Assembly (NCBI RefSeq): GCF_001511835.1
Contig: NZ_LN997848.1
Coordinates: 2,756,001 to 2,820,000 of the forward strand
Reading direction: 5' to 3'
Length of the DNA: 64,000 nt
Origin: Magnetospirillum sp. XM-1
GTDB taxonomy: Bacteria > Pseudomonadota > Alphaproteobacteria > Rhodospirillales > Magnetospirillaceae
The position numbers were made by a program, and so were the translations under genes. Under the pieces are notes generated by a model. It did not search any database, was not told the DNA's origin, and worked only from the letters and a program-made list of their open reading frames with translations. This document shows positions 1 to 64,000 of the stretch, piece by piece (position 1 is the stretch's first letter; each line of letters opens with the position of its first letter).

Positions 1-1509
1 CTCGCGGTCGTGGCCGGTGACCACCGCGTCCTGGAGCACCGGCGCGGCGGCGTCGATCACCGCCAGGCGCAGCGCTCCCACATGCACCCAGGTGCCCGAC
101 ATCAGCTTGAAATCCTCGGCGACGCGGCCGTCGAAGACGATGCCCTTGGACGGATCATCGGGGTCGGCCAGCTTGCCGGCGTCGCCGATGACGTACCAGC
201 CGTCCTCGTCGAAGGCCTTGCGGGTCAGGTCGTCGCGCTTGAAATAGCCGGGCGTGACGTTGGGGCCCTTGATCCGCATCTCCAGCTTGCCGCCGTTGGG
301 GATCATCTTGACCTCGCAGCCCGGGGCGGGCAGGCCGATGATGCCGGCGCGCGGAATGTCGAAATGCACGGTGGTGATCATGGGCGAGGTCTCGGTGGCG
401 CCCCACGACGACACCATGCGCACCTTGTGGCCCAGGGTACGGATGGACAGCTGCTCCATCTTGTCCCACAGGTTCTGGGGCAGCGCCGCGCCGGCGTAGA
501 AGATGATCTTCAGGTCCTTGAAGAAATTGGCCCGCAGTTCCTCGTCCTTCTCCAGCAGCGGGATCAGCATGTCGAAGCCGCGCGGCACGTTGAAGTACAA
601 GGTCGGCGAGATTTCCTTCAGGTTGGCGGCGGTCTTCTCCACCAGCCCCGGCATGGGCTTGCCCTCGTCGATGTAAAGGGTTCCGCCGTGGCGCAGCACC
701 ATGTTGAAGTTGTGGTTGCCGCCGAAGGTGTGGTTCCACGGCAGCCAGTCCACCAGCACCGGATGGCTTTCCAGCAGGAAGGGCCAGGCCTGGCGGATGG
801 CCTGCTGGTTGGAGCACAGCATCTTCTGGGTGTTGATCACGCCCTTGGGCATGTCGGTGGAGCCCGAGGTGAACAGGATCTTGGCCACCGTGGCGGGGCG
901 GACGCTGGCGAAGGCGTTCTCCACGTCGGGGCCGGGTGTCGCGCCCAGCAGGGCGTCGAAGGTGACGCCGCAGGCGATGGGATTGACGCTGGTCACCACC
1001 TCGACGCGGGCCAGTTCGGGGATCACCAGAGCGTCGGCAAACTTGGCGCCGTCGGCGGCGTAGACCAGGCCCGGCTTCAACAAATCGGCGATGTAGCGCA
1101 GCTTGGAATGGTCCTGGGAGATCAGCGAATAGGCCGGCGAGATGGGGGCGACCGGTATGCCCACATGCATGGCGGCCAGGGCCAGCAGGGCGTGGTCGAT
1201 GGAATTGTCCGACAGGATCATCACCGGCCGGTTCTTGTTCAGGCCGCGGTCCAGCAGCGACTGGGCGATGGCTTCGACCATCTTCAGCGCCTGGCCCCAG
1301 CTCACCTTGCGCCAGCCTTCGCCGGCCCGCTGGGCCAGGAATGTGCGGTCGGGGATGCGTTCGGCCCAATGGACCAGAAGGTCGCCGAGGCAGCGCGAAT
1401 AGGGCTTCAGGCTGTCGGGCGAGCGGATGATGAAGGCGCCGTCCTCCAGCTTTTCCACTTCCACCCGCGCGGGCGCGAAATTGATGGGTGCCCAGGCAAC
1501 CGAATTCAT
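1..1509 (-). CDS. Feruloyl-CoA synthase-like AMP-forming ligase (3' end missing)
   Basis: Open for 503 codons from an ATG at 1509 to the window edge, so the C-terminal part, including the catalytic lysine of this superfamily, lies outside. The adenylate-forming A3 motif FTSGSTDMPKG is near residues 213-223, followed by VINTQKMLCSNQQ, a sequence style I associate with feruloyl-CoA synthases rather than acetyl- or fatty acyl-CoA ligases. The expected reaction is activation of a hydroxycinnamate or related aromatic acid to its CoA thioester with ATP in the cytoplasm. It is the last visible gene of a minus-strand operon behind a five-gene ABC transporter, which suggests import followed by CoA trapping of the same acid. 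The substrate is inferred; other aryl-CoA ligase specificities are possible. Confidence 0.85.
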   Translation of the reverse strand, partial: MNSVAWAPINFAPARVEVEKLEDGAFIIRSPDSLKPYSRCLGDLLVHWAERIPDRTFLAQRAGEGWRKVSWGQALKMVEAIAQSLLDRGLNKNRPVMILSDNSIDHALLALAAMHVGIPVAPISPAYSLISQDHSKLRYIADLLKPGLVYAADGAKFADALVIPELARVEVVTSVNPIACGVTFDALLGATPGPDVENAFASVRPATVAKILFTSGSTDMPKGVINTQKMLCSNQQAIRQAWPFLLESHPVLVDWLPWNHTFGGNHNFNMVLRHGGTLYIDEGKPMPGLVEKTAANLKEISPTLYFNVPRGFDMLIPLLEKDEELRANFFKDLKIIFYAGAALPQNLWDKMEQLSIRTLGHKVRMVSSWGATETSPMITTVHFDIPRAGIIGLPAPGCEVKMIPNGGKLEMRIKGPNVTPGYFKRDDLTRKAFDEDGWYVIGDAGKLADPDDPSKGIVFDGRVAEDFKLMSGTWVHVGALRLAVIDAAAPVLQDAVVTGHDRE

Positions 1510-1557
1510 AGTGACCTCCCTCGCCGCCTTCAGCGGACCGCTTTTTCTTGTCGTCCT

Positions 1558-2261
<704 letters not shown>

Positions 2262-2265
<4 letters not shown>

Positions 2266-2999
2266 CCGTGATCCTCTCCCAGATAGCATTCCAGCACCTT
2301 GGGATGGCTGGTGACCTCGGCCGGCGTGCCCTCGGCGATCTTCTCGCCGTGGTGCAGCACGACCACGTGATCGGACAGCGCCATCACGGCGCGCATGACG
2401 TGCTCGATGAGCAGGATGGTCAGCCCGGTCTCCTTGTTGAGGCCGGTGAGGATGGCGACCATGCGGTCGCATTCCACCGGGCGCAAACCCGCCATCACCT
2501 CGTCGAGCAGCAGCAACTTGGGCCGCGTCGCCAGGGCCTTGGCCACTTCCAGACGCTTGCGGTCGGGCAGGGTCAGGGTCTGGGCCGGGTCCTTGGCACG
2601 GTCGCCCAGTTCCAGCAGGTCGAGGATGGCCCGGGACGCCGCCCTGGCCTTCTCCACGTCGCCGTTGTCGTGGCGGAGCGCGCCCACCATGACGTTCTCT
2701 TCCACCGACAGGCCGGCGAAGGGCTTGACGATCTGGAAGGTGCGGCCGACGCCCGCGCGGCAGATGGCCGCCTGGCCCAGGCCGGTGACGTCTTCCCCGT
2801 CCAGCACCACACGACCGTCGCTGGGCGGAAGCGCGCCGGCGATCAGGTTGAAGGTGGTGGTCTTGCCCGCCCCGTTGGGGCCGATCAGGGCGACGATGTC
2901 GCCCCGGGGCACGTCGAAGGTTACGGCGTTGACGGCGCGCAGGCCGCGGAAGCTCTTGCCCAGGTTCTCGACGGAAAGCATGGGAGCAGGGGCGTTCAT
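2262..2999 (-). CDS. livG: Branched-chain-type ABC transporter ATP-binding protein LivG (first copy)
   Basis: 245-aa ATPase with Walker A GPNGAGKTTT near residues 40-49 and Walker B LLLLDEVMAGL. The signature region reads LTLPDRKRLEVA instead of the usual LSGGQ, a variant I expect in LivG-type subunits. The ATG at 2999 overlaps the end of livM by 4 nt, and the 3' end overlaps livF by 4 nt, so translation of the three genes is probably coupled. In-frame sequence upstream of 2999 lies inside livM and is not coding in this frame. Second ATPase of the importer. Confidence 0.95.
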
Positions 3000-3985
3000 C
3001 GTCCGTCTCCCTCCAGGCGAAGCGCCTTGCGCAGCCACGGCCACAGCCCGTTCGGCTTCAAGACCAGGATCAGCATCAGACAGACGCCGTAGGCGATCTG
3101 CTTGACGCCGTCGATGCCGATATGGGCGCCCAACTCGGTCAGCAGCTCGCCCAGCGCGGTCAGCACCACGGCGCCGAGGATCGGCCCGAACAGGGTGCCG
3201 ATGCCGCCGATGATGGTGCCCAGCATCAGCTCGATGGAGCGATGCATGGAGAAGATGCTTTCCGGATAAAGATTGTTGTTGAAGAAGGCCAGGAACACGC
3301 CGCCCAGGCTGGTCATGGCCGCCGAGATCAGCACGGCGATCATCTTGTTCTTGAACACGTCGATGCCCAGCGCGTCGGCGGCGTCCTGATCCTCGCGGAT
3401 GGCCTGCCAGTAATAGCCGATGCGCCGCGTCAGCAGGGCGCGGCTGAACCAGAAGGCGGCCGCCGTCATGCCCAGCGCCACGTAATAGAACATGGTGGTC
3501 GAGCCGCGCAGCAGCCACAGATTGTTGGGGCTGTTGTTGGGGGCGGGGGGCAGGAACAGGCCCGACGAGGCGCCCACCCAGCCCCAATGGTCGAACAACA
3601 CGCGGGTGAACTCGGCGAACGCGATGGTCAGCAGGGCGAAATAGACGCCCATCACCTTGAAGCGGAAGCCCAGCGTGCCGATCACCGCGCCGGCGGCGGC
3701 CGAGACCGCCATGCCGGCCAGGGCGCCGATCCACGGCGGGGTGCCGTAATGGACGAACAACGCGCCGCCGGCATAGGCCCCCAGGCCCACATAAAGGGCG
3801 TGGCCCAGCGAGAACTGGCCGGCGAAGCCCATCATCACGTTCCAGCTCATGCCCAGATAGGCCTGGAGCAGCACGGTGATCAGGATGGAGAGCAGGTAGT
3901 CGCCCGCCGCCAGGGGAGCCACGGCGAGAATCGCCAGCAGGCCGAGAAGCAGGACCGCGCGGCGGTCACGGAACAGGGCGCTCAT
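2996..3985 (-). CDS. livM: Branched-chain-type ABC transporter permease LivM (first copy)
   Basis: 329-aa hydrophobic integral membrane protein that starts MSALFRDRR and has several predicted transmembrane stretches. The segment MGFAGQFSLGHALYVGLGAYAGG is the family hallmark region of LivM permeases. It overlaps livH upstream and livG downstream by 4 nt each. With LivH it forms the translocation channel in the inner membrane for the solute delivered by the periplasmic protein encoded at 4894-6147. Confidence 0.95.
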   Translation of the reverse strand: MSALFRDRRAVLLLGLLAILAVAPLAAGDYLLSILITVLLQAYLGMSWNVMMGFAGQFSLGHALYVGLGAYAGGALFVHYGTPPWIGALAGMAVSAAAGAVIGTLGFRFKVMGVYFALLTIAFAEFTRVLFDHWGWVGASSGLFLPPAPNNSPNNLWLLRGSTTMFYYVALGMTAAAFWFSRALLTRRIGYYWQAIREDQDAADALGIDVFKNKMIAVLISAAMTSLGGVFLAFFNNNLYPESIFSMHRSIELMLGTIIGGIGTLFGPILGAVVLTALGELLTELGAHIGIDGVKQIAYGVCLMLILVLKPNGLWPWLRKALRLEGDGR

Positions 3986-4851
3986 GGCTTCTTCCCCAGG
4001 ATGCCTTGCGGGCGCAGCAGCAGGACGAGGATCAGCAGGCCGAAGCTGAACATGCTTTTGAGGCTGGGCGCGATCAGCACGCCCGACAGCGCCTCGGACA
4101 GGCCCACCAGGATGCCGCCCAGCAGCGCGCCGCCCAGGCTGCCCAGGCCGCCCAGGATGACGATGATGAAGCCCAGCAGGGTGTAGTCAGATGACAGGTG
4201 CGGATGCACGTCGACCAGCAGCAGCAGCAGGCAGCCGGCGGCGCCCACGCAGGCCGTGCCGATGCCGAACGTGATGGCGTAGAGCTTTTCCACGTCCAGG
4301 CCCACCACGCGCGCTCCCACCGGATTGTCGGCGCAGGCGCGGATGGCGGTTCCCGTGGTGGTGTACTTAAAGAAGGCCCACAGCAGAAAGGCCACGCCGC
4401 CGGCGGTGAAGGCGGCGATGACGCGGACCTTGTCCAGCACCAGGCTTCCGAGCGAATAGCTCTCGAAGCTGGCGTCGAGTTGGATGTTGCGCGCGTCGGG
4501 CCCGAACACCATCAGCACCACGTTGGTGATGATCATGGCCACCGAGAGCAGCAGCAGGAACTGGATGTGCTCGGTGACTTCAAGAAAGTGGTTGATCAGG
4601 AAACGCTGCAGCAGGTAGCCGACGACGAACAGGCCGCCGGCCACCAGCGGCAGGGCGGGGACCGGTGCGATCCCCAGCTTGGTGAAGAGCAGGAAGGCGG
4701 CATACATCGCCACCACCATCATGTCGCCATGGGCAAAATTGACCACGCGCATGACGCCGAAGATGACCGACAGCCCAAGGGCCATCAGGCCGTAGACCAG
4801 GCCGGTCAAAAGACCGGCGCTGATCACGTTCATGAAGAAGGTGGCGTCCAT
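3982..4851 (-). CDS. livH: Branched-chain-type ABC transporter permease LivH (first copy)
   Basis: 289-aa membrane permease starting MDATFFMNVISAG, with the family segment GVMRVVNFAHGDMMVV near residues 32-47 and repeated hydrophobic helices to the C-terminus. It lies 42 nt after the stop of the substrate-binding protein gene and overlaps livM by 4 nt. Role: one half of the inner-membrane channel of the importer. The 42-nt gap has no obvious terminator, so the operon probably reads through. Confidence 0.95.
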   Translation of the reverse strand: MDATFFMNVISAGLLTGLVYGLMALGLSVIFGVMRVVNFAHGDMMVVAMYAAFLLFTKLGIAPVPALPLVAGGLFVVGYLLQRFLINHFLEVTEHIQFLLLLSVAMIITNVVLMVFGPDARNIQLDASFESYSLGSLVLDKVRVIAAFTAGGVAFLLWAFFKYTTTGTAIRACADNPVGARVVGLDVEKLYAITFGIGTACVGAAGCLLLLLVDVHPHLSSDYTLLGFIIVILGGLGSLGGALLGGILVGLSEALSGVLIAPSLKSMFSFGLLILVLLLRPQGILGKKP

Positions 4852-4893
4852 CCCGGCTCCCCGCCCAAGCTTTGCCGATGTTGCGGCTTTTCT

Positions 4894-6147
4894 TTAAGTG
4901 CGGCCCTTGAAGGGCGGCATGGGGAAGATGGGCTTGGCTTCGGCCGAGGCCGCCGGCAACGTCACCGTCGGCTTGCCGCCCAGGTTCTGCACCGCCGCCG
5001 AGATCAGGTTCATGTTCTGGCCGTTGGCCTCGAACTTGATCGCCCCGCCCAGCATGACGCGCTTGGACAGGTTGGTGGCGCGCAGGGCCTCGGTCAGGGC
5101 CTGCGGATCATTGCTGCCGGCCCGCTTGTGGGCGTCGGCGGCGATCAGCACGGCCTCGAAGGTGAAGCCGACGTTCAGGTCGCAGCTTTCGTCGGGGAAG
5201 GCCTTCTCGAAGGTCTTTTCCAGCTGCTTGGCCATTTCCTGCTTGGGATCGAACCACGGCACGTTGGTGGTGCAGTATTCGGCGTACTTGCCGAGCGCCT
5301 TGAAGAACTGCTTGTCGTACATGCCCGGAGCGCCGGGGCTGATGATGCCCATGGTCTCCACCTGCTGCTTGACCATTTCGCGCACCAGCAGGATGGCGTC
5401 GTTGAGACGGGTCACCGTCATGATGAAGTCGGCCTTGGCCGCCTTGGCCTTGGACACCTCGATGGAGAGGTCGCGGGCCTTGGGGTCGTAGGCGATGGTC
5501 TCGACGATCTGGAACGGCATGTCCAGCTTGGGCATCAGGGCGTTGATGCCGCCCAGCATGGCCATGCCGAAGCTGTCGTTGATGTGCAGCAGCACGGCGG
5601 TCTTCGGCGTCACGCCGGTGGCTGCGAAGATGTCCTTGTAGAGCAGCAGCCCGCCCTTGCCCAGCATGCCGGCGGAGGGGAAGTTGCGGAACACGTACTT
5701 GAATCCCTGCTCGGTCAGCTTGGGCTCGGAGGCGATGTTGACCACGAAGGGCACGCCCTTCGCCTCGGCCACGCCGGCCACGGCGAGAGTGGTGGCGGAA
5801 TCGAAGCAGCCCATCAGCATGTTGGCGCCTTCGCGGATCAGCTTTTCCGCCTGGGTGCGCCCCACGTCGGGGTTGGATTCGGTGTCGGCGTTCATCAGCT
5901 CGACCGAATAGCCCATGTCCTTCAGCATGGGCAGACCGATCTCGGCGCCGCGCTGGCAGGCCTGGCCGATCAGGGCCAGGTGGCCGGAGCGCGGCAGCAG
6001 CACGCCCAGCTTGAGCGGAGTCGCCGCCCGCGCCGAGCGCAGGGGCAACCCGGTGGAAGTGACCAAGGCGCCGGCCGCCGCGGCCGTGGTGAACTGACGG
6101 CGGGTAATGGTCCGTGACGCGGACAGACTCGTGGTGTTGTCAGACAT
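4894..6147 (-). CDS. ABC transporter periplasmic substrate-binding protein, Tat-exported (first copy)
   Basis: 417-aa periplasmic binding protein of the Leu/Ile/Val type (Peripla_BP_6 style). The N-terminus has a twin-arginine signal, TITRRQFTTAAAAGALV, followed by an Ala-rich h-region and likely cleavage after SARA. The mature protein opens TPLKLGVLLPRSG, the usual beginning of the first lobe. The start at 6147 was chosen because it places the signal at the N-terminus; an open frame continues upstream but has no signal. It is the first gene of the transporter-ligase operon. An 8-bp-arm palindrome at 6262-6278 upstream is a candidate operator. The ligand is probably an aromatic acid, by context. 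Confidence 0.93.
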   Translation of the reverse strand: MSDNTTSLSASRTITRRQFTTAAAAGALVTSTGLPLRSARAATPLKLGVLLPRSGHLALIGQACQRGAEIGLPMLKDMGYSVELMNADTESNPDVGRTQAEKLIREGANMLMGCFDSATTLAVAGVAEAKGVPFVVNIASEPKLTEQGFKYVFRNFPSAGMLGKGGLLLYKDIFAATGVTPKTAVLLHINDSFGMAMLGGINALMPKLDMPFQIVETIAYDPKARDLSIEVSKAKAAKADFIMTVTRLNDAILLVREMVKQQVETMGIISPGAPGMYDKQFFKALGKYAEYCTTNVPWFDPKQEMAKQLEKTFEKAFPDESCDLNVGFTFEAVLIAADAHKRAGSNDPQALTEALRATNLSKRVMLGGAIKFEANGQNMNLISAAVQNLGGKPTVTLPAASAEAKPIFPMPPFKGRT

Positions 6148-6261
6148 TGGGACGTCCCTTTCGCGTTCGAAAGCCTCCTGGGTCGCTCTTTGGCGACTTT
6201 GATGGATACGACTGTGAGGCAGTCCTCGGCGTTCGTCAAGGGTATTGTTGGGCATAAAAAC

Positions 6262-6278
6262 TGTTGTGCTGCACAACA
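6262..6278. promoter_or_regulatory. Perfect palindrome upstream of the first transporter-ligase operon
   Basis: TGTTGTGC-T-GCACAACA is a perfect inverted repeat with 8-bp arms and one central base. It sits in the 225-nt gap between the divergently transcribed binding-protein gene (start 6147) and purC (start 6373), 115 nt upstream of the former. A partial copy, TGTTGGGC, lies about 17 nt to its left. The form is typical of dimeric repressors. No regulator gene is next to it, so the protein that binds is unknown. Confidence 0.5.
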
Positions 6279-6372
6279 ATAAAATCGAGTCCGGTTTAGA
6301 TACGGGCGGTTCCCTTGCCCGCCGGGCCGGGGAATGCGATAAAGGCGTTCCCTTTTTCTTGGATGTCTGGAC

Positions 6373-7350
6373 ATGCTCTCCGCCGCCGCGATCCGCGCCG
6401 CCATTCCCGGCGTGCTTACCGAAGCCGAGTTTTCCGAACTGCCCAATTACTATCGCGGCAAGGTGCGCGAGAACTACGACCTGCCCGACGGGCGGCGCAT
6501 CCTGATCTCCACCGACCGCCAGAGCGCCTTCGACCAGGTGCTGGCGGCGGTGCCGTTCAAGGGCCAGGTGCTGACCCAGACGGCGCGCTTCTGGTTCGAG
6601 GCCACCAAGGACATCTGCCCCAACCACGTGATCGAATATCCCGATCCCAACGTGGTGGTGGGACGTCGTCTCGACATGCTGCCCATCGAGATGGTGGTGC
6701 GCGACTACCTCACCGGGTCCACCGACACCTCCATCTGGTCCATGTACAAGGCCGGACGGCGCAATATGTACGGCCTCGACTTTGCCGACGGCATGGTCAA
6801 GAACGACAAGCTGCCCGCCACCATCCTGACCCCGACCACCAAGGCCGAGGTGGGCGGCCACGACGCCCCGGTCTCGCCGGCCGAGGTGGTGGCGCGCGGC
6901 CTGCTCACTCAAGCTCAGTGGGACGAACTGGCGCGTCTGTCCCTGGCCATCTTCGCCCGCGGGCGTGAGATCGCGGCGAAAAACGGCCTGATCCTGGTGG
7001 ACACCAAGTTCGAGTTCGGGGTGGATGCGCAAGGGCGCATCACGCTCGCCGACGAGATCCTCACCCCCGATTCCAGCCGCTACTGGAAGGCCGACAGCTA
7101 TGCGGCCCGCCACGCCAAGGGCGAGGAGCCGGAAAGCCTGGACAAGGAGTTCCTGCGCATCTGGATCGCCGGGCGCTGCGATCCCTACAAGGATCCCATC
7201 CCGGCCATTCCCGACGACACCCTGGTGGAGTTCTCGGCCAAGTACATCGCGCTGTTCGAGGCGGTGACCGGCCAGGCCTTCGAGGCCCCCTCGGCGTCCG
7301 AATCCGTCAAGGAGCGCATCCGCCGCAATCTGACAGGTTACTTCGCTTAA
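6373..7350 (+). CDS. purC: Phosphoribosylaminoimidazole-succinocarboxamide synthase (SAICAR synthetase)
   Basis: 325-aa enzyme of de novo purine synthesis that joins CAIR and aspartate with ATP to give SAICAR. Visible family signatures are [11 protein letters not shown] near residue 27, [28 protein letters not shown] and [11 protein letters not shown]. It is longer than the roughly 240-aa enterobacterial form and resembles the longer class. It is divergent from the transporter operon at 6147, and the diguanylate cyclase gene starts only 19 nt after its stop. Confidence 0.97.
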
Positions 7351-7369
7351 GACGTCTCGGAAGACGGGC

Positions 7370-8998
7370 ATGATCTCCACCAGCCTGCGGGTCCGCTTTT
7401 CCCTGACCTTCGCCCTGTCCATCATGGTCGGTTCGGGGCTGCTGTCCTATGCCATCGGCAGCCGTTCCTCCGAGGGCGTCAGGGCCGAGATCGGCCGCAA
7501 CCTCAGCGAGGTGACCCACCAGATCGCCGACAAGCTCGATCGCGGCATGTGGGCGCGTTCGGGCGAGGTGGCGCTGCTGTCCACCCTGGTCGAGACCCAG
7601 ACGACCCTCGATCCCAAAGCGGTGCGGGTTTCGCTCGATCGCTTGAAGCACTCCATTCCCTATTTCGCCTGGATCGGCTTTACCGATCCCCAGGGGCGGG
7701 TGCTGGCGGCCACCGGCGGCATCCTCGACGGGGTGGATATTTCCAAGCGTCCGGTCTTCGCCGAAGGGGTGAAGGGCGTGTTCGTCGGTGACGTCCATGA
7801 AGCGGTGGTGCTGGCCAAGCTGCTGCCCAACCCATCGGGCGAGCCCATGAAGTTCGTCGACATCAGCCGGGCGGTGTATGGCCGGGACGGCACCATGCTC
7901 GGCGTCGTCGCGTCGCATCTCAGCTGGGAATGGGCGCGCGAGATCGAGCAATCGGTGCTGACCCCCTTCGACGCCAGCCAGGAAGTCGAGGTCTTCGTGG
8001 TCGCCACCGACGACACGGTGCTGCTGGGGCCGTCATCCCAGATCGGGCACCCCCTCAAGCTTCGTTCCATCGCCAGGGCGCGCCAGGGCGACGGGAATTG
8101 GCAGGTGGAGACCTGGCCTGACGGCCGGGAATACCTTACCGGCTATGCCCTGGCCCGGGGATACAAGGATTATGGCGGGCTGGGTTGGACCATCGTCGCC
8201 CGCCAGCCCACCGAGACCGCGTTCGCCGCCGTATCGGCGTTGCAGCGCCACGTCATCTGGTGGGGCGCCGGGGTGGCGCTGGCCTGTGCCGCTTTCGGAT
8301 GGCTGGTGGCCAGCCGGGTCTCGGCCCCGCTGCGCCGCATCGCCCTGGCCGCCGACCGCCTGCGCGGCGGCGAACCGGTGGATATTCCCGCCGAGAAGGG
8401 CGTTTTGGAAATCCAGTCCCTCAGCACGTCGCTGCGCGCCCTGATCGACAGCCTGACCCGCAGCGAGGCGGCCCGCAGCCATGCCGAGGTGCAAGCCAGC
8501 CACGACCGTCTCACCGGGCTGACCAACCGCCTGGGGCTCGAGGATCTTCTGGGGCGGATGCTGGCCTCGGCGCGGCGAAGCCAGAGCAGTCTGGTGGTTC
8601 TGTGCCTGGACCTCGACGGCTTCAAGGGGGTCAACGACACCCTGGGCCACGGAATTGGCGACCTGCTGCTGCAGGAGGTGGCGGTAAGGCTGCGGGCCTG
8701 CGCCCGCCAGGGCGACATCACGGCGCGCCTGGGCGGCGACGAGTTCATGATGGTGCTGTCCGCCCCGTCCCATGCGGCCGCCGCCGACGCGATGGTGGTG
8801 GGAGAGCGCATCGTCCATTCCCTGGGCGAGCCCTTCGTGCTCGACGGCAATCCGGTGAAGATCGGCTGCAGCGTCGGCGCGGCGCTGTGGCCCTTGCATG
8901 GCGACGATATCGGCGACGTCACCCGTCTGGCCGACGAGGCGCTGTACGCCGCCAAGCGCGGCGGCAAGAACCGGGTGGTCCTGCACGCGGAGGGCTGA
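7370..8998 (+). CDS. Membrane-bound diguanylate cyclase with periplasmic sensor domain
   Basis: 542-aa signalling protein that makes cyclic di-GMP from two GTP. It has an N-terminal membrane helix (residues about 8-28), a long extracytoplasmic region that looks like a double CACHE sensor (about 30-280), a second helix near 285-305, a HAMP-like linker, and a C-terminal GGDEF domain. The active-site GGDEF is at 455-459. The product-inhibition I-site RxxD reads RQGD five residues before it, so the enzyme should be active and feedback-inhibited. No EAL domain is present. The sensed ligand cannot be told from sequence. Confidence 0.93.
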   Translation: MISTSLRVRFSLTFALSIMVGSGLLSYAIGSRSSEGVRAEIGRNLSEVTHQIADKLDRGMWARSGEVALLSTLVETQTTLDPKAVRVSLDRLKHSIPYFAWIGFTDPQGRVLAATGGILDGVDISKRPVFAEGVKGVFVGDVHEAVVLAKLLPNPSGEPMKFVDISRAVYGRDGTMLGVVASHLSWEWAREIEQSVLTPFDASQEVEVFVVATDDTVLLGPSSQIGHPLKLRSIARARQGDGNWQVETWPDGREYLTGYALARGYKDYGGLGWTIVARQPTETAFAAVSALQRHVIWWGAGVALACAAFGWLVASRVSAPLRRIALAADRLRGGEPVDIPAEKGVLEIQSLSTSLRALIDSLTRSEAARSHAEVQASHDRLTGLTNRLGLEDLLGRMLASARRSQSSLVVLCLDLDGFKGVNDTLGHGIGDLLLQEVAVRLRACARQGDITARLGGDEFMMVLSAPSHAAAADAMVVGERIVHSLGEPFVLDGNPVKIGCSVGAALWPLHGDDIGDVTRLADEALYAAKRGGKNRVVLHAEG

Positions 8999-9025
8999 TA
9001 AGCCCCCCGCGCACGGCTCCGGCCA

Positions 9026-9457
9026 TCAGCCGGCGGTGACGTAGGTCCGCAACGCCTCGGCCTCGAACTCGGCCCGCTCCAGGCTGTTGGAGACCAGATC
9101 ACGGATGGAGACGATGCCCTTCAACTGCCCATGGTCCATGACCGGCATGTGGCGGAAGTGGTGGGTGGACATGGTGCTCATCACCGAGGCGACGGTGTCG
9201 CCGACCTGGCAGGTCAGCGGATCGCGGGTCATGTGGTCACCCACCGGGGATTCCAGGACGCCCGCCCCGTGGGCCGCCAGGCAGCGGGTGACGTCGCGCT
9301 CGGTGAAGATGCCCAGCGTCCTGTCCTTGTCGTCCACCACCAGGACCGCCCCCACCTTGAAGGCGGCCATGCCCTGGACCGCCTCGATCATGGCCTTGGA
9401 CGGCAGGATCTTGAAGATCTTGTTGCCCTTCTTGTTCAGGATTTCGGAAACGAGCAT
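9026..9457 (-). CDS. Tandem CBS-domain protein
   Basis: 143-aa soluble protein made of two CBS motifs. The first contains AAFKVGAVLVVDDKDRTLGI, the second VASVMSTMSTHHFRHMPVMD, and each ends with the usual FTERDV or SIRDLV strand. CBS pairs bind adenosine nucleotides or similar ligands and act as regulatory modules; no catalytic domain is attached here. The gene stands alone on the minus strand between two plus-strand genes. Partner and ligand are unknown. Confidence 0.9.
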   Translation of the reverse strand: MLVSEILNKKGNKIFKILPSKAMIEAVQGMAAFKVGAVLVVDDKDRTLGIFTERDVTRCLAAHGAGVLESPVGDHMTRDPLTCQVGDTVASVMSTMSTHHFRHMPVMDHGQLKGIVSIRDLVSNSLERAEFEAEALRTYVTAG

Positions 9458-9619
9458 CAGCGTTCCTCCCCTTATTCATCGGACGTGGATGCAGGATAAC
9501 CTGAATGGGACAGTCCACAAATCGCGATAATGGATAAGGCGGCGCTTCTGTCTGCTTGAATCTTGTCGCACCGCATCAAATATGCAAAGACTTACCGAAT
9601 TAACCCGGAGAGCCTTGCC

Positions 9620-10648
9620 GTGAGCCGTTCGACCCTGATCCATCCCTTTAGCGAGCCCCCAAATCCCGCGCAATTGCTGGAGGTGGCGCCGGGGGTGCGG
9701 TGGATCCGCATGCCGCTGCCCTTTGCGCTCGACCACATCAACCTGTGGGTTCTGGACGATGGCGAGGGCGTGGTGCTGGTCGATACCGGCCTGGGCAACG
9801 ACGCCACCAAGGCCTTGTGGGAGGAGATCCTCGCCGGTCCGCTGGCGGGCAAGACGGTCAACCGGCTGGTCGCCACCCATTTCCATCCCGACCACATGGG
9901 GCTGGCCGGCTGGCTGTGCGACAGGCTGGACGTGGACCTTACCGCCATGATGCGCGAATGGCTGTTCGGCCGCATGCTGTGGCTGGAGGACACGCCCGAA
10001 TTCGTCGCCAACCAGCTGCACTATTATACCCGCATCGGCCTGGACGCCGAGCAGCTGGAAGGGGTGAAGGAGCGGCGCAACACCTATCGCTCGCGCATCG
10101 ACATCATGCCGGTCCGCGTCATCGGCATCCGCCACGGCGACGAGATGACCATCGGCGGCCGGATTTGGCGGGTGATCGAGGGCGGCGGCCATTCGCCCGA
10201 GCATGCCTGCCTGTATTGCGAGGAGGCCGGTCTGCTGATTTCCGGCGATCAGGTCCTGCCGCGCATCTCGCCCATCGTCGGCGTCTGGCCGCAGCAGCCG
10301 GAATCCGAACCACTGTCCCTGTTCCTCGACGCCCTGGACCGGCTGCGCCAGCTGCCGGCCGAGACCCTGGTGCTGCCCTCCCATGGGCTGCCGTTCCAGG
10401 GGCTGCACACCCGGGTCGACGACCTCAAGGCCCACCATGCCGAGCGGCTGGACAAGACCCTGTCCGCCTGCGTCGAGCCGGCCACCGCGGTGCAGGTGCT
10501 TCGGGCGCTGTTCACCCGTCCGCTGGACGCCCATCAGCTGGGCTTCGCCACCGGCGAAACCCTGGCGCATCTCCATCATCTGATGAAGCTGGGGAAGGTG
10601 GTGCGGAATTTGGAAACGGACGGGGTGTGGCGCTACCGGCGGGCTTGA
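9620..10648 (+). CDS. Metallo-beta-lactamase-fold hydrolase with C-terminal winged-helix segment
   Basis: 342-aa protein from the GTG at 9620, preceded by the Shine-Dalgarno-like CGGAGAG; an upstream TTG-started extension (from 9563) lacks a ribosome site. The metal-binding motif HFHPDHMG (HxHxDH), a later GGGHSPEHAC and ISGDQVLPRIS with its conserved Asp place it in the MBL superfamily. The last 70 residues (PLDAHQLGFATGETLAHLHH and onward) look like the winged-helix tail of LACTB2/ribonuclease-like hydrolases. It is convergent with a BigR/SqrR-like repressor gene 10 nt away. It does not look like the ETHE1/Blh persulfide dioxygenase often found beside BigR. Substrate unknown. Confidence 0.87.
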   Translation: MSRSTLIHPFSEPPNPAQLLEVAPGVRWIRMPLPFALDHINLWVLDDGEGVVLVDTGLGNDATKALWEEILAGPLAGKTVNRLVATHFHPDHMGLAGWLCDRLDVDLTAMMREWLFGRMLWLEDTPEFVANQLHYYTRIGLDAEQLEGVKERRNTYRSRIDIMPVRVIGIRHGDEMTIGGRIWRVIEGGGHSPEHACLYCEEAGLLISGDQVLPRISPIVGVWPQQPESEPLSLFLDALDRLRQLPAETLVLPSHGLPFQGLHTRVDDLKAHHAERLDKTLSACVEPATAVQVLRALFTRPLDAHQLGFATGETLAHLHHLMKLGKVVRNLETDGVWRYRRA

Positions 10649-10658
10649 GCCCGCCGCG

Positions 10659-10976
10659 TCAACCGGCGCAGGCGGCGCCTTCCGGCTTGCAGTACAGCCC
10701 GTACAGGGTGTCGATCACGGCGCGCGCCTCGATTCCCGCCAGGGAATAGAAGATGGTCTGGGCCTGGCGCCGGGTGGTGACCAGGGAATCGCGGCGAAGG
10801 CGGGCCAGATGCTGCGACAGCGCCGATTGGGACAGGCCGATGATGCGTTCCAGTTCGCCCACCGACTTTTCGCCGGGAAGCAGCTGGCACAGGATCATCA
10901 GGCGGTGTTCGTTGCTCATGGCCTTCAGCAAGGCGCTGGCCCGGCGGGCGCTTTCCTGAAGTTTTTCCAATTCCAT
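10659..10976 (-). CDS. ArsR-family repressor of the BigR/SqrR (persulfide-sensing) type
   Basis: 105-aa winged-helix regulator. The start is the ATG at 10976 with GAGG nine bases upstream; a TTG five codons earlier is less likely. The recognition helix region is LSQSALSQHLARLRRDSLV. Cysteines are C30 (in LMILCQLL), C96 and C103. The 66-residue spacing of C30 and C96 equals the spacing of the two redox cysteines in SqrR and BigR, which form a polysulfide bridge and leave DNA when reactive sulfur is present. The classification and sensing role rest on this spacing and on the phrase MSNEHRLMILCQLLPGEKS. Classical metal-site ArsR cysteines (CxC in helix 3) are absent. Confidence 0.85.
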   Translation of the reverse strand: MELEKLQESARRASALLKAMSNEHRLMILCQLLPGEKSVGELERIIGLSQSALSQHLARLRRDSLVTTRRQAQTIFYSLAGIEARAVIDTLYGLYCKPEGAACAG

Positions 10977-10991
10977 GACCACGTTCCTCAA

Positions 10992-11048
10992 ATCTCGGAT
11001 GTCACATATATAATATCACTGATTCACGCTAATTCAATCCATATACAA
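10992..11048 (-). promoter_or_regulatory. Promoter/operator region of the ArsR-family repressor gene
   Basis: On the minus strand TTGAAT (about 11030-11035) is followed at 16-17 bases by TATTAT/ATTATA, a reasonable sigma-70 type promoter ending about 35 bases upstream of the ATG. The AT-rich block in its spacer and -10 region contains, on the plus strand, TATCACTGAT (11014-11023) preceded by ACATATA. A near-identical block, TATCACTAAT preceded by ACATATA, lies inside the promoter of the DUF4395 gene at 52464-52473. This is a candidate self-operator. Confidence 0.5.
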
Positions 11049-11080
11049 AACGGCGCCGCCCGATGTCGGGCGACGCCGTT
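11049..11080 (-). terminator. Rho-independent terminator of dxs
   Basis: AACGGCG and CGCCGTT frame an inner stem CGCCCGA/TCGGGCG, giving a 14-bp nearly perfect hairpin that begins about 27 nt after the dxs stop. On the minus strand it is followed by TTTTG, a short U-tract. It separates dxs from the downstream repressor gene. Confidence 0.8.
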
Positions 11081-11107
11081 ATACTACGTAGATACGTGTG
11101 TATATTG

Positions 11108-13042
11108 TCAGGCGCTGACAGCCTCGCGAGTCTCCCCCAGGGTCGCCAGCACGGTGGCCACGATGCCCGAGGCGTTGAGGCCGATCTTCTCGTACTGGAT
11201 GGTCGGGGTGTCGTGCTCGACGAAGGCGTCGGGCAGGGCCAGGGGACGAACCTTGAGACCGCGGTCCAGGGCGCCCTTGGCCGCCAGCAGGTGCAGCACA
11301 TGGCTGGCGAAGCCGCCGACCGAGCCTTCCTCGACGGTGATCAGCACTTCATGCTCGCGCGCCATGCGCAGGATCAGTTCCTCGTCCAGCGGCTTCATGA
11401 AGCGGGCGTCCACCACGGTGGGGGCCAGGCCGCGGGCGGCCAGATCGTCGGCGGCCTTCAGCACCTCGGCCAGGCGGGTGCCCAGCGACAGGATGACGGC
11501 GCGGTTGCCTTCGCGCACCACGCGGCCCTTGCCGATGGGCATCACCGAGCCGCGCTCGGGCAGCTCGATGCCCACACCCTCGCCGCGCGGATAGCGGAAG
11601 GCGGAGGGGCGGTCGTCGATGGCCACGGCGGTGGCGACGGCGTGCATCAGCTCGGCCTCGTCGGACGGGCACATGATGACGATGTCGGGCAGGCAGCCCA
11701 GGAAGGCCATGTCGTAGGAACCGGCATGGGTGGCGCCGTCGGCGCCCACCAGACCGGCGCGGTCGATGGCGAAGCGCACGGGCAGCTTCTGCAGCACCAC
11801 GTCATGCTGCACCTGGTCGTAGGCGCGCTGCAGGAACGAGGAGTAGATGGCGCAGAACGGCTTGAAGCCCTCGGTGGCCAGGCCGCCGGCGAAGGTCACG
11901 GCGTGCTGCTCGGCGATGCCCACGTCGAAGGTGCGCGCCGGGAAGCGGTCGCCGAACTTGTCCAGGCCGGTGCCGGCCGGCATGGCGGCGGTGATGGCGA
12001 CGACGCGGTCGTCCACCTCGGCCTCGGCGATCAGCGCCTTGGAGAACACCGAGGTGTAGGACGGCGCGTTGGCCTTGGGCTTTTCCAGCTGGCCGGTCAG
12101 CACGTCGAAGCGGCCCACGCCGTGATACTTGTCGGCGGCGGCCTCGGCCGGCGGATAGCCGCGGCCCTTCTTGGTCACCACGTGCAGCAGGACGGGGCGG
12201 GTCTCGTCGGAATCGCGGACGTTCTTCAGCACCGGCAACAGGTGCTCGAAATTGTGGCCGTCGATGGGGCCGACGTAATAGAAGCCCAGCTCCTCGAACA
12301 GGGTGCCGCCGCCCGAGACCATGCCGCGGGCGTATTCCTCGGCGCGGCCCATGGCGCGTTCCAGCGGAGGCGGCAGCAGGTGGGCCAGATCCTTCACCAG
12401 ATGACGCAGCGAGTGGTAGGAGGGCGACGACAAAAGCCGCGACAGATGGGCCGACAGCGCGCCCACCGGCGGGGCGATGGACATGTCGTTGTCGTTGAGG
12501 ATGACGATCAGGCGCGAGCCGGCGGCGCCGGCGTTGTTCATGGCCTCGTAGGCTTGACCGGCGCTCATGGCGCCGTCGCCGATCACCGCGATGACGTTGT
12601 TGTTGCCGCCCTTGAGGTCGCGCGCCACCGCCATGCCCAGCGCCGCCGAGATGGAGGTCGAGGAATGGCCGGCGCCGAAGGGGTCGTATTCGCTTTCCGA
12701 CCGGCGGGTGAAGCCGGACAGTCCGCCGCCCTGGCGCATGGTGCGCATGCGGTCGCGGCGCCCCGTCAGGATCTTGTGGGGATAGGCCTGATGGCCCACG
12801 TCCCAGATCAGCCGGTCGCGCGGCGTGTCGAAGATGTGGTGCAGCGCCACGGTCAATTCGGCGACGCCCAGGCCGGCGCCGAGATGGCCGCCGGTGAACG
12901 ATACCGATTGAATCATTTCCTGGCGGACCTCATGGGTCAGCTGCTCCAGCTCCTCGATGGAGAAGTCGCGGATGTCGGCCGGGCTCGACACGCGGTCGAG
13001 CAGGGACGACTTGGGCTTTCCGGGGACGGGGGGAGGCGTCAT
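11108..13042 (-). CDS. dxs: 1-Deoxy-D-xylulose-5-phosphate synthase
   Basis: 644-aa thiamine-diphosphate enzyme that condenses pyruvate and glyceraldehyde 3-phosphate, the first step of the MEP isoprenoid pathway. Visible landmarks are [18 protein letters not shown] near residue 78, the ThDP motif [18 protein letters not shown] near 155, and the transketolase-like pyrimidine domain with [12 protein letters not shown]. Length matches the family. It follows ispA by 12 nt and xseB upstream in a classic isoprenoid operon, and ends in the hairpin terminator at 11049-11080. Confidence 0.98.
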
Positions 13043-13054
13043 GACCTTAGGACC

Positions 13055-13960
13055 TCACGAACGGCGGCGAACGACGAAGCGGGCAACGTCCCGCATCAGA
13101 TCGGCCTTCTCGCCGAAGGGATCGAGATGGCGGCAGGCCTGCTCGGCCAGCATGTCCGCCTGGGATTTGGCGCGCTCGAGGCCCAAGAGCGACACGAAGG
13201 TCGCCTTGCCGGCATCGGCGTCCTTGTTGAGGCGCTTGCCCACCTCGGCCACGTCGCCTTCCACATCCAGGATGTCGTCGGCGATCTGGAACGCGAGTCC
13301 CAGGTCGTGGGCGTAGTTGCGCAACGCCAGGCGCAGCTCGCCATGGGCCTTGCCCAGCACGGCGCCGGCCTCGCACGAGAACGAGAACAGGCGGCCGGTC
13401 TTCAACTGCTGCAGGCGGGTGATGCCCGCCACGTCCAGGTCGAGCGTATGGGCCTGCAGGTCGATCATCTGGCCGCCGACCATGCCCTGGCCGCCCGAGG
13501 CGTGGGCCAGATCGGCCACCAGCTCGCAACGCACCGACGGGTCGGCGTGGGTGGCGGGATTGACCAGCACCTCGAACGCCTTGGTCAGCAGGGCGTCGCC
13601 GGCCAAGAGCGCGGTGGCCTCGTCGAACGCCTTGTGGCAGGTGGGGCGCCCGCGGCGCAGGTCGTCGTCGTCCATGCAGGGCAGGTCGTCATGGACCAGC
13701 GAATAGCAGTGGATCATCTCGATGGCCGAGGCGACGCGGATGGCCGAGCTTTCGGCCACGTTGAACAGGCTGGCCGACTGCATCACCAGGAAGGGGCGCA
13801 ACCGCTTGCCGCCGTCCAGGGTGGCGTAGCGCATGGCCTCGTGAACCCGGGAATCAGGGGCATCGGAAACCGGCAACAGGCGGTCCAACTCGGAATTGAC
13901 GGCCTGGCTGACGACGGTCAGAGCCTCGGTGAGGCGCGGAGACATGGGAGAATCAGTCAA
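13055..13960 (-). CDS. ispA: Polyprenyl synthetase, farnesyl/geranyl diphosphate synthase type
   Basis: 301 aa from the TTG at 13960 (GAGTG five bases upstream) or 296 aa from an ATG at 13945 that has no clear ribosome site; I prefer the TTG. It has both aspartate-rich motifs of short-chain trans-prenyltransferases, HDDLPCMDDDDLRRG and FQIADDILDVEGD. It adds isopentenyl diphosphate units to dimethylallyl diphosphate, probably to C15. It sits between xseB (23 nt upstream) and dxs (12 nt downstream), the usual arrangement in proteobacteria. Confidence 0.95.
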   Translation of the reverse strand: MTDSPMSPRLTEALTVVSQAVNSELDRLLPVSDAPDSRVHEAMRYATLDGGKRLRPFLVMQSASLFNVAESSAIRVASAIEMIHCYSLVHDDLPCMDDDDLRRGRPTCHKAFDEATALLAGDALLTKAFEVLVNPATHADPSVRCELVADLAHASGGQGMVGGQMIDLQAHTLDLDVAGITRLQQLKTGRLFSFSCEAGAVLGKAHGELRLALRNYAHDLGLAFQIADDILDVEGDVAEVGKRLNKDADAGKATFVSLLGLERAKSQADMLAEQACRHLDPFGEKADLMRDVARFVVRRRS

Positions 13961-13982
13961 TGGTTCACTCGACTTTCAAGGA

Positions 13983-14228
13983 TCACACGTTATTTCCGGC
14001 CTCAAGGACCAGGCTGCCATCGGGACCCGATACGATCCGCTCGACCTTGGTTCGCGCCTCTTCCAGCTTGGCTTCGCAATGCTTCTTCAGCAGCGCGCCG
14101 CGCTCGTAGGCGACGATTGAATCATCAAGGCGGCCCTTGCCTTCCTCCAGCCGGCGCACGATGAGGTCCAATTCGGCCAGGGCCTCCTCGAAACTCATGG
14201 CGGCGATGTCGGTGGGGATGTCTGCCAT
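13983..14228 (-). CDS. xseB: Exodeoxyribonuclease VII small subunit
   Basis: 81-aa protein starting MADIPTDIAAMSFEEALAEL, the typical XseB opening; the core LDLIVRRLEEGKGRLDDSI and the basic, charged helix LLKKHCEAKLEEARTKVERI follow. The ATG at 14228 is chosen because AAGAG precedes it; the in-frame extension is short and unlike the family. XseB binds XseA to form the single-strand exonuclease VII. The xseA gene is not in the window. First gene of the xseB-ispA-dxs run. Confidence 0.95.
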   Translation of the reverse strand: MADIPTDIAAMSFEEALAELDLIVRRLEEGKGRLDDSIVAYERGALLKKHCEAKLEEARTKVERIVSGPDGSLVLEAGNNV

Positions 14229-14368
14229 GGGAACTCTTGACTTAAGCAACCGGTATCGGGTCTTCCAACGAAGCGCGGAAGTTTACGGGCGGAGGTCCCC
14301 GAAGGCAAGCGCCACTGCGCACCATTTGAAAAAACCTGCGACCATCCGACGAAATTTTTGGTCTTGCC

Positions 14369-15634
14369 CTAATGTCCGATGGCTTGCCGCAAGGCGGGGT
14401 CTTCGGGCCATTTGGCCAGCGCCTGGGCCAATATCTCGTCTGCCGCGGCCTGCTCACCCAGACGCCGCAGCATCATCCCCAGGTAGATGTAGGCCTCGCG
14501 GTATTGCGGATCGGACTGGATGGCCTGGCGCAGCAAGGGCGGGGCTTCGGCCAGCCGTCCCAGTTCAGCCTCCGCCATGGCCAGGTTGAACAGGCTGCGG
14601 GGGTGGCCGGGCTTGAGGCGCAGCACGTCGCGGAACGCGTCGGCCGCCTCGGCGAAGCGGTTCAGCAGGAACATTTCGCCGCCCTGCTGGAAACGCGCCT
14701 TGGCCTCGGCATCGTCGGCGTTGCCGCCATCGTCGGGGCGTCCCAATCCGACCTCGCCCAGCAGGGCCGCATCCGTCTCCAGCCCATCGCGCAGCAGGGA
14801 CATCTGCCACTGCAATAACGAGGGGTGGCGAAGCAGCTTGATGGTCGCTTCGAAGACGAAGCCGCCGGCCGAAAGGGTCACGACCTGCTTGACGACGTCC
14901 TCGGGACGGTGGGACGTGGCGTGCAGGATGCGAACGCCGCCTTCGGGATGGGTTATGAGCGGCATTCCCTCGTCCGTCTGGCCGACACGGGCCGACGACA
15001 GGAATGAGGCGCACAGGTTCCATTCCCACATATGGAGCGCCAAATAGCCGGCAGGGTGCGCCACTAGGTTAAAGGCGTTCTGCTCGAACAGATTCTCGTC
15101 CGGCATGTCCCGGCACTGCCGGTCCCAGGCGGTGAAATACTCCCGCGAGGCGCAGGCGAAGAAGCCCGAATTGAGGTAGGGCGTGCCGGCGTCGATGCCG
15201 CGCGCCTTCGCCAGCGTCTCGAAATGGGGGGCGGGGACGACCCGCAGCAGGTCCGCGTATGTCGTCGGATCGCTACACACCGCCAAGGGCCGGCCTTCCG
15301 CCAGCAGGCGCTCGGCGATGGCGGTCAATTGGGAACCGCACGGGGCCACCGCCATCATGTCGGCGTCCAGCCAGAACGCCACGTCCCACGGCCGGTCCTC
15401 GAGATAACGCCCCAGCGCCGCCTTGCAACGCCAGGGATGCGCTCCCGCCAGATCGGCCGGCGCCTTGATCAGCAGGCCCTTGCGGTCAAGGAACGTCCGT
15501 TGCTGCTCGGTCAGGCCGAAATCGCAGACCTCGATGCGAATATCGGGGGCGAAGCGCCGCAACGAGGCGAACAGCGGGAAAAGGATGAAGAAGTATTCGG
15601 CGTTGACGCCGGTGACATAGCGGATGTTCGCCAT
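14369..15634 (-). CDS. Nucleotide-sugar glycosyltransferase-like protein with C-terminal TPR repeats
   Basis: 421 aa. The first about 250 residues resemble GT8/GT-A-type transferases: MANIRYVTGVNAEYFFILFP opens a Rossmann-like sheet, and WDVAFWLDADMMAV carries a DxD-like metal site, followed by LNSGFFACASREYF. Residues about 295-420 hold TPR-like helical repeats (RFAEAADAFRDVLRLKPGHP, REAYIYLGMMLRRLG). The fusion suggests glycosylation of a protein or assembly on a complex, but the acceptor is unknown. It lies 7 nt upstream of nothing it obviously works with: the HDAC-family gene ends 6 nt before it on the same strand, so the two may be co-transcribed. Confidence 0.75.
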   Translation of the reverse strand: MANIRYVTGVNAEYFFILFPLFASLRRFAPDIRIEVCDFGLTEQQRTFLDRKGLLIKAPADLAGAHPWRCKAALGRYLEDRPWDVAFWLDADMMAVAPCGSQLTAIAERLLAEGRPLAVCSDPTTYADLLRVVPAPHFETLAKARGIDAGTPYLNSGFFACASREYFTAWDRQCRDMPDENLFEQNAFNLVAHPAGYLALHMWEWNLCASFLSSARVGQTDEGMPLITHPEGGVRILHATSHRPEDVVKQVVTLSAGGFVFEATIKLLRHPSLLQWQMSLLRDGLETDAALLGEVGLGRPDDGGNADDAEAKARFQQGGEMFLLNRFAEAADAFRDVLRLKPGHPRSLFNLAMAEAELGRLAEAPPLLRQAIQSDPQYREAYIYLGMMLRRLGEQAAADEILAQALAKWPEDPALRQAIGH

Positions 15635-15640
15635 GGATGC

Positions 15641-16573
15641 TTAGAGCCCCATCAGCGCCCGCACATGCTCGCGGGCGCTGGCCGCCAGGGCGCGCAGGTC
15701 GTAGCCGCCCTCCAGCAGCGAGACCACCCGGTTGCCCGCCGTCTCCTCCGCCACCTGCAGCAATTGCCGCGTGACCCAGCCGAAATCGGCGGTGGTCAGC
15801 CGCAGATGGGCCAGGGGGTCGGCGGCATGGGCGTCGAAGCCGGCCGAGATGATCAGGAAATCGGGGGCGAATTCCCGCAGCCGGGGCAGCAGGATGTCGG
15901 TGAAGGCCATGCGGTAGTCGTCGGACCCGGTGCCCGCCGGCAGCGGCACGTTGACCATGATGCCTTCGCCGCCCGTCTCGTCGGCCAGGCCGGTGTTGGG
16001 GTAGGCGTGTTCCTGGTGGGTGGAGGCATAGAGCATGCCCGGCTCGTCCCACAGGATGTGCTGGGTGCCGTTGCCGTGGTGGACGTCGATGTCGACGATG
16101 GCCACCCGCTTGTAGCCGTGGGCGTCGCGGGCGTGCAGCGCGGCGATGGCGGCATTGTTGAAGAAGCAGAAGCCCATGGCGTTGTCGCGCTCGGCATGGT
16201 GGCCGGGCGGCCGGGTGGCGCAGAAGCAGTTGCGCACCTCGCCCTTGGCCACGGCGTCTACCGCCGCGATGCCGGCGCCTGCCGAGCGCAGCGCCGCCTC
16301 GCCCGAATAGCGCGACAGGATGGTGTCGGGATCCAGGTGATGGTGGCCGTCGCTGTTGGGCACCGAATCCAGCACATAGTCGATATGGCTGAGCGGGTGG
16401 GCCCGCATCAGCTGCTCCATGGTGGCGTGCGGCGCTTCGTCGCGCAGCAGCATCATGAACTCTTCGCTCTCGAGCGCGGCGAGGACGGCCTTGATACGGT
16501 CGGCGCATTCCGGGTGATAATCGCCCGTGTCATGCTGCAGACAGACTGGGTGCGTGAACAGCAACGTTGTCAT
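15641..16573 (-). CDS. Histone deacetylase/acetylpolyamine amidohydrolase superfamily enzyme
   Basis: 310-aa zinc hydrolase. The catalytic and metal residues are visible: RPPGHHAERD (His pair), VDIDVHHGNGTQ (Asp and His ligands), SAGFDAHAADPL (Asp ligand) and LLEGGYD (Tyr region). In bacteria such proteins remove acetyl groups from polyamines, small molecules or proteins; the true substrate is not evident. The gene is divergent from tlyA and is followed on the minus strand, 6 nt later, by the GT/TPR gene. Confidence 0.92.
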   Translation of the reverse strand: MTTLLFTHPVCLQHDTGDYHPECADRIKAVLAALESEEFMMLLRDEAPHATMEQLMRAHPLSHIDYVLDSVPNSDGHHHLDPDTILSRYSGEAALRSAGAGIAAVDAVAKGEVRNCFCATRPPGHHAERDNAMGFCFFNNAAIAALHARDAHGYKRVAIVDIDVHHGNGTQHILWDEPGMLYASTHQEHAYPNTGLADETGGEGIMVNVPLPAGTGSDDYRMAFTDILLPRLREFAPDFLIISAGFDAHAADPLAHLRLTTADFGWVTRQLLQVAEETAGNRVVSLLEGGYDLRALAASAREHVRALMGL

Positions 16574-16669
16574 TCTGGCTTGGACGTCCCGCGTTTATAT
16601 GAATTTTCTGTATTCTCGGGGAAAGGAAGGGCAATTTCCATCCCTGTTTTTTGCATGGGACGGCAGCGT

Positions 16670-17437
16670 ATGAGCGCAAAAAAGCGGGCCGATCAATTAC
16701 TGGTCGACCGGGGATTGGTGGAAAGCCGCTCCAAGGCCCAGGCCCTGATCATGGCGGGGCTGGTCTATAGCGGCGACAGACGGGTGGACAAGCCGGGCAC
16801 CGCGCTGCCCGAGGAGTGCGCGCTCGAGCTCAAGGGCCAGGACCATCCCTGGGTGTCGCGGGGCGGCCTCAAGCTGGCCAAGGCCATCGAGGCGTTCGGC
16901 CTGGACCCCGCAGGCAAGGTGGGAATCGACGTGGGCGCCTCCACCGGCGGCTTCACCGACGTTTTGCTGGCGCACGGTGCGGCGCGGGTCTACGCCGTGG
17001 ACGTGGGGCACGGGCAACTGGCCTGGAAGCTTCGAAGCGACGCCCGCGTGGTGGTGCTGGAACGCACCAACGCCCGCCACCTGACGGAACAGCAGATCCC
17101 GGAGCCCGTGGACATGGTGGTGTGCGACGCCAGCTTCATCGGGCTGGAGACGGTGCTGCCCGCCGCACTAGCGCTGGCCCGGCCCGGGGCCTGGCTGGCG
17201 GCGCTGATCAAGCCGCAATTCGAGGTGGGCAAGGGACGGGTGGGCAAGGGCGGCGTGGTGCGCGAACCCGAACTGCACGAAGAGGTGTGCGAGCGGATCC
17301 GCGCCTGGCTGGACGGCTTGGCCGGTTGGCGGGTGGAGGGCATCACCGAAAGCCCCATCCTGGGGCCGGAGGGCAACAAGGAATTCCTCATCGTCGGGCG
17401 GTTCGAGGGTGCGCCGTGTGCTCCCGCTTCGAGCTGA
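16670..17437 (+). CDS. tlyA: TlyA-family rRNA 2'-O-methyltransferase
   Basis: 255 aa from the ATG at 16670, which has GGGA nine bases upstream; another ATG lies five codons earlier. It has an N-terminal S4 RNA-binding domain (ADQLLVDRGLVESRSKAQAL, about 5-65) and a FtsJ/RrmJ-type methyltransferase domain with SAM motif IDVGASTGGFTDVLL near 85 and VCDASFIGLETVLP. In TlyA proteins this methylates rRNA ribose using S-adenosylmethionine; the historic name hemolysin is misleading. Its 3' end overlaps the SRAP gene start by 22 nt. Confidence 0.93.
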   Translation: MSAKKRADQLLVDRGLVESRSKAQALIMAGLVYSGDRRVDKPGTALPEECALELKGQDHPWVSRGGLKLAKAIEAFGLDPAGKVGIDVGASTGGFTDVLLAHGAARVYAVDVGHGQLAWKLRSDARVVVLERTNARHLTEQQIPEPVDMVVCDASFIGLETVLPAALALARPGAWLAALIKPQFEVGKGRVGKGGVVREPELHEEVCERIRAWLDGLAGWRVEGITESPILGPEGNKEFLIVGRFEGAPCAPASS

Positions 17438-17976
17438 AGGCCAATTCCGCTGATCTGGCGCGGCGCTTCCGCCTGAGCGTACCGCCGCCTCTGCCTTTTT
17501 CCCGGGAACTGCGCCCCACCGATGCCGTCCTGGCGATCGGCGGCGCGGGTGCCCGGTTGATGCCCTGGGGGCTGGTGGTGGAGTGGCAGGCGGCGCCGCT
17601 GATCAACGCCAGGGCCGAGACCCTGGCGGCCAAGCCGACCTTCCGGTCGCTGCTATCGGGCGGAAGAGTGCTGGTGCCGGCCACCGCGTGGTGGGAATGG
17701 CCCCGGCGGGCCAGGACCCGAATCGCTCCGGCGGGTGGAGAGGTCTTCGCCTTCGCCGGGCTGACCGACGGGCAACGGGTGGTGATCGTCACCTGTACGC
17801 CCGGCGCCGAACTTGCTTCCATCCACGACCCCATGCCGGCGGTGCTGGCGCCCGCCGACGAGGCGGCGTGGCTGGACGGCTCGGTGCCGTTCGATCAGGT
17901 CGCGCCAGCCCTGCATCCCCATTCCGGGCCGTTCTCCGTCACGTCGGAGGCCGCCCAGGGCGACCTGTTCGGCTAG
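17416..17976 (+). CDS. SOS response-associated peptidase-like protein (SRAP/YedK/HMCES family)
   Basis: 186 aa from the GTG at 17416. This start is supported by function: residue 2 is then Cys, the nucleophile that SRAP proteins expose after Met removal to bind abasic sites in single-stranded DNA as a thiazolidine cross-link. The other active-site residues are in place: N64 in LINARAE, E94 in WWEW and H137 in SIHDPMPAV. It is somewhat shorter than the usual 200-230 aa. It overlaps tlyA by 22 nt. The role is shielding of abasic sites during replication. Confidence 0.92.
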   Translation: MCSRFELKANSADLARRFRLSVPPPLPFSRELRPTDAVLAIGGAGARLMPWGLVVEWQAAPLINARAETLAAKPTFRSLLSGGRVLVPATAWWEWPRRARTRIAPAGGEVFAFAGLTDGQRVVIVTCTPGAELASIHDPMPAVLAPADEAAWLDGSVPFDQVAPALHPHSGPFSVTSEAAQGDLFG

Positions 17977-18230
17977 TTGACGGCGTGCTCGCGCCGGAAC
18001 TGCTCCAGGCCGCGCGCCCAGTCGCACAGGCGGTCCCTGTGGTGGATTGCGGCGGCTTCCACCTCCTCGCACAGGATGGCGGCGACCTTGGCGCAGCCGT
18101 CCTCGGCCGCCAGGACGGTTTCCGCCCATTCGGCGACGATGATCAGAGGCAGATGTTCGTGGCAGGCGACGGCTTCCAGTTGCTCGGCCGTCAAGCCGCT
18201 GAAGGCGATACAGTCTTCCAGGCTCAACAT
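17973..18230 (-). CDS. Small conserved-looking hypothetical protein
   Basis: 85 aa from the ATG at 18230, which has GGGGAGA seven bases upstream. The sequence begins MLSLEDCIAFSGLTAEQLEA and contains CHEHLPLIIVAEWAETVL and LCEEVEAAAIHHRDR; it looks helical, with several Cys and His residues, and is soluble. I do not recognise the family. It is convergent with the SRAP gene, overlapping its stop by a few bases. Codon use and ribosome site support a real gene. Confidence 0.7.
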   Translation of the reverse strand: MLSLEDCIAFSGLTAEQLEAVACHEHLPLIIVAEWAETVLAAEDGCAKVAAILCEEVEAAAIHHRDRLCDWARGLEQFRREHAVN

Positions 18231-18277
18231 GGCTGATCTCCCCACGCTTTTTTCCGGAAACGACTAAGGTAAACAGC

Positions 18278-19222
18278 TTACCACATATGCCTGCGCCGGG
18301 GGTGCGCTGCCCAAGCGTATCGGGCCTGCGCGGAGGGAGTAGGTGCGTACCGTAAGCCGGGGCCGAATACCAGCCGTTGGGGAGCGTGGGGGAGGGGAGG
18401 GGCCAGATCTTGCAGGCGGGCGATGCGCTCGCTGGTGCTGGGATGGGTGCGGATCAGCTGCCACCAGCCGGTGGGCGCGAAGGAGCCGTGGCGGCGTTCC
18501 AGGCGGCCCAGCGCCGAGATGAGCCCCAGGGGCGAGCCGCACAACCGCGCCGCCTCGGAATCGGCGGCGAATTCCCGGGTGCGCGACAGCCGCAGGCGCA
18601 GCAGGTCGCAGCCGATGGGCGACAGGGCCAGAAGGACGATGGCCGGAAGGTTCGGCGCCGCCTCGCCCGCCAGCATGTCGGGCAGGAGGACGGCCAGCAG
18701 GATCAAGGTGGCGGCCGCCAGGGCATGGGTGAGGTGGCCGGCGGTGTCGGCCAGGCGCAGCAGCTTGAGGTCGCCGGCCCGGATATGGGCGATCTCGTGG
18801 GCAAGGATCGCGGCGATCTCCTCCGGCGAAAAGCGCCCGAGCGCGCCTTCCGACAGGGCGATGGCGCAATGGCGCCCCCAGCCGGTGGACAGGGCGATGA
18901 CGGAGGCCGAGGGAATGATCAGCAGGGGAGGAACCGTCTCGAGCTCGGCGCGGCGGCACAGCTCCATGTGGATGCGCCACAGCCCCGGCGCCGCCTGGAA
19001 CGGCAGCGGACGGGCACGGTAGAGGGTGCGCAGCAAGGCGACGGAATTGCCGGGACTGATCGCCAGCGCCAGCGCCGTCCCGGCCAGGGCAGCCACAACC
19101 CCCAGCCCGCCCGCCAGCAGCCAGCCGGCCAGGGACATCAGCGAGGCGATGGCGGCCAGGACCAGGACGGTGTCGCGGCGGTTGCGCCGGGCCTGATCCT
19201 TAAGCGACAGATAGTCCAGCAT
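18278..19222 (-). CDS. M48-family membrane zinc metalloprotease (HtpX-like)
   Basis: 314 aa. Two N-terminal membrane helices lie at about 18-55. The gluzincin motif HEIAH is at 142-146 and the third zinc ligand is probably the Glu of REFAADSEAARL. This is the HtpX/Ste24 type of protease that degrades or processes membrane proteins under envelope stress. Only one further hydrophobic region (about 150-200) follows. An Hsp20 gene ends 59 nt upstream on the same strand, so the two may form a stress operon. Confidence 0.88.
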   Translation of the reverse strand: MLDYLSLKDQARRNRRDTVLVLAAIASLMSLAGWLLAGGLGVVAALAGTALALAISPGNSVALLRTLYRARPLPFQAAPGLWRIHMELCRRAELETVPPLLIIPSASVIALSTGWGRHCAIALSEGALGRFSPEEIAAILAHEIAHIRAGDLKLLRLADTAGHLTHALAAATLILLAVLLPDMLAGEAAPNLPAIVLLALSPIGCDLLRLRLSRTREFAADSEAARLCGSPLGLISALGRLERRHGSFAPTGWWQLIRTHPSTSERIARLQDLAPPLPHAPQRLVFGPGLRYAPTPSAQARYAWAAHPRRRHMW

Positions 19223-19281
19223 GGGACGTTTCCCGCGAAGACCGGGCGCCGCCCGGATGCGCGGCGCCCGGGAGGTTCACG

Positions 19282-19761
19282 CTATTTGGCGGCGATGGGA
19301 ATCTTGCGTCCCGTTTCCTTCGGCCGCTCGACCTTGGGCAGGGTGACGGTCAGAACGCCGTTCTCGACCTTGGCCAGGGTGGCGTTCTCGTCCACGTCGC
19401 CCACGGCAACCGAACGTTCGAAATGGCCGAACCAGCGTTCGGACATCACGCCCCGCTCGGTCTTTTCCTCGGATTCGGTCTTCTTCTCGCCCTTCAGGGT
19501 AAGGATGCCGTCATGCAGGCTGAGTTCGACGTCGTCCGGCCCCAGGCCGGGCAGCTCGGCGACGACGGACACCGTCTTGTCCTCGTCGCGCACCTCCAGG
19601 GTGGGGAAGCGGTGGCCGGCGAAGACGGTCGGCACGTCGAAGCCGTGCCAAAGGTCGTCGAACATGCGGTTGATGCCGCGCTGCAGCGCGAAGAACGGGT
19701 CAAGGCGCCCCTCGCGGGAGGCCAGAGGCGTGTGGCCCTTGGGAATCATGGTGCGGTTCAT
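19282..19761 (-). CDS. Small heat shock protein, Hsp20/alpha-crystallin family
   Basis: 159-aa chaperone with an alpha-crystallin domain (about 50-150) containing VSVVAELPGLGPDDVELSL and the C-terminal KVENGVLTVTLPKVE, followed by a short IPI-type tail (KIPIAAK) used in oligomer contacts. It binds unfolding proteins without ATP. GGAGGA lies eight bases before the ATG. I did not find a convincing sigma-32 promoter or ROSE-type RNA thermometer upstream by eye. Confidence 0.93.
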   Translation of the reverse strand: MNRTMIPKGHTPLASREGRLDPFFALQRGINRMFDDLWHGFDVPTVFAGHRFPTLEVRDEDKTVSVVAELPGLGPDDVELSLHDGILTLKGEKKTESEEKTERGVMSERWFGHFERSVAVGDVDENATLAKVENGVLTVTLPKVERPKETGRKIPIAAK

Positions 19762-20348
19762 GATTGTCCTCCATCGGAGATGTTGCTCGTCCGCATGCCG
19801 CGCTGCCCGGGACGGGTGGAACGTTGCCGATGGCCGGCTCGACGCCTGGGTCTTGGAAAGCCCCGGCGCTCACCCGCGCCCGCACGCGGCGGCACGCGTT
19901 TGGCAAGGCTTCGCTCGAACACCTTGCCCTCTGTTCGATGTAGGGTGATACTGCGCGCCGTCAAGGGCCGGTTTCGTCATTGAAATCAGCCTGTTGCGCA
20001 TGCCGGGCATGAGGCTGCCGAATGGCTTTCGCGATCATTACCAAAGGTTAATCGCGGTGAAATGCTGCGGTAACGTCTCGCCTGCCATGATCCGCTTCAT
20101 CAGGTTGGAGACGGCGGTCGGCGGCAAGTTTGCGCTCCACGCCAAAGCCTCTCGAACCCGGCGGAATTGAACTCCCCGCCGCAAGGCTAGCCGCTTCTTC
20201 CCCCCGAGCGGCGACGTCGAACGACCGGCAGCGTCCCCCCGTTGCCGGACACCGGAAAAAGGCCCCCGCGCTCTCCCCCCTGGCGCGGGGGCTTTTCGTT
20301 GGGGGTGGTTGATTGTATGGTCCCCGGCACAACAGGATACATGGGCAG
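19762..20348. other. 587-base gap without a convincing protein gene
   Basis: This stretch between hsp20 and the response regulator holds a symmetric hairpin at 20030-20056 (CGCGAT...ATCGCG with a further imperfect inner stem), a short hairpin CCGGCA...TGCCGG at 20225-20248, and the strong terminator at 20262-20292. Only very short open frames exist, none with a good ribosome site. A small RNA ending at the terminator is possible. The left part must contain the hsp20 promoter. Confidence 0.5.
20257..20297 (+). terminator. Strong bidirectional hairpin terminator
   Basis: GCCCCCGCG (20262-20270) pairs with CGCGGGGGC (20284-20292), flanked by AAAAAG on the left and CTTTT on the right, so it can terminate transcription from either side. 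No annotated gene ends just upstream on the plus strand, so the transcript it ends is unidentified; see the gap entry. Confidence 0.75.
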
Positions 20349-21026
20349 ATGCGCATCCTTCTGATCGAGGACGACAGCGAAGCGGCGGCTTACATGGCCA
20401 AGGGCCTGAAAGAGGCCGGCCACGTGGTCGACCATGCCGCCACCGGCACCGACGGGCTGTTCCTGGCGACGTCCGAGCGCTGGGACGCCATGATCATCGA
20501 CCGCATGCTGCCCGGCCTGGACGGGCTGGCCATCATCCAGGCCCTGCGCGCCGCCGGCAACACCACGCCGGTCCTGGTGCTCTCGGCGCTGGGCAAGGTG
20601 GACGACCGGGTGCGCGGCCTGAAGGCGGGCGGCGACGATTATCTGGTCAAGCCCTACGCCTTCGCCGAATTGCTGGCCCGTATCGAGGCGCTGTCGCGCC
20701 GCGTGTCCACCTCCCAGCCCGAGACCCGCCTCAAGGTCGAGGACCTGGAGATGGACCTGCTGGCCCGCGCGGTGACGCGGGGCGGCCAGGAGATCGACCT
20801 GCAGCCGCGGGAATTCCGCCTGCTGGAATACCTCATGCGCCACGCCGGCCAGGTGGTGACGCGCACCATGCTGCTGGAGAACGTCTGGGAATACCATTTC
20901 GACCCCCAGACCAACCTGATCGACGTGCATATCAGCCGGTTGCGCCAGAAGGTGGACAAGGATTTCGAACTGCCGCTGATCCATACGGTTCGCGGCGCCG
21001 GATACACCCTTCGTGCGGCCCGCTAG
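20349..21026 (+). CDS. OmpR-family response regulator
   Basis: 225 aa starting MRILLIEDDSEAA. The receiver domain has the acidic pair E8/D9, phospho-acceptor D51 in IIDRMLPG, and the conserved Lys in VKPYAF near 102. A winged-helix DNA-binding domain (about 130-222) follows, with LQPREFRLLEYLMRHAGQVV and the recognition segment DVHISRLRQKVD. The gene overlaps the cognate kinase gene by 14 nt, so the two form a translationally coupled pair. The signal is unknown. Confidence 0.96.
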   Translation: MRILLIEDDSEAAAYMAKGLKEAGHVVDHAATGTDGLFLATSERWDAMIIDRMLPGLDGLAIIQALRAAGNTTPVLVLSALGKVDDRVRGLKAGGDDYLVKPYAFAELLARIEALSRRVSTSQPETRLKVEDLEMDLLARAVTRGGQEIDLQPREFRLLEYLMRHAGQVVTRTMLLENVWEYHFDPQTNLIDVHISRLRQKVDKDFELPLIHTVRGAGYTLRAAR

Positions 21027-22398
21027 CCTCCTTCGCACCACCACCTTCCGGCTGGCGCTGAGCTATCTCGGCATCTTCACGGTCTCCGCCATCGCGCTGC
21101 TGGCGCTGGTGTCGTGGAGCACCACCATGTTCATCGAATGGCAGGTTCAGGAAACGGTGGAGGCCGAGGCCACCGGCCTGTCCGAGGTCTATCACTCGCG
21201 CGATCTGGGCGGCCTGGCCGAGATCATCGGCAGCCGCATGCGCCAGGACATCGAAAGCCGCAACACCTATCTGCTGATGGGCCATTCCGGCCATATCCTG
21301 GCCGGCAACATCAAATCGTGGCCCGCCGAGGTTTCCAGCCAGCTGGGCTGGGTGCGCTTCCGGGTGCTGCAACTGGGCACCGTCGGCCCCGGGAACGAGG
21401 TGCTGGCCCACGTCTACGAACTGGCCGACGGCTACCGCCTGCTGGTCGGGCGTTCGCTGGCCGACGCCAAGCGGGTGAAGTCGGCCATCAACCGGGCGCT
21501 GGGCTGGGGTCTGGCGCTGACCATCCTGCTGGGCGTGGTGGGCGGCTACTTCACCAGCCGCCACCTGCTGCAGCGCGTCGAGGAGATGAGCCGCACGGCC
21601 CGGCGCATCTTCGGCGGCGACATGAGCCAGCGCATGCAGGTCTCCGGCATCGAGGACGAGTTCGATTCGCTCGCCGAAAGCTTCAACGAGATGATGGACG
21701 AGCTGGAGCGCCTGCTGGAGGGCATCCGCACCGTCTCGGACAACATCGCCCACGATTTGCGCACGCCCTTGAACCGCCTGCGCTCGCGCATCGACCTGGT
21801 GCTGCTGGGCGAAGGCGATTGCGACGCCTATCGCCGCACGCTGGAGGAAACCCTGGCCGAGGCCGACCATCTGCTGGCCACCTTCAACGCCATCCTGACC
21901 ATCAGCCACGCTGAATCAGCGGCGCGCCTCGACCGGTTCGAGGTCATCGATCCCGCCACCCTGGCCGCCGACGTGGTCGAGCTGTACGAGCCCCTGGCCG
22001 AGGAGAAGGGCATCCGCCTCCAATGCCGGGCCGACGAAGGCGGCCTCGCGCTCAAGGTCGACCGCCACCTGCTGTTCCAGGCGCTGGCCAATCTGGTGGA
22101 CAACGCCGTCAAGTACACCCCATCGGGCGGCGAGGTCACGGTTGCCGTCGAGGGAGGTTCCGGCTCGGTGGCCATATCCGTGGTCGACAGCGGCCCCGGC
22201 ATTCCCGAGGATTCGCGTGAAAGCGTGCTGGAGCGCTTCGTCCGCCTGGACGCCACCCGCTCGACGCCGGGCAACGGACTTGGCCTGTCGCTGGTCCAGG
22301 CGGTGGCCCGGCTGCACGGCGCCAAGCTGTCGCTGGGCGACAATCAGCCGGGACTGGCGGTGCGGATGGAATTCACCGTGAAAGATCTCCCGGCTTGA
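21013..22398 (+). CDS. Membrane sensor histidine kinase
   Basis: 461 aa from a GTG at 21013 inside the end of the response regulator gene. Two membrane helices (about 12-35 and 160-182) frame a periplasmic sensor of about 120 residues; a HAMP domain follows (about 183-236). The phospho-acceptor is H247 in IAHDLRTPLNRLRS. ATP-binding boxes are LVDNAVKYTP, VVDSGPGIPED and GNGLGLSLVQAV. It should phosphorylate the OmpR-type regulator encoded immediately upstream. Confidence 0.95.
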   Translation: MRPASLLRTTTFRLALSYLGIFTVSAIALLALVSWSTTMFIEWQVQETVEAEATGLSEVYHSRDLGGLAEIIGSRMRQDIESRNTYLLMGHSGHILAGNIKSWPAEVSSQLGWVRFRVLQLGTVGPGNEVLAHVYELADGYRLLVGRSLADAKRVKSAINRALGWGLALTILLGVVGGYFTSRHLLQRVEEMSRTARRIFGGDMSQRMQVSGIEDEFDSLAESFNEMMDELERLLEGIRTVSDNIAHDLRTPLNRLRSRIDLVLLGEGDCDAYRRTLEETLAEADHLLATFNAILTISHAESAARLDRFEVIDPATLAADVVELYEPLAEEKGIRLQCRADEGGLALKVDRHLLFQALANLVDNAVKYTPSGGEVTVAVEGGSGSVAISVVDSGPGIPEDSRESVLERFVRLDATRSTPGNGLGLSLVQAVARLHGAKLSLGDNQPGLAVRMEFTVKDLPA

Positions 22399-23128
22399 AG
22401 CGCAGGATCATCTGACGCGGCCAGCCCTTGCCGTCGTCGGGCGGCAATTGCAGCGGCTGGGCCATGCGCAGCGCCAGCAGGAAGGTTTCCAGCATGCGCT
22501 TGGTGGTGCCGTCCGGCAGCTTTGAATAGCCCTTGATCGCCGCATCCGGATTCCACGGCGCGTCCTTGTGCATGGGACCCGACAGGGTGCCGTCGCGGTT
22601 GATCAGCAGGCTGGCGCTCAACACCATGTCGCTGCCCCGCAAGGCGCCGGAATTGAAGTGCCACATGGCGATGACCTGGGCCAGGACCTTGTCCTGGGCG
22701 CTTTGGGCCAGGTTGCCGGCGGCCTGGGCCGGGCGCGACAATGCCCCGGTGTCGGCCGACAGGCCGGGGCCGGACTGGGCCGCGTGGGGGGCGGGGTCCG
22801 GGCGTTGGGCCGGGCGTGGCGTCGATGACTTCTCCGCCAGTGGCGCGGATTGCAGCTGCGGACGCTGCAACGGCGGGGGCGATGGCTGGGGGGGCGTTTC
22901 AGTCTTGGGCGGCGGCTCGGGCTGGGCCGGTGGTTCGGGTGGTGGCTGTGGCTTCACCGGCCTGGGCGGTTCGGAAACCACCTCGACCTCCATGCTCCGC
23001 TCGGACCGCTCCTTGGGAAACAGATCGGGCAGGACCTCGACCTGCAGCAGCAGGGCGATCAGCACATGCAGCGCCGCCGACAGGAAGAGGGCGGCCACCA
23101 GCCGCCGGTCCGCCATTTCCGCATGCAT
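22373..23128 (-). CDS. TolA/TonB-like envelope-spanning protein
   Basis: 251 aa from the ATG at 23128. It has one N-terminal membrane anchor (ALFLSAALHVLIALLLQVEV, about 11-30), then a Pro/Gln/Glu-rich linker (about 50-140) of the kind that spans the periplasm, and a C-terminal globular domain (LAQVIAMWHFNSGALRG onward) resembling the TolA/TonB C-terminal fold. No ExbB/TolQ partner is adjacent. It overlaps the upstream MFS gene by one base (TGATG) and is convergent with the histidine kinase gene, overlapping it by 26 nt. Role in energy transduction is inferred from architecture. Confidence 0.75.
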   Translation of the reverse strand: MHAEMADRRLVAALFLSAALHVLIALLLQVEVLPDLFPKERSERSMEVEVVSEPPRPVKPQPPPEPPAQPEPPPKTETPPQPSPPPLQRPQLQSAPLAEKSSTPRPAQRPDPAPHAAQSGPGLSADTGALSRPAQAAGNLAQSAQDKVLAQVIAMWHFNSGALRGSDMVLSASLLINRDGTLSGPMHKDAPWNPDAAIKGYSKLPDGTTKRMLETFLLALRMAQPLQLPPDDGKGWPRQMILRFKPGDLSR

Positions 23129-24381
23129 CAATGGGATTCCGCCCGGCAGGCCGGAATCTGCCAGATCAGGGCCAGCAGGGTCAGCACGGCGGGCACGCCC
23201 AGGCCCACCGCCCAGGCCACCGGCGGCCAATGGCCGTCCACCTTGTCCCACAGGCCGATCAACGCACCCAATCCCCACTGGATGATGAAGGCGGCGACGA
23301 AGATGGTGAGGTTCAGGCTGGTGTTGACGCGACCGGCCAGGCGCAGCGGAAAGCGCCGGGTCAGCACCGCGTAATTGATCGAGCAGGCGGTGCCGGTGAG
23401 CCCGTAAAAGGCGGCCAGGGCCAAGGGCGCGGCGCTCCAACCGGCGGCCATGGCGCCCAGCGCCAGAACGTGCAGGCCCATGCCGACCGCGCCCTGGGTG
23501 ATGGGCGGAATGCCCAGCTTCTCCAGCTTTTCCGCCATGGCGCCCACCGACAGATAGCCCAGTGCCATGGCCGCCGCCATCACGGTCAGGCCGGTGGCCG
23601 ACTGGTCGGGGGTGAAGCCGGCCGCGTCGCGCAGCCAGGGGCCCGCCCACAGGCCCTGGATGGACATGAAGCTGCCCATGGACAGCATGGTGGCCGGAGC
23701 GACCCGCCAGAAGCCGGCGTCACGGTAGATCTCGGCCACCTCGGCGATCTGGGCGCGCAGGCCGCCGGCTCCCGGCGGCGGGTGGCGGTCGGGGACGGCC
23801 GCCCACAGGAACGTGCTGGCGCCCAGCGTCAGGATGGCGACGCCGGCATAGACGCCGCGCCAGTCGGTCATGTGCAGGGCGGCCTGGACCGGGGCGGTGG
23901 CGGCGATGGCTCCCAGTCCGCCGGCGCCCAGGATGATGCCGTTCATCAGCGGGATGCGGGGGGGAGGGAAGAACTGGACGTTGGCCTTCAGCGCCGCCAT
24001 CAGGCAGGACGACACGCCGAATCCCACCAGGGCGCGCCCGACCACCAGGGCGGGGACCGATTCGGCCAGGGAGAAGGCGAAGGCCCCCGCGGCGGCGAAG
24101 CACAGCAGGATGCTTTCCACCCGGCGGGGCCCGAAACGGTCGAGCAGGATGCCCAGCGGCAGCTGGGCGGCGGCGAAGGTCATGAAGTAGATGCCGGTCA
24201 TCAGGCCGATGTCGCCGCCGTCCAGGTGGATGGCGCGGCCGATCTCGGGGGCCAGCACCGCGTTCACCGTCCGGTAGAGATAGGACAGGAAATAGCCGGC
24301 CGCGAAGGGCAGGACCACACGCCCCAACATGGCGGACACGGTAGGCTGGGCGGAAGACGGCACCGATGGGATCCTTGGCAA
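23128..24381 (-). CDS. Major facilitator superfamily transporter
   Basis: About 417 aa from a TTG at 24381, chosen because GGGGA sits seven bases upstream; an ATG at 24330 would give a protein 17 residues shorter with no visible ribosome site. Twelve hydrophobic segments can be followed, beginning LPFAAGYFLSYLYRTVNAVL, with the MFS loop motif ILLDRFGPRRVES between helices 2 and 3. The substrate is not evident. It is followed in overlap by the TolA/TonB-like gene. Confidence 0.87.
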   Translation of the reverse strand: MPRIPSVPSSAQPTVSAMLGRVVLPFAAGYFLSYLYRTVNAVLAPEIGRAIHLDGGDIGLMTGIYFMTFAAAQLPLGILLDRFGPRRVESILLCFAAAGAFAFSLAESVPALVVGRALVGFGVSSCLMAALKANVQFFPPPRIPLMNGIILGAGGLGAIAATAPVQAALHMTDWRGVYAGVAILTLGASTFLWAAVPDRHPPPGAGGLRAQIAEVAEIYRDAGFWRVAPATMLSMGSFMSIQGLWAGPWLRDAAGFTPDQSATGLTVMAAAMALGYLSVGAMAEKLEKLGIPPITQGAVGMGLHVLALGAMAAGWSAAPLALAAFYGLTGTACSINYAVLTRRFPLRLAGRVNTSLNLTIFVAAFIIQWGLGALIGLWDKVDGHWPPVAWAVGLGVPAVLTLLALIWQIPACRAESH

Positions 24382-24560
24382 GCGAATATCCCCATGGAAG
24401 ACAGGGGCCGCGGCCGCGAGCAACTGAAAAATTCTCAACGGGCCATGCGCCTTGGAAGGGCACCGTCGGTTTTCCGCAATTCGGATAACCGCAATCGACA
24501 GGAACACGCCCGAACGGGTAGGAAGCGCGAAATATCCGCATCCCATCGAGGAATACGCCG

Positions 24561-25808
24561 ATGAAGCGCCTGACCAGTCATCTCTATTTCTGGGTTCTGC
24601 TCGCCATTTTCGCCGGCGGCACCCTCGGCTACTTCTATCCCGATGTCGGCGTCAGCCTGAAGCCCCTGGGCGATGGCTTCATCTCGTTGGTCAAGATGCT
24701 GATCAGCCCGGTGATCTTCTGCACCGTGGTGCTGGGCATCGCGGGCGCCGGCGACATGAAGAAGGTCGGCCGCGTCGGCGGCAAGGCGCTGCTGTACTTC
24801 GAGGTGGTGTCCACCTTCGCCCTGGTCATCGGTCTGGTGGTGATGACCGTGCTCAAGCCCGGCGACGGCTTCCACGCCGACCCCGCCCAGCTGGACGCCA
24901 AGGCGGTGGCCAAGTACGCCAAGGCCGCCACCGAGCAGAGCACCGTCGACTTCATCCTGCACATCATCCCCAAGACCCTGGTGGACGCCTTCACCGGTTC
25001 GGGCGACCTGCTGCAGGTGCTGCTGGTGGCCATCCTGTTCGGCTACGCCATGACCCATATGGGCCGGGCCGGCCAGGGCGTGCATATGTTCATCGAGGAA
25101 TGCTCGCACATCTTCTTCGCCATGATGAACACCATCATGAAGGTCGCCCCCCTGGGTGCCGGTGGCGCCATGGCCTTCACCATCGGCAAGTACGGCGTGG
25201 CCGCGCTGAAGCCGTTGGCCGCGCTGATGGGCAGCTTCTACCTCACCTGCTTCCTGTTCGTGGTGGTCGTGCTGGGCGCCATCGCCCTGGTGGTTGGTTT
25301 CAACATCTTCAAGTTCATCGCCTACATCAAGGAAGAGCTGCTGACCGTGCTGGGCACCTCGTCCTCGGAATCGGCCCTGGTGCCGCTGATGAACAAGCTG
25401 GAAGCCATGGGCTGCTCCAAGTCGGTGGTCGGCCTGGTGGTTCCCTCGGGCTATTCCTTCAACCTGGACGGCACCAACATCTACCTGACCATGGCGGCCC
25501 TGTTCGTCGCCCAGGCGCTGGACATCGAGCTGACCTTCACCCAGCAGATCACCCTGCTCGGCGTGGCGATGCTGACCTCGAAGGGCGCCTCGGGCGTCAC
25601 CGGCGCCGGCTTCATCACGCTCGCCGCCACCCTGGCGGTGGTTCCCTCGGTTCCGGTGGCCGGCCTGGCCCTGATCCTGGGCATCGACCGCTTCATGTCC
25701 GAGGCCCGCGCGCTGACCAATTTCGTCGGCAACGGCGTGGCCGCGGTGGTGGTCTCCAAGTGGGAGAAGGAACTGGACCACGACAAGATGAAGGAGGTTC
25801 TGGGCTAG
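24561..25808 (+). CDS. dctA: C4-dicarboxylate:cation symporter DctA (DAACS family)
   Basis: 415-aa inner-membrane transporter for succinate, fumarate and malate. The family's serine-rich re-entrant loop appears as [20 protein letters not shown] and the second signature as [37 protein letters not shown] and [15 protein letters not shown] are further landmarks. Length is typical. The gene is monocistronic, ending at the terminator hairpin at 25835-25866. No dctBD two-component genes are adjacent. Confidence 0.95.
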
Positions 25809-25834
25809 GCTGTCCCCCCACCCCAGGACCAAAC

Positions 25835-25870
25835 TGGGCCCGTTCAGCCGACGCTGGACGGGCCCATTTT
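25835..25870 (+). terminator. Terminator shared by dctA and the hemerythrin gene
   Basis: TGGGCCCGT (25835-25843) pairs with ACGGGCCCA (25858-25866) and the inner CAGC pairs with GCTG, followed by TTTTC. The stop codon of the minus-strand hemerythrin gene (25844-25846) lies inside the stem-loop, so the last codons of that gene form part of the hairpin. Confidence 0.8.
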
Positions 25871-26248
25871 CATGGTGATCCAGCCCTTGTAGCCGTGGTC
25901 GGCGTCGATGATGTGGTAGGACAGCCAGGTGGACAGTTCCTTGATGATCTCCTGGCGGATGGCGGCCGGGTCGCCCTGTCCCCAGCGGGCCCGCAGACCG
26001 GCCACCGTGGCGCGGAAATCCTCGTGCTGCTGGAGGTGCTCGGTCAGGAACGGGTAGCCGACTTCGATCATGAGGCGTTCCTCGCGGTCGAAATGGGCAA
26101 GCACGTAATGCTCCAGGGCCTGAATCTGGGCGTCGATCAGCTCGACCTCGCACGGGCCCTGGGACAGGGTGGCAAGCACCTCGAACAGGCTCCGGTGTTC
26201 GGCGTCCAGTTCGGAGTGTCCGACTTCGTAGAGGGGATTCCATTCCAA
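25844..26248 (-). CDS. Bacteriohemerythrin
   Basis: 134 aa if translation starts at the TTG at 26248 (AGGA eleven bases upstream), which gives the family-typical opening LEWNPLYEVGHSELDAEHR; a longer GTG-started frame from 26308 reads through a palindrome and looks unnatural. All ligands of the di-iron oxygen-binding site are present: H18, H52, E56, H71, H75, H112 and D116. Such proteins bind O2 for storage, delivery or sensing in microaerobic bacteria. It is a stand-alone domain. A 12-bp-arm palindrome lies 22 nt upstream. Confidence 0.9.
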   Translation of the reverse strand: MEWNPLYEVGHSELDAEHRSLFEVLATLSQGPCEVELIDAQIQALEHYVLAHFDREERLMIEVGYPFLTEHLQQHEDFRATVAGLRARWGQGDPAAIRQEIIKELSTWLSYHIIDADHGYKGWITMKMGPSSVG

Positions 26249-26269
26249 GGAAAGGTGTGTCCTGCAACA

Positions 26270-26298
26270 ATTGGACGGCGAGGATATCGCCGTCCAAT
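26270..26298. repeat. Perfect inverted repeat upstream of hemerythrin
   Basis: ATTGGACGGCGA (26270-26281) and TCGCCGTCCAAT (26287-26298) are perfect 12-bp arms around a 5-nt loop. It lies between the end of the old-yellow-enzyme gene and the hemerythrin start. No T-tract follows on either strand, so it could be an atypical terminator for the upstream gene, an operator, or a 5' leader hairpin of the hemerythrin mRNA. Confidence 0.6.
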
Positions 26299-26347
26299 CT
26301 TCAGGCACAATATGCGGATGTCCGATACGCCTTTAGGAGTGGAGCGG

Positions 26348-27466
26348 CTATTCCGCCGCCATACGGGGGCGTGCCAGGGCGATGCCCGGCCAGGCCCGCG
26401 CCCCGGCGGCCCGGTATTGCGGCGGATAGCTCATCTCGGCCCCCAGCACCTGGGCGGCGTGCCAGACCCAGCGGGGATTGTCGAGGAAACCGCGTCCGAT
26501 GGCGATCAGGTCGGCGGTGCCGTCCCTCAGGGCGGCTTCGGCCTGTTCGGGCGTGGCGATCAGTCCGACGGCGCGGGTGGGAATTCCCGCCTCGCGGCGG
26601 ATGCGCGCCGCCAGGTCGATCTGGTAGCCGGGGCCCAGGGGGATCTTGGCATAGGACACCAGCCCGCCCGACGAGACGCAGACGAAGTCGATGCCGGCCG
26701 CCTTGAATTCCCTGGCGTAGATCACCGCCTGATCGGCGTCCCAGCCGCCGTCCACCCAGTCGGTGGCGCTGATGCGCAGGCCCAGGGCTTTGTCGGCGGG
26801 CCAGACCTCGCGCACCGCCCGGATGACCTCCAGCGGAAAGCGCATGCGGTTTTCCAGGGAACCGCCGTATTCGTCGTCGCGCTGGTTGGACAGCGGCGAC
26901 AGGAACTGGTGCAGCAGGTAGCCATGGGCCGAATGGACCTCGATGAAGTCGAAGCCGACCCTGAACGCGCGCTTCGCCGCGTCCACGAAGGCCTGCTTCA
27001 GCCGGGCGAGATCGTCCCTGGTCGCCGCCTTGGGCGCCGGCCAGCCCTCGTCGAAGGCAATGGCCGAGGCGGAAATGGTCTGCCAGCCGTCGGGCGAGAA
27101 CTTGCCGCCCTCCCACGGCGGGGCGGAGCCACCCTTGCGCCCGGCATGGGCCAGCTGCACGCCGATGGCGCCGCCGCCGCCGAAGCCCTTGATCGCCGTC
27201 ACCAGCCGGGTGAAGGCCGCCTCGGTGGCGTCGTCGTACAGACCCAGGCATTTGGGCGAGATGCGGCCTTCCGGCGTCACGCCGGTGGCCTCGATCACCA
27301 CCATGCCGGGGCCCGACGCCGCCAGGGCGCCGTAATGCATCAGGTGCCAGTCCTGGGCGACGCCATCCACGGCCGAGTACTGGCACATGGGGGCGACGGC
27401 GACGCGGTTGGGGACGGTAAGCCCTCGGGCGGTGAAGGGCTGGAACAGCAAAGGCTGGGTGCTCAT
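26348..27466 (-). CDS. Old-yellow-enzyme-type NADH:flavin oxidoreductase (YqjM/XenA class)
   Basis: 372-aa FMN-dependent TIM barrel. It begins [21 protein letters not shown] and has the substrate/flavin motifs [50 protein letters not shown] and [12 protein letters not shown]. The cysteine in PMCQYS is characteristic of the thermophilic-like YqjM/XenA class. It reduces activated C=C bonds of electrophiles such as enones, quinones and nitro compounds. Its start overlaps the stop of the TetR gene (ATGA), making a nemRA-like regulator-reductase operon. Confidence 0.93.
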
Positions 27467-28098
27467 GCGGGCCTCGACAGGTTGGGGGAGAGGTGGGCTT
27501 GGATGAGGATGTCGGCGGCCTGGGCCACCGAGGCGGACGGAGCGGCGGCGCCCATGGTGGCGCAGATGGAATAGGCGCCTTCCAGCAGGACCATCAGCTG
27601 GTCGACCAGGGGGGCGGGCTCGGCCAGGCCGATGCCTTCGGCCAACAGGGTCAGGCGGCGGCGCAGCTCGGTGAAATGACGTGCCAGCACCTCGCGGGCC
27701 GGGTGGCGGGGATCGGGAAATTCCACCGAGGTGTTGACGAAGGGGCAGCCCCGGTATTGCGGGTCCGAGGTGCGCCGCGCCACCGCCTCGAACAGGCCGC
27801 GCAACTGGCGGCGCGGGTCGTCGGGGGTCCGCGCCAGTACCATGTCCCACCAATCCCAGTACATGCGGTCGCGCATGTCCAGAAAGGCGGCGACCAGATC
27901 GTCCTTGGAGGGGAAGGCGCGATAGAGGCTCATCTTGGCGACGCCGGCCCGCTCGATCACCGTGTCGATGCCGATGGCGCGGATGCCTTCGCGGTAGAAT
28001 AGGTCGTTGGCGGCGGCCAGAATGCGGTCGCGGGCGGAAAGCTTTTCGGCGGGTTCGGGCATCGGTCGGCTGGGGTTCCTGTTGTCTGTGGTTGACAT
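27463..28098 (-). CDS. TetR-family transcriptional repressor
   Basis: 211 aa from the ATG at 28098. The helix-turn-helix is at about 20-65 (RDRILAAANDLFYREGIRAI, TVIERAGVAKMSLYRAFPSK). The ligand domain includes QYRGCPFVNTSVEFPDPRHP, whose Cys could be redox- or electrophile-reactive. It precedes the old-yellow-enzyme gene with a 4-nt overlap and is divergent from an MFS gene. Two copies of a palindrome lie directly upstream at 28101-28144 and probably are its operators, giving self-control and control of the divergent MFS-MaoC genes. Confidence 0.93.
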   Translation of the reverse strand: MSTTDNRNPSRPMPEPAEKLSARDRILAAANDLFYREGIRAIGIDTVIERAGVAKMSLYRAFPSKDDLVAAFLDMRDRMYWDWWDMVLARTPDDPRRQLRGLFEAVARRTSDPQYRGCPFVNTSVEFPDPRHPAREVLARHFTELRRRLTLLAEGIGLAEPAPLVDQLMVLLEGAYSICATMGAAAPSASVAQAADILIQAHLSPNLSRPA

Positions 28099-28100
28099 GA

Positions 28101-28144
28101 TACAGACCTGTCTGTACAAGTCAAATGATACAGACCTGTCTACC
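28101..28144. promoter_or_regulatory. Double TetR operator between the divergent operons
   Basis: TACAGAC-CT-GTCTGTA (28101-28116) is a perfect palindrome with 7-bp arms, and TACAGACCTGTCTACC (28129-28144) is a near copy 28 bases further on, on the same side of the helix within error. They begin three bases from the TetR start codon and lie 43 bases or more before the MFS start, so both promoters would be covered. Binding by the adjacent TetR protein is inferred. Confidence 0.8.
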
Positions 28145-28186
28145 TCATTTTTTCGGCCCACCTCCTTTATTTTCGGAGTGCCCACC

Positions 28187-29467
28187 ATGTCCCAGCCGGT
28201 CCGCTCCCCCCGTCTGCACTATGGCTGGATCGCCGCCGGGCTGACCTTCGTCACCCTGCTGGTGGCGGCGGGCATCCGCTCGGCGCCCGGCGTGATGATG
28301 GTGCCGGTCGAGGCCGAATTCGGCTGGAGCCGCGCCACCATCTCCTTCGCGGTGTCGGTCAACCTGGTGCTCTACGGCCTGATGGCGCCCTTCGCGGCCG
28401 CCGTGATGGACCGTATCGGCGTGCGCCGCACCATGGCCCTGGCGCTGGCCGTCCTGGCGCTGGGGGTGGCGGCCACCACCTTGATGCGCACGCCGTGGCA
28501 CATGGTGCTGCTGTGGGGCATCGTGGTGGGCGGCGGCTCGGGCACCATCGCCCTGGTGCTGGGCGCCACGGTGGTCACCCGCTGGTTCGACGCCCATCGC
28601 GGCACGGTGATGGGCCTGCTGTCGGCGGCCACCGCCACCGGCCAGCTGATCTTCCTGCCCCAGATGGCCATGCTGGTCGAGCATTGGGGCTGGCGCGAGG
28701 CGGTGCTGCTGATCGCGGCGGCCGCGGCCGTCTTCACCCCCGTCATCTGGCTGTTCATGCGCGACCGCCCGGCCGATCTGGGATTGTGGCCGGTGGGCGC
28801 CACCGAGGCGCCGCCGCCTGTGGTCCGCGCCGGAAATCCGGCAGTGGCGGCAGTGATGGCGCTGAAAGACGGCATGAAGTCGCGCGATTTCTGGCTGCTG
28901 GCCGGTACCTTCTTCGTCTGCGGCCTGTCCACCAACGGTCTGATCGGCACCCACCTGATCTCGGCCTGCTTCGACCACGGCATCCCCGAGGTCAAGGCCG
29001 CCGGCCTGCTGGCCGCCATGGGAATCTTCGACATCCTCGGCACCACCGCGTCGGGCTGGCTGTCCGACCGCTGGGATTCGCGCAAGCTGCTGTTCTGGTA
29101 TTACGGGCTGCGCGGATTGTCGCTGATCTTCCTCGACCTCGCCTTCGGCCCCGACGTGTTCGGCCTGTGGCTGTTCGCGGTGTTCTACGGCCTGGACTGG
29201 ATCGCCACGGTTCCGCCCACCGTCAAGCTGACCACCCAGGCCTTCGGCCGGGAAAAGGCCGGCGTGATGTTCGGCTGGATCTTCGCCGCCCACCAGTTGG
29301 GCGCGGCCACCGCCGCCTTCGCCGCCGGCGTGATCCGCACCGACCTGGGCGATTACTGGCTGGCCTTCGTGTTGTCGGGACTGGCCTGCCTGGTGGCGGC
29401 GGCCATGTCGCTGATGATCGGCCGCAAGGTGGGACCGCGGCCGGTGGCGGAAGGAGCGGCGGCATGA
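28187..29467 (+). CDS. Major facilitator superfamily transporter, oxalate/formate-antiporter-like
   Basis: 426 aa from the ATG at 28187; an upstream in-frame extension crosses the operators and is not used. Twelve membrane segments are visible, with FGWSRATISFAVSVNLVLYG early and a GWLSDRWDSRK loop in the second half, the style of monocarboxylate/OFA-type carriers. It is divergent from the TetR gene and overlaps the MaoC-like gene by 4 nt. The substrate is unknown; induction by the same electrophilic compound that acts on the TetR protein is a reasonable guess. Confidence 0.9.
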   Translation: MSQPVRSPRLHYGWIAAGLTFVTLLVAAGIRSAPGVMMVPVEAEFGWSRATISFAVSVNLVLYGLMAPFAAAVMDRIGVRRTMALALAVLALGVAATTLMRTPWHMVLLWGIVVGGGSGTIALVLGATVVTRWFDAHRGTVMGLLSAATATGQLIFLPQMAMLVEHWGWREAVLLIAAAAAVFTPVIWLFMRDRPADLGLWPVGATEAPPPVVRAGNPAVAAVMALKDGMKSRDFWLLAGTFFVCGLSTNGLIGTHLISACFDHGIPEVKAAGLLAAMGIFDILGTTASGWLSDRWDSRKLLFWYYGLRGLSLIFLDLAFGPDVFGLWLFAVFYGLDWIATVPPTVKLTTQAFGREKAGVMFGWIFAAHQLGAATAAFAAGVIRTDLGDYWLAFVLSGLACLVAAAMSLMIGRKVGPRPVAEGAAA

Positions 29468-29922
29468 CCCATTATCTCGAGGACCTCACGCCCGGCCGGG
29501 TGTTCTCGTCGCCGTCCTACGAGGTGACGGCGGCCGACATCAAGGGCTTCGCCGCCGCCTGGGACCCGCAGCATTTCCACCTGGACGAGGAGACGGCCAA
29601 GGATTCGTTCTTCGCCGGGCTGGCGGCGTCGGGCTGGCACACGGCGGCGGCCACCATGCGCCTGATGGTGACCAGCGAGCTGGACCTGCCGCTCGGCATC
29701 ATCGGCAGCGGGCTGGAGTACCTGAAGTGGCACCGCCCCGTCCGGCCCGGCGACGTGCTGCGTTTGCGCATCGAGGTGGTGGAGACCCGCGAGATGCGCT
29801 CCAAGCCCGGAATGGGGCTGGCCCGTCTGCGGGTCGAGACCCTGGACGCGGACGGTCAGCCGGTGCAGACCCTGGAGACTCAGCTGGTGGTGCCGGCCCG
29901 GACGGGCAGTCCGGTCCAATAG
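29464..29922 (+). CDS. MaoC-like hot-dog-fold dehydratase
   Basis: 152 aa. The hydratase-2 style motif region is VTAADIKGFAAAWDPQHFHLD, followed by FAGLAASGWHTAAATMRLM, typical of (R)-specific enoyl-CoA hydratase/MaoC family members. The ATG is in ATGA overlap with the MFS stop, so it is the second gene of that operon. The acyl substrate cannot be told. Its 3' end overlaps the convergent GH25 gene by about 43 nt. Confidence 0.9.
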   Translation: MTHYLEDLTPGRVFSSPSYEVTAADIKGFAAAWDPQHFHLDEETAKDSFFAGLAASGWHTAAATMRLMVTSELDLPLGIIGSGLEYLKWHRPVRPGDVLRLRIEVVETREMRSKPGMGLARLRVETLDADGQPVQTLETQLVVPARTGSPVQ

Positions 29923-30716
29923 GCGGCCAGATCGTCGCGGCCGCCGGCGAACACCGAGCGGTCGCAGCGCTCCACGCCGCGGACCGAACGGCTGCGGTCG
30001 CGGAACGGCCCGCCGGTGACGGCGTCGTCGCCGGCGTATTGCCACAGCCGCCAACCCTTGGCCCCCCAGGCGCGGGGCAGTTCCGGCTCGTAGCGGTAAT
30101 CGGCCAGCCACAGGTCGCAGGCGGCCAGGATCGAGCCCGGCTCGACGGCGCCGCCTAAGCTCTGGCCCGACATGATTTCGCCGTCGGCCCAGGCGGGATG
30201 GGTGTAGAGCAGGGGCAGCCGCCCGGTGGTCTCGGCGATCTCGCGCACGAAGTCCTCGGCGGCGTCGAGGCGCATGGCATTGCCCGGCGCCCGCAGGTTG
30301 GCCTCCAGGTCGAGCACCAGAAGCGTGGAGGGATCTGGGCGGGCGGCGGCCAGGAACATGCGGGCCTGGACGCGGCCCGAATGCTGCCTTGTGCCGAAAT
30401 GATAGGCGCCCCACAGCAGGTCGGCGGCCAGGGCGGCGGCCCGGCGCTCCTCGTAGCGGGGGTCCTGCCAGTCGCCCTCGCTGGCCTTGTGGATCACCGC
30501 CAGCACGCCGCTGCCATCGCGGGCGGCGGCGAAGCTTTTGACGGTGTTGGCGTGATGCAGGTCGATGACGGCGTTTAAGCCCGCCAAGGCGGGCTCGTCC
30601 ACCAGACCGGGCGTGGCCTTGGGCCGTGGCGGTCGGGCGACGCGTGAGGGTTCCGAGGCGCAGGCGGCCAGCCCCAGGGCCAGACCGCCGGCCAGAACGT
30701 CGCGGCGGCGCATCAT
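29880..30716 (-). CDS. GH25-family muramidase-like lipoprotein
   Basis: 278 aa starting MMRRRDVLAGGLALGLAACAS: an arginine-rich n-region and lipobox LAAC with C19 as lipidation site. The body matches glycoside hydrolase family 25: VIDLHHAN near the start of the barrel, IHKASEG, WGAYHFG, LVLDLEAN (Asp and Glu of the active site) and LWQYAGDD near the C-terminus. It should cut the glycan backbone of peptidoglycan from the membrane side. It overlaps the upstream Panacea-domain gene by 4 nt (ATGA), so the two are translationally coupled. Confidence 0.85.
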   Translation of the reverse strand: MMRRRDVLAGGLALGLAACASEPSRVARPPRPKATPGLVDEPALAGLNAVIDLHHANTVKSFAAARDGSGVLAVIHKASEGDWQDPRYEERRAAALAADLLWGAYHFGTRQHSGRVQARMFLAAARPDPSTLLVLDLEANLRAPGNAMRLDAAEDFVREIAETTGRLPLLYTHPAWADGEIMSGQSLGGAVEPGSILAACDLWLADYRYEPELPRAWGAKGWRLWQYAGDDAVTGGPFRDRSRSVRGVERCDRSVFAGGRDDLAAYWTGLPVRAGTTS

Positions 30717-31282
30717 TCGTCCTTCTTCGGAACGATGGCCTTGGGCTTCCAGGCGGCGACGGTGACCGGCTTGCCCGATTGCGAGCGCATCATGCGCGGT
30801 TTGAGCACCTGGTCGATGGGATCGACGGAAGAGGCCGGCTTGTTGCGGGCGGCCGCCTCCTCGGAATAGTACTTCACCATGTCGGCGAAGGGGATTTCCT
30901 CGTTGATGCCCTTGGCCATGGCCAGGGCGACGGGGGCATGCTCGACGATCTTCTTGGTCAGCTGGTCGGCGGTGTAGGGGCCGTAGCGGCGCCAGATGCC
31001 GTCGAGGAAATGGCTGACCTGCTCGGACAGCATGTTGCCCTCGATCATGGTCGGCCGCCCGAAGGCGAAGGCGTGGAACACCGTGGGCTCGATGGGGCCG
31101 AAGGCGTCGGTGACGAAGGTGGCGGGCATCAGCTTGCGGCCGTGATAGGCCACGGCGAAATAGGCCTGGGACAGGTAGAGCAGGCGGTGCAGCTTTTGCG
31201 GCTGGATGTATTCGCGATCGTTCAGCGCCTGGTCGGAGATCCAGAACACCACGTCGAGGCATGATTTAACGGCTATGGGCAT
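30713..31282 (-). CDS. Panacea/SocA-like domain protein
   Basis: 189 aa from the ATG at 31282. Residues about 5-70 (LDVVFWISDQ, IQPQKLHRLLYLSQAYFAV, AFGPIEPTVFHAF) match the Panacea (DUF4065/SocA-like) pattern of a helix with QKL-LLY followed by GP-x-P-x-VY/F. Such domains act as antitoxins in many toxin-antitoxin pairs and as phage-encoded adaptor proteins. The remainder is basic at the C-terminus (PKAIVPKKDE). It is co-translated with a GH25 lipoprotein gene, an unusual partner. Family assignment is from pattern recognition only. Confidence 0.65.
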   Translation of the reverse strand: MPIAVKSCLDVVFWISDQALNDREYIQPQKLHRLLYLSQAYFAVAYHGRKLMPATFVTDAFGPIEPTVFHAFAFGRPTMIEGNMLSEQVSHFLDGIWRRYGPYTADQLTKKIVEHAPVALAMAKGINEEIPFADMVKYYSEEAAARNKPASSVDPIDQVLKPRMMRSQSGKPVTVAAWKPKAIVPKKDE

Positions 31283-31351
31283 CGGGACCGGTTTCCTTGA
31301 AGCGATGCCGATGATAGCGTCGTCGTGAGCGCAAATCAAAGGAGCCGGGCC

Positions 31352-31813
31352 ATGCGCGTGGCGTTCTCACTGAACGGCGAAATGGTGGAGGCCGAGGTCG
31401 AGCCCCGCACCCTGCTGGTCACCCTGCTGCGCGAGACGTTCGGGCTGACCGGCACCCATGTGGGCTGCGACACCGGCCAGTGCGGCGCCTGCACCGTCCA
31501 TCTGGACGGCCGCGCCGTCAAATCCTGTCTGGTGCTGGCCGCCCAGGCCGACGGACGCAGCGTGCTGACCATCGAAGGCGTGGCGGATGGCGAAAGCCTG
31601 CATCCGCTGCAGGCCGCTTTCCGCGACCGCCACGCGCTGCAATGCGGCTTCTGCACGCCGGGCATGGTGATGAGCGGCCTGGACCTCGTCGCCCATCTGG
31701 ATGGCCCCGACGAGGCCGCTATCCGCCATGGCCTCGACGGCAATCTGTGCCGCTGCACCGGCTATCGTCCCATCGTCGAGGCCATCGCCCAGACATTGCG
31801 GGAGAAGGGCTGA
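31352..31813 (+). CDS. Molybdo-hydroxylase small subunit, two [2Fe-2S] clusters (CoxS/XdhA type)
   Basis: 153 aa with AAAGGAG before the ATG. It carries the plant-type ferredoxin cluster ligands [25 protein letters not shown] in residues about 39-60, and the second cluster motif CGFCTPGM...CRCTGY at about 98-137. In CO dehydrogenase, xanthine dehydrogenase and related enzymes it moves electrons between the molybdenum site and FAD. It is the first gene of a five-gene run (small subunit, medium subunit, MocA-like, desulfurase, scaffold). Confidence 0.95.
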
Positions 31814-32598
31814 TGTTTCCCTTCGACTATCTCCGCCCTCAAAGCGTCGCCGAGGCGGTGGCGGCCCATGACGGCGAGGAGCGGCGCTATCTCGCCGGGG
31901 GGCAGAGCCTGCTGGCGGCCTTGAAGCTGCGTCTGGCCCAGCCCTCGGCCCTGATCGACGTCGTCCGCCTCGGGGAGTTGAGCGGCACGCGGATCGAGGA
32001 CGGGCGGCTGGTGGTGGGGGCGGCGGTGACCCATGCCGGGATGGCGGCGCTGTCGGCCATTCCCGCCCTGGCCGAACTGGCCGGCTCCATCGGCGACCTG
32101 CAGGTCCGCAACATGGGCACGTTGGGCGGCGCGCTGGCCAATGCCGATCCGGCCAGCGACCACGCGGCGGGCGTTCTGGGCCTGGGGGCCGAGATCCTGA
32201 CCGACCGCCGGGTCATCAATGCCGACGATTTCTTCCTCGGCATGTTCGAGACGGCCCTGGAGCCGGGAGAACTGATCGTCGCCGTGCGCTATCTTCTGCC
32301 GCGCCGCGCCGGCTATGCCAAGGTGCGCAATCCGGCCTCGGGCTATCCGGTGGTGGGCGTCTTCGTCGCCGAGACCGAGGCGGGCGTGCGGGTGGCGGTG
32401 ACCGGGGCGGCGTCCTGTCCGTTCCGCCTCGAGGAATTCGAGATGGCCCTGGCCGGGGACTTTTCCGCCGCCGCCCTGGAGGGGTTGAGCGTTCCGCCCG
32501 ACGAGTTGAACCGCGACCTGCATGCCAGCGCCGAGTACCGGGCGGCGCTGATTCCCGTCCTGGCGCGGCGCGCGCTCAACCACGGATGTGGTTCGTGA
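31813..32598 (+). CDS. Molybdo-hydroxylase FAD-binding medium subunit (CoxM type)
   Basis: 261 aa beginning [22 protein letters not shown]-binding motifs are YLAGGQSLLAALKLRL (near 32-47) and NMGTLGGALANADPASDHA (near 102-120). It joins the small subunit by a TGATG overlap and overlaps the next gene by 13 nt. In the family this subunit passes electrons to the external acceptor. No gene for the molybdopterin-binding large subunit is found on either side in this window. Confidence 0.94.
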   Translation: MFPFDYLRPQSVAEAVAAHDGEERRYLAGGQSLLAALKLRLAQPSALIDVVRLGELSGTRIEDGRLVVGAAVTHAGMAALSAIPALAELAGSIGDLQVRNMGTLGGALANADPASDHAAGVLGLGAEILTDRRVINADDFFLGMFETALEPGELIVAVRYLLPRRAGYAKVRNPASGYPVVGVFVAETEAGVRVAVTGAASCPFRLEEFEMALAGDFSAAALEGLSVPPDELNRDLHASAEYRAALIPVLARRALNHGCGS

Positions 32599-33173
32599 CG
32601 CCGCCGGTGCTGGCCGGGCTGGTGCTGGCGGCGGGAAGGGCCAGCCGCATGGGCCGCGACAAGCGCCTGCTGCGCGTCGAAGGCCGTTCCATGCTGGAGC
32701 GCGCCGTCGCGGCGGCTTTGGAAGGCGGCCTGTCGCCGGTTCTGGTGGTCACCGGGCCGGAGCCCCAGCCCGACCTGCCCGAAGGCGTCATCCGGGTGGT
32801 CAACGCCGACCCGTCCAGGGGCATGGCGTCGTCCCTGGCCGAAGGCGTCGCGGCGCTGCCCGGGAACGTGGCGGGCGTCATGGTGCTGCTGGCCGACATG
32901 CCGAGGGTGACGGGGGCCCATGTGCGGGCCCTGGCCGCCGCCTTCCGTCCCGAAGGCATCTGCGTGCCGGTGTTCGCGGGGCAGCGGGGCAACCCGGTGC
33001 TGCTGGCGCGGCGCTTCTTCGCCGCCATGGGGGAATTGACCGGCGACAAGGGCGCCAGGGGGCTGATCGCCCAGCATGCCCAGGCGGTGGCCGAGATCGC
33101 CATGGAAGACGACGGAATCCTGATCGACGTGGACACGCCCGAATCATTGCGGGCCTTGGGAGGAGAGGAATGA
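32586..33173 (+). CDS. MocA/MobA-like nucleotidyltransferase
   Basis: 195 aa starting MWFVTPPVLAGLVLAAGRAS. The nucleotide-binding signature LAAGRASRMGRDKRLL near residues 14-29 and the metal motif LLADMPRV near 98 are those of molybdenum cofactor cytidylyl/guanylyltransferases. MocA makes the MCD form of cofactor used by xanthine dehydrogenase-type enzymes, which fits its neighbours. It overlaps the medium-subunit gene by 13 nt and the desulfurase gene by 4 nt. Confidence 0.88.
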   Translation: MWFVTPPVLAGLVLAAGRASRMGRDKRLLRVEGRSMLERAVAAALEGGLSPVLVVTGPEPQPDLPEGVIRVVNADPSRGMASSLAEGVAALPGNVAGVMVLLADMPRVTGAHVRALAAAFRPEGICVPVFAGQRGNPVLLARRFFAAMGELTGDKGARGLIAQHAQAVAEIAMEDDGILIDVDTPESLRALGGEE

Positions 33174-34372
33174 TCAAGTCCATTCGCGAGGCGTTTCCCG
33201 CTTTGGGGCGGCCGGGATTTCATTACCTGGACAGCGCCGCCATGGCGCAGATTCCCGGCATGGTGTCGGAGACCATCGCCCACCTGAACCGCACGGCGCG
33301 CTCCAACGTGCGCCGCGGCCTGCACGAGATGGCGCGCCGCGCCGACGAGGCCTATGACGGGGCGCGGGATTCGGTGGGGCGCTTCCTCAACGCGCCGCCT
33401 GAGGAGGTGGTGTTCACCGGCGGCTGCACCCTGGCGCTGAACATGGCCGCCTGGGGGCTGGGGCGGAATCTGGGGCCGGGCGACGAGGTGGTGGTCAGCC
33501 GTCTCGAGCATCATTCCGCCTGCCTGCCCTGGATGGCACTGGCCAAGGAGCGGGGATTCGCGCTGCGCTGGCTGGGGGTGACGCCCGAGGGGCGGCTGGA
33601 CCTGGACGGCCTGGGGGCGGTGATGACGCCCCGCTGCAAGGTGGTGGTGGCAACCCACGCCTCCAACGTCACCGGGGCGGTCAGCGACCTTCCCCGTCTG
33701 GCCGAGGCGGCCCACGCGGTCGGCGCCCTGCTGGTGGTGGACGGCGCCCAGATGGTGCCGCACGGCCCGGTCGATCCGCGCGCGCTGGGCGCCGACCTCT
33801 ACGCCTTCGCCGGGCACAAGGCCTATGGCCCCACCGGCATCGGGGTGCTGTGGGGCCGCGCCGAGGTTCTGGCCGGCATGACGCCCCTGGTGGTCGGCGG
33901 CGGCATGGTCGGCACGGTGGAGGACGACGGCTTCACCCTGGCCGATCCGCCGCACCGCTTCGAGGCGGGCACGCCGCCGGTGGCCCAGGCGGTGGGGCTG
34001 GCCGCCGCGCTCGACTGGATGGGCGGGCTGGACTGGCAGGCGGTGCGCCAGCAGGAAGCGTCGCTGACCTGGCATCTGCTCGACGGCCTGCGCGGCATGG
34101 AGGGCGTGCGCATCGTCGGGCCGACGGGCCTGGAGGCCCGGGTGCCGGTGGTGTCGTTCACGGTGGCGGGCTGCCATCCCCACGACCTTGCCCATCTGCT
34201 GGCCGAGCGCGGCGTGGCGGTGCGCGGCGGCGCCCATTGCGCCCGGCCGCTGATGAGCGCCCTGGGGCTGGAGGAGGGGACGCTGCGCGCCTCGCTGGCC
34301 GCCTATTCCGACCGGGCGGACGTGGATGCCCTGCTGAAGGCCTTGGGCGAAGCGGTGAAGGTGCTGCGATGA
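33170..34372 (+). CDS. Cysteine desulfurase, SufS/CsdA-like (class V aminotransferase)
   Basis: 400 aa. The PLP lysine is K217 in AFAGHKAYGPTGIG, the persulfide-forming cysteine is C357 in RGGAHCARPLM, and the cofactor-contact segments EHHSACLPW and VDGAQMVPHG are present. It takes sulfur from cysteine. AGGAGAGG precedes the ATG. In this context it could supply the sulfido ligand of the Mo site or build the [2Fe-2S] clusters of the small subunit. The SufU-like gene overlaps its end by 4 nt. Confidence 0.93.
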   Translation: MIKSIREAFPALGRPGFHYLDSAAMAQIPGMVSETIAHLNRTARSNVRRGLHEMARRADEAYDGARDSVGRFLNAPPEEVVFTGGCTLALNMAAWGLGRNLGPGDEVVVSRLEHHSACLPWMALAKERGFALRWLGVTPEGRLDLDGLGAVMTPRCKVVVATHASNVTGAVSDLPRLAEAAHAVGALLVVDGAQMVPHGPVDPRALGADLYAFAGHKAYGPTGIGVLWGRAEVLAGMTPLVVGGGMVGTVEDDGFTLADPPHRFEAGTPPVAQAVGLAAALDWMGGLDWQAVRQQEASLTWHLLDGLRGMEGVRIVGPTGLEARVPVVSFTVAGCHPHDLAHLLAERGVAVRGGAHCARPLMSALGLEEGTLRASLAAYSDRADVDALLKALGEAVKVLR

Positions 34373-34773
34373 ACGACGAACTTTACGGCGCCGCCATCAA
34401 GGATCTGGCCGCCAGGGAGCCGGTCGCGCTGGACCATCCCGACGCCAGCGCCACCCAGGACAATCCCCTGTGCGGCGACCGGGTCAGCCTGGACATCAGG
34501 CTGGAGGAGGGCCGCGTCACGGCCTTCGGCCACAGGGTCAAGGGCTGCGTGCTGTGCCGGGCCGCCTCGACGTTGGCGGCGGAGCAGGCGGTGGGCCTGG
34601 ACGCGCAAGCCGCCGCAAGGCTGGCCGATCAGGTGGCGGGCATGCTGAAGAAGGGGGCCGAGCCCGCCTTTCCCGCCCTGGCGGCCTTTCTGCCGGTGCG
34701 TCCGCACAAAAGCCGCCACGACTGCGTTCTGCTGCCGTTCAAGGCCCTGGCCAAGGCGGTCAGGGGAGCCTGA
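34369..34773 (+). CDS. SufU/IscU-like iron-sulfur scaffold or sulfur-acceptor protein
   Basis: 134 aa. Three conserved cysteine positions are present: C35 in NPLCGD, C60 in KGCVLC (with an extra C63) and C119 in RHDCVLLPF, with Asp after the first as in U-type scaffolds. It starts in ATGA overlap with the cysteine desulfurase, the usual sufS-sufU pairing. It probably accepts persulfide sulfur or assembles clusters for this operon. The basic YxALYxxxIxDxxxxP opening is represented by ELYGAAIKDLAAREP. Confidence 0.9.
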   Translation: MNDELYGAAIKDLAAREPVALDHPDASATQDNPLCGDRVSLDIRLEEGRVTAFGHRVKGCVLCRAASTLAAEQAVGLDAQAAARLADQVAGMLKKGAEPAFPALAAFLPVRPHKSRHDCVLLPFKALAKAVRGA

Positions 34774-34781
34774 CCTTAGGA

Positions 34782-36260
34782 TCAGATGGTGATGCCGATG
34801 CTGGCCAGGGTCTTGCTGAGCAGCATCATCTTGCGTTCCTTCTCCTCGCCGCTGGCGGTGCCCAGGTAGTCGGTGAGGAAGCCGGCGTCGCGGAGATAGG
34901 TGTTCAGGGTCTGGCGCACGGCGTCCATGTTGACGCCGTCGATGAAGGTTCCCTTGCGGCAGAGGTCTAGAAGGGTCAGCACCTTCTGGGCCGGTCCGCC
35001 CCCCTTCTTGTCGATCTGCTCGAACAGCCGCGCGTTCTTCAGCAACTGGGCCTGCGCCGCCTCGACCTGGGCCATGAAGGCCTGCTTGTCGCCTTCGGGC
35101 AGCCACGACGCCTTGATGGCGCGATGGATGCCGGCCAGGGTCTGCAGCTTGGGGACCGGGGGTTCCTGGCCTGAAACCACGCGCGGCACGAAGTCCTTGT
35201 CGCCGAAATAGTGCTCGATGAAGGTCTTGAGCGTGGCCCGGTTGCCCTGGCCCACCGCCACGGCGGTCAGCTGCATCAGGAAGGCGTAGCGGTCGGCCAC
35301 CACCTTGCGTTCGCGCAGCAGGTCGGTGACGCCTTCCTTGTTGAGGTGGCGGGCCTGGCGCCGCTCCAGCGAGGTCAGCGCCTTGGCCCCACCGATCAGG
35401 GTGCTGCCGGTCCACATGCGCTTGAACAGGTCGAACAGGGCGGAAATCTCGATTTCCGGCTCGGCCGAGCGCAGCGGCATCTTGTTGGCCAGGGTGCGCA
35501 GCAGGGAGTATTCTACCGACGCCTTGCAATTGGGCGCCGAACCTTCGGTGATCATGCGGGCGATGGCGGGCATGGCGGCGTGCGCGGTATCGCGCTGCTT
35601 CCACTCGCCCTTCCACAGATCGGCCAGGTCGTTGCAGCGTTCTTCCAGGGTTTCGCACAGGCCCAGCATCTGGTCCAGCGCCGGGTCGCTCTTCAGGCAT
35701 TCGGACAGGATCTGCTCGACGTAGCGGCTTTCATCCTTGCCCGCGGTGAGCTCCAGCATCTTCACCAGGACCGTGACCTTGTCCTTCCACACCTTGTGCG
35801 AGAATAAGAACTCGGTCAGGGCGCGGTTGGCCGCGTAATCCTTTTCGGCGGGGGTGCCCTTCAGTCCGGCGCAATAACTGGAGAAGCTTTCCGGGGTGAT
35901 GGCGGGCGGCGGCTTGTCCTTTTCGTCATCCCACACCTTCTTCATGCCGGCGCTGATCAGGGTGTTGAGGTCGCGAAGGCGCGCCGCCGCGCTTTCGCCC
36001 TTCAACTTGGCCTGCAGGGTGGCGATCTTGTCGACCGCGTTCATCATGGTGCGGCCGGCATCGTTCAGGCGCTTCTGGTACTTGGCCGAAAACACCAGCT
36101 CGGTCGGCGTGATGACCAGGGATTCGGTGAAATTGGTCAGAAAACGCCCGATGAGATCGCGCGATCCGGGCGAGAAGAAGTCCTCGACCTTGGCGCAATA
36201 GGCACCTTCGAGCAGGGCCTCCGGCGCCGCATCCAGATCGTCTTTGGTTGGTATTGCCAT
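34782..36260 (-). CDS. Large alpha-helical protein of unknown function
   Basis: 492 aa starting MAIPTKDDLDAAPEALLEGA. No signal peptide or membrane segment. It is rich in charged helices throughout (KDKVTVLVKMLELTAGKDE, TLEERCNDLADLWKGEWK), with scattered cysteines but no metal motif. I do not recognise a family. It is convergent with the SufU-like gene (stop 8 nt away) and divergent from a sensor kinase with 281 bases between. Length, codon use and a clean start indicate a real gene; a structural or regulatory role cannot be chosen from sequence. Confidence 0.8.
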   Translation of the reverse strand: MAIPTKDDLDAAPEALLEGAYCAKVEDFFSPGSRDLIGRFLTNFTESLVITPTELVFSAKYQKRLNDAGRTMMNAVDKIATLQAKLKGESAAARLRDLNTLISAGMKKVWDDEKDKPPPAITPESFSSYCAGLKGTPAEKDYAANRALTEFLFSHKVWKDKVTVLVKMLELTAGKDESRYVEQILSECLKSDPALDQMLGLCETLEERCNDLADLWKGEWKQRDTAHAAMPAIARMITEGSAPNCKASVEYSLLRTLANKMPLRSAEPEIEISALFDLFKRMWTGSTLIGGAKALTSLERRQARHLNKEGVTDLLRERKVVADRYAFLMQLTAVAVGQGNRATLKTFIEHYFGDKDFVPRVVSGQEPPVPKLQTLAGIHRAIKASWLPEGDKQAFMAQVEAAQAQLLKNARLFEQIDKKGGGPAQKVLTLLDLCRKGTFIDGVNMDAVRQTLNTYLRDAGFLTDYLGTASGEEKERKMMLLSKTLASIGITI

Positions 36261-36541
36261 CGAAGGTTAGTCCGCTGCCCGTTTACTGGTCCCTCACCCT
36301 CGCCATCATTATCGTCGGGGTCCCATGGCATCAAATGATTTTTGCAATCGAGCCAGGATGGGATCGGATGATTACTTAGATGGCAGGTAGTCCGGAGGGC
36401 TGTGTAGAGACCACAAGCGGCGTCAAGGGAATAATTCTCGCTAAAAAGATATTGGAACATCTGGGCAAGCGCCCGTGGCATGGAGTAAGGTAATCTCCGT
36501 ACGCTGTTGTCTCTCTGGGGAGAGGGACGGAGGGTGGTGGG

Positions 36542-38215
36542 GTGAAGGCGGACTTCAACAAATTCAAGGCATCGCGCTGGCGGTTAGTCGCGTTGCTGTT
36601 GTTCGTCAATGCATCCGTGCTCGGCCTGGCCTGGATGTCGCTGGATGCCAGCTACCGCCAGTACCAGGACAGGGCGGCCGTCACCACCCGCAACACGAAC
36701 CGGCTGGTGGCGCAAAGCATCGCCGGCGAAATCGATCAGATCGACCTGGGCCTGCGCGCCATCAGCGACGAGGTCTCGCGGCTTCACGCCGCCGGCGGCT
36801 CGATTCGCGGGCCGGAGATGAAGGCGTTTCTCGGGCGTATCCAGGGCCGCCTGAAGATGACCGACAGCCTGCGTCTTGCCGACAAGGCCGGCGACGTCAT
36901 CGCCAGCTCGGATGGGGCACAGTCCGGAATCAATACGTCCGACCGCCAATACTTCACCGTGCATCGCGACAATCCCGAGGCCGGGCTGGCCATCTCGCCG
37001 CCAATTCTGGGGCGGATCAGCAACAAATGGGTGCTGATCTTCGCCCGCCGGCTGACCCTGGCCGACGGCAGCTTCGGCGGAATCGTCTTCGCGCCGGTGA
37101 CCATCGCGTGGTTCGAGCAGAAGTTCAACGACCTGGAAGTCGGTCCGCAGGGCACCGTGGTGATGCGCGGCGACGCCTCCCGCAATTTCGACCTGCTCGC
37201 CCGTTTCCCCCATGCCGGCTACGTGGGGCAGACGACGGTGTCGCAGACGTTCCGCGCCCGTATCACCGCCAATCCCCAGGGCGGAACCTACGAGGCGGTG
37301 GCGGGCGCCGACAACATCCGGCGCACCTTCTCGTACCAGCCCATCGCCAATTACCCGCTGATCACCCTGGTCGGCATGGCGACCGAGGATTATCTGGGCG
37401 AATGGCGCAAGGAAGGCGTCAAGGTCATCGTCCTGGCCGGGGCCTTCATCATCGTCACCACGCTGGGCGGCATCGGCATGCTGCGCACCTGGCGGGCGCT
37501 GGAACGCCGCACCGAGGAACTGGCCCGCTCCAACGCCGATCTGGAACAGTTCGCCTACGTGGCGTCCCACGACCTGCAGACTCCGCTGCGCAATATCGCC
37601 AGTTACGCGCAATTGCTGGCGCGGCGCTACGAGGGGCGCCTGGACAAGGATGCCGACGAGTTCATCGGCTATATCGTCGGCGGCGCCAAGCACATGTCGT
37701 CGATGATTCCCGATCTGCTCGACTATGCCCGGGTCTCGCGCTCGCCGCCGGAACTGATGCCGGTCGATCTGAACGCGGTGGTGAAATCGGTTATGACCAA
37801 TCTCGGTCCGGACCTGCAGGAATCGGGCGCCACCATCAAGATGGACACGCTGCCGGTGGTGCTGGCCGAGGCGCGGCAGGCGGAAAGCCTGTTCCAGAAC
37901 CTGCTGGAAAACGCGCTCACCTATCGCCAGCCCGACGCCCCGCCGCAGATCGAGATCACCGCCACGCAGGAGCCCAAGGGCCTGTGGCGCATCTCGGTCC
38001 GCGACAACGGCATCGGCATCGAACCCGCCTATTTCGAGAAGATCTTCATCATCTTCCAGCGGCTGGAGCCGACGCGCTTCCCCGGGGGAACCGGCATCGG
38101 CCTGGCCCTGTGCCGGCGCATTGTCCATCGCTTCGGCGGCACCATCTGGGTCGAATCCGAACCCAAGAAGGGCACCACCTTCAACTTCACCATGCGGCCG
38201 TCGGCGGAGGCCTGA
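36542..38215 (+). CDS. Membrane sensor histidine kinase with double-CACHE sensor
   Basis: 557 aa from a GTG preceded by GGAGGG. An N-terminal helix (about 12-32) and a second (about 300-318) frame an extracytoplasmic PDC/dCACHE domain of the type starting RNTNRLVAQSIAGEIDQID. The cytoplasmic part has the phospho-acceptor H343 in VASHDLQTPLRNI and ATP boxes LLENALTYRQP, VRDNGIGIEP and GGTGIGLALC; the F-box-like FEKIFIIFQRL is of the phytochrome-like kinase type. No response regulator gene is next to it. Confidence 0.93.
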   Translation: MKADFNKFKASRWRLVALLLFVNASVLGLAWMSLDASYRQYQDRAAVTTRNTNRLVAQSIAGEIDQIDLGLRAISDEVSRLHAAGGSIRGPEMKAFLGRIQGRLKMTDSLRLADKAGDVIASSDGAQSGINTSDRQYFTVHRDNPEAGLAISPPILGRISNKWVLIFARRLTLADGSFGGIVFAPVTIAWFEQKFNDLEVGPQGTVVMRGDASRNFDLLARFPHAGYVGQTTVSQTFRARITANPQGGTYEAVAGADNIRRTFSYQPIANYPLITLVGMATEDYLGEWRKEGVKVIVLAGAFIIVTTLGGIGMLRTWRALERRTEELARSNADLEQFAYVASHDLQTPLRNIASYAQLLARRYEGRLDKDADEFIGYIVGGAKHMSSMIPDLLDYARVSRSPPELMPVDLNAVVKSVMTNLGPDLQESGATIKMDTLPVVLAEARQAESLFQNLLENALTYRQPDAPPQIEITATQEPKGLWRISVRDNGIGIEPAYFEKIFIIFQRLEPTRFPGGTGIGLALCRRIVHRFGGTIWVESEPKKGTTFNFTMRPSAEA

Positions 38216-38242
38216 GCCTCAGCTCTCAGCGGTGCCCGAGCG

Positions 38243-38932
38243 TCAGCTCTCGGCGCTGATGGTCACCTCCAGCTCCCCGACTCCGTCGATGACCCCGCGC
38301 AGGACGTCGCCGGGCACCACCGGGCCGACGCCTTCCGGCGTTCCGGTGAAGATCAGGTCCCCCGGCCCCAGATGGTAGTATTGCGACAGATGGGCGATCA
38401 CCTCGGGCACCGACCAGATCATTTCGTTGATGTCGCCGCTCTGGCGGAGCTGGCCGTTGACTTCCAGGGTGATGCGCCCCGCCAGTTTGGGCTGGTCGGC
38501 GCGGACCAGCGCCGAGATGGGGGCCGAGAACTCGAACGCCTTGCCCAGGCACCACGGGCGCCCCTTGTCGCGGGCGGCGAATTGCAGGTCGCGCCGGGTC
38601 ATGTCCAGGCCGACCGCGTGGCCGAACACCGCCGAGCGGGCCTCGTCGGGCGTGCATTTGTAGACGGGGGCGGACAGCGCCACCACCAGCTCCACCTCGT
38701 GGTGAAGGTTGGCGGTGCCGGGCGGGTAGGGGATCGCTCCGCCGCCGGGAACCAGCGCGTCGGCCGGCTTGGTGAAATAGAACGGCGGCTCGCGGTTGGG
38801 GTCGCTGCCCATCTCGCGGGCATGGCCGGCATAGTTGCGCCCGACGCAAAATACGCGCCGTACCGGATAAAGGGCCGCTTCCCCCTTGACGGCGACGGCA
38901 GGAAGGGCAAGCTCGAAAAGGTGGGCGGTCAC
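38243..38932 (-). CDS. Fumarylacetoacetate hydrolase-family protein
   Basis: 229 aa from the GTG at 38932 with AAGGAG nine bases upstream; the frame stays open to an ATG at 39040, but that extension lacks homology-like features. YPVRRVFCVGRNYAGHAREMG is the usual FAHD1-type opening; the metal ligands are in HHEVELVVAL (Glu-x-Glu) and GLDMTRRDLQ (Asp). Members act as acylpyruvate hydrolases, oxaloacetate decarboxylases or in aromatic meta-cleavage routes. It is divergent from the second aromatic-acid transporter operon, which suggests but does not prove an aromatic-degradation role. Confidence 0.9.
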   Translation of the reverse strand: MTAHLFELALPAVAVKGEAALYPVRRVFCVGRNYAGHAREMGSDPNREPPFYFTKPADALVPGGGAIPYPPGTANLHHEVELVVALSAPVYKCTPDEARSAVFGHAVGLDMTRRDLQFAARDKGRPWCLGKAFEFSAPISALVRADQPKLAGRITLEVNGQLRQSGDINEMIWSVPEVIAHLSQYYHLGPGDLIFTGTPEGVGPVVPGDVLRGVIDGVGELEVTISAES

Positions 38933-39196
38933 GGCAGCGGGCTCCTTGGTCTGACCAGATGTCAGGCGAATGGTGAACCGGTCGCAAGACAAGATCAACT
39001 CCGCTCCGGGGGCGTGATTGCATTCCAAGTAAATGCGCATTAGGATGCCGATTTAAGTGGATCCGTATCCGATGCGATGACCGTCTGTTCCAGTGGAAGG
39101 AACGGGGCGGTGGTGGAGGGGCTGGCCGGGGACTGCCGGGCCCTCGTAACGAGACAACGGAACGGGCCACAGGCCTGAAAGTCTGGGAGGACTGTC

Positions 39197-40393
39197 ATGG
39201 AAGATGTGAAGGGTATTTCCCGTCGCGCGGTATTGCAGGCGGGCGCCGTGGCCGCCGTGGGCGCCAGCGGCTTCGTGCCGACCCGGTTCGCCATCGGCAA
39301 CACCGCCAAGGTCAAGGTCGGCTTCCTGCTGCCCTATTCCGGCACCTATGCGGGGCTGGGCGAGGCCATCACCAATGCCTTCAAGATGGCGCTCGAGGAA
39401 CGGGGCGGCAAGCTGGGCGGACGCGACGTCCAGTTCATCGCCGTCGACGACGAGTCCAACCCCGCCAAGGGGCCCGAGAACACCAACAAGCTGGTGACCG
39501 GCGAGAACGTCGACTTCGTGGTCGGCCCGGTCCATTCCGGCGTGGCCATGGGCATGGTCAAGGTGGTGCGCGAGACCGGCACCATCACGGTGATCGCCAA
39601 TGCCGGGGCCGGCGCGGCCACCGGCCCCTTGTGCGCACCCAACATCTTCCGCACCTCGTTCACCAACTGGCAGACCGCCTATCCCATGGGCAAGGTGGCC
39701 ATGGAGCGGGGTATGAAGAATGTGGTGACCATGTCGTGGAAGTACGCGGCGGGCGAGGAAGCCCTGAGCGGCTTCGAGCAGGGCTTCACCAAGGCCGGCG
39801 GCAAGATCGCCAAGCAGATCCTGGTTCCCTTCCCGCAAGACGAGTTCCAGGCCAACCTGACCGAGATCGCCGCGTTGAAGCCCGACGGCGTGTTCGTCTT
39901 CTTCGCCGGGGCCGGGGCTCTGAAGTTCGTCAAGGATTATGCGGCGGCGGGCTTGAAGTCCATTCCGCTGATGGCGCCGGGCTTCCTCACCGACGGCGTG
40001 CTGAAGGAGCAGGGCGCGGCGGCCGAAGGCGTGCTGACCACGCTGCACTACGCCGACGCGCTGGACACCGCCGAGAACAACGCCTTCCGCGCCGCCTACC
40101 GCAAGGGGTTCTCCAAGGACGCCGACGTCTACGCCGTGCAGGGTTATGATTCCGCCCAACTGCTGTTCCAGGGCATGGCTGCGGTCAAGGGCGACACCGG
40201 GGCCAAGGCGGACCTGATCGCCGCCATGGAAAAGGCGGTGATCAAGAGTCCGCGCGGCACCTTCACCCTGTCCAAGGCCCACAATCCGGTCCAGGACATC
40301 TACCTGCGCCAGGTCAAGGGTGGACAGGAAGTGGTTCTCGGCGTGGCGGACAAGGCGCTGGCCGATCCCGCCACCGGTTGCAAGATGGGCTGA
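39197..40393 (+). CDS. ABC transporter periplasmic substrate-binding protein, Tat-exported (second copy)
   Basis: 398 aa. Twin-arginine signal ISRRAVLQAGAVAAVGASG, then mature-like start AKVKVGFLLPYSGTYAGLG. It is of the branched-chain amino acid/aromatic acid binding type with lobe landmarks VDFVVGPVHSGVAMGMV and GYDSAQLLFQGM. GGGAGGA precedes the ATG. First gene of the operon livK-H-M-G-F-CoA ligase. The ligand is probably benzoate or a relative, by the identity of the last gene. Confidence 0.94.
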   Translation: MEDVKGISRRAVLQAGAVAAVGASGFVPTRFAIGNTAKVKVGFLLPYSGTYAGLGEAITNAFKMALEERGGKLGGRDVQFIAVDDESNPAKGPENTNKLVTGENVDFVVGPVHSGVAMGMVKVVRETGTITVIANAGAGAATGPLCAPNIFRTSFTNWQTAYPMGKVAMERGMKNVVTMSWKYAAGEEALSGFEQGFTKAGGKIAKQILVPFPQDEFQANLTEIAALKPDGVFVFFAGAGALKFVKDYAAAGLKSIPLMAPGFLTDGVLKEQGAAAEGVLTTLHYADALDTAENNAFRAAYRKGFSKDADVYAVQGYDSAQLLFQGMAAVKGDTGAKADLIAAMEKAVIKSPRGTFTLSKAHNPVQDIYLRQVKGGQEVVLGVADKALADPATGCKMG

Positions 40394-40520
40394 TCCGTCG
40401 GGGCGCGTCGCCGGCTTTCCATGAAGGTGGAGGCTTCGTTCGCTCCTGGCGGACGAGGGCTTCGTGGAGAGCGGGCGGCGCGGCATCCCCGCCTTTCGAC
40501 GTGTGCGGTCTGGAGCCACG

Positions 40521-41381
40521 ATGGATTTCTGGTTTTTCCTGATTCAGGCGCTGAACGGCGTCCAGTACGGGCTGCTGCTGTTCCTGGTGGCCAGCGGCCT
40601 GACCCTGATCTTCGGGATCATGGGCATCATCAATCTGGCCCACGGCGCCTTCTACATGCTGGGCGCCTATCTGGCCTACTGGCTGGCGGGCGTGACCGGC
40701 AGCCTGACCGCGGCCGTGCTGCTGTCGCTGCCGCTGGCCGGCGCCATCGGCTATGTGATCGAGGCCTTGCTGGTCAGGACGCTTTACCGCCGCGACCATC
40801 TGGACCAGGTGCTGCTGACCTATGGCCTGATCCTCATCTTCAACGAGGCGACCCGCATGACCTGGGGCGCCGACGTCCACGGCGTGCCGGTGCCCGCCGC
40901 TCTCAACTGGTCCATCAAGCTTACCGACACCCTGTCCTATCCCGTCTACCGTCTGATGCTGTCCGGCATATGCGCCGTGCTGGCGGTGGGCATGTATCTG
41001 GTCATCACCCGCACCCGATTCGGCATGTGGGTGCGGGCCGGGGCCTCCAACCGCGACATGGTGGCGGCGCTGGGCATCAACGTGAAGCTGCTGTTCGGCG
41101 TGGTGTTCGCCATCGGCGCCGCCCTGGCCGGGCTGGCCGGGGCCATCTCGACGCCCATCACCTCGGTGGCGCCGGGCATGGGCGATTCGGTGCTGATCCT
41201 GTGCTTCGTGGTGGTGGTGATCGGCGGCGTCGGCTCCATCAAGGGCGCCTTTCTCGGCGCCATGCTGATCGGCCTGGCCGACACCTTCGGCAAGGTCTTC
41301 GTGCCTGATTTCGCCAGCTTCACCGTCTATGGCGTCATGGCGGCGGTGCTGCTGTGGAAGCCCAGGGGATTGTTCTCATGA
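40521..41381 (+). CDS. livH: Branched-chain-type ABC transporter permease LivH (second copy)
   Basis: 286-aa permease starting MDFWFFLIQALNGVQYGLLL, with the family segment GIMGIINLAHGAFYMLGAY near residues 35-53 and repeated hydrophobic helices. It begins 127 nt after the binding-protein gene and overlaps livM by 4 nt. It forms the membrane channel together with LivM. The 127-nt gap shows no strong terminator. Confidence 0.95.
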   Translation: MDFWFFLIQALNGVQYGLLLFLVASGLTLIFGIMGIINLAHGAFYMLGAYLAYWLAGVTGSLTAAVLLSLPLAGAIGYVIEALLVRTLYRRDHLDQVLLTYGLILIFNEATRMTWGADVHGVPVPAALNWSIKLTDTLSYPVYRLMLSGICAVLAVGMYLVITRTRFGMWVRAGASNRDMVAALGINVKLLFGVVFAIGAALAGLAGAISTPITSVAPGMGDSVLILCFVVVVIGGVGSIKGAFLGAMLIGLADTFGKVFVPDFASFTVYGVMAAVLLWKPRGLFS

Positions 41382-42370
41382 TCAATCCCCCCAAGCGTCT
41401 CACCCTGATCCTGCTGGTGCTGCTGGCCGTCCTGGCGCTGTTTCCCGCCTGGGGGCCGCTGGCCTTCGGGCCCAAGTACAATTTCCTGCTGCAGAAGCTG
41501 ACCGGCATCATGATCCTGGCCATCCTGGCCATGAGCCTGGACCTGCTGGTGGGCGTCGCCGGGCTGGTCAGCCTGGGCCATGCCGCCTTCTTCGGCCTGG
41601 GCGGCTACATGCTGGCCCTGATGAGCCCGCAATACGAGGCCGCCAATCTGTGGGTGGTGCTGCCCGCCGCCATGGGCGCGGTGGCGCTGGCCGCGCTGGT
41701 CATCGGCTTCCTCGCCATCCGCACGGCGGGCATCTACTTCATCATGGTGACCCTGGCCTTCGGCCAGATGGGCTACTACTTCTTCAACGATTCGAAGCTG
41801 GCCGGCGGCTCGGACGGGGCCTACATCTACGTCAAGCCGGCGGTCGAGGCCTTTGGCACCACCCTGGTCAACCTGGACAGCAAGCCGGCCTTCTTCTTCG
41901 TCGTGCTGGGCTGTCTGGTGGCCGTCTACCTGCTGCTGCGGGTGGTCCTGGCGTCGCCCTTCGGGCGGGTGCTGGCCGCCATCGGCGTCAACGAGGGACG
42001 GGTGCGCGGCCTGGGCTATGACCCCATGCTCTACAAGCTGGTGGCCTTCGCCATCGCCGGCGCCCTGGCCGGGCTGGCCGGCTTCCTGGCCGCCACCCAG
42101 TATGGCTTCGTCAATCCCGCCATGCTGGGCTGGCACCAGTCGGGCCACGTGCTGGTGATGGTCATCCTGGGCGGCATGGGCACTCTGTTCGGTCCCATCC
42201 TGGGGGCCTTCATCCTGGAACTGGCCCATTTCGGCCTGGAAGCCATGACCGAGCACTGGCTGCTGCCCATGGGCGTGCTGGTGATCGCCATCGTCCTGGC
42301 CTTGCCCAAGGGCGTGGCCGGGCTGCTGCTGCAATGGTGTCAGCCCAAGGACAGGGGGGACAAGCCATGA
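41378..42370 (+). CDS. livM: Branched-chain-type ABC transporter permease LivM (second copy)
   Basis: 330 aa from the ATG at 41378 (ATGA overlap with livH). The hallmark segment VGVAGLVSLGHAAFFGLGGY lies near residues 57-76 and hydrophobic helices run to the C-terminus. The start was preferred to an in-frame ATG inside livH because of the overlap pattern repeated through the operon. Partner permease of LivH. Confidence 0.95.
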   Translation: MINPPKRLTLILLVLLAVLALFPAWGPLAFGPKYNFLLQKLTGIMILAILAMSLDLLVGVAGLVSLGHAAFFGLGGYMLALMSPQYEAANLWVVLPAAMGAVALAALVIGFLAIRTAGIYFIMVTLAFGQMGYYFFNDSKLAGGSDGAYIYVKPAVEAFGTTLVNLDSKPAFFFVVLGCLVAVYLLLRVVLASPFGRVLAAIGVNEGRVRGLGYDPMLYKLVAFAIAGALAGLAGFLAATQYGFVNPAMLGWHQSGHVLVMVILGGMGTLFGPILGAFILELAHFGLEAMTEHWLLPMGVLVIAIVLALPKGVAGLLLQWCQPKDRGDKP

Positions 42371-43131
42371 GCGTCTCTCCCTTCCTGTTCGAGACCCGCG
42401 GGCTGACCAAGGCGTTCGGCGGCCTGATTGCCGTCAACTCGGTGTCCATCGGCTTCAAGGAGCGCGAGGCCCACGCCATCATCGGCCCCAACGGGGCGGG
42501 CAAGAGCACCTTCGTCAACCTGTTGACGGGGCATCTGCCGGCCTCGGGCGGCCACGTGATGTTCCGGGGCTCGGACATCACCCGGCTGCCGGCCCACAAG
42601 GTGACGCGGCTGGGCATCGGGCGGTCGTACCAGAAGACCAACATCTTCCCCACCTTCACCTGCTTCGAGAATTGTCGTCTGGCGGCGCAGTCCCATCTGT
42701 CCACCTCCATGCGCTTCTTGCGGCCCGCCGCCTCGTACCGCGAGATTTCGGAAAAAGCCTCCGCGGCGCTGGAACGGGCCGGGCTGGCGTCCCGGGCCGG
42801 GCGCATCGCCGGCACCATGTCCTATGGCGAGCAGCGCCAGCTGGAGATCGCCATGGTGCTGGCCACCGCACCCCAGGTCCTGGTTCTCGACGAGCCGCTG
42901 GCCGGCATGGGCAAGGAGGAATCCGAGGGCATGGTCCATCTGCTGCAGGATCTGGCCCGCACCTACACCCTGATCCTGATCGAGCACGACATGGACGCGG
43001 TCTTCGCCATCGCCAAGGTGCTGTCGGTGATGGTCAACGGTACCCTGCTGGAAAGCGGTCCGTTGGAGCAGATCCGCGCCAGCAAGGCGGTGCAGGACGC
43101 CTATCTCGGCGATGGGGCGGAGGCGTATTGA
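42367..43131 (+). CDS. livG: Branched-chain-type ABC transporter ATP-binding protein LivG (second copy)
   Basis: 254 aa. Walker A GPNGAGKSTF near 43-52, signature MSYGEQRQLEIAMVL and Walker B VLVLDEPLAGMG are present, with the LivG-type insertion ASYREISEKASAALERAGLA before the signature. It overlaps livM by 4 nt and abuts livF by one base. ATPase of the importer. Confidence 0.95.
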   Translation: MSVSPFLFETRGLTKAFGGLIAVNSVSIGFKEREAHAIIGPNGAGKSTFVNLLTGHLPASGGHVMFRGSDITRLPAHKVTRLGIGRSYQKTNIFPTFTCFENCRLAAQSHLSTSMRFLRPAASYREISEKASAALERAGLASRAGRIAGTMSYGEQRQLEIAMVLATAPQVLVLDEPLAGMGKEESEGMVHLLQDLARTYTLILIEHDMDAVFAIAKVLSVMVNGTLLESGPLEQIRASKAVQDAYLGDGAEAY

Positions 43132-43841
43132 TGGAAACCTTCCTCGAAGCCACCGGCCTGCACACCTATTACGGCGCCAGCCATATCCTGCACGGCGTGG
43201 ATTTCCGCGTGGGCGTGGGCGAGACGGTGGCGCTGATGGGCCGCAACGGCATGGGCAAGTCCACCTTGCTGAAAAGCCTGCTGGGCGTCGTCGCCCCCCG
43301 CCAGGGCAAGGTGACGGTGCGGGCCAAGGACGTCACCGGCATGGAGACTTCGGCGGTGATCCGCCACGGCATCGCCTATGTCCCCGAGGGGCGCGGCATG
43401 TTCCATAACCTCTCCGTGCGCGAGCATCTGCTGATGGCGGCGCGCAAGGGCCTGGGCGGCCGTGCCGACTGGACCTATGAGCGGGTGCTGGAAACCTTTC
43501 CCCGTCTGGCCGAGCGCCTGGACAACATGGGCACCCACCTGTCGGGCGGCGAGCAGCAGATGCTGTCCATCGGCCGGGCGCTCATGACCAATCCCGATTT
43601 GTTGATCCTGGACGAGGCCACCGAGGGCCTGGCGCCGCTGATCCGCCGCGAGATCTGGCGGGTGGTGCGCGCCGTCAAGGAAACGGGCATCGCCACAATC
43701 GTGGTGGACAAGAATGTGGGGGTCCTCTTGGACCTCGCCGACCGTCACGTCATCCTCGTCAAGGGCGAGGTGGTCTATGACGGCGGCTCCCATGAACTGA
43801 AAAGCGATTCGAGCATACTCGAACGACATATCGGGCTCTGA
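43131..43841 (+). CDS. livF: Branched-chain-type ABC transporter ATP-binding protein LivF (second copy)
   Basis: 236 aa starting METFLEATGLHTYYGASHIL. Walker A GRNGMGKSTL, signature LSGGEQQMLSIGRAL and Walker B LLILDEATEGLAPL are clear. It starts in TGATG contact with livG and is followed after 47 nt, with AAGGAGG, by the benzoate-CoA-ligase-type gene. ATPase partner of LivG. Confidence 0.95.
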   Translation: METFLEATGLHTYYGASHILHGVDFRVGVGETVALMGRNGMGKSTLLKSLLGVVAPRQGKVTVRAKDVTGMETSAVIRHGIAYVPEGRGMFHNLSVREHLLMAARKGLGGRADWTYERVLETFPRLAERLDNMGTHLSGGEQQMLSIGRALMTNPDLLILDEATEGLAPLIRREIWRVVRAVKETGIATIVVDKNVGVLLDLADRHVILVKGEVVYDGGSHELKSDSSILERHIGL

Positions 43842-43888
43842 CCGGCAAAGCAGTCGCCAACCCGCTTAAGGAGGAAGGAGAACACCCC

Positions 43889-45475
43889 ATGACGTCCCCC
43901 ATCGCCTCGTCCGAGCACGCGCTCGACATCCCGCGCGACTACAACGCCGCCACCTGGTTCATCGACCGTCACCTGAAGGAAGGCCGTACCGACAAGGTGG
44001 CCTTCATCGATGCCGATGGCAGCCACAGCTACGGCCAGCTGGCGGAAAAGGTCAACCGGGCGGGCAATGCGCTGAAGGGCCTGGGGCTCCACATGGAGAA
44101 CCGGATCGCCATGATCATGCTCGACACCGTCGATTTTCCGGCGGTGTTCTGGGGCGCGATCAAGGCCGGCATCGTGCCCATTCCGCTCAACACCCTGCTG
44201 ACCACCGGCGATTACGGCTACATGCTATCCGACTCGCGCGCCCGCGTGCTGGTGATCAGCGAGGAGCTGTTCGACAAGGTCGAGCCCATCCTGCCCGACC
44301 TGCCCATGCTGGAGCACGTGGTGATCTCGGGCAAGAACGCCCACGGCCACGTGCTGCTCTCCGACCTTCTGGCCAAGGCCGAGCCCAAGCTGAAGACCGC
44401 CGAGACCACCCGCGACGACGTGGCCTTCTGGCTCTATTCCTCGGGCTCCACCGGCGCGCCCAAGGGCGCCGTCCACCTGCAGCGCGACCTGCCGGCCACC
44501 GCCGTGCATTACGGCCAGCAGGTTCTGGGCATCACCGAGGCCGACGTCACCTATTCGGCGGCCAAGCTGTTCTTCGCCTATGGCCTGGGCAACGGCATGA
44601 CCTTCTCGCTGCACGTGGGCGCCACCTCGGTGCTGCTCAAGGACCGTCCCACGCCCGAATCGGTGATGAAGGTGCTGAAAGATCACCAGCCGACCATCTT
44701 CTACGGCGTGCCCACCTTGTACGGCACCATCCTGGCCGACCCGCAGTACAAGCGGGAAACCGGCTCGACCCGGCTGCGCGCCTGCGTCTCGGCCGGCGAG
44801 GCACTGCCCGAGGATGTGGGCCGCCGCTGGGAGGAGCGTTTCGGCGCCGCCATCCTGGACGGCCTGGGCTCCACCGAGATGCTGCACATCTTCCTGTCCA
44901 ACCGTCACGGCGAGGTCCGTTACGGCACCTCGGGCAAGCCGGTTCCCGGCTATGACCTCAAGATCGTCGGCGACGACGGCCACGAGGTGCCCCAGGGCGA
45001 GATGGGCGAGCTGATCGTGCGCGGTCCCAGCTCGGCCACCGCCTACTGGAATCAGCGCGAGAAGTCGCTCAAGACCTTCCGTGGCGAATGGACCCATACC
45101 GGCGACAAGTACTATGTCGACGACGACGGCTATTACCGCTACGCCGGGCGCGGCGACGACATGCTGAAGGTCGGCGGCATCTGGGTGTCGCCCTTCGAGG
45201 TCGAAGCCGCCCTGATCTCCCACGAGCGTGTGCTGGAAGCCGCCGTGGTGGGCGAGGCCGACCACGAAGGCCTGGTCAAGCCCAAGGCCTTCGTGGTGCT
45301 CTCTCCCGGCGAGACCGGCTCGGAGGTCCTCAAGGAGGAGCTCCAGGCCTACGTCAAGTCCAAGCTGGCGCCCTACAAGTACCCCCGCTGGATCGAATTC
45401 GTCGAGGCGCTGCCCAAGACCGCCACCGGCAAGATCCAGCGCTTCAAGCTGCGCGGAACGCTGGCGCAGATGTAA
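43889..45475 (+). CDS. Benzoate-CoA ligase-type aryl-CoA ligase
   Basis: 528-aa adenylate-forming enzyme. The A3 motif SSGSTGAPKG is at residues 184-193, the hinge region GDDMLKVGGIWVSPFEVEAA follows, and the catalytic lysine is K515 in TATGKIQRFK. The length and the opening DYNAATWFIDRHLKEGRTDK fit benzoate-CoA ligases (BadA/BclA/HbaA type). It should convert benzoate or a substituted benzoate to the CoA thioester with ATP, the entry step of anaerobic or Box-type aerobic aromatic degradation. It closes the second transporter operon. No benzoyl-CoA reductase or box genes are in the window. Confidence 0.92.
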   Translation: MTSPIASSEHALDIPRDYNAATWFIDRHLKEGRTDKVAFIDADGSHSYGQLAEKVNRAGNALKGLGLHMENRIAMIMLDTVDFPAVFWGAIKAGIVPIPLNTLLTTGDYGYMLSDSRARVLVISEELFDKVEPILPDLPMLEHVVISGKNAHGHVLLSDLLAKAEPKLKTAETTRDDVAFWLYSSGSTGAPKGAVHLQRDLPATAVHYGQQVLGITEADVTYSAAKLFFAYGLGNGMTFSLHVGATSVLLKDRPTPESVMKVLKDHQPTIFYGVPTLYGTILADPQYKRETGSTRLRACVSAGEALPEDVGRRWEERFGAAILDGLGSTEMLHIFLSNRHGEVRYGTSGKPVPGYDLKIVGDDGHEVPQGEMGELIVRGPSSATAYWNQREKSLKTFRGEWTHTGDKYYVDDDGYYRYAGRGDDMLKVGGIWVSPFEVEAALISHERVLEAAVVGEADHEGLVKPKAFVVLSPGETGSEVLKEELQAYVKSKLAPYKYPRWIEFVEALPKTATGKIQRFKLRGTLAQM

Positions 45476-45494
45476 CGGCCGAAGGAAAAGGTGT

Positions 45495-45517
45495 GCGAAG
45501 GGACGAGGTCCCTTCGC
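45495..45517 (+). terminator. Hairpin after the second transporter-ligase operon
   Basis: GCGAAGGGAC (45495-45504) and GTCCCTTCGC (45508-45517) are perfect 10-bp arms around a 3-nt loop, 20 nt after the ligase stop. No U-tract follows, so termination may need Rho or the hairpin may protect the mRNA 3' end. Confidence 0.55.
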
Positions 45518-45609
45518 GCATCCCTTCGAATTAGACAACGCGCTCCCTCGACAATCCCTTCGCTCAGGCCCACACTGGCCGCTGTTCAATCACAGCTCGG
45601 GGGCAATCC

Positions 45610-46365
45610 ATGCGCAAGATTCTGATCGGGGCCGGCATCCTGGTGACGCTGGTCGTCGGCGCCGCGGTGTTCCTGTTGTCGTCGCTGGACACCATCGTCA
45701 AGAAGGTCATCGAGGACGTCGGCACCCAGGTGACCGGCGTGAAGGTGTCGGTGGGCGCGGTCAAGATTTCGCTGTCCGAGGGCAAGGGCTCCATCTCGGG
45801 GCTTTCCGTCGCCAATCCGCCCGGCTTCTCGTCCGATCCCGCCATCAAGCTGGGCGAGATCACGCTGGCGCTCGACACCGGCTCGCTCAACAAGAATCCC
45901 GTCGTGGTCAAGGACATCACCGTGGCCTCGCCCTTCGTGGCCTATGAGATGGCCGCCGGCGGCAGCAATATCGACGCCATTCAGAAGAACGTGAAGGCGT
46001 TCTCCGCCAAGCAGGGCGGCGGGGCCAAGGCCGAGCCGGCCAAGCCCGCCGGAAAGGACGAGGAGAAGAAGCTGGTCATCGAGCGCCTCGCCATCACCGG
46101 CGGCCAGGTCAAGCTGGCGGCGGGCGGCATTCCCGGCGCCGACGGCACCGCCAAGCTGGCCGACATCGTGCTGACCAACATCGGCAAGGACGGCGGCGGC
46201 GCCTCCTCGGCCCAGGTGGCACAGAAGGTGATGGATTCCCTGGTCAGCGGTGCGCTGAAATCGGCCTCCAGCTTCGGCAACCTGCTGGGCGGCGTCGGCG
46301 ACAAGGCCAAGGCCCTGGTGCCCGGCGATGCCGGCGGCGCCATCAAGGGGCTGCTGGGCAAGTAA
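45610..46365 (+). CDS. AsmA-like envelope protein, hypothetical
   Basis: 251 aa. One N-terminal membrane anchor (residues 3-24, ILIGAGILVTLVVGAAVFLL) is followed by a region like the N-terminal part of AsmA-family proteins (VGAVKISLSEGKGSISGLSV, NPPGFSSDPAIKLGEITLAL), a Lys/Ala/Pro-rich linker near 140-160 and a Gly/Ala-rich C-terminus. AsmA-like proteins sit in the periplasm and affect lipid transport or outer-membrane assembly. This one is shorter than typical AsmA. It is followed by a strong terminator and appears monocistronic. Confidence 0.72.
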   Translation: MRKILIGAGILVTLVVGAAVFLLSSLDTIVKKVIEDVGTQVTGVKVSVGAVKISLSEGKGSISGLSVANPPGFSSDPAIKLGEITLALDTGSLNKNPVVVKDITVASPFVAYEMAAGGSNIDAIQKNVKAFSAKQGGGAKAEPAKPAGKDEEKKLVIERLAITGGQVKLAAGGIPGADGTAKLADIVLTNIGKDGGGASSAQVAQKVMDSLVSGALKSASSFGNLLGGVGDKAKALVPGDAGGAIKGLLGK

Positions 46366-46380
46366 TCCCCACCAGGACGA

Positions 46381-46417
46381 AGCCCCCCGGATCATGCGGT
46401 CCGGGGGGCTTTGCTTT
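46381..46417 (+). terminator. Rho-independent terminator after the AsmA-like gene
   Basis: AGCCCCCCGG (46381-46390) pairs perfectly with CCGGGGGGCT (46401-46410), followed by TTGCTTT. It begins 16 nt after the stop of the AsmA-like gene. Confidence 0.88.
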
Positions 46418-46440
46418 GATGGGGGTGAGGTTGAAACTTT

Positions 46441-46548
46441 GTGGGCTCTGCCCACGCCCCAAAGGGCCTCGGCCCTTTGATCCTCTTGGATTTCTGACAA
46501 TAGGGTCCAGGGACCCAGGTCCCTGGCGGGTGCAGGGCAGAGCTCTGC
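46441..46548. repeat. Cluster of four hairpins, REP-like intergenic element
   Basis: Four inverted repeats follow each other: GTGGG/CCCAC (46441-46455), AAAGGGCC/GGCCCTTT (46461-46478), CCAGGGAC/GTCCCTGG (46507-46526) and GCAGAG/CTCTGC (46537-46548). The wording GGGCTCTGCCC...CAGGG...CCCTGG is of a kind often dispersed in GC-rich alphaproteobacterial genomes. It lies between two converging transcripts. Only one copy is in the window, so repetitiveness is inferred. Confidence 0.55.
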
Positions 46549-46549
46549 G

Positions 46550-46753
46550 TTATCCCAGCACCACCTGATCGGCGCCGCGCAGGCGCGACAGGGTGCCCAG
46601 GCGGGACCATTCCTCGAAGCGGCGCCGGGCGTCGGCCTCGGCCTGGCGGCGCGAGACGCGGCCCAGATAGGTGACGCGCATCTCGGCGCAGGTCTCGTCG
46701 GCGGGGTGGCCGTCGGCGGTGAAGCCGAAGCGAAGCGGACGGAAGCTTCCCAT
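46550..46753 (-). CDS. Small hypothetical protein translationally coupled to lexA
   Basis: 67 aa starting MGSFRPLRFGFTADGHPADE. Its ATG follows the lexA stop by one base, and the GGAGG within the last lexA codons lies eight bases upstream, so it should be translated from the lexA mRNA. It is rich in Arg and looks helical in the second half (SRRQAEADARRRFEEWSRLG). I do not recognise the family. If co-transcribed it would be part of the SOS response. Confidence 0.6.
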   Translation of the reverse strand: MGSFRPLRFGFTADGHPADETCAEMRVTYLGRVSRRQAEADARRRFEEWSRLGTLSRLRGADQVVLG

Positions 46754-46754
46754 T

Positions 46755-47462
46755 TCAGTACCTCCGGAGCAGACCGACCAGACGGCCCTGCACCTTCACC
46801 CGGTCAGGGGGAAGGATGCGGGTCTCGTAGGCCTGGTTGGCGGGTTCCAGCGCGACGGAATTGCCCTTGCGGCGCAGGCGCTTCAGCGTCACCTCGGTGT
46901 CGTCCACCAGGGCGACGACGATGGTTCCGGTCTCGGCGCTGTCGCAGGAGCGGATCACCACGGTGTCGCCGTCGTTGATGCCGGCCTCGATCATGGAATC
47001 GCCGTCCACGGTCAGCGCGTAGTGATTGCCGCTGCCCAGCATGGAGGCGGGAATATCGACGCTGTTGGAATGATCGCGCAGCGCCTCGATGGGCGTGCCG
47101 GCGGCGATCTTGCCGTAAAGCGGCAGGTTTACGGAATCCGACGGTCCGGCCACCGGCGCGCCGGCCAGTTGCTGCCCGGTGAAGCCGCCCTTGATGACGT
47201 TGGGAGCGAAGGCCTTGGCCTGCGGCGGCAGGGCGGTGTCCGCCCGGTTCTCCGGCAGGCGGACCACTTCCAGGGCGCGGGCGCGGTGGGCGAGGCGACG
47301 GATGAAGCCCCGTTCCTCCAGCCCCGTGATCAGGCGGTGGATGCCCGACTTGGACTTCAGGTCCAGGGCGTCCTTCATTTCGTCGAACGAGGGGGAAATG
47401 CCGGTGGCGCGAAGCCGTTCGTCGATGAACATCAACAATTCGTATTGCTTGCGCGTCAGCAT
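46755..47462 (-). CDS. lexA: LexA SOS repressor
   Basis: 235 aa. The N-terminal winged helix starts [20 protein letters not shown]; the self-cleavage Ala-Gly bond is in [11 protein letters not shown] near 118-120; the serine is in [10 protein letters not shown] and the lysine in [10 protein letters not shown]. It represses DNA-repair genes until RecA filaments stimulate its self-cleavage. A GTTC-N7-GTTC box lies 60 nt upstream, so it represses itself. It follows the trpGDC-moaC-moeA run, a common alphaproteobacterial order. Confidence 0.97.
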
Positions 47463-47521
47463 CGCGAAACCTCCCCCAATATGAGTCTGTTCAGGGAACA
47501 AAGAACAAACCATCTGGTTTT

Positions 47522-47536
47522 GTTCTATTCGCGTTC
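47522..47536. promoter_or_regulatory. Alphaproteobacterial SOS (LexA) box
   Basis: GTTC-TATTCGC-GTTC is an exact match to the GTTC-N7-GTTC direct-repeat LexA operator known from alphaproteobacteria. It lies 60 bases upstream of the lexA start codon and 59 bases downstream of the moeA stop. Confidence 0.88.
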
Positions 47537-47595
47537 CTGGGGTCGGTCAAGGGGAATCTGTGCGGATGATTCCGTTTTGTTTCCCTCCGCCCCCC

Positions 47596-48798
47596 TTACA
47601 GGGTGGGGGGCAGGGGGATGACCTGGACCATCTCGCCCACCTGGGCGGTGGGGGCGTGGGGAGGGCGCACCAAGAGGCAGGTGGCCCGCGCCAGGCCCGA
47701 CATCACGGCGCTGTCCTGCTGTTCGAAGGGCAGGGCGATCACCAGGCCGTTGTCGGTGCGTTCCAGGCTGGCGCGCATGAACTCCATGCGCTCGTCGTTG
47801 GGGGGCAGGTCACGGCCCAGGATGGCGTTGATGGCCTGGGTGACGGTGGACCGCCCGGTGAGCGCCCGGATGGCCGGTTCCAGGAAGATGATGGCGCAGA
47901 CCATGGCCGACACCGGATTGCCCGGCAGGCCGAGCACGGGAACGCCCTTCATGTCGCCGAACATCAGCGGCTTGCCTGGCCGCATGGCCACCTTGTAGAA
48001 GCCGAGATTCATCCCGGCGTCCTTCAACGCGTCCTGCACCAGATCGTAATCGCCCACCGACGCGCCGCCGGTGGTGACCAGCATGTCGGCGCCGGCCGCC
48101 GCCGCGATCATGGAATCGAGGGATTCCCTGGTATCCTTGGCGATGCCGAGATGGATGGCCTCGGCCCCCAGCGCCGCGACCATGGCGGCGAGGCCGGGGC
48201 CGTTGGAGCCGACGATCTGGGCGGGGCCCGGCTGGTCGCCGGGCAGGACGATCTCGTCGCCGGTGGACAGGATGGCGATGCGGGGCTTCCTGCGCACCAG
48301 CAGGTTGGGAACGTTCATGGCTGCCGCCAGGCCGATGGTGCGGCCGCCCATGATGGTTCCCGCCGGGATCAGCACGTCGCCGGCCTTGAAATCCAGTCCC
48401 GCCGGGCGGATATGGCGGCCGGCGGGGGCGGAGGTGAGGATCTCCACCCGGTTTGCGCCCTTGCGGGTGTTCTCCTGCATGACCACCGCGTCGGCGCCCT
48501 CGGGCATGGGCGCGCCGGTGAAGATGCGGATGCACTGTCCTTCCCCCACCGTCCCGGCGAAGGCCGACCCGGCGGCCGACAGGCCGATGATTTCGAGGCT
48601 GCGCGGGACCTGGGCGATATCGGCGGCGCGGACGGCATAGCCGTCCATGGCCGACACCGCCACCGGCGGATGCGAGACGCGGGCCGCCAGATCCTCGGCC
48701 AGGATGCGCCCCGTGGCCTGGGCCAGGGAGATCACCTCGGTGCCCACCGGCTTGATGCCGGTCAGCAGATTTTCGCGCGCCACCTCGACGGAGATCAT
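47596..48798 (-). CDS. moeA: Molybdopterin molybdenumtransferase MoeA
   Basis: 400 aa. It starts [19 protein letters not shown] with the moeA signature [19 protein letters not shown] near 43-61, then [19 protein letters not shown] and [11 protein letters not shown] (MPT-binding loop) and [11 protein letters not shown]. It inserts molybdate into adenylylated molybdopterin. The ATG overlaps the moaC stop by 4 nt. With MoaC and the MocA-like protein at 32.6 kb it points to active molybdoenzyme production. Confidence 0.97.
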
Positions 48799-49280
48799 TC
48801 CTTGGCCTCGTAGATGCCGGACTTGCCGCCCGACTTGTGGATCAGACGGATGTTGTCGATGCGCATGGACTTGTCCACCGCCTTGCACATGTCATAGACG
48901 GTCAGCGCCGCCACCGAGACGGCGGTCAGCGCCTCCATCTCGACCCCGGTCTGGCCGGTCAGCTTGCAGGTGGCTTCGATATGGACGGCCGAGCCTTCCG
49001 GATCAAGGCTGAGCTCGACCGCCACCGAGGACAGGGCCAGGGGATGGCAGAGCGGGATCAGGTCGGGGGTGCGCTTGGCCCCCATGATGCCGGCCAGCTG
49101 GGCGACGGAGAGCACGTCGCCCTTCTTCATGCCGCGCCCGGCGATCAGGGCCAGGGTCTCGGGCTTCATCACCACCGAGCCGCGCGCCACCGCCTTGCGG
49201 GCGGTTTGCCCCTTGGCCGAAACGTCGACCATGACGGCGTTGCCGTCCGGGTCGAAATGGGTGAGCCCGTCCCCGCTCAT
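48795..49280 (-). CDS. moaC: Cyclic pyranopterin monophosphate synthase MoaC
   Basis: 161 aa. [20 protein letters not shown] is the standard opening, and [16 protein letters not shown] and [20 protein letters not shown] carry the catalytic residues. It converts the MoaA product to cPMP, the first stable intermediate of molybdenum cofactor synthesis. It shares one base with the trpC stop and overlaps moeA by 4 nt. Confidence 0.98.
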
Positions 49281-50095
49281 CAGGCCGCCGCGCCCGCGCC
49301 GGCCAGCAGCACCTTCAGCGCCTGCTCCACGTCGGGGCGGCGCATCAGCGCCTCGCCGATCAGGAAGCGCTTGACCCCCACGGCGGCCATGCGCTTGAGG
49401 TCGCCCGGACCGTCCAGGCCGCTTTCCGAGACGACCACCTTGCCCTCGGGGATCAGGGGGACCAGGCGCTCGGTGGTGGCGAGGTCGGTCTTCATGATCT
49501 TGAGGTCGCGGTTGTTGATGCCGATCAGCGGCGATTTCAGCTTGAGCGCGCGCTCAAGCTCCGCCTCGTTATGAACCTCGATCAGCACGTCCATGCCGTA
49601 GCCCAGCGCGATGTCCTCCATCTGGCTCAGCTCGGCATCGGTCAGCGAGGCGACGATCAGCAAGATGCAGTCGGCGCCCAGCGCCCGGGCCTCGACGATC
49701 TGGTAGGGGTCGACCATGAAATCCTTGCGCAGCACCGGGATCTCGCAGGCCGAGCGCGCCGCGCCCAGGTCGGCGTCGGACCCCTGGAAGAACTTCTGGT
49801 CGGTCAGTACCGACAGGCAGGCGGCGCCGCCGCGCTGATAGGCCCTGGCCAGCAGTTCCGGCTTGAAGTCGGGACGGATCACGCCTGCCGAGGGCGAGGC
49901 CTTCTTGATCTCGGAAATGATGCCCCAGCCCATTTCCTTGACCTTGCGGTCCAGCGACGCGGCGAAACCGCGCGGCGGCGCCTGGTCCTGGGCGCGCTTC
50001 AGCAGTTCCTGGATGGGGCGGCGGCTTTTCTGCTCGGCGACCTGGCGGCGCTTTTCGTCGCAGATGCGGTCGAGGACGGTGGGGGTGGCGTTCAT
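49280..50095 (-). CDS. trpC: Indole-3-glycerol phosphate synthase
   Basis: 271-aa TIM-barrel enzyme of tryptophan synthesis. Landmarks are [18 protein letters not shown] near 57, [36 protein letters not shown] and VVSESGL. It is monofunctional (no TrpF fusion). It lies 4 nt after trpD and shares one base with moaC. Confidence 0.98.
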
Positions 50096-50099
50096 GATA

Positions 50100-51131
50100 T
50101 CAGGGAGTCCGGTTGGTGATGGCGATCATGCGGTCCAGTACGGCTTCGGCCTCGCCCCGATCGATGGCCTGTTCCGCGGCGCGGGCGCCGTCGTTGAGAG
50201 AATCGACCTTGCCGGCCACCACCAGGGCGGCGGCCGAGTTGAGGACGACGATGTCGCGGTAGGCGCCCTGCTCCCCCTTGAGCAGGGCCTTAAGCGCGGC
50301 GGCGTTGGCGGCGGCATCGCCGCCCTTCAGATCGGCGGGGGCGGCGCGCTTCAGGCCCACCTCCTCCGGCTTGACGGTGAACAGGCGGACGTCGCCGCCC
50401 TTGTACTCGGCCACCTTGGTAGGGCCCGTGGTGGTCATCTCGTCCAGCCCGTCGGTGCCGTGGACCACCCAGGCGTGCTCGGCCCCCAGGCGGCCCAGCA
50501 CGCGGGCCAGCGGCTCGACCCAGCGTTCGGCGAACACGCCCACCACCTGGCGCGTGGCCCCGGCCGGATTGGCCAGCGGCCCCAGCAGGTTGAAGATGGT
50601 CCGGGTGCCCAGCTCGCCGCGCGGGCCGGCCACGTGGCGCATGGCGTTGTGGTGGCGCGGCGCCATCAGGAAGCCGACCTTGTTGTCCCACAGGGTTTCG
50701 CGCACCAGGGCGAAATCGGCGTCGATGTTGACGCCCAAGGCGGTCAGCACGTCGGACGCGCCCGATTTGGACGACACCGCCCGGTTGCCGTGCTTGGCCA
50801 CCGGCACGCCGCAGGCGGCCACCACGAAGGAGGCGGCGGTGGAGATGTTGTAGGTGCCGGCCTCGTCGCCGCCGGTGCCGACGATGTCCACGGCGCCGGC
50901 CGGGGCCTCGATCTTCAGTGCCTTGGCCCGCATGATGCGCGCCGCGCCGGTGATCTCCTCGACCGTCTCGCCCCGGACCCGAAGGCCCATCAGCAATCCG
51001 CCGATCTGGGCCGGGGTGGCGTCGCCCGACATGATGATCTCGAACACCTCCTCGGCCTGAGCCTCGGACAGGGTGGCGCCGGCGGCGACGCGGCCGAGGA
51101 TTTCCTTCATCAGGGCGAGGGTGGTGTTCAT
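50100..51131 (-). CDS. trpD: Anthranilate phosphoribosyltransferase
   Basis: 343 aa from the ATG at 51131, which shares one base with the trpG stop. VDIVGTGGDEAGTYNISTAA (PRPP-binding region), KHGNRAVSSKSGASDVLTAL and FNLLGPLANPA are family signatures. It transfers the phosphoribosyl group of PRPP to anthranilate. Second gene of the trpGDC group. Confidence 0.98.
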   Translation of the reverse strand: MNTTLALMKEILGRVAAGATLSEAQAEEVFEIIMSGDATPAQIGGLLMGLRVRGETVEEITGAARIMRAKALKIEAPAGAVDIVGTGGDEAGTYNISTAASFVVAACGVPVAKHGNRAVSSKSGASDVLTALGVNIDADFALVRETLWDNKVGFLMAPRHHNAMRHVAGPRGELGTRTIFNLLGPLANPAGATRQVVGVFAERWVEPLARVLGRLGAEHAWVVHGTDGLDEMTTTGPTKVAEYKGGDVRLFTVKPEEVGLKRAAPADLKGGDAAANAAALKALLKGEQGAYRDIVVLNSAAALVVAGKVDSLNDGARAAEQAIDRGEAEAVLDRMIAITNRTP

Positions 51132-51721
51132 CAGGCGGCCTGTCCGGTGCGGGTCTTGGTGAAGTCGATGAAGTTGCGCAGCATGGCGTGGCCGTGCTCG
51201 GTCTCGATGCTTTCGGGGTGGAACTGGACGCCCCAGATGGGCAGCTGCTTGTGGACGAGGCCCATCACCAGCCCGTCGGCGGTCCAGGCCGAGGCGTGCA
51301 GGCAATCGGGGAAGCTTTCCTTGTCCACCACCAGCGAGTGGTAGCGGGTGGCGCGGAATGGGCTGGGCAGGCCCTTGAACACGCCGGTGCCGTCGTGCTC
51401 GATGCTGTCGACCTTGCCGTGCATGGGCTTGGGCGCGCGCACCACCTTGCCGCCGAAGGCCTGGCCGATGGCCTGATGGCCCAGGCAGACGCCGAACAGC
51501 GGAATCTTGCCGGCGGCGCGCTCGATCAGCTCCAGGCAGATGCCCGCCTTGTCGGGATCGCAGGGGCCGGGCGAGATGACGATGCCCTGGGGCGCCATGG
51601 CCAGCACCTGATCGACGGTGACGGCGTCGTTGCGCTTCACCACCACCTCGGCTCCCAACTCGCCGAGATAGTGCCAGAGGTTGTAGGTGAAGCTGTCGTA
51701 ATTATCGATCAGGAGGAACAT
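51131..51721 (-). CDS. trpG: Anthranilate synthase glutamine amidotransferase subunit
   Basis: 196-aa class I glutaminase. It starts [20 protein letters not shown]; the nucleophile is the Cys of [11 protein letters not shown] and the His-Glu pair is in [12 protein letters not shown]. It supplies ammonia to TrpE, whose gene is not in the window. As in related bacteria it may also serve aminodeoxychorismate synthase. First gene of the trpG-D-C-moaC-moeA run. Confidence 0.97.
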
Positions 51722-51825
51722 CGGCGTCGCGCCTTAAGGAATTCCGAAGGCGGAAGAATGCAGAGGCGGCCTTGGCGCGTCAAGCTTGGCACACGCTGTT
51801 TGACGGATTCCACAGGCAGGTTAGC

Positions 51826-52458
51826 ATGGCGGCGAAACCCAGGGACCCCGAGGCCATGCTCGACACCATTCTTTTGCTGGCGGGAGACGCCGAACGCCCG
51901 GTCCTGGCCGAGGCGCTGCGCCGCGCCGAGCCGGGCATCCGCGTGGTGGCCGCCGGTACGGTCCGGGACCTGCCCGATACCTTGGAAACGGCGCGGCTGA
52001 TCGCTTTCGTCTTCCCCGAGATCGTCCCCGCCGGGGTTTTGCAGCGTCTGGGATACGGCGCCTATAATTTCCATCCCGGCCCGCCCGAATATCCCGGCTG
52101 GATACCGGCCGCCTTCGCGCTGTACGACGGCGCGGCCCGGTTCGGCGCCACCTTGCATGAAATGACGTCCTGGGTGGATTCCGGGACCATCTGCGACGTG
52201 GAGGGGTTTGACGTTCCGGCCGATTGCGCCCTGCAAGGGCTGGAGAGCCTGGCCTATGCCGCCTGCCTGCGCCTGTTCGAGCGCTGGGCCGAGGCGCTGG
52301 TCTCGCCGCTGAAGCCGCCCCGCCTGCCGCTGCGATGGGGGGCGCGCAAGTGTACGCGCAGGCTTTTCGCGGAACTGGCCCAGGTGCCGGAGGGTGCCTC
52401 GGAGGAGGAAGGGCGGCGACGGGCGAGGGCGTTCGGGAGCGGGCCCCTTGACATATAA
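51826..52458 (+). CDS. Formyltransferase-like protein
   Basis: 210 aa from the ATG at 51826. The core NFHPGPPEYPGWIPAAFALY near residues 75-95 corresponds to the formyl-THF transferase signature, with the conserved Asn, His and, later, Asp in SWVDSGTICDVEGF. It lacks the C-terminal tRNA-binding domain of Fmt, and the usual HGSxLP wording is altered to HPGPPEYPG. Similar stand-alone domains occur in nucleotide-sugar or secondary metabolism. Substrate unknown. It is divergent from trpG. Confidence 0.75.
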   Translation: MAAKPRDPEAMLDTILLLAGDAERPVLAEALRRAEPGIRVVAAGTVRDLPDTLETARLIAFVFPEIVPAGVLQRLGYGAYNFHPGPPEYPGWIPAAFALYDGAARFGATLHEMTSWVDSGTICDVEGFDVPADCALQGLESLAYAACLRLFERWAEALVSPLKPPRLPLRWGARKCTRRLFAELAQVPEGASEEEGRRRARAFGSGPLDI

Positions 52459-52476
52459 TTAGTTATCACTAATATA
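52448..52476 (+). promoter_or_regulatory. Sigma-70-type promoter with internal inverted repeat, DUF4395 gene
   Basis: TTGACA (52448-52453), a 17-base spacer, and AATATA (52471-52476) form a near-consensus promoter. The spacer and -10 region hold an inverted repeat ATTAG-TTATCA-CTAAT (52458-52473), ideally placed for repression. The block ACATATA...TATCACTAAT also appears, with one change (G for A), in the promoter of the ArsR-family repressor at 10.99-11.05 kb. Confidence 0.65.
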
Positions 52477-52507
52477 AGTGAAATATGAATTATTCCTGGG
52501 TGCTCCC

Positions 52508-52927
52508 ATGCTCCGCTTCGACATCGCTCCGGTCTGCTCCAACGCCTATCGCTTCCAGGCGGCCATGAGCTTTTCCATCGCGGTCCTCTACCTGTTCACG
52601 CCGTACCAGTGGGTGGCGTTCCTGCTGGCGTTCGGCGGGGTGCTGCGGGGCTTCGTCTCGCCGCACAAATGCCTGTCCTATCGCCTGTTCGCGGCGATCA
52701 CCGACCGGCTGGGCTGGAAGCATCCGGTCAATGCCGGCTCCAAGATGTTCGCCGACAAGATCGCCGCCGTCGCCGGTACCGTCATGGCGGTGTCGTGGCT
52801 GATGGGCTCCGAGGTCGGCGCCATTCCGGCCACCGCCATCCTGATCTTCGCCTTCGTCGATCTGGCCACCGGCTTCTGCGCCGCCTGCTGGGCCTACGGC
52901 CTGTGGCACAAGCTGCGGGAGGCCTGA
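52508..52927 (+). CDS. DUF4395-like small membrane protein
   Basis: 139 aa from the ATG at 52508 (a GTG ten codons earlier is possible). It has about four hydrophobic segments (FSIAVLYLFTPYQWVAFLLA, DKIAAVAGTVMAVSWLMG, TAILIFAFVDLATGFCAACW) and the order N-terminal membrane hairpin, basic loop with SPHKCLSYRLF, C-terminal FCAACWAYGLW resembles DUF4395 proteins. The CxxC in FCAAC suggests thiol or sulfur chemistry; that is inference. A strong promoter with an operator-like repeat precedes it and a 12-bp-stem terminator follows. Confidence 0.72.
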   Translation: MLRFDIAPVCSNAYRFQAAMSFSIAVLYLFTPYQWVAFLLAFGGVLRGFVSPHKCLSYRLFAAITDRLGWKHPVNAGSKMFADKIAAVAGTVMAVSWLMGSEVGAIPATAILIFAFVDLATGFCAACWAYGLWHKLREA

Positions 52928-52946
52928 TCCTCGGGCGCTTGACGTC

Positions 52947-52980
52947 AAAGCCCGGCGAGCCCGTCTCGCCGGGCTTTGTC
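52947..52980. terminator. Bidirectional terminator between the DUF4395 gene and the radC remnant
   Basis: AAAGCCCGGCGA (52947-52958) pairs perfectly with TCGCCGGGCTTT (52966-52977), a 12-bp stem with a 7-nt loop, A-rich on one side and T-rich on the other. It lies 19 nt after the DUF4395 stop and just after the radC stop on the opposite strand. Confidence 0.88.
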
Positions 52981-52981
52981 T

Positions 52982-53140
52982 TTACAGCAGCCCCATGGCC
53001 TTGAAGCTGGCGTGGCCCTTGCGGCCCACCACCACGTGGTCGTGGAGCTGAATCCCCACGGCGTTCAGGGCGTCCTTGACCGCGCGGGTCATGTCGATGT
53101 CGGCCCTGGAGGGCTTGGGATCGCCGCTGGGGTGGTTGTG
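52982..53140 (-). pseudogene. radC: radC 3' remnant cut by the integrated element
   Basis: The last 52 codons of a RadC/JAB-domain gene remain, starting exactly at the metal-binding motif HNHPSGDPKPSRAD and ending HASFKAMGLL. Upstream of the first His codon (53140) the frame reads five foreign codons and then a stop (53156-53158). An intact RadC needs about 170 more residues, including the helix-hairpin-helix part, so this piece is not functional unless the other half supplies it. The sharp loss of homology at 53140 marks the left end of the inserted element. Confidence 0.88.
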
Positions 53141-53291
53141 TCGTTTGCCGGTGACCTAATATTTCAGCGTTCAGATCAAAAAAACCAATTCTTACCATAT
53201 TTACGGTATTTATTCGTCAAACACCCAAAATGTTGAGACGTGATGCCGTTGAAACCTGCCAGTCCACCCTGTATGATTCGTCATCCATTGG

Positions 53292-54905
53292 GTGGCAAAA
53301 ACACAAATGCGACACACGAAAAACGCTGAAAAATCAACGGACACAGTGCAGCACAGGGACCCGATCCCGCTCAATTTTACGCCCGTGTCAGAGGGAACTC
53401 AGCAATTATATTGGCGTGGGGATCGCTGGTACTGCCTTTTCAGGAGGCCAGGGGAGCGAGTCCCGGTTCGGCTGACCACAGGTACCGCTGATGAGGCAGA
53501 GGCTCGAAGAAAGGCCCAAGCTGAATTTATTAAGTTACAGACGAGAATCAGCAGCGGAAAACCCCGGAAGGATGTGACCTTCCGTATTGTCGCCAATAAA
53601 TTAGCTGAAGAGCTTGAGGCGGAATTGAAGGCACGTAAAAAATATGGAGAGCGTGCCCCAAACGGTGATCGTCTGCGGCACCCACAAACTCTTGGAAAGA
53701 AAATTAATCACATACGGTCGTATTTGATCCCTTTATTCGCTGACAAGGCAATTAAGGATATAAGTGATGATGACATTAGAAAGGCAAAAACTCATTTTGC
53801 AACATACTGGACTGAGGGGCCTGGAAAAAATATTAGTAAGCTAAGTTTTGTAAAAAATGGGCGTATTCAGGAAACGACGAGAAGAAAGCTCGGTGTTTCT
53901 AACAGAAACACGATTAATCAATACGCTATGACCATTAATGAAGTTTTGCGATTTTCGAAAACACATTTTGGCACAGAGCACCGTCTGACAAAAACTGTCT
54001 ACACGGATCGTCTGGATTCGCCACGATCCTCCATCACAGCGGAACAATTTAAAGCTATATGCGATTTGCAGCAGAAAAGAATTAATGCTGAGAAACGCGA
54101 ATATCACAAATGGCGATTGCGAAGGGTTATTTGTGCATTTGAATTCGTTCTATATTCCGGGTTGCGTGTTGCAGAAATTCACAGTCTTAAGTGGGGTGAT
54201 CTTGCGGTTATTCCAGTTCAGTTGGGGAAAACATTGCACATTAGCAATGTAAGATCAAAATTAAAGCCGGTGCGATCCGTAGTTTGCCGGTCTGAAATAA
54301 TGCATACATATAATGAAATGAATGAGCATAGAAAGACGGATGATCCGCTTGAGTATGTTTTTTCTAATGAATTTAATCCATTAAAGCCGTGCCATATTAA
54401 TGATGGTGTTCAGGTTCTGCTGCAAAAGGCTGGGTTATGGAGTGATGGAAGGGGAGGGTATCGCACTCTTGGCAGCATGAGGCATTCATATTGCCAATGG
54501 ATGATCCACAACATGAATCCATTTAATTTGTATAAACTTGCTGCAAACATGGGTACATCAGAGATTCAGATCAGAAAGCATTATGCATCTGATATTAATC
54601 TGCGAGAAAATTTGGAGGCCCTTGCGGGGACTATTGATGTTGGTTTGGCCGACGTTTTTAAGAACGCTAAGCGGAAAGAAAATAGAGAAGCTATAAATCC
54701 ATTCATTTCTGATGCTCGTGAAATGATTCGTATATGGGAAGAGGTGGGTGAAAACTGGCGTGCTATGGATGATGATTGGGTTGGTAACGAAATTCGGAAT
54801 TTTCATGGGGAGTATGTTTATAACGGCGTTGAGTTGAAGGCTTTTATTGCGACGATCAGGTGCATGGTTGATGTTGATGCTCCACCTCACGACATGCCTT
54901 CCTGA
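53292..54905 (+). CDS. Tyrosine recombinase/integrase of the island
   Basis: 537 aa from a GTG at 53292 (an ATG at 53307 is also possible; neither has a clear ribosome site). Residues about 30-85 look like an arm-binding domain, about 90-230 a core-binding SAM-like domain, and the C-terminal catalytic domain holds R in YSGLRVAEIHSLKWGDL, the MRHSYCQWMI motif (His-x-x-Arg region altered to RHSY), and the nucleophile Tyr in IRKHYASDI. The tail after the tyrosine (about 95 residues) is longer than usual. The gene is distinctly AT-rich. It lies about 150 bases inside the radC junction, so it probably catalysed this insertion. Confidence 0.93.
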   Translation: MAKTQMRHTKNAEKSTDTVQHRDPIPLNFTPVSEGTQQLYWRGDRWYCLFRRPGERVPVRLTTGTADEAEARRKAQAEFIKLQTRISSGKPRKDVTFRIVANKLAEELEAELKARKKYGERAPNGDRLRHPQTLGKKINHIRSYLIPLFADKAIKDISDDDIRKAKTHFATYWTEGPGKNISKLSFVKNGRIQETTRRKLGVSNRNTINQYAMTINEVLRFSKTHFGTEHRLTKTVYTDRLDSPRSSITAEQFKAICDLQQKRINAEKREYHKWRLRRVICAFEFVLYSGLRVAEIHSLKWGDLAVIPVQLGKTLHISNVRSKLKPVRSVVCRSEIMHTYNEMNEHRKTDDPLEYVFSNEFNPLKPCHINDGVQVLLQKAGLWSDGRGGYRTLGSMRHSYCQWMIHNMNPFNLYKLAANMGTSEIQIRKHYASDINLRENLEALAGTIDVGLADVFKNAKRKENREAINPFISDAREMIRIWEEVGENWRAMDDDWVGNEIRNFHGEYVYNGVELKAFIATIRCMVDVDAPPHDMPS

Positions 54906-55182
54906 CCAATGCCAAGTCACGGGGATCGCTCAACCATACGATCACGGCGACGAACCCAAGGTGGTTCAGGACCGTTTGCCAATGAATCTCAGTCAATTCC
55001 CCGCCGCCGTTATCGGTGAACAGCACCTCCCCCAGGCGATTCTCCAGGGCAGCGTCCAGGTAGGCACGGCCCTCGTCATCGACTGCCAGCATGATCGATG
55101 ATGGGTATCGGGATGACAGTTCCGCCAACCGACGTTGGATTGCGGCAACCAGGGTGATTTCTGCTTCAGACCTCATCATCAT
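54856..55182 (-). CDS. Hypothetical island protein, 108 aa
   Basis: Starts MMMRSEAEITLVAAIQRRLA from three consecutive ATG codons; the first overlaps the preceding zinc-ribbon gene by 17 nt. Predicted soluble alpha/beta protein with IMLAVDDEGRAYLDAALENR in the middle and a His-rich end. Its 3' end overlaps the integrase 3' end by 50 nt on the other strand. I do not recognise the family. The pair with the small zinc-ribbon gene looks like a two-gene operon reading toward the integrase. Confidence 0.6.
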   Translation of the reverse strand: MMMRSEAEITLVAAIQRRLAELSSRYPSSIMLAVDDEGRAYLDAALENRLGEVLFTDNGGGELTEIHWQTVLNHLGFVAVIVWLSDPRDLALVRKACREVEHQHQPCT

Positions 55183-55342
55183 GAAACTCAGCAGCTACAA
55201 AGCAATTTTCGCATATGATCTTGTTCGTTAATGATATGAAGTAAAATACTCCCCCACATTTTGGACATGGTTTGGCGTAGTGGTCAGGGTCATTTTCCTG
55301 AGTTTCCGGAAACAAAATTACGTTATTTAATTGTTTGTCCAT
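55166..55342 (-). CDS. Small zinc-ribbon protein, 58 aa
   Basis: Opens MDKQLNNVILFPETQENDPD with GAGGTG six bases before the ATG. It has two cysteine pairs, CPKC (residues 26-29) and CENC (44-47), separated by 14 residues, the form of a single zinc ribbon, and an acidic end AAEFHDDEV. It could bind nucleic acid or a protein partner. Stop and the start of the next gene overlap (MMMRSEAE gene at 55182), so translation is likely coupled. No family was identified. Confidence 0.75.
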   Translation of the reverse strand: MDKQLNNVILFPETQENDPDHYAKPCPKCGGVFYFISLTNKIICENCFVAAEFHDDEV

Positions 55343-55376
55343 AATTCACCTCGCTTTCATATCTATTTATGCTGCG

Positions 55377-55553
55377 GGTGCAGTCCTGTGTCCCAGGCAC
55401 CGGAAGTGGTGCAGGAACCAGGAGTTCTGGTGCCTGCACCATCAGTCCGTTCGTCGAAGGCTTGGGCTTCACTACGGACTCACGGTTGCTCCCCGAAGCG
55501 TCAGTGGGTACGCTGCAATGTCAGTCGGCATCGACTTGTCTGGTGGCGAAGCC
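55377..55553 (+). ncRNA. Array of consecutive hairpins upstream of the restriction-like operon (candidate structured RNA)
   Basis: Within about 180 bases: GGTG+CCTG/CAGG+CACC (55377-55401); GGTGCAGG-A-ACCAG/CTGGT-G-CCTGCACC (55408-55440, 13 bp with one mismatch); AGTCCGT/ACGGACT (55444-55480) with an inner GAAG/CTTC; AGCGT/ACGCT (55497-55514); AGTCG/CGACT (55523-55536); and GGC-GAA-GCC (55545-55553). There is no credible protein frame. It lies 49 bases before the 61-aa gene that opens the operon and is more GC-rich than the flanking small genes. It might be a regulatory leader, a stand-alone RNA, or the structured end of a lost insertion sequence. Confidence 0.5.
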
Positions 55554-55601
55554 TGAATCTGGAAAGAGGGCTGGAATTTTCTTGGTAATGGGGAGAATGC
55601 A

Positions 55602-55787
55602 ATGGCTCGCAAAATAAAGATAACACGAGAATCAGCAAGGGAATCGCTTTCAAATGAACAGCGTGTTGAGTTCGACAAACTTGTAGATGACGTAGGTGCG
55701 TGGTCGATCAATTTCTATGGGACGAAGCTCGTTTCCTATGCAATTCTCGCTGAACTCATTCGAGATGGTTGGAAAAAGTCCTGTTAA
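55602..55787 (+). CDS. Small hypothetical protein opening the restriction-like operon, 61 aa
   Basis: Starts MARKIKITRESARESLSNEQ with GGGAGA seven bases before the ATG. Basic N-terminus, then a helical segment FDKLVDDVGAWSINFYGTKL and a C-terminal LAELIRDGWKKSC. No known motif. It overlaps the likely start of the SNF2 helicase gene by up to 19 nt, so translation is probably coupled and the product may be a small subunit or regulator of the system. Confidence 0.65.
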   Translation: MARKIKITRESARESLSNEQRVEFDKLVDDVGAWSINFYGTKLVSYAILAELIRDGWKKSC

Positions 55788-58660
55788 ATGCTTTCATGGA
55801 CGCCGTTTTGAACGCAATAACACCCCAGCAAAGCACATACTTCGCCCACAAGGTTACACTTGAGGGCTTGGGCGAAGACGCCCTTGCTCAATCGCTGTCC
55901 ACCGCCAGGGTGGATATGAACCCCCATCAGGTTGATGCCGCATTGTTCGCATTGGCATCTCCATTGTCCAAGGGCGTGGTGCTTGCCGACGAAGTTGGTT
56001 TGGGCAAAACCATTGAAGCCGCACTGGTGATTGCCCAGCGATGGGCAGAAAGGAAACGGCGGATCATATTGATCGTACCGGCATCACTGCGGAAACAGTG
56101 GAGCCAAGAGCTTCTTGAAAAATTCTCGATGCCCTCGATTATCCTGGAGGCCAAGGGCTATAACGCCGAAAAGAAGGCAGGAAATACCCGGCCATTCGAT
56201 CAATCGAACAAAATCATTATCACCTCGTATGAGTTTGCCGCACGGAAATCAGATGAGATCAAGCGAAACCGTTGGGACTTGGTGGTCTACGACGAAGCTC
56301 ACCGGCTTCGAAACGTATACAAGAAGGGAGCGTCAATCCGTGCGAGGACGCTCCGTGAAGCAACCAAGCCCTACTTCAAGGTTTTACTGACAGCCACCCC
56401 GTTGCAGAACTCTCTGATGGAGCTTTATGGGCTGGTTTCCGTCATTGACGAACATTTCTTCGGTGACGAGAAATCCTTCCGCTCCGCCTATGTGGCCAAT
56501 GGCTCGAACAAGACAGGGCTTATGTTTCTGCGAAAGCGGTTGGAAAGCATCTGCAAACGGACGCTTCGCCGTCAGGTGCAACAGGCCGGTCTCATCAAAT
56601 ATACAGAGCGGTGTCCCCTCACCATTCAGTTCGAGCCTGCTGACCAGGAAGTACGGCTCTACAACGAGGTTTCTGCTTATCTGCAACGCACAGGAACCAT
56701 TGCCTTTGGCAGTCGTACAAACGCACTGGTCACCCTCGTTGTCCGCAAGATTCTAGGTTCATCGACCTTTGCAGTGGCCGAGACATTGGCGAAAATCATT
56801 ACACGCCTGAAAAGCCAGCAGCGTCCTGACACCGAATGCCTTTCCGATTACGAAATCGCGGATGAAGATGCTGAGGAGTTTGACGAGGATGGCCAGAGTG
56901 ATGACGACCATCAGGCCGACGATGATAGCGACGCTATTGATCCGAAGGTGTTGATGGCTGAAATCGCTGAGTTGGAAGGGTTTCGACAACTTGCATTGAC
57001 GATTGGGGCTAACAGCAAGGGCGACAAGCTGGTCAATGTCCTGCCCAAAGTTCTAGATGAGATCGTCCTCAAAGGTGGGCAACGGAAGGCTGTGATCTTC
57101 ACCGAATCCGTTCGCACCCAGCGGTATCTGGCCGACCTTCTCACGGCCAACGGCTATGCCGACGACATCGTTCTGATGAATGGTCAGAACAACGACCCGG
57201 CCAGCCAAGCCCTCTATCGCGACTGGATCGCCCGCCACAAAGGAACCGACGCGATATCGGGGTCGAAGTCCGCTGATATGAAGGCGGCGGTGGTGGAGGC
57301 ATTTCGCGAACGCAAATCGATTCTGATCGCCACGGAGTCGGGTGCGGAAGGTATCAACCTGCAATTCTGCTCTTTGCTCGTGAATTTTGATCTCCCATGG
57401 AACCCCCAACGGGTAGAGCAAAGAATTGGGAGGTGCCATCGGTACGGCCAGCGGATCGATGTCACGGTCGTCAACTTTTTGAACCTCAAGAACCGGGCGG
57501 AACAGCGAGTGTTCCAGCTTCTGGGTGAAAAGTTCAATCTTTTCGCTGGTGTGTTCGGTGCCAGCGACGAGGTGCTGGGTGCCATTGAACGCGGCGTTGA
57601 TATTGAGCGTCGAATTCTAGAAATCGTTCAAAAGGGTCGCACCGAAGCTCAGATTGACGCCGCCTTCGACCAACTCCAAGACGATCTGCAAGCCCAGATC
57701 AGCGAGCAGGTGCTGGATACCCGCAAGCGGCTACTGGAAAATATGGATGAGGCCGTAGTTCGGCAGTTGAAGAGCCGCGATGGTGAGATCAGGCAGCACC
57801 TTTCAGATTTTGACCGCTCATTGCTGATGGTGGCCCGAGGCGAACTCCCCGAAGCACATTTCCACGAAGATGATGGGCGGCGGTTTGATCACAGCGATCT
57901 CACATATACGACGGAATGGCCGGTCGCGGATCGCCAAGGGTGGCAGTTTTTCCGGCTGACCGAAGGCAACCTCGCCGCTGAATTGGTCTCTCGGGCAAAA
58001 GGCCGCCCCTACGGGTCACCAGTACAGCTTCGGTTCGACCTGTCCGCCTATAATGGCCGCCTGATTGATGTTGAGCCATTGCGGGGATCGTCAGGGTGGC
58101 TGCGTGTAGCAAAGCTGCGTATCACCACGCCAGCGGCAACCCGTGAACACCTTGTTCTGTCGGTCGTCGCTGATGATGGCCGCGACATTCACCCTGAAAC
58201 CATGGAACGCCTGATGGGCGTTCCCGCTCGTAACCTTGGTTCGGTGCAGATAGCCGTCCCGGAAAAGGCACTGGCGAAACGCGAGGCGGATCAACGCGGG
58301 TTGCTCATCACTCAGGCCGAGGAGCAGAACGCCAAATGGCTGGATGAGGAATCCGAGAAGCTGGACGCCTTCGCGGAAGACTTGGAACGTGGGTTCGAAG
58401 CCGAGGTGAAGGCGGTCGAATCCGAGATCAGGGAAGCCAAGAAGGCACTTCGGACATCTGTGCTGCCCTTGGCTGAGAAGTTGGCCGAGAAGCGTCGGAT
58501 CAGCGGGTTGGAAGGGCGGCGGGACAAGATGAAGGCCGAGTTTTTCGACCGTCGTGCCCAAATCCGTGCGGAAATTGAAGTGATGCTGGATCAAGTTCAG
58601 GAGAATCTGAACTTGGTGCCGTCGATGACATCTATCTTCACGATCAGATGGGAATTATAA
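55769..58660 (+). CDS. SNF2/HepA-type helicase, possibly DrmD-like
   Basis: 963 aa from a TTG at 55769 (or 954 aa from an ATG at 55796). Superfamily 2 motifs: Walker A DEVGLGKT 74-81, DEAH 175-178, TATP 208-211 and motif VI QRIGRCHRYGQ 551-561. Between the two RecA-like lobes is an acidic insert (about 364-391, nearly all Asp/Glu/Gln/Ser). The C-terminal third has coiled-coil-like helices (about 830-950). The closest style I can name is the RapA/HepA group, including DrmD of DISARM; no DrmA, B or C gene is here. It probably translocates on duplex DNA with the following methyltransferase and nuclease. Confidence 0.88.
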   Translation: MEKVLLNAFMDAVLNAITPQQSTYFAHKVTLEGLGEDALAQSLSTARVDMNPHQVDAALFALASPLSKGVVLADEVGLGKTIEAALVIAQRWAERKRRIILIVPASLRKQWSQELLEKFSMPSIILEAKGYNAEKKAGNTRPFDQSNKIIITSYEFAARKSDEIKRNRWDLVVYDEAHRLRNVYKKGASIRARTLREATKPYFKVLLTATPLQNSLMELYGLVSVIDEHFFGDEKSFRSAYVANGSNKTGLMFLRKRLESICKRTLRRQVQQAGLIKYTERCPLTIQFEPADQEVRLYNEVSAYLQRTGTIAFGSRTNALVTLVVRKILGSSTFAVAETLAKIITRLKSQQRPDTECLSDYEIADEDAEEFDEDGQSDDDHQADDDSDAIDPKVLMAEIAELEGFRQLALTIGANSKGDKLVNVLPKVLDEIVLKGGQRKAVIFTESVRTQRYLADLLTANGYADDIVLMNGQNNDPASQALYRDWIARHKGTDAISGSKSADMKAAVVEAFRERKSILIATESGAEGINLQFCSLLVNFDLPWNPQRVEQRIGRCHRYGQRIDVTVVNFLNLKNRAEQRVFQLLGEKFNLFAGVFGASDEVLGAIERGVDIERRILEIVQKGRTEAQIDAAFDQLQDDLQAQISEQVLDTRKRLLENMDEAVVRQLKSRDGEIRQHLSDFDRSLLMVARGELPEAHFHEDDGRRFDHSDLTYTTEWPVADRQGWQFFRLTEGNLAAELVSRAKGRPYGSPVQLRFDLSAYNGRLIDVEPLRGSSGWLRVAKLRITTPAATREHLVLSVVADDGRDIHPETMERLMGVPARNLGSVQIAVPEKALAKREADQRGLLITQAEEQNAKWLDEESEKLDAFAEDLERGFEAEVKAVESEIREAKKALRTSVLPLAEKLAEKRRISGLEGRRDKMKAEFFDRRAQIRAEIEVMLDQVQENLNLVPSMTSIFTIRWEL

Positions 58661-58688
58661 TTAGCAGCTTCTGTAAAAAGGACTTGAG

Positions 58689-60329
58689 ATGAGCAGGCAG
58701 CGGCTTGAGCTATTGTGGATTGGAAAAGAACTTCGACCACGCCCTGAGCCTCGTATACTAATTGAGGATGCGGACGTATCGTATTGCTCAAGCACAAAAT
58801 CATCCGCGAATGATGTTTTTGAAAATAAACTAATTCATGGTGACAATCTACTCGCCTTAAAGGCCCTGGAGGGTGACTTATGCGGCAAAGTGAAATGCGT
58901 ATTTATAGACCCACCTTATAATACTGGATCCGCATTTGAGCATTATGACGATGGAGTTGAACACTCGCTGTGGCTTTCGTTGATGAGAGATCGGCTTGAG
59001 ATACTGCGAAACCTTCTTTCTCCTGACGGAACAATATGGATTGCGATTGATGACAATGAAGCTCACTACCTAAAGGTATTGGGTGATGAAATATTCGGCA
59101 GAAACAACTTTATTGCCTCGGTCATTTGGAGAAAAAATTATTCACCAAAATCGACCGCTCGTCACTTTTCTGGTGACCATGATTATATATTGATCTTTGC
59201 TAAGAACGCAGAGATTTGGAAGCCAAATCCAATGCCGCGATCTGAAAAACAGGATGCCGCATATAAGAATCCTGACAATGACCCAAGAGGGCGGTGGAAA
59301 CCTGGAGACTTATCGGCAAGAAATTATTACAGCAAGGGGACTTACAAAATAACTACGCCAGGAGGGCGGTTAATACCCGGGCCGCCAAATAAAAATTATT
59401 GGAGAGTGGAAGAAGAAAAATTTTGGGAACTTGATCGAGATAAACGCATCTGGTGGGGAAAAGATGGCAACTCAATACCTCAGATAAAACGATTTTTGTC
59501 TGAGGTTAAAGATGGCGTTGTTCCTCAGACGTTCTGGTCTCACGAAGAAGTTGGTCATACACAAGAAGCAAAGCAGGAATCCATCATGCTTTTTGGAGGC
59601 GACGCCTTTGACACGCCAAAACCAGAAAGGCTAATTTCGCGGGTATTGTCAATTGCGACGAACAAGGGTGATATTGTTCTTGATTCCTTCGCAGGATCAG
59701 GCACTACCGGGGCCGTGGCTCATAAAATGGGGCGGCAATGGTTCATGGTAGAGCTTGGCGAACATTGCCGAAGTCTCATTGTCCCACGCATGAAAAAGAT
59801 TATCGATGGCAATGACCGGGGTGGCATAACAGAAGCGGTTGGCTGGAGCGGTGGCGGCGGATTTCGCTACTATCGACTCGCCCCCTCGCTGCTTGAAAAA
59901 GATCGTTGGGACAATTGGGTCATCAGCCGGGACTATAACTCCGCCATGTTGGCCGAGGCCGTCTGCAAACTCATGGGGTTTACCTACGATCCAAGTGAAA
60001 AGCTTTATTGGATGCATGGCCGGTCATCCGAACGTTCCTTCATCTACGTCACCACCCAAAGCCTGACCCACGATCAGCTTCGAGCGATTTCCGAGGAAGT
60101 GGGCGAAGAACGCAGCCTGTTGGTCTGCTGCAAGGCGTTCAATGCCAAGCCGGAAGCCTTCGCTAATCTGACGGTAAATAAGATTCCCCAGACGGTTCTA
60201 CGAAAGTGCGAATGGGGGAAGGATGATTACAGTCTGAATGTCGCCAATCTCCCTATAGCGGCACCGCCAACCGAGGAATCGCCAGCACGACCGGCTCAGG
60301 GCACCCTCTTTAGCGGCGGGGAGGAGTGA
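58689..60329 (+). CDS. Adenine-specific DNA methyltransferase, type III Mod-like (beta class)
   Basis: 546 aa with AAAAGGA before the ATG. Catalytic motif IV DPPY is at 74-77 and the SAM motif FAGSGTT at 334-340; this order defines the beta class used by type III Mod. The segment between them (about 150-320) should hold the target-recognition domain. Residues 1 to about 370 are coded by AT-rich DNA, the remainder by GC-rich DNA, suggesting replacement of the catalytic/recognition part by recombination. It follows the helicase by 28 nt and precedes the Res-like gene by 4 nt. Confidence 0.92.
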   Translation: MSRQRLELLWIGKELRPRPEPRILIEDADVSYCSSTKSSANDVFENKLIHGDNLLALKALEGDLCGKVKCVFIDPPYNTGSAFEHYDDGVEHSLWLSLMRDRLEILRNLLSPDGTIWIAIDDNEAHYLKVLGDEIFGRNNFIASVIWRKNYSPKSTARHFSGDHDYILIFAKNAEIWKPNPMPRSEKQDAAYKNPDNDPRGRWKPGDLSARNYYSKGTYKITTPGGRLIPGPPNKNYWRVEEEKFWELDRDKRIWWGKDGNSIPQIKRFLSEVKDGVVPQTFWSHEEVGHTQEAKQESIMLFGGDAFDTPKPERLISRVLSIATNKGDIVLDSFAGSGTTGAVAHKMGRQWFMVELGEHCRSLIVPRMKKIIDGNDRGGITEAVGWSGGGGFRYYRLAPSLLEKDRWDNWVISRDYNSAMLAEAVCKLMGFTYDPSEKLYWMHGRSSERSFIYVTTQSLTHDQLRAISEEVGEERSLLVCCKAFNAKPEAFANLTVNKIPQTVLRKCEWGKDDYSLNVANLPIAAPPTEESPARPAQGTLFSGGEE

Positions 60330-60333
60330 GGCC

Positions 60334-63072
60334 ATGACGAACCGCATCTTCCGCACCATTACCCAGCGGCTTTCGCTCCGTGCCCCCCAGTCGGATTCCT
60401 TGGGCATCCTGGCCCAAATCCTCGAACAGGTGATCATCGAGAAAGGTGCGGATCCATATCGTACTTTGGCAGTCATTCGAGAAACATGGCCGCAGGTAGA
60501 GGATTTTGAGCGGGAGTTCCCGTCTTTGTGTTTCGCTATCGCCACAGGCGTCGGCAAAACCCGCCTGATGGGTGCCTTCATTTCCTATCTGTATCTCACT
60601 GGGAAAAGTCGGCATTTTTTTGTGCTGGCACCGAACACCACCATCTACAACAAGCTGATCGGTGACTTTTCCCCTGAAAGCCCGAAGTACGTCTTTAAGG
60701 GCATAGCCGAGTTTGCCCAGAACCCACCGCTGATTATCACTGGTGATAATTATGATAGCGGTCGTGGTGTCCGACTGGATGGTGGACGTTCCTCCGATTT
60801 GTTCGGTTCGGATGTCCACATCAACATCTTCAACATCGACAAGATCAACAAGGAAGAAGGGCCACGTGGTCGGCCCAAGATGAAGAAGCTTCAGGAAACC
60901 ATTGGCGAAAGCTACTATGATTACCTTTCAAAGCTGACGGACTTGGTTCTGGTGATGGATGAAGCCCATCGTTATCGGGCTAGTGCGGGTGCCAAAGCCA
61001 TCGAAGGGCTGAAGCCTATTCTTGGATTGGAATTGACGGCAACCCCCAAGACGGTCGGCACCAATCCTGTGCCGTTCCGCAATGTGATCTACGATTACGA
61101 CCTTGGACGGGCGATGGCCGATGGTTTCGTCAAGGAACCTGCCGTCGCCACCCGCAAGGATTTCAGCATCAATGGAATTCCGCAGGACCGTCTGGAAAAG
61201 ATCAAGCTGGAAGATGCTGTTCACCATCACGACCATGTTGCTGTGGAACTGGACCGCTATCATCGGGTGAGCGGGCGAAGCAAGGTCCATCCCTTCATCC
61301 TGGTGGTTGCTCAAGACACCGACCACGCTAATCACATCAAGGCATTCGTGGAATCGGAGGAGTTCTTCAAAGGCCGGTTCAAGGATCGCATCGCCCTGGT
61401 ACATTCCAACACACGCGGTGAAGAAAGCGAGGAGGCCGTTCAACGTCTTGTTGCTCTTGAACACGATGGCCGCACGGAGATCGTGATCCATGTCAACAAG
61501 CTCAAAGAAGGTTGGGATGTGACCAACCTCTATACCATCGTCCCGTTGAGGGCTTCTGCCTCGGATATTCTGACCGAACAGACCCTTGGACGTGGCCTTC
61601 GGCTGCCCTACGGCGAACGTGTTTCACGCGGTAGTGATGATGAATTCGCCGCCGTGGACCGACTCACGGTCATCGCCCATGATCGGTTTGATGAAATTAT
61701 CCAGAAGGCCAGGGAACCCGGTTCCATCGTCCAAATGAAAGTCCTTCAAATTGGTGAAGGTGGGGACATCTCACCTGCGGGGGCTAAGCTGGTGGAATCG
61801 CCTTCAGTGGCCGAGATGATGATTACCGGTACAGCCTTGTTGCTGCCCGGCATACCCGATGTCCCAAAGCCAAAGATCACTCTGGCATCCGCAGAGGAGC
61901 ATCGTGCCGTCGATGTGACCTTCCAGGTGATCCGCCGTTTTGAACGGAAGCTTGGCAGCGTCGAGGAGTTATGCCAGCCAGAGGTTCGTGCCAAAATCGT
62001 TGCGGAAGTGAGGGAATTGATTCGCCCTATGCAGGGCACCCTCGACGGCGTTGTTTTGGCTCCTCGTGTGGAAGAGATCGTCGCAGTTATCACCGAGACG
62101 GTGACCGAACGCACCATGTCCATTCCGCAGATCGTGGTGATCCCGAAGCGTCAAGTCACCTTCCATTTCAGAGACTTTGACCTCAACGAACTGGGGAGCA
62201 TCAATCACCGGCCATTGGACGATGGCTTGGTGATCCAAACCTTGCGGACTGAAGTGAAGACCTACCTCGCGAAAACCGTGGATGATCCACGCGAAGAGCG
62301 GATGGAGGACTATCTCGTCCGCCACCTGATTGACCGGAACGAGGTGGATTACGACAGCCACGCTGATTTGCTCTACAAACTTGCCGGTCAGTTAGTTCAT
62401 CGGGTTCGGTCGTACCTGACCACCGACGCCGAGGTAGAGAACGTCCTGCTCCGCAATGGCCGCCAATTGGCAGATTTCATTTTTGCCCAGATGAAGCAGC
62501 ACTACTCGGAAACGCCATTGGGGGAAGACGATTACGAGGTCCGCGTAACCCGTGGATTTGTTTTGCTCCAACCTCAGCTACTCAATGTCACGCCCGGCCA
62601 ACAGGTGAAGGATTTCAAACAGCAGGTGATGCCGTTGTCCGACACCAAGCGTCAGGTGTTCGGCGGGTTCAAAAAATGCTGCTATCCGGTACAGAAGTTC
62701 GATTCTGATCCCGAACGCCGGTTTGCAGTCCTTGTGGATTCCGATGCCTCGGTCGAAAAATGGTTGAAACCGGGGCGTGCTCAATTTCAGATCGAGTATC
62801 GCTCGGGTGAATCCTATGAGCCGGACTATGTGGTGGAAACCGCGAAGCAGATGCTGATCTGTGAAATCAAGGCAAAGAACGAACTTTCTGATCCCATCGT
62901 CCAAGCCAAGGCACAGGCGGCGGTGAAGTGGTGCAAGGCAGCCAGCCAGCACGCCAAGGAAAGTTGCGGGAAACCATGGTCGTATGTGCTGATCGCTGAC
63001 GATCAGGTCATCGGCAGTGCGACCGTGGAGGGGTTGGCGGCCAAATTCACCCAAGGAGCCGTCATTAGATGA
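60334..63072 (+). CDS. Type III restriction Res-like helicase-nuclease
   Basis: 912 aa. SF2 helicase motifs: ATGVGKT 70-76, DEAH 208-211, TATP 234-237, and LGRGLRLPYG as motif VI. A C-terminal PD-(D/E)xK nuclease is intact: D831 in EPDYVV, then E844 and K846 in ICEIKAK. The length is close to that of type III Res subunits. It should cut unmodified DNA in a complex with the Mod-like protein. The ATG lies 4 nt after the mod stop with GGAG upstream. Its stop is TGA within ATGA, so a further start codon overlaps it. Confidence 0.92.
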   Translation: MTNRIFRTITQRLSLRAPQSDSLGILAQILEQVIIEKGADPYRTLAVIRETWPQVEDFEREFPSLCFAIATGVGKTRLMGAFISYLYLTGKSRHFFVLAPNTTIYNKLIGDFSPESPKYVFKGIAEFAQNPPLIITGDNYDSGRGVRLDGGRSSDLFGSDVHINIFNIDKINKEEGPRGRPKMKKLQETIGESYYDYLSKLTDLVLVMDEAHRYRASAGAKAIEGLKPILGLELTATPKTVGTNPVPFRNVIYDYDLGRAMADGFVKEPAVATRKDFSINGIPQDRLEKIKLEDAVHHHDHVAVELDRYHRVSGRSKVHPFILVVAQDTDHANHIKAFVESEEFFKGRFKDRIALVHSNTRGEESEEAVQRLVALEHDGRTEIVIHVNKLKEGWDVTNLYTIVPLRASASDILTEQTLGRGLRLPYGERVSRGSDDEFAAVDRLTVIAHDRFDEIIQKAREPGSIVQMKVLQIGEGGDISPAGAKLVESPSVAEMMITGTALLLPGIPDVPKPKITLASAEEHRAVDVTFQVIRRFERKLGSVEELCQPEVRAKIVAEVRELIRPMQGTLDGVVLAPRVEEIVAVITETVTERTMSIPQIVVIPKRQVTFHFRDFDLNELGSINHRPLDDGLVIQTLRTEVKTYLAKTVDDPREERMEDYLVRHLIDRNEVDYDSHADLLYKLAGQLVHRVRSYLTTDAEVENVLLRNGRQLADFIFAQMKQHYSETPLGEDDYEVRVTRGFVLLQPQLLNVTPGQQVKDFKQQVMPLSDTKRQVFGGFKKCCYPVQKFDSDPERRFAVLVDSDASVEKWLKPGRAQFQIEYRSGESYEPDYVVETAKQMLICEIKAKNELSDPIVQAKAQAAVKWCKAASQHAKESCGKPWSYVLIADDQVIGSATVEGLAAKFTQGAVIR

Positions 63073-63483
63073 ATTCCGCCCTCGGGAAGTTCGGACGGTT
63101 GGGGGGGGGGCACTTGCTCTGACGCTTAATGTCCCATCGCATGCGGATGAGCGACACCAATAGTCTTCCTGCTTTACCCCCGACATGGACTGCACCGGGA
63201 GGGCCGTGGAGGCCATTGCCGCCGCCAAGGCTTCTTCCTCGGTGCTGGATAAGCGATTGTTCACGAGCTTTACCATATCCGCCACCGCAGCCTCGACGCT
63301 GAGTTCTGGCAAATGGTCGGCTGCATCATCCAGGATTGGAAGGAGCGAATGCTCTGGCTCGAAAGAAACGAAAATCTGCCTGAGTTCAAATAAAACAATC
63401 AGCAGGCTAGTTTCGATAGCAAGGAAAAATTCCGTTTGATCGGTAAATTGACTTCTCAGCACTATCGATGTGCAGAAGTGCAT
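63067..63483 (-). pseudogene. Probable broken gene ending at a C10 tract
   Basis: From an ATG at 63483 the frame gives a credible helical protein (FFLAIETSLLIVLFELRQIF, LPELSVEAAVADMVKLVNNR, STEEEALAAAMASTALPVQ) that reaches ten consecutive C on this strand (G10 at 63101-63110). As given, the frame then runs about 500 bases antisense through the Res gene, which is not believable. One additional C would instead end it at 63067, right against the Res stop. It may be a slipped or degraded gene, or the C-terminal part of a longer lost one. The family is not recognised. Confidence 0.4.
63101..63110. repeat. G10 homopolymer tract
   Basis: Ten consecutive G, 28 bases after the Res stop. It is crossed by a short plus-strand frame whose ATG overlaps the Res stop (63069) and by the minus-strand frame above. 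Such tracts are prone to slippage and also to sequencing error. Nothing else like it occurs in the window. Confidence 0.85.
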
Positions 63484-64000
63484 TGCTTAGTGATTCCATA
63501 ATGGACAAAACCTTTAACGCCTCTTTATCATTCGTCGGCATTCTAGACTTATGATAATCGCATAAATTAAGAACTATATCTTTTATTGAATTAATCTGCT
63601 TTTTCGCCTCATTTATATCGTCGGCCGAAAAAGAGCAATCAACTAATTTTTTAAAAAAATCAACCGGAGAAATGATTGACGAGCAATTCAGCGTGTCTAT
63701 CCAGTCGCCTACCATTCTCTTTACGCAAGAGTCGTCGTACCGAGATATTTCATCGATCACAACTTGATCAATCTGGATATATGGCATTCCAATTTGTTCA
63801 CCATTGATGTTGATGGCGGCAGAGTGCTTTTCTCCAGTCACCGCGTCCTGATATGCAGGCCCAAAAATATAATTACCATGATGATATACCTTTCCCATCG
63901 TGATGAATCCTCGACATAGCACTCTTTCTCTAAGCAGCAATCGCCCAAATACCATCCGGCAAAAGTGCAGCATATTGACTACACCGGCCGGCGAAATTTC
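63407..64000 (-). CDS. Nucleotide-cyclase-like protein, 5' end outside window
   Basis: Open from the right edge to a stop at 63407, at least 197 residues; an ATG at 63973 exists but the frame is open before it, so the true start is probably beyond 64000. The segment LCRGFITMGKVYHHGNYIFGPAYQDAVTGEKH resembles a family in which RGxITxGxxYH-N-FGPA-x-A-x-E follows the pattern of class III nucleotidyl cyclase-like domains. The C-terminal 100 residues are helical (EAKKQINSIKDIVLNLCDYH). The coding DNA is strongly AT-rich. Catalytic residues would lie outside, so activity cannot be judged. Confidence 0.55.
   Translation of the reverse strand, partial: EISPAGVVNMLHFCRMVFGRLLLRERVLCRGFITMGKVYHHGNYIFGPAYQDAVTGEKHSAAININGEQIGMPYIQIDQVVIDEISRYDDSCVKRMVGDWIDTLNCSSIISPVDFFKKLVDCSFSADDINEAKKQINSIKDIVLNLCDYHKSRMPTNDKEALKVLSIMESLSNALLHIDSAEKSIYRSNGIFPCYRN

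Follow-up and report, generated by a model that had tools for sequence, protein, structure and literature searches.

A conserved SNF2 helicase gene as a candidate third core subunit of a type III-like restriction-modification operon

Classical type III restriction systems consist of Mod and Res and need nothing further; their cleavage takes a Mod2Res1 complex, ATP and two inverted unmodified sites. SNF2 helicases are found in other defence systems, as the DrmD subunit of DISARM and in the set modelled in PADLOC as C3a139 'HKD+Snf2', which we take to be Gao_RL and which would comprise a fused PLD-Snf2 helicase, a gene of ~240 aa, Mod and Res. In the literature consulted, the nearest published arrangements are the DUF499-centred, BREX-related (Hma) systems, which combine an SNF2 helicase with an N6 methylase and a DUF499 ATPase (PMC12839542), and operons associated with MORC, in which Snf2 helicases occur in one set and type III-like helicases in another (PMC2292703). 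The literature searched yielded no description of an SNF2-Mod-Res set, a weak negative given that most subscription journals lie outside its coverage.

The window, by which we mean the whole 64,000-nucleotide stretch of Magnetospirillum sp. XM-1 DNA that was analysed, contains the four ORFs listed in the original prediction, all in place and all on the plus strand. The first (55602..55787, +) encodes a 61-aa protein and overlaps or abuts the start of the second, the gene of an SNF2 (Swi2/Snf2) ATPase (55769..58660, +), which measures 963 aa from TTG 55769, with an overlap of 19 bases, and has an alternative start at ATG 55796. After a gap of 28 bases follows the gene for Mod, a 546-aa beta-class N6-adenine-type DNA methyltransferase with a DPPY motif (58689..60329, +), and, 4 bases further on, that for Res, a 912-aa ResIII helicase with a C-terminal PD-(D/E)XK-like nuclease (60334..63072, +).

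The SNF2 protein matches the SNF2-rel_dom and Helicase_C families, and its nearest named family is DrmD (PADLOC model, 626 bits, best stretch residues 41-682); its predicted model suggests a RapA-like protein. The motifs DEVGLGKT (residues 74-81) and DEAH (175-178) show at least 93% conservation across the aligned family, and the acidic insert noticed earlier lies at about residues 360-391, in a low-confidence part of the model (pLDDT below 50 at 353-387). Mod matches N6_N4_Mtase (169 bits) and PADLOC MTase_III (724 bits), with D74-P75-P76 and G336-S337 at least 93% conserved in its aligned family; since DPPY precedes motif I, its motif order is that of the beta class, as had been proposed. 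Res matches ResIII (77 bits) and PADLOC REase_III (836 bits), with a RE_endonuc match that stays below the cut-off (19.4 vs 23.4 bits). Its G72, G74-K75-T76 and the catalytic residues D831, E844 and K846, rightly described as intact, reach the same level of conservation (at least 93%) in the alignment of the Res family. Judged by sequence, the pair thus appears to consist of the components of a type III enzyme, a beta-class adenine Mod and a Res that joins an SF2 helicase to a C-terminal nuclease.

As in EcoP15I, the beta-class methylase Mod and the helicase-nuclease Res are encoded in one operon, and both match their EcoP15I counterparts in sequence. The operon differs from EcoP15I in its conserved third gene, SNF2, in a Res match that spans only 91 residues (E 5e-6), and in the accessory genes that many of its relatives hold in their gaps. 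The explanation we favour, and consider rather probable, is that the operon encodes an SNF2-coupled type III-like restriction-modification system, with the SNF2 motor acting alongside Res as its third core subunit.

The likeness of SNF2 to the DISARM helicase, which is of the same family, raises the alternative that the operon is a remnant or shortened DISARM. The resemblance is real, as the original prediction had it: DrmD proteins above the model cut-off are 38-39% identical to the window SNF2 and are followed by Mod-Res in two DISARM-like loci. However, the window SNF2 itself falls short of both curated DrmD models (DrmD_b, NF038318, 623 bits against a cut-off of 950; NF038317, 259 against 610), its DrmD_b match covers the helicase part only, and the operon has an adenine-type Mod and Res instead of DrmA, DrmB and DrmC. 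Across the whole genome we found neither an MZB/DUF1998 domain (DrmB) nor PglZ (BREX), in searches that were positive in 8/14 and 2/14 control genomes, respectively, and the ORFs match SNF2, Mod and Res, which excludes DISARM and BREX for the operon.

Among the loci compared, one from a viral-contig collection, L281, is a DISARM locus, with DrmD, DrmA and DrmB above the NCBIfam cut-offs and DrmMII and DrmC recognised by PADLOC. When its DrmA, DrmB and DrmC were used as queries at E 1e-10, they had no match in L005 or L006; among the loci compared, DrmA occurred in L281-L283 only, and DrmB and DrmC in L281 only. L282 and L283 have the order cytosine methylase, DrmD (1396 and 1528 bits; cut-off 950), Mod, Res and DrmA, the last running to the locus end. 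The L282 methylase is DrmMII by PADLOC and has a relative in L283, and the DrmD proteins of L282 and L281 share 66% identity. Since DrmA comes directly after Res in L282 and L283, Mod-Res is flanked there by DrmD and DrmA, which rules out for these two loci that DrmD was exchanged from DrmABC to Mod-Res. The DrmD-Mod-Res order exists both alone and within DISARM-like loci. A true DrmD ahead of Mod-Res in such loci, and DrmD as the best named family for SNF2, speak for a DISARM remnant; with the sub-threshold, partial DrmD_b match, the lack of an MZB domain in the genome and the narrow distribution of DrmA, DrmB and DrmC against it, this already disfavoured explanation is highly improbable. The original prediction that the set matches no named system stands with regard to DISARM and BREX, but the operon is better seen as an SNF2-coupled variant of type III.

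The Hma systems resemble the window in pairing an SNF2 helicase with an N6 methylase (HmaA model, 175 bits), but their third component is a DUF499 ATPase, whereas that of the window is the Res helicase-nuclease; none of nine ORFs scanned, four of them the operon, has a DUF499 match.

To follow the set across genomes, SNF2 matches were taken at E 1e-60 in two samples, one of 297 genomes from the order and one of 398 from the phylum, and partner genes were divided into lineage a, that of the window, lineage b, which is EcoP15-like, and lineage c, with a methylase of about 1100 residues and a Res of about 1084. The order sample holds 18 SNF2 places in 17 genomes, with Mod and Res downstream at 16 of the 17 evaluable ones (5 lineage a, 4 b, 7 c). 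In the phylum sample there are 21 places in 20 genomes, and Mod and Res are again downstream at 16 of 17 (11 a, 2 b, 3 c). With the window's shared place counted once, Mod and Res lie downstream at 31 of the 33 SNF2 places that could be evaluated; the adjacency is far above chance, and the suspicion that SNF2 might lie beside Mod-Res only occasionally finds no support in it. Both unlinked places carry truncated SNF2 genes: in the order-sample exception (G237), SNF2 stops at residue 760 and the next gene falls in the cluster of the window integrase, and in the phylum-sample exception the SNF2 fragment has 224 residues. Places at contig ends were not evaluable (G039 in the order sample; G297, G326, G357 and G396 in the phylum sample), and two of those counted, G125 and G218, carry an in-frame stop.

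Wider scans gave a similar picture. In genome contigs, Mod and Res were present at 53/59 loci where 6 kb or more of downstream sequence was available, which is not an unbiased rate because the best 80 of 479 relatives were picked by score; the other six (L034, L050, L053, L056, L075 and L083) have SNF2 without Mod and Res. In the viral-contig collection, which may include non-viral contigs, 47 of 75 loci were examined. Of the 33 that extend 5 kb or more downstream, which include the like pair L260 and L264, 29 have Mod and Res and four have SNF2 without them.

The linkage was also followed in the reverse direction. Lineage-a Res occurs at 21 places in the phylum sample, and SNF2 lies upstream at 11 of the 14 evaluable ones, seven having been left out as cut by contig ends (L155, L156, L158, L159, L161, L164 and L166). 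At L158, 3 kb upstream of Mod are visible, and they hold no SNF2. The lineage-a Res genes without SNF2 are those of L152 and L153, which both have Mod, and an N-truncated Res that stands alone at another place in the genome of the window. Of the seven lineage-a Res places in the order sample, five have SNF2, one lies where a contig begins, and the last is this solitary Res again; all seven genomes with lineage-c Res, among the 297, have SNF2. Lineage-b Res is accompanied by SNF2 of the window family at 4/17 places in the order sample, all 68-100% identical to the query. The remaining ones are G147 (76% identity), with Mod and no SNF2, G163 (66%), which is cut by a contig end, a fragment in G196, and ten places at 37-46% identity that have no window-family SNF2 member.

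Beside three of these ten lineage-b relatives (L224, L226 and L228) lies another, larger Snf2 protein of the Gao_RL type, whose best match in L224 and L226 is the PADLOC HKD+Snf2 model. In Gao_RL, as in the window, Mod-Res is preceded by a gene for a Snf2-type helicase, but this HKD(PLD)+Snf2 helicase is only distantly related to the window SNF2 and belongs with another lineage of Mod-Res. The SNF2 of the window itself lacks a PLD match, and its Mod gene is not preceded by one of 240 aa.

Lineage-a Mod-Res without SNF2 at L152 and L153, and the lineage-b relatives in the order, most of which lack a window-family SNF2, would suit an ordinary two-subunit type III enzyme, for which Mod and Res are enough, with SNF2 as a separate defence gene merely travelling along. 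That reading sits poorly with the 31/33 linked SNF2 places, with a correlation of 0.93 between SNF2 and Res divergence (detailed below) and with the pairing of SNF2 with three Res lineages, without exception in lineage c (7/7), and we regard it as quite unlikely. A FastTree phylogeny of 92 SNF2 proteins, which gave one long-branch warning, requires at least five partner changes among lineages a, b and c. Of the 98 loci, six were left out of it, two as duplicates and four because their SNF2 ORF is short or absent, and a partner lineage was assigned for 76 of the remaining 92, by Res or, where Res is missing, by Mod. SNF2 thus appears, from these sequences, to be a constant motor with changing partners from three Res lineages.

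The divergence of the three proteins was compared by Mantel tests in 41 of 56 lineage-a loci, after L104 and L105 had been removed as duplicates; the other 15 lack three well-called ORFs. SNF2 and Res are the most closely correlated (r = 0.933), followed by Mod-Res (0.565) and SNF2-Mod (0.508), and 0 of 2000 permutations were as high as observed. The parts of Mod behave differently. Its C-terminal residues 376-546 correlate with SNF2 at 0.79 and with Res at 0.881, whereas residues 1-375 reach only 0.262 with Res; within these, the values with SNF2 and Res are 0.43 and 0.45 for residues 1-145, 0.06 and 0.06 for the target recognition part (146-300), and 0.17 and 0.24 for residues 301-375. The ends of the operon therefore stay together while the specificity part of Mod is exchanged. 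Given the Mod C-terminal part, the SNF2-Res correlation remains at 0.815; given Res, the positive correlation between SNF2 and the Mod C-terminal part is gone (-0.18). SNF2-Res r is 0.843 when only loci whose hosts belong to different phyla are paired (261 pairs), and it drops to 0.43 among the 636 more diverged pairs. In lineage c (11 loci), the tightest pair is Mod-Res (0.919), ahead of SNF2-Res (0.835) and SNF2-Mod (0.805).

In EcoP15I, the C-terminal domain of ModA contacts Res (PMC4490356). The co-divergence of the Mod C-terminal part with Res fits this contact, and residues from about 376 to 546 probably dock Res in the window enzyme as well. Since the signal recovers the EcoP15I contact, it supports a like reading of the SNF2-Res correlation; co-divergence can also arise from co-inheritance without contact.

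The operons differ in what lies in their gaps. The SNF2-Mod gap measures at least 300 bases in 35/58 lineage-a loci, and the gap genes of the representatives opened match Schlafen SLFN_AlbA_2, AIPR/AbiU, Abi_C/AbiJ, Abi_2, Fic and HEPN_Swt1, further AAA_21, SocA_Panacea, Bro-N, DUF6119, GcrA, GmrSD_N and RhuM, and an SMC-like ATPase accompanied by a protein of 65 aa. In six loci of the scan, the gene after Res encodes a sacsin-type ATPase. All six first-set loci that have RhuM together with Mod and Res (3 of lineage a, 1 of b and 2 of c) carry it between the two, as do the later loci L159 (a) and L196 (c); in L163 it lies between SNF2 and Mod instead. Such Abi-type and other effector families (e.g. 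AIPR, Abi_C/AbiJ, Fic and HEPN_Swt1), and the position of RhuM in loci of all three lineages, would be expected if SNF2 were a sensor or switch that fires abortive gap effectors on stalled or unmodified DNA, with restriction as the first layer. We think this unlikely, as the SNF2-Mod gap is below 300 bases in 23/58 lineage-a loci, the window included, five of the scanned gap proteins have no Pfam match, and the window copy has no such accessory gene, only the leading 61-aa gene.

The protein encoded by this leading gene is real, with relatives at 48-69% identity and a predicted model of three helices, for which a PDB fold search gave no significant match (best E 5.8). Among the loci compared, its gene is present at three only, and a database of 5.8 billion proteins adds two further relatives; in L029 and L033, the relatives sit between SNF2 and Mod. 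The gene is therefore optional and the conserved set has three genes, not four: a conserved four-gene set is ruled out, and the 61-aa protein, originally counted as a member, drops out of it.

The operon lies, as had been suggested, in an integrated island. A tyrosine recombinase gene (Phage_integrase; 53292..54905, +), outside the system proper, marks the left edge of a low-GC region, with GC of 0.47-0.59 inside against 0.65-0.71 on the flanks. The island extends to about 82 kb (window numbering), beyond the end of the window, and its right edge is unsure because an nrdR-like ORF (named by eye) lies inside. For att repeats, a comparison of 52.80-53.29 kb with everything to its right for direct repeats of at least 13 bases returned a single 15-base match (52930/88930), and ARAGORN found no tRNA genes at the island. 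Phage records gave one partial match alone, and plasmid records gave 53 matches to SNF2 at E 1e-40, 45 of which cover at least 80% of the protein and 32 of which were typed conjugative. In all six plasmid regions opened, methylase and DEAD-box helicase genes lie downstream of SNF2, and three of the six have an HTH or WYL gene directly upstream. The family also occurs on conjugative plasmids of enterobacteria and, in the genome-contig scan, in Armatimonadota, Acidobacteriota, Planctomycetota and Bacteroidota.

If the operon works as an SNF2-coupled restriction-modification system, Mod would, judging from its class, mark an asymmetric site by adenine N6 methylation, and Res, by homology and co-divergence, would dock on the Mod C-terminal domain and cut unmarked DNA as in EcoP15I. 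SNF2 would most likely translocate on double-stranded DNA and load Res on invading DNA, power it there or license it, possibly by removing bound proteins or drawing distant sites together; it may translocate to load Res, clear the DNA, or sense stalled targets. The subunits would presumably form a complex with SNF2 as the translocating motor and a role in defence, and the family and setting point to protection against phages. The RapA-like model could alternatively mean that SNF2 acts on RNA polymerase and so controls the expression of a toxic Res, a role that we hold to be very unlikely. Returning to the SNF2-coupled enzyme, a more specific version of it is put forward tentatively, as possible but doubtful: the DrmD/RapA-like SNF2 may be an exchangeable front-end that licenses a nuclease machine and serves three Res lineages as well as DISARM. 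Cutting by Res would here depend on SNF2 translocation, with Mod mainly marking self and holding Res.

Were this last, doubtful version true, type III would gain a large three-subunit branch that annotation at present splits into 'type III RM' and 'stray DrmD'. The data point to a horizontally moving type III branch that carries a conserved third motor gene co-diverging with Res, and the SNF2 motor looks like a core part omitted from standard type III descriptions. The operon accounts for the SNF2-related and 'rapA' genes found beside methylases on plasmids, and the gaps in these loci are places in which to find abortive-infection genes. It also offers a testable handle on the role of DrmD-type SNF2 proteins in DISARM.

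The gene order of the SNF2-Mod-Res operon varies among the loci compared with the window operon. A RhuM-family gene lies between Mod and Res at eight loci (L081, L094, L098, L100, L106, L109, L159, and L196), a position seen across all three Mod-Res lineages that partner SNF2, and occupies the gap between SNF2 and Mod instead at L163. At L274, from the viral collection, Mod and Res of the EcoP15-like lineage b are located upstream of SNF2 rather than downstream. Another locus (L075:4564-11823) combines SNF2 with a 65-aa gene and an SMC-like ATPase; Mod-Res was not found beside SNF2 in this segment, and the next ORFs resemble, by eye, DarT and a macro-domain protein. Operon copies are also carried by conjugative plasmids of Salmonella and Klebsiella (L201:6232-16247 and L202:11763-21515), where a small HTH gene precedes and overlaps SNF2; the L202 methylase is split into pieces in the annotation.

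Other copies are incomplete. The closest SNF2 relative (82%; L034:2429-4648) ends at residue 760 and is followed by a gene from the protein cluster of the window's tyrosine recombinase; it is a remnant of the same family at an island edge. At L083, SNF2 and a Schlafen gene are followed by a short ORF (14077-14379) resembling, by eye, the start of a lineage-b Mod, and this locus is probably a decayed system. The window's own genome encodes a second, N-truncated Res paralogue with 58% identity (G000:C1:2077664-2080003; L149:11668-14004), with no Mod or SNF2 in the surrounding 19 kb. Near the window operon, a 108-aa ORF (54856-55182, minus strand) shows a weak GajA match (17 bits).

Mod-Res also occurs within DISARM-like loci of the viral collection, directly after DrmD and before DrmA (L282:5267-16525 and L283:6623-17880). 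Upstream of the DISARM set at L281 (1724-6657) lie two further ORFs: a type III-like Mod, 695 aa long and assigned to MTase_III by PADLOC, and an ORF of 947 aa that matches hsdR weakly.

Three further loci (L224:2516-13152, L226:1902-11031, and L228:1670-10703) encode, in the same direction, a Snf2 helicase, a 230-246 aa gene, Mod, and Res, with a 565-aa ORF separating Mod from Res at L224. The helicases of L224 and L226 match HKD+Snf2 in PADLOC. This layout is a second Snf2-plus-type-III arrangement, which we take to be Gao_RL.
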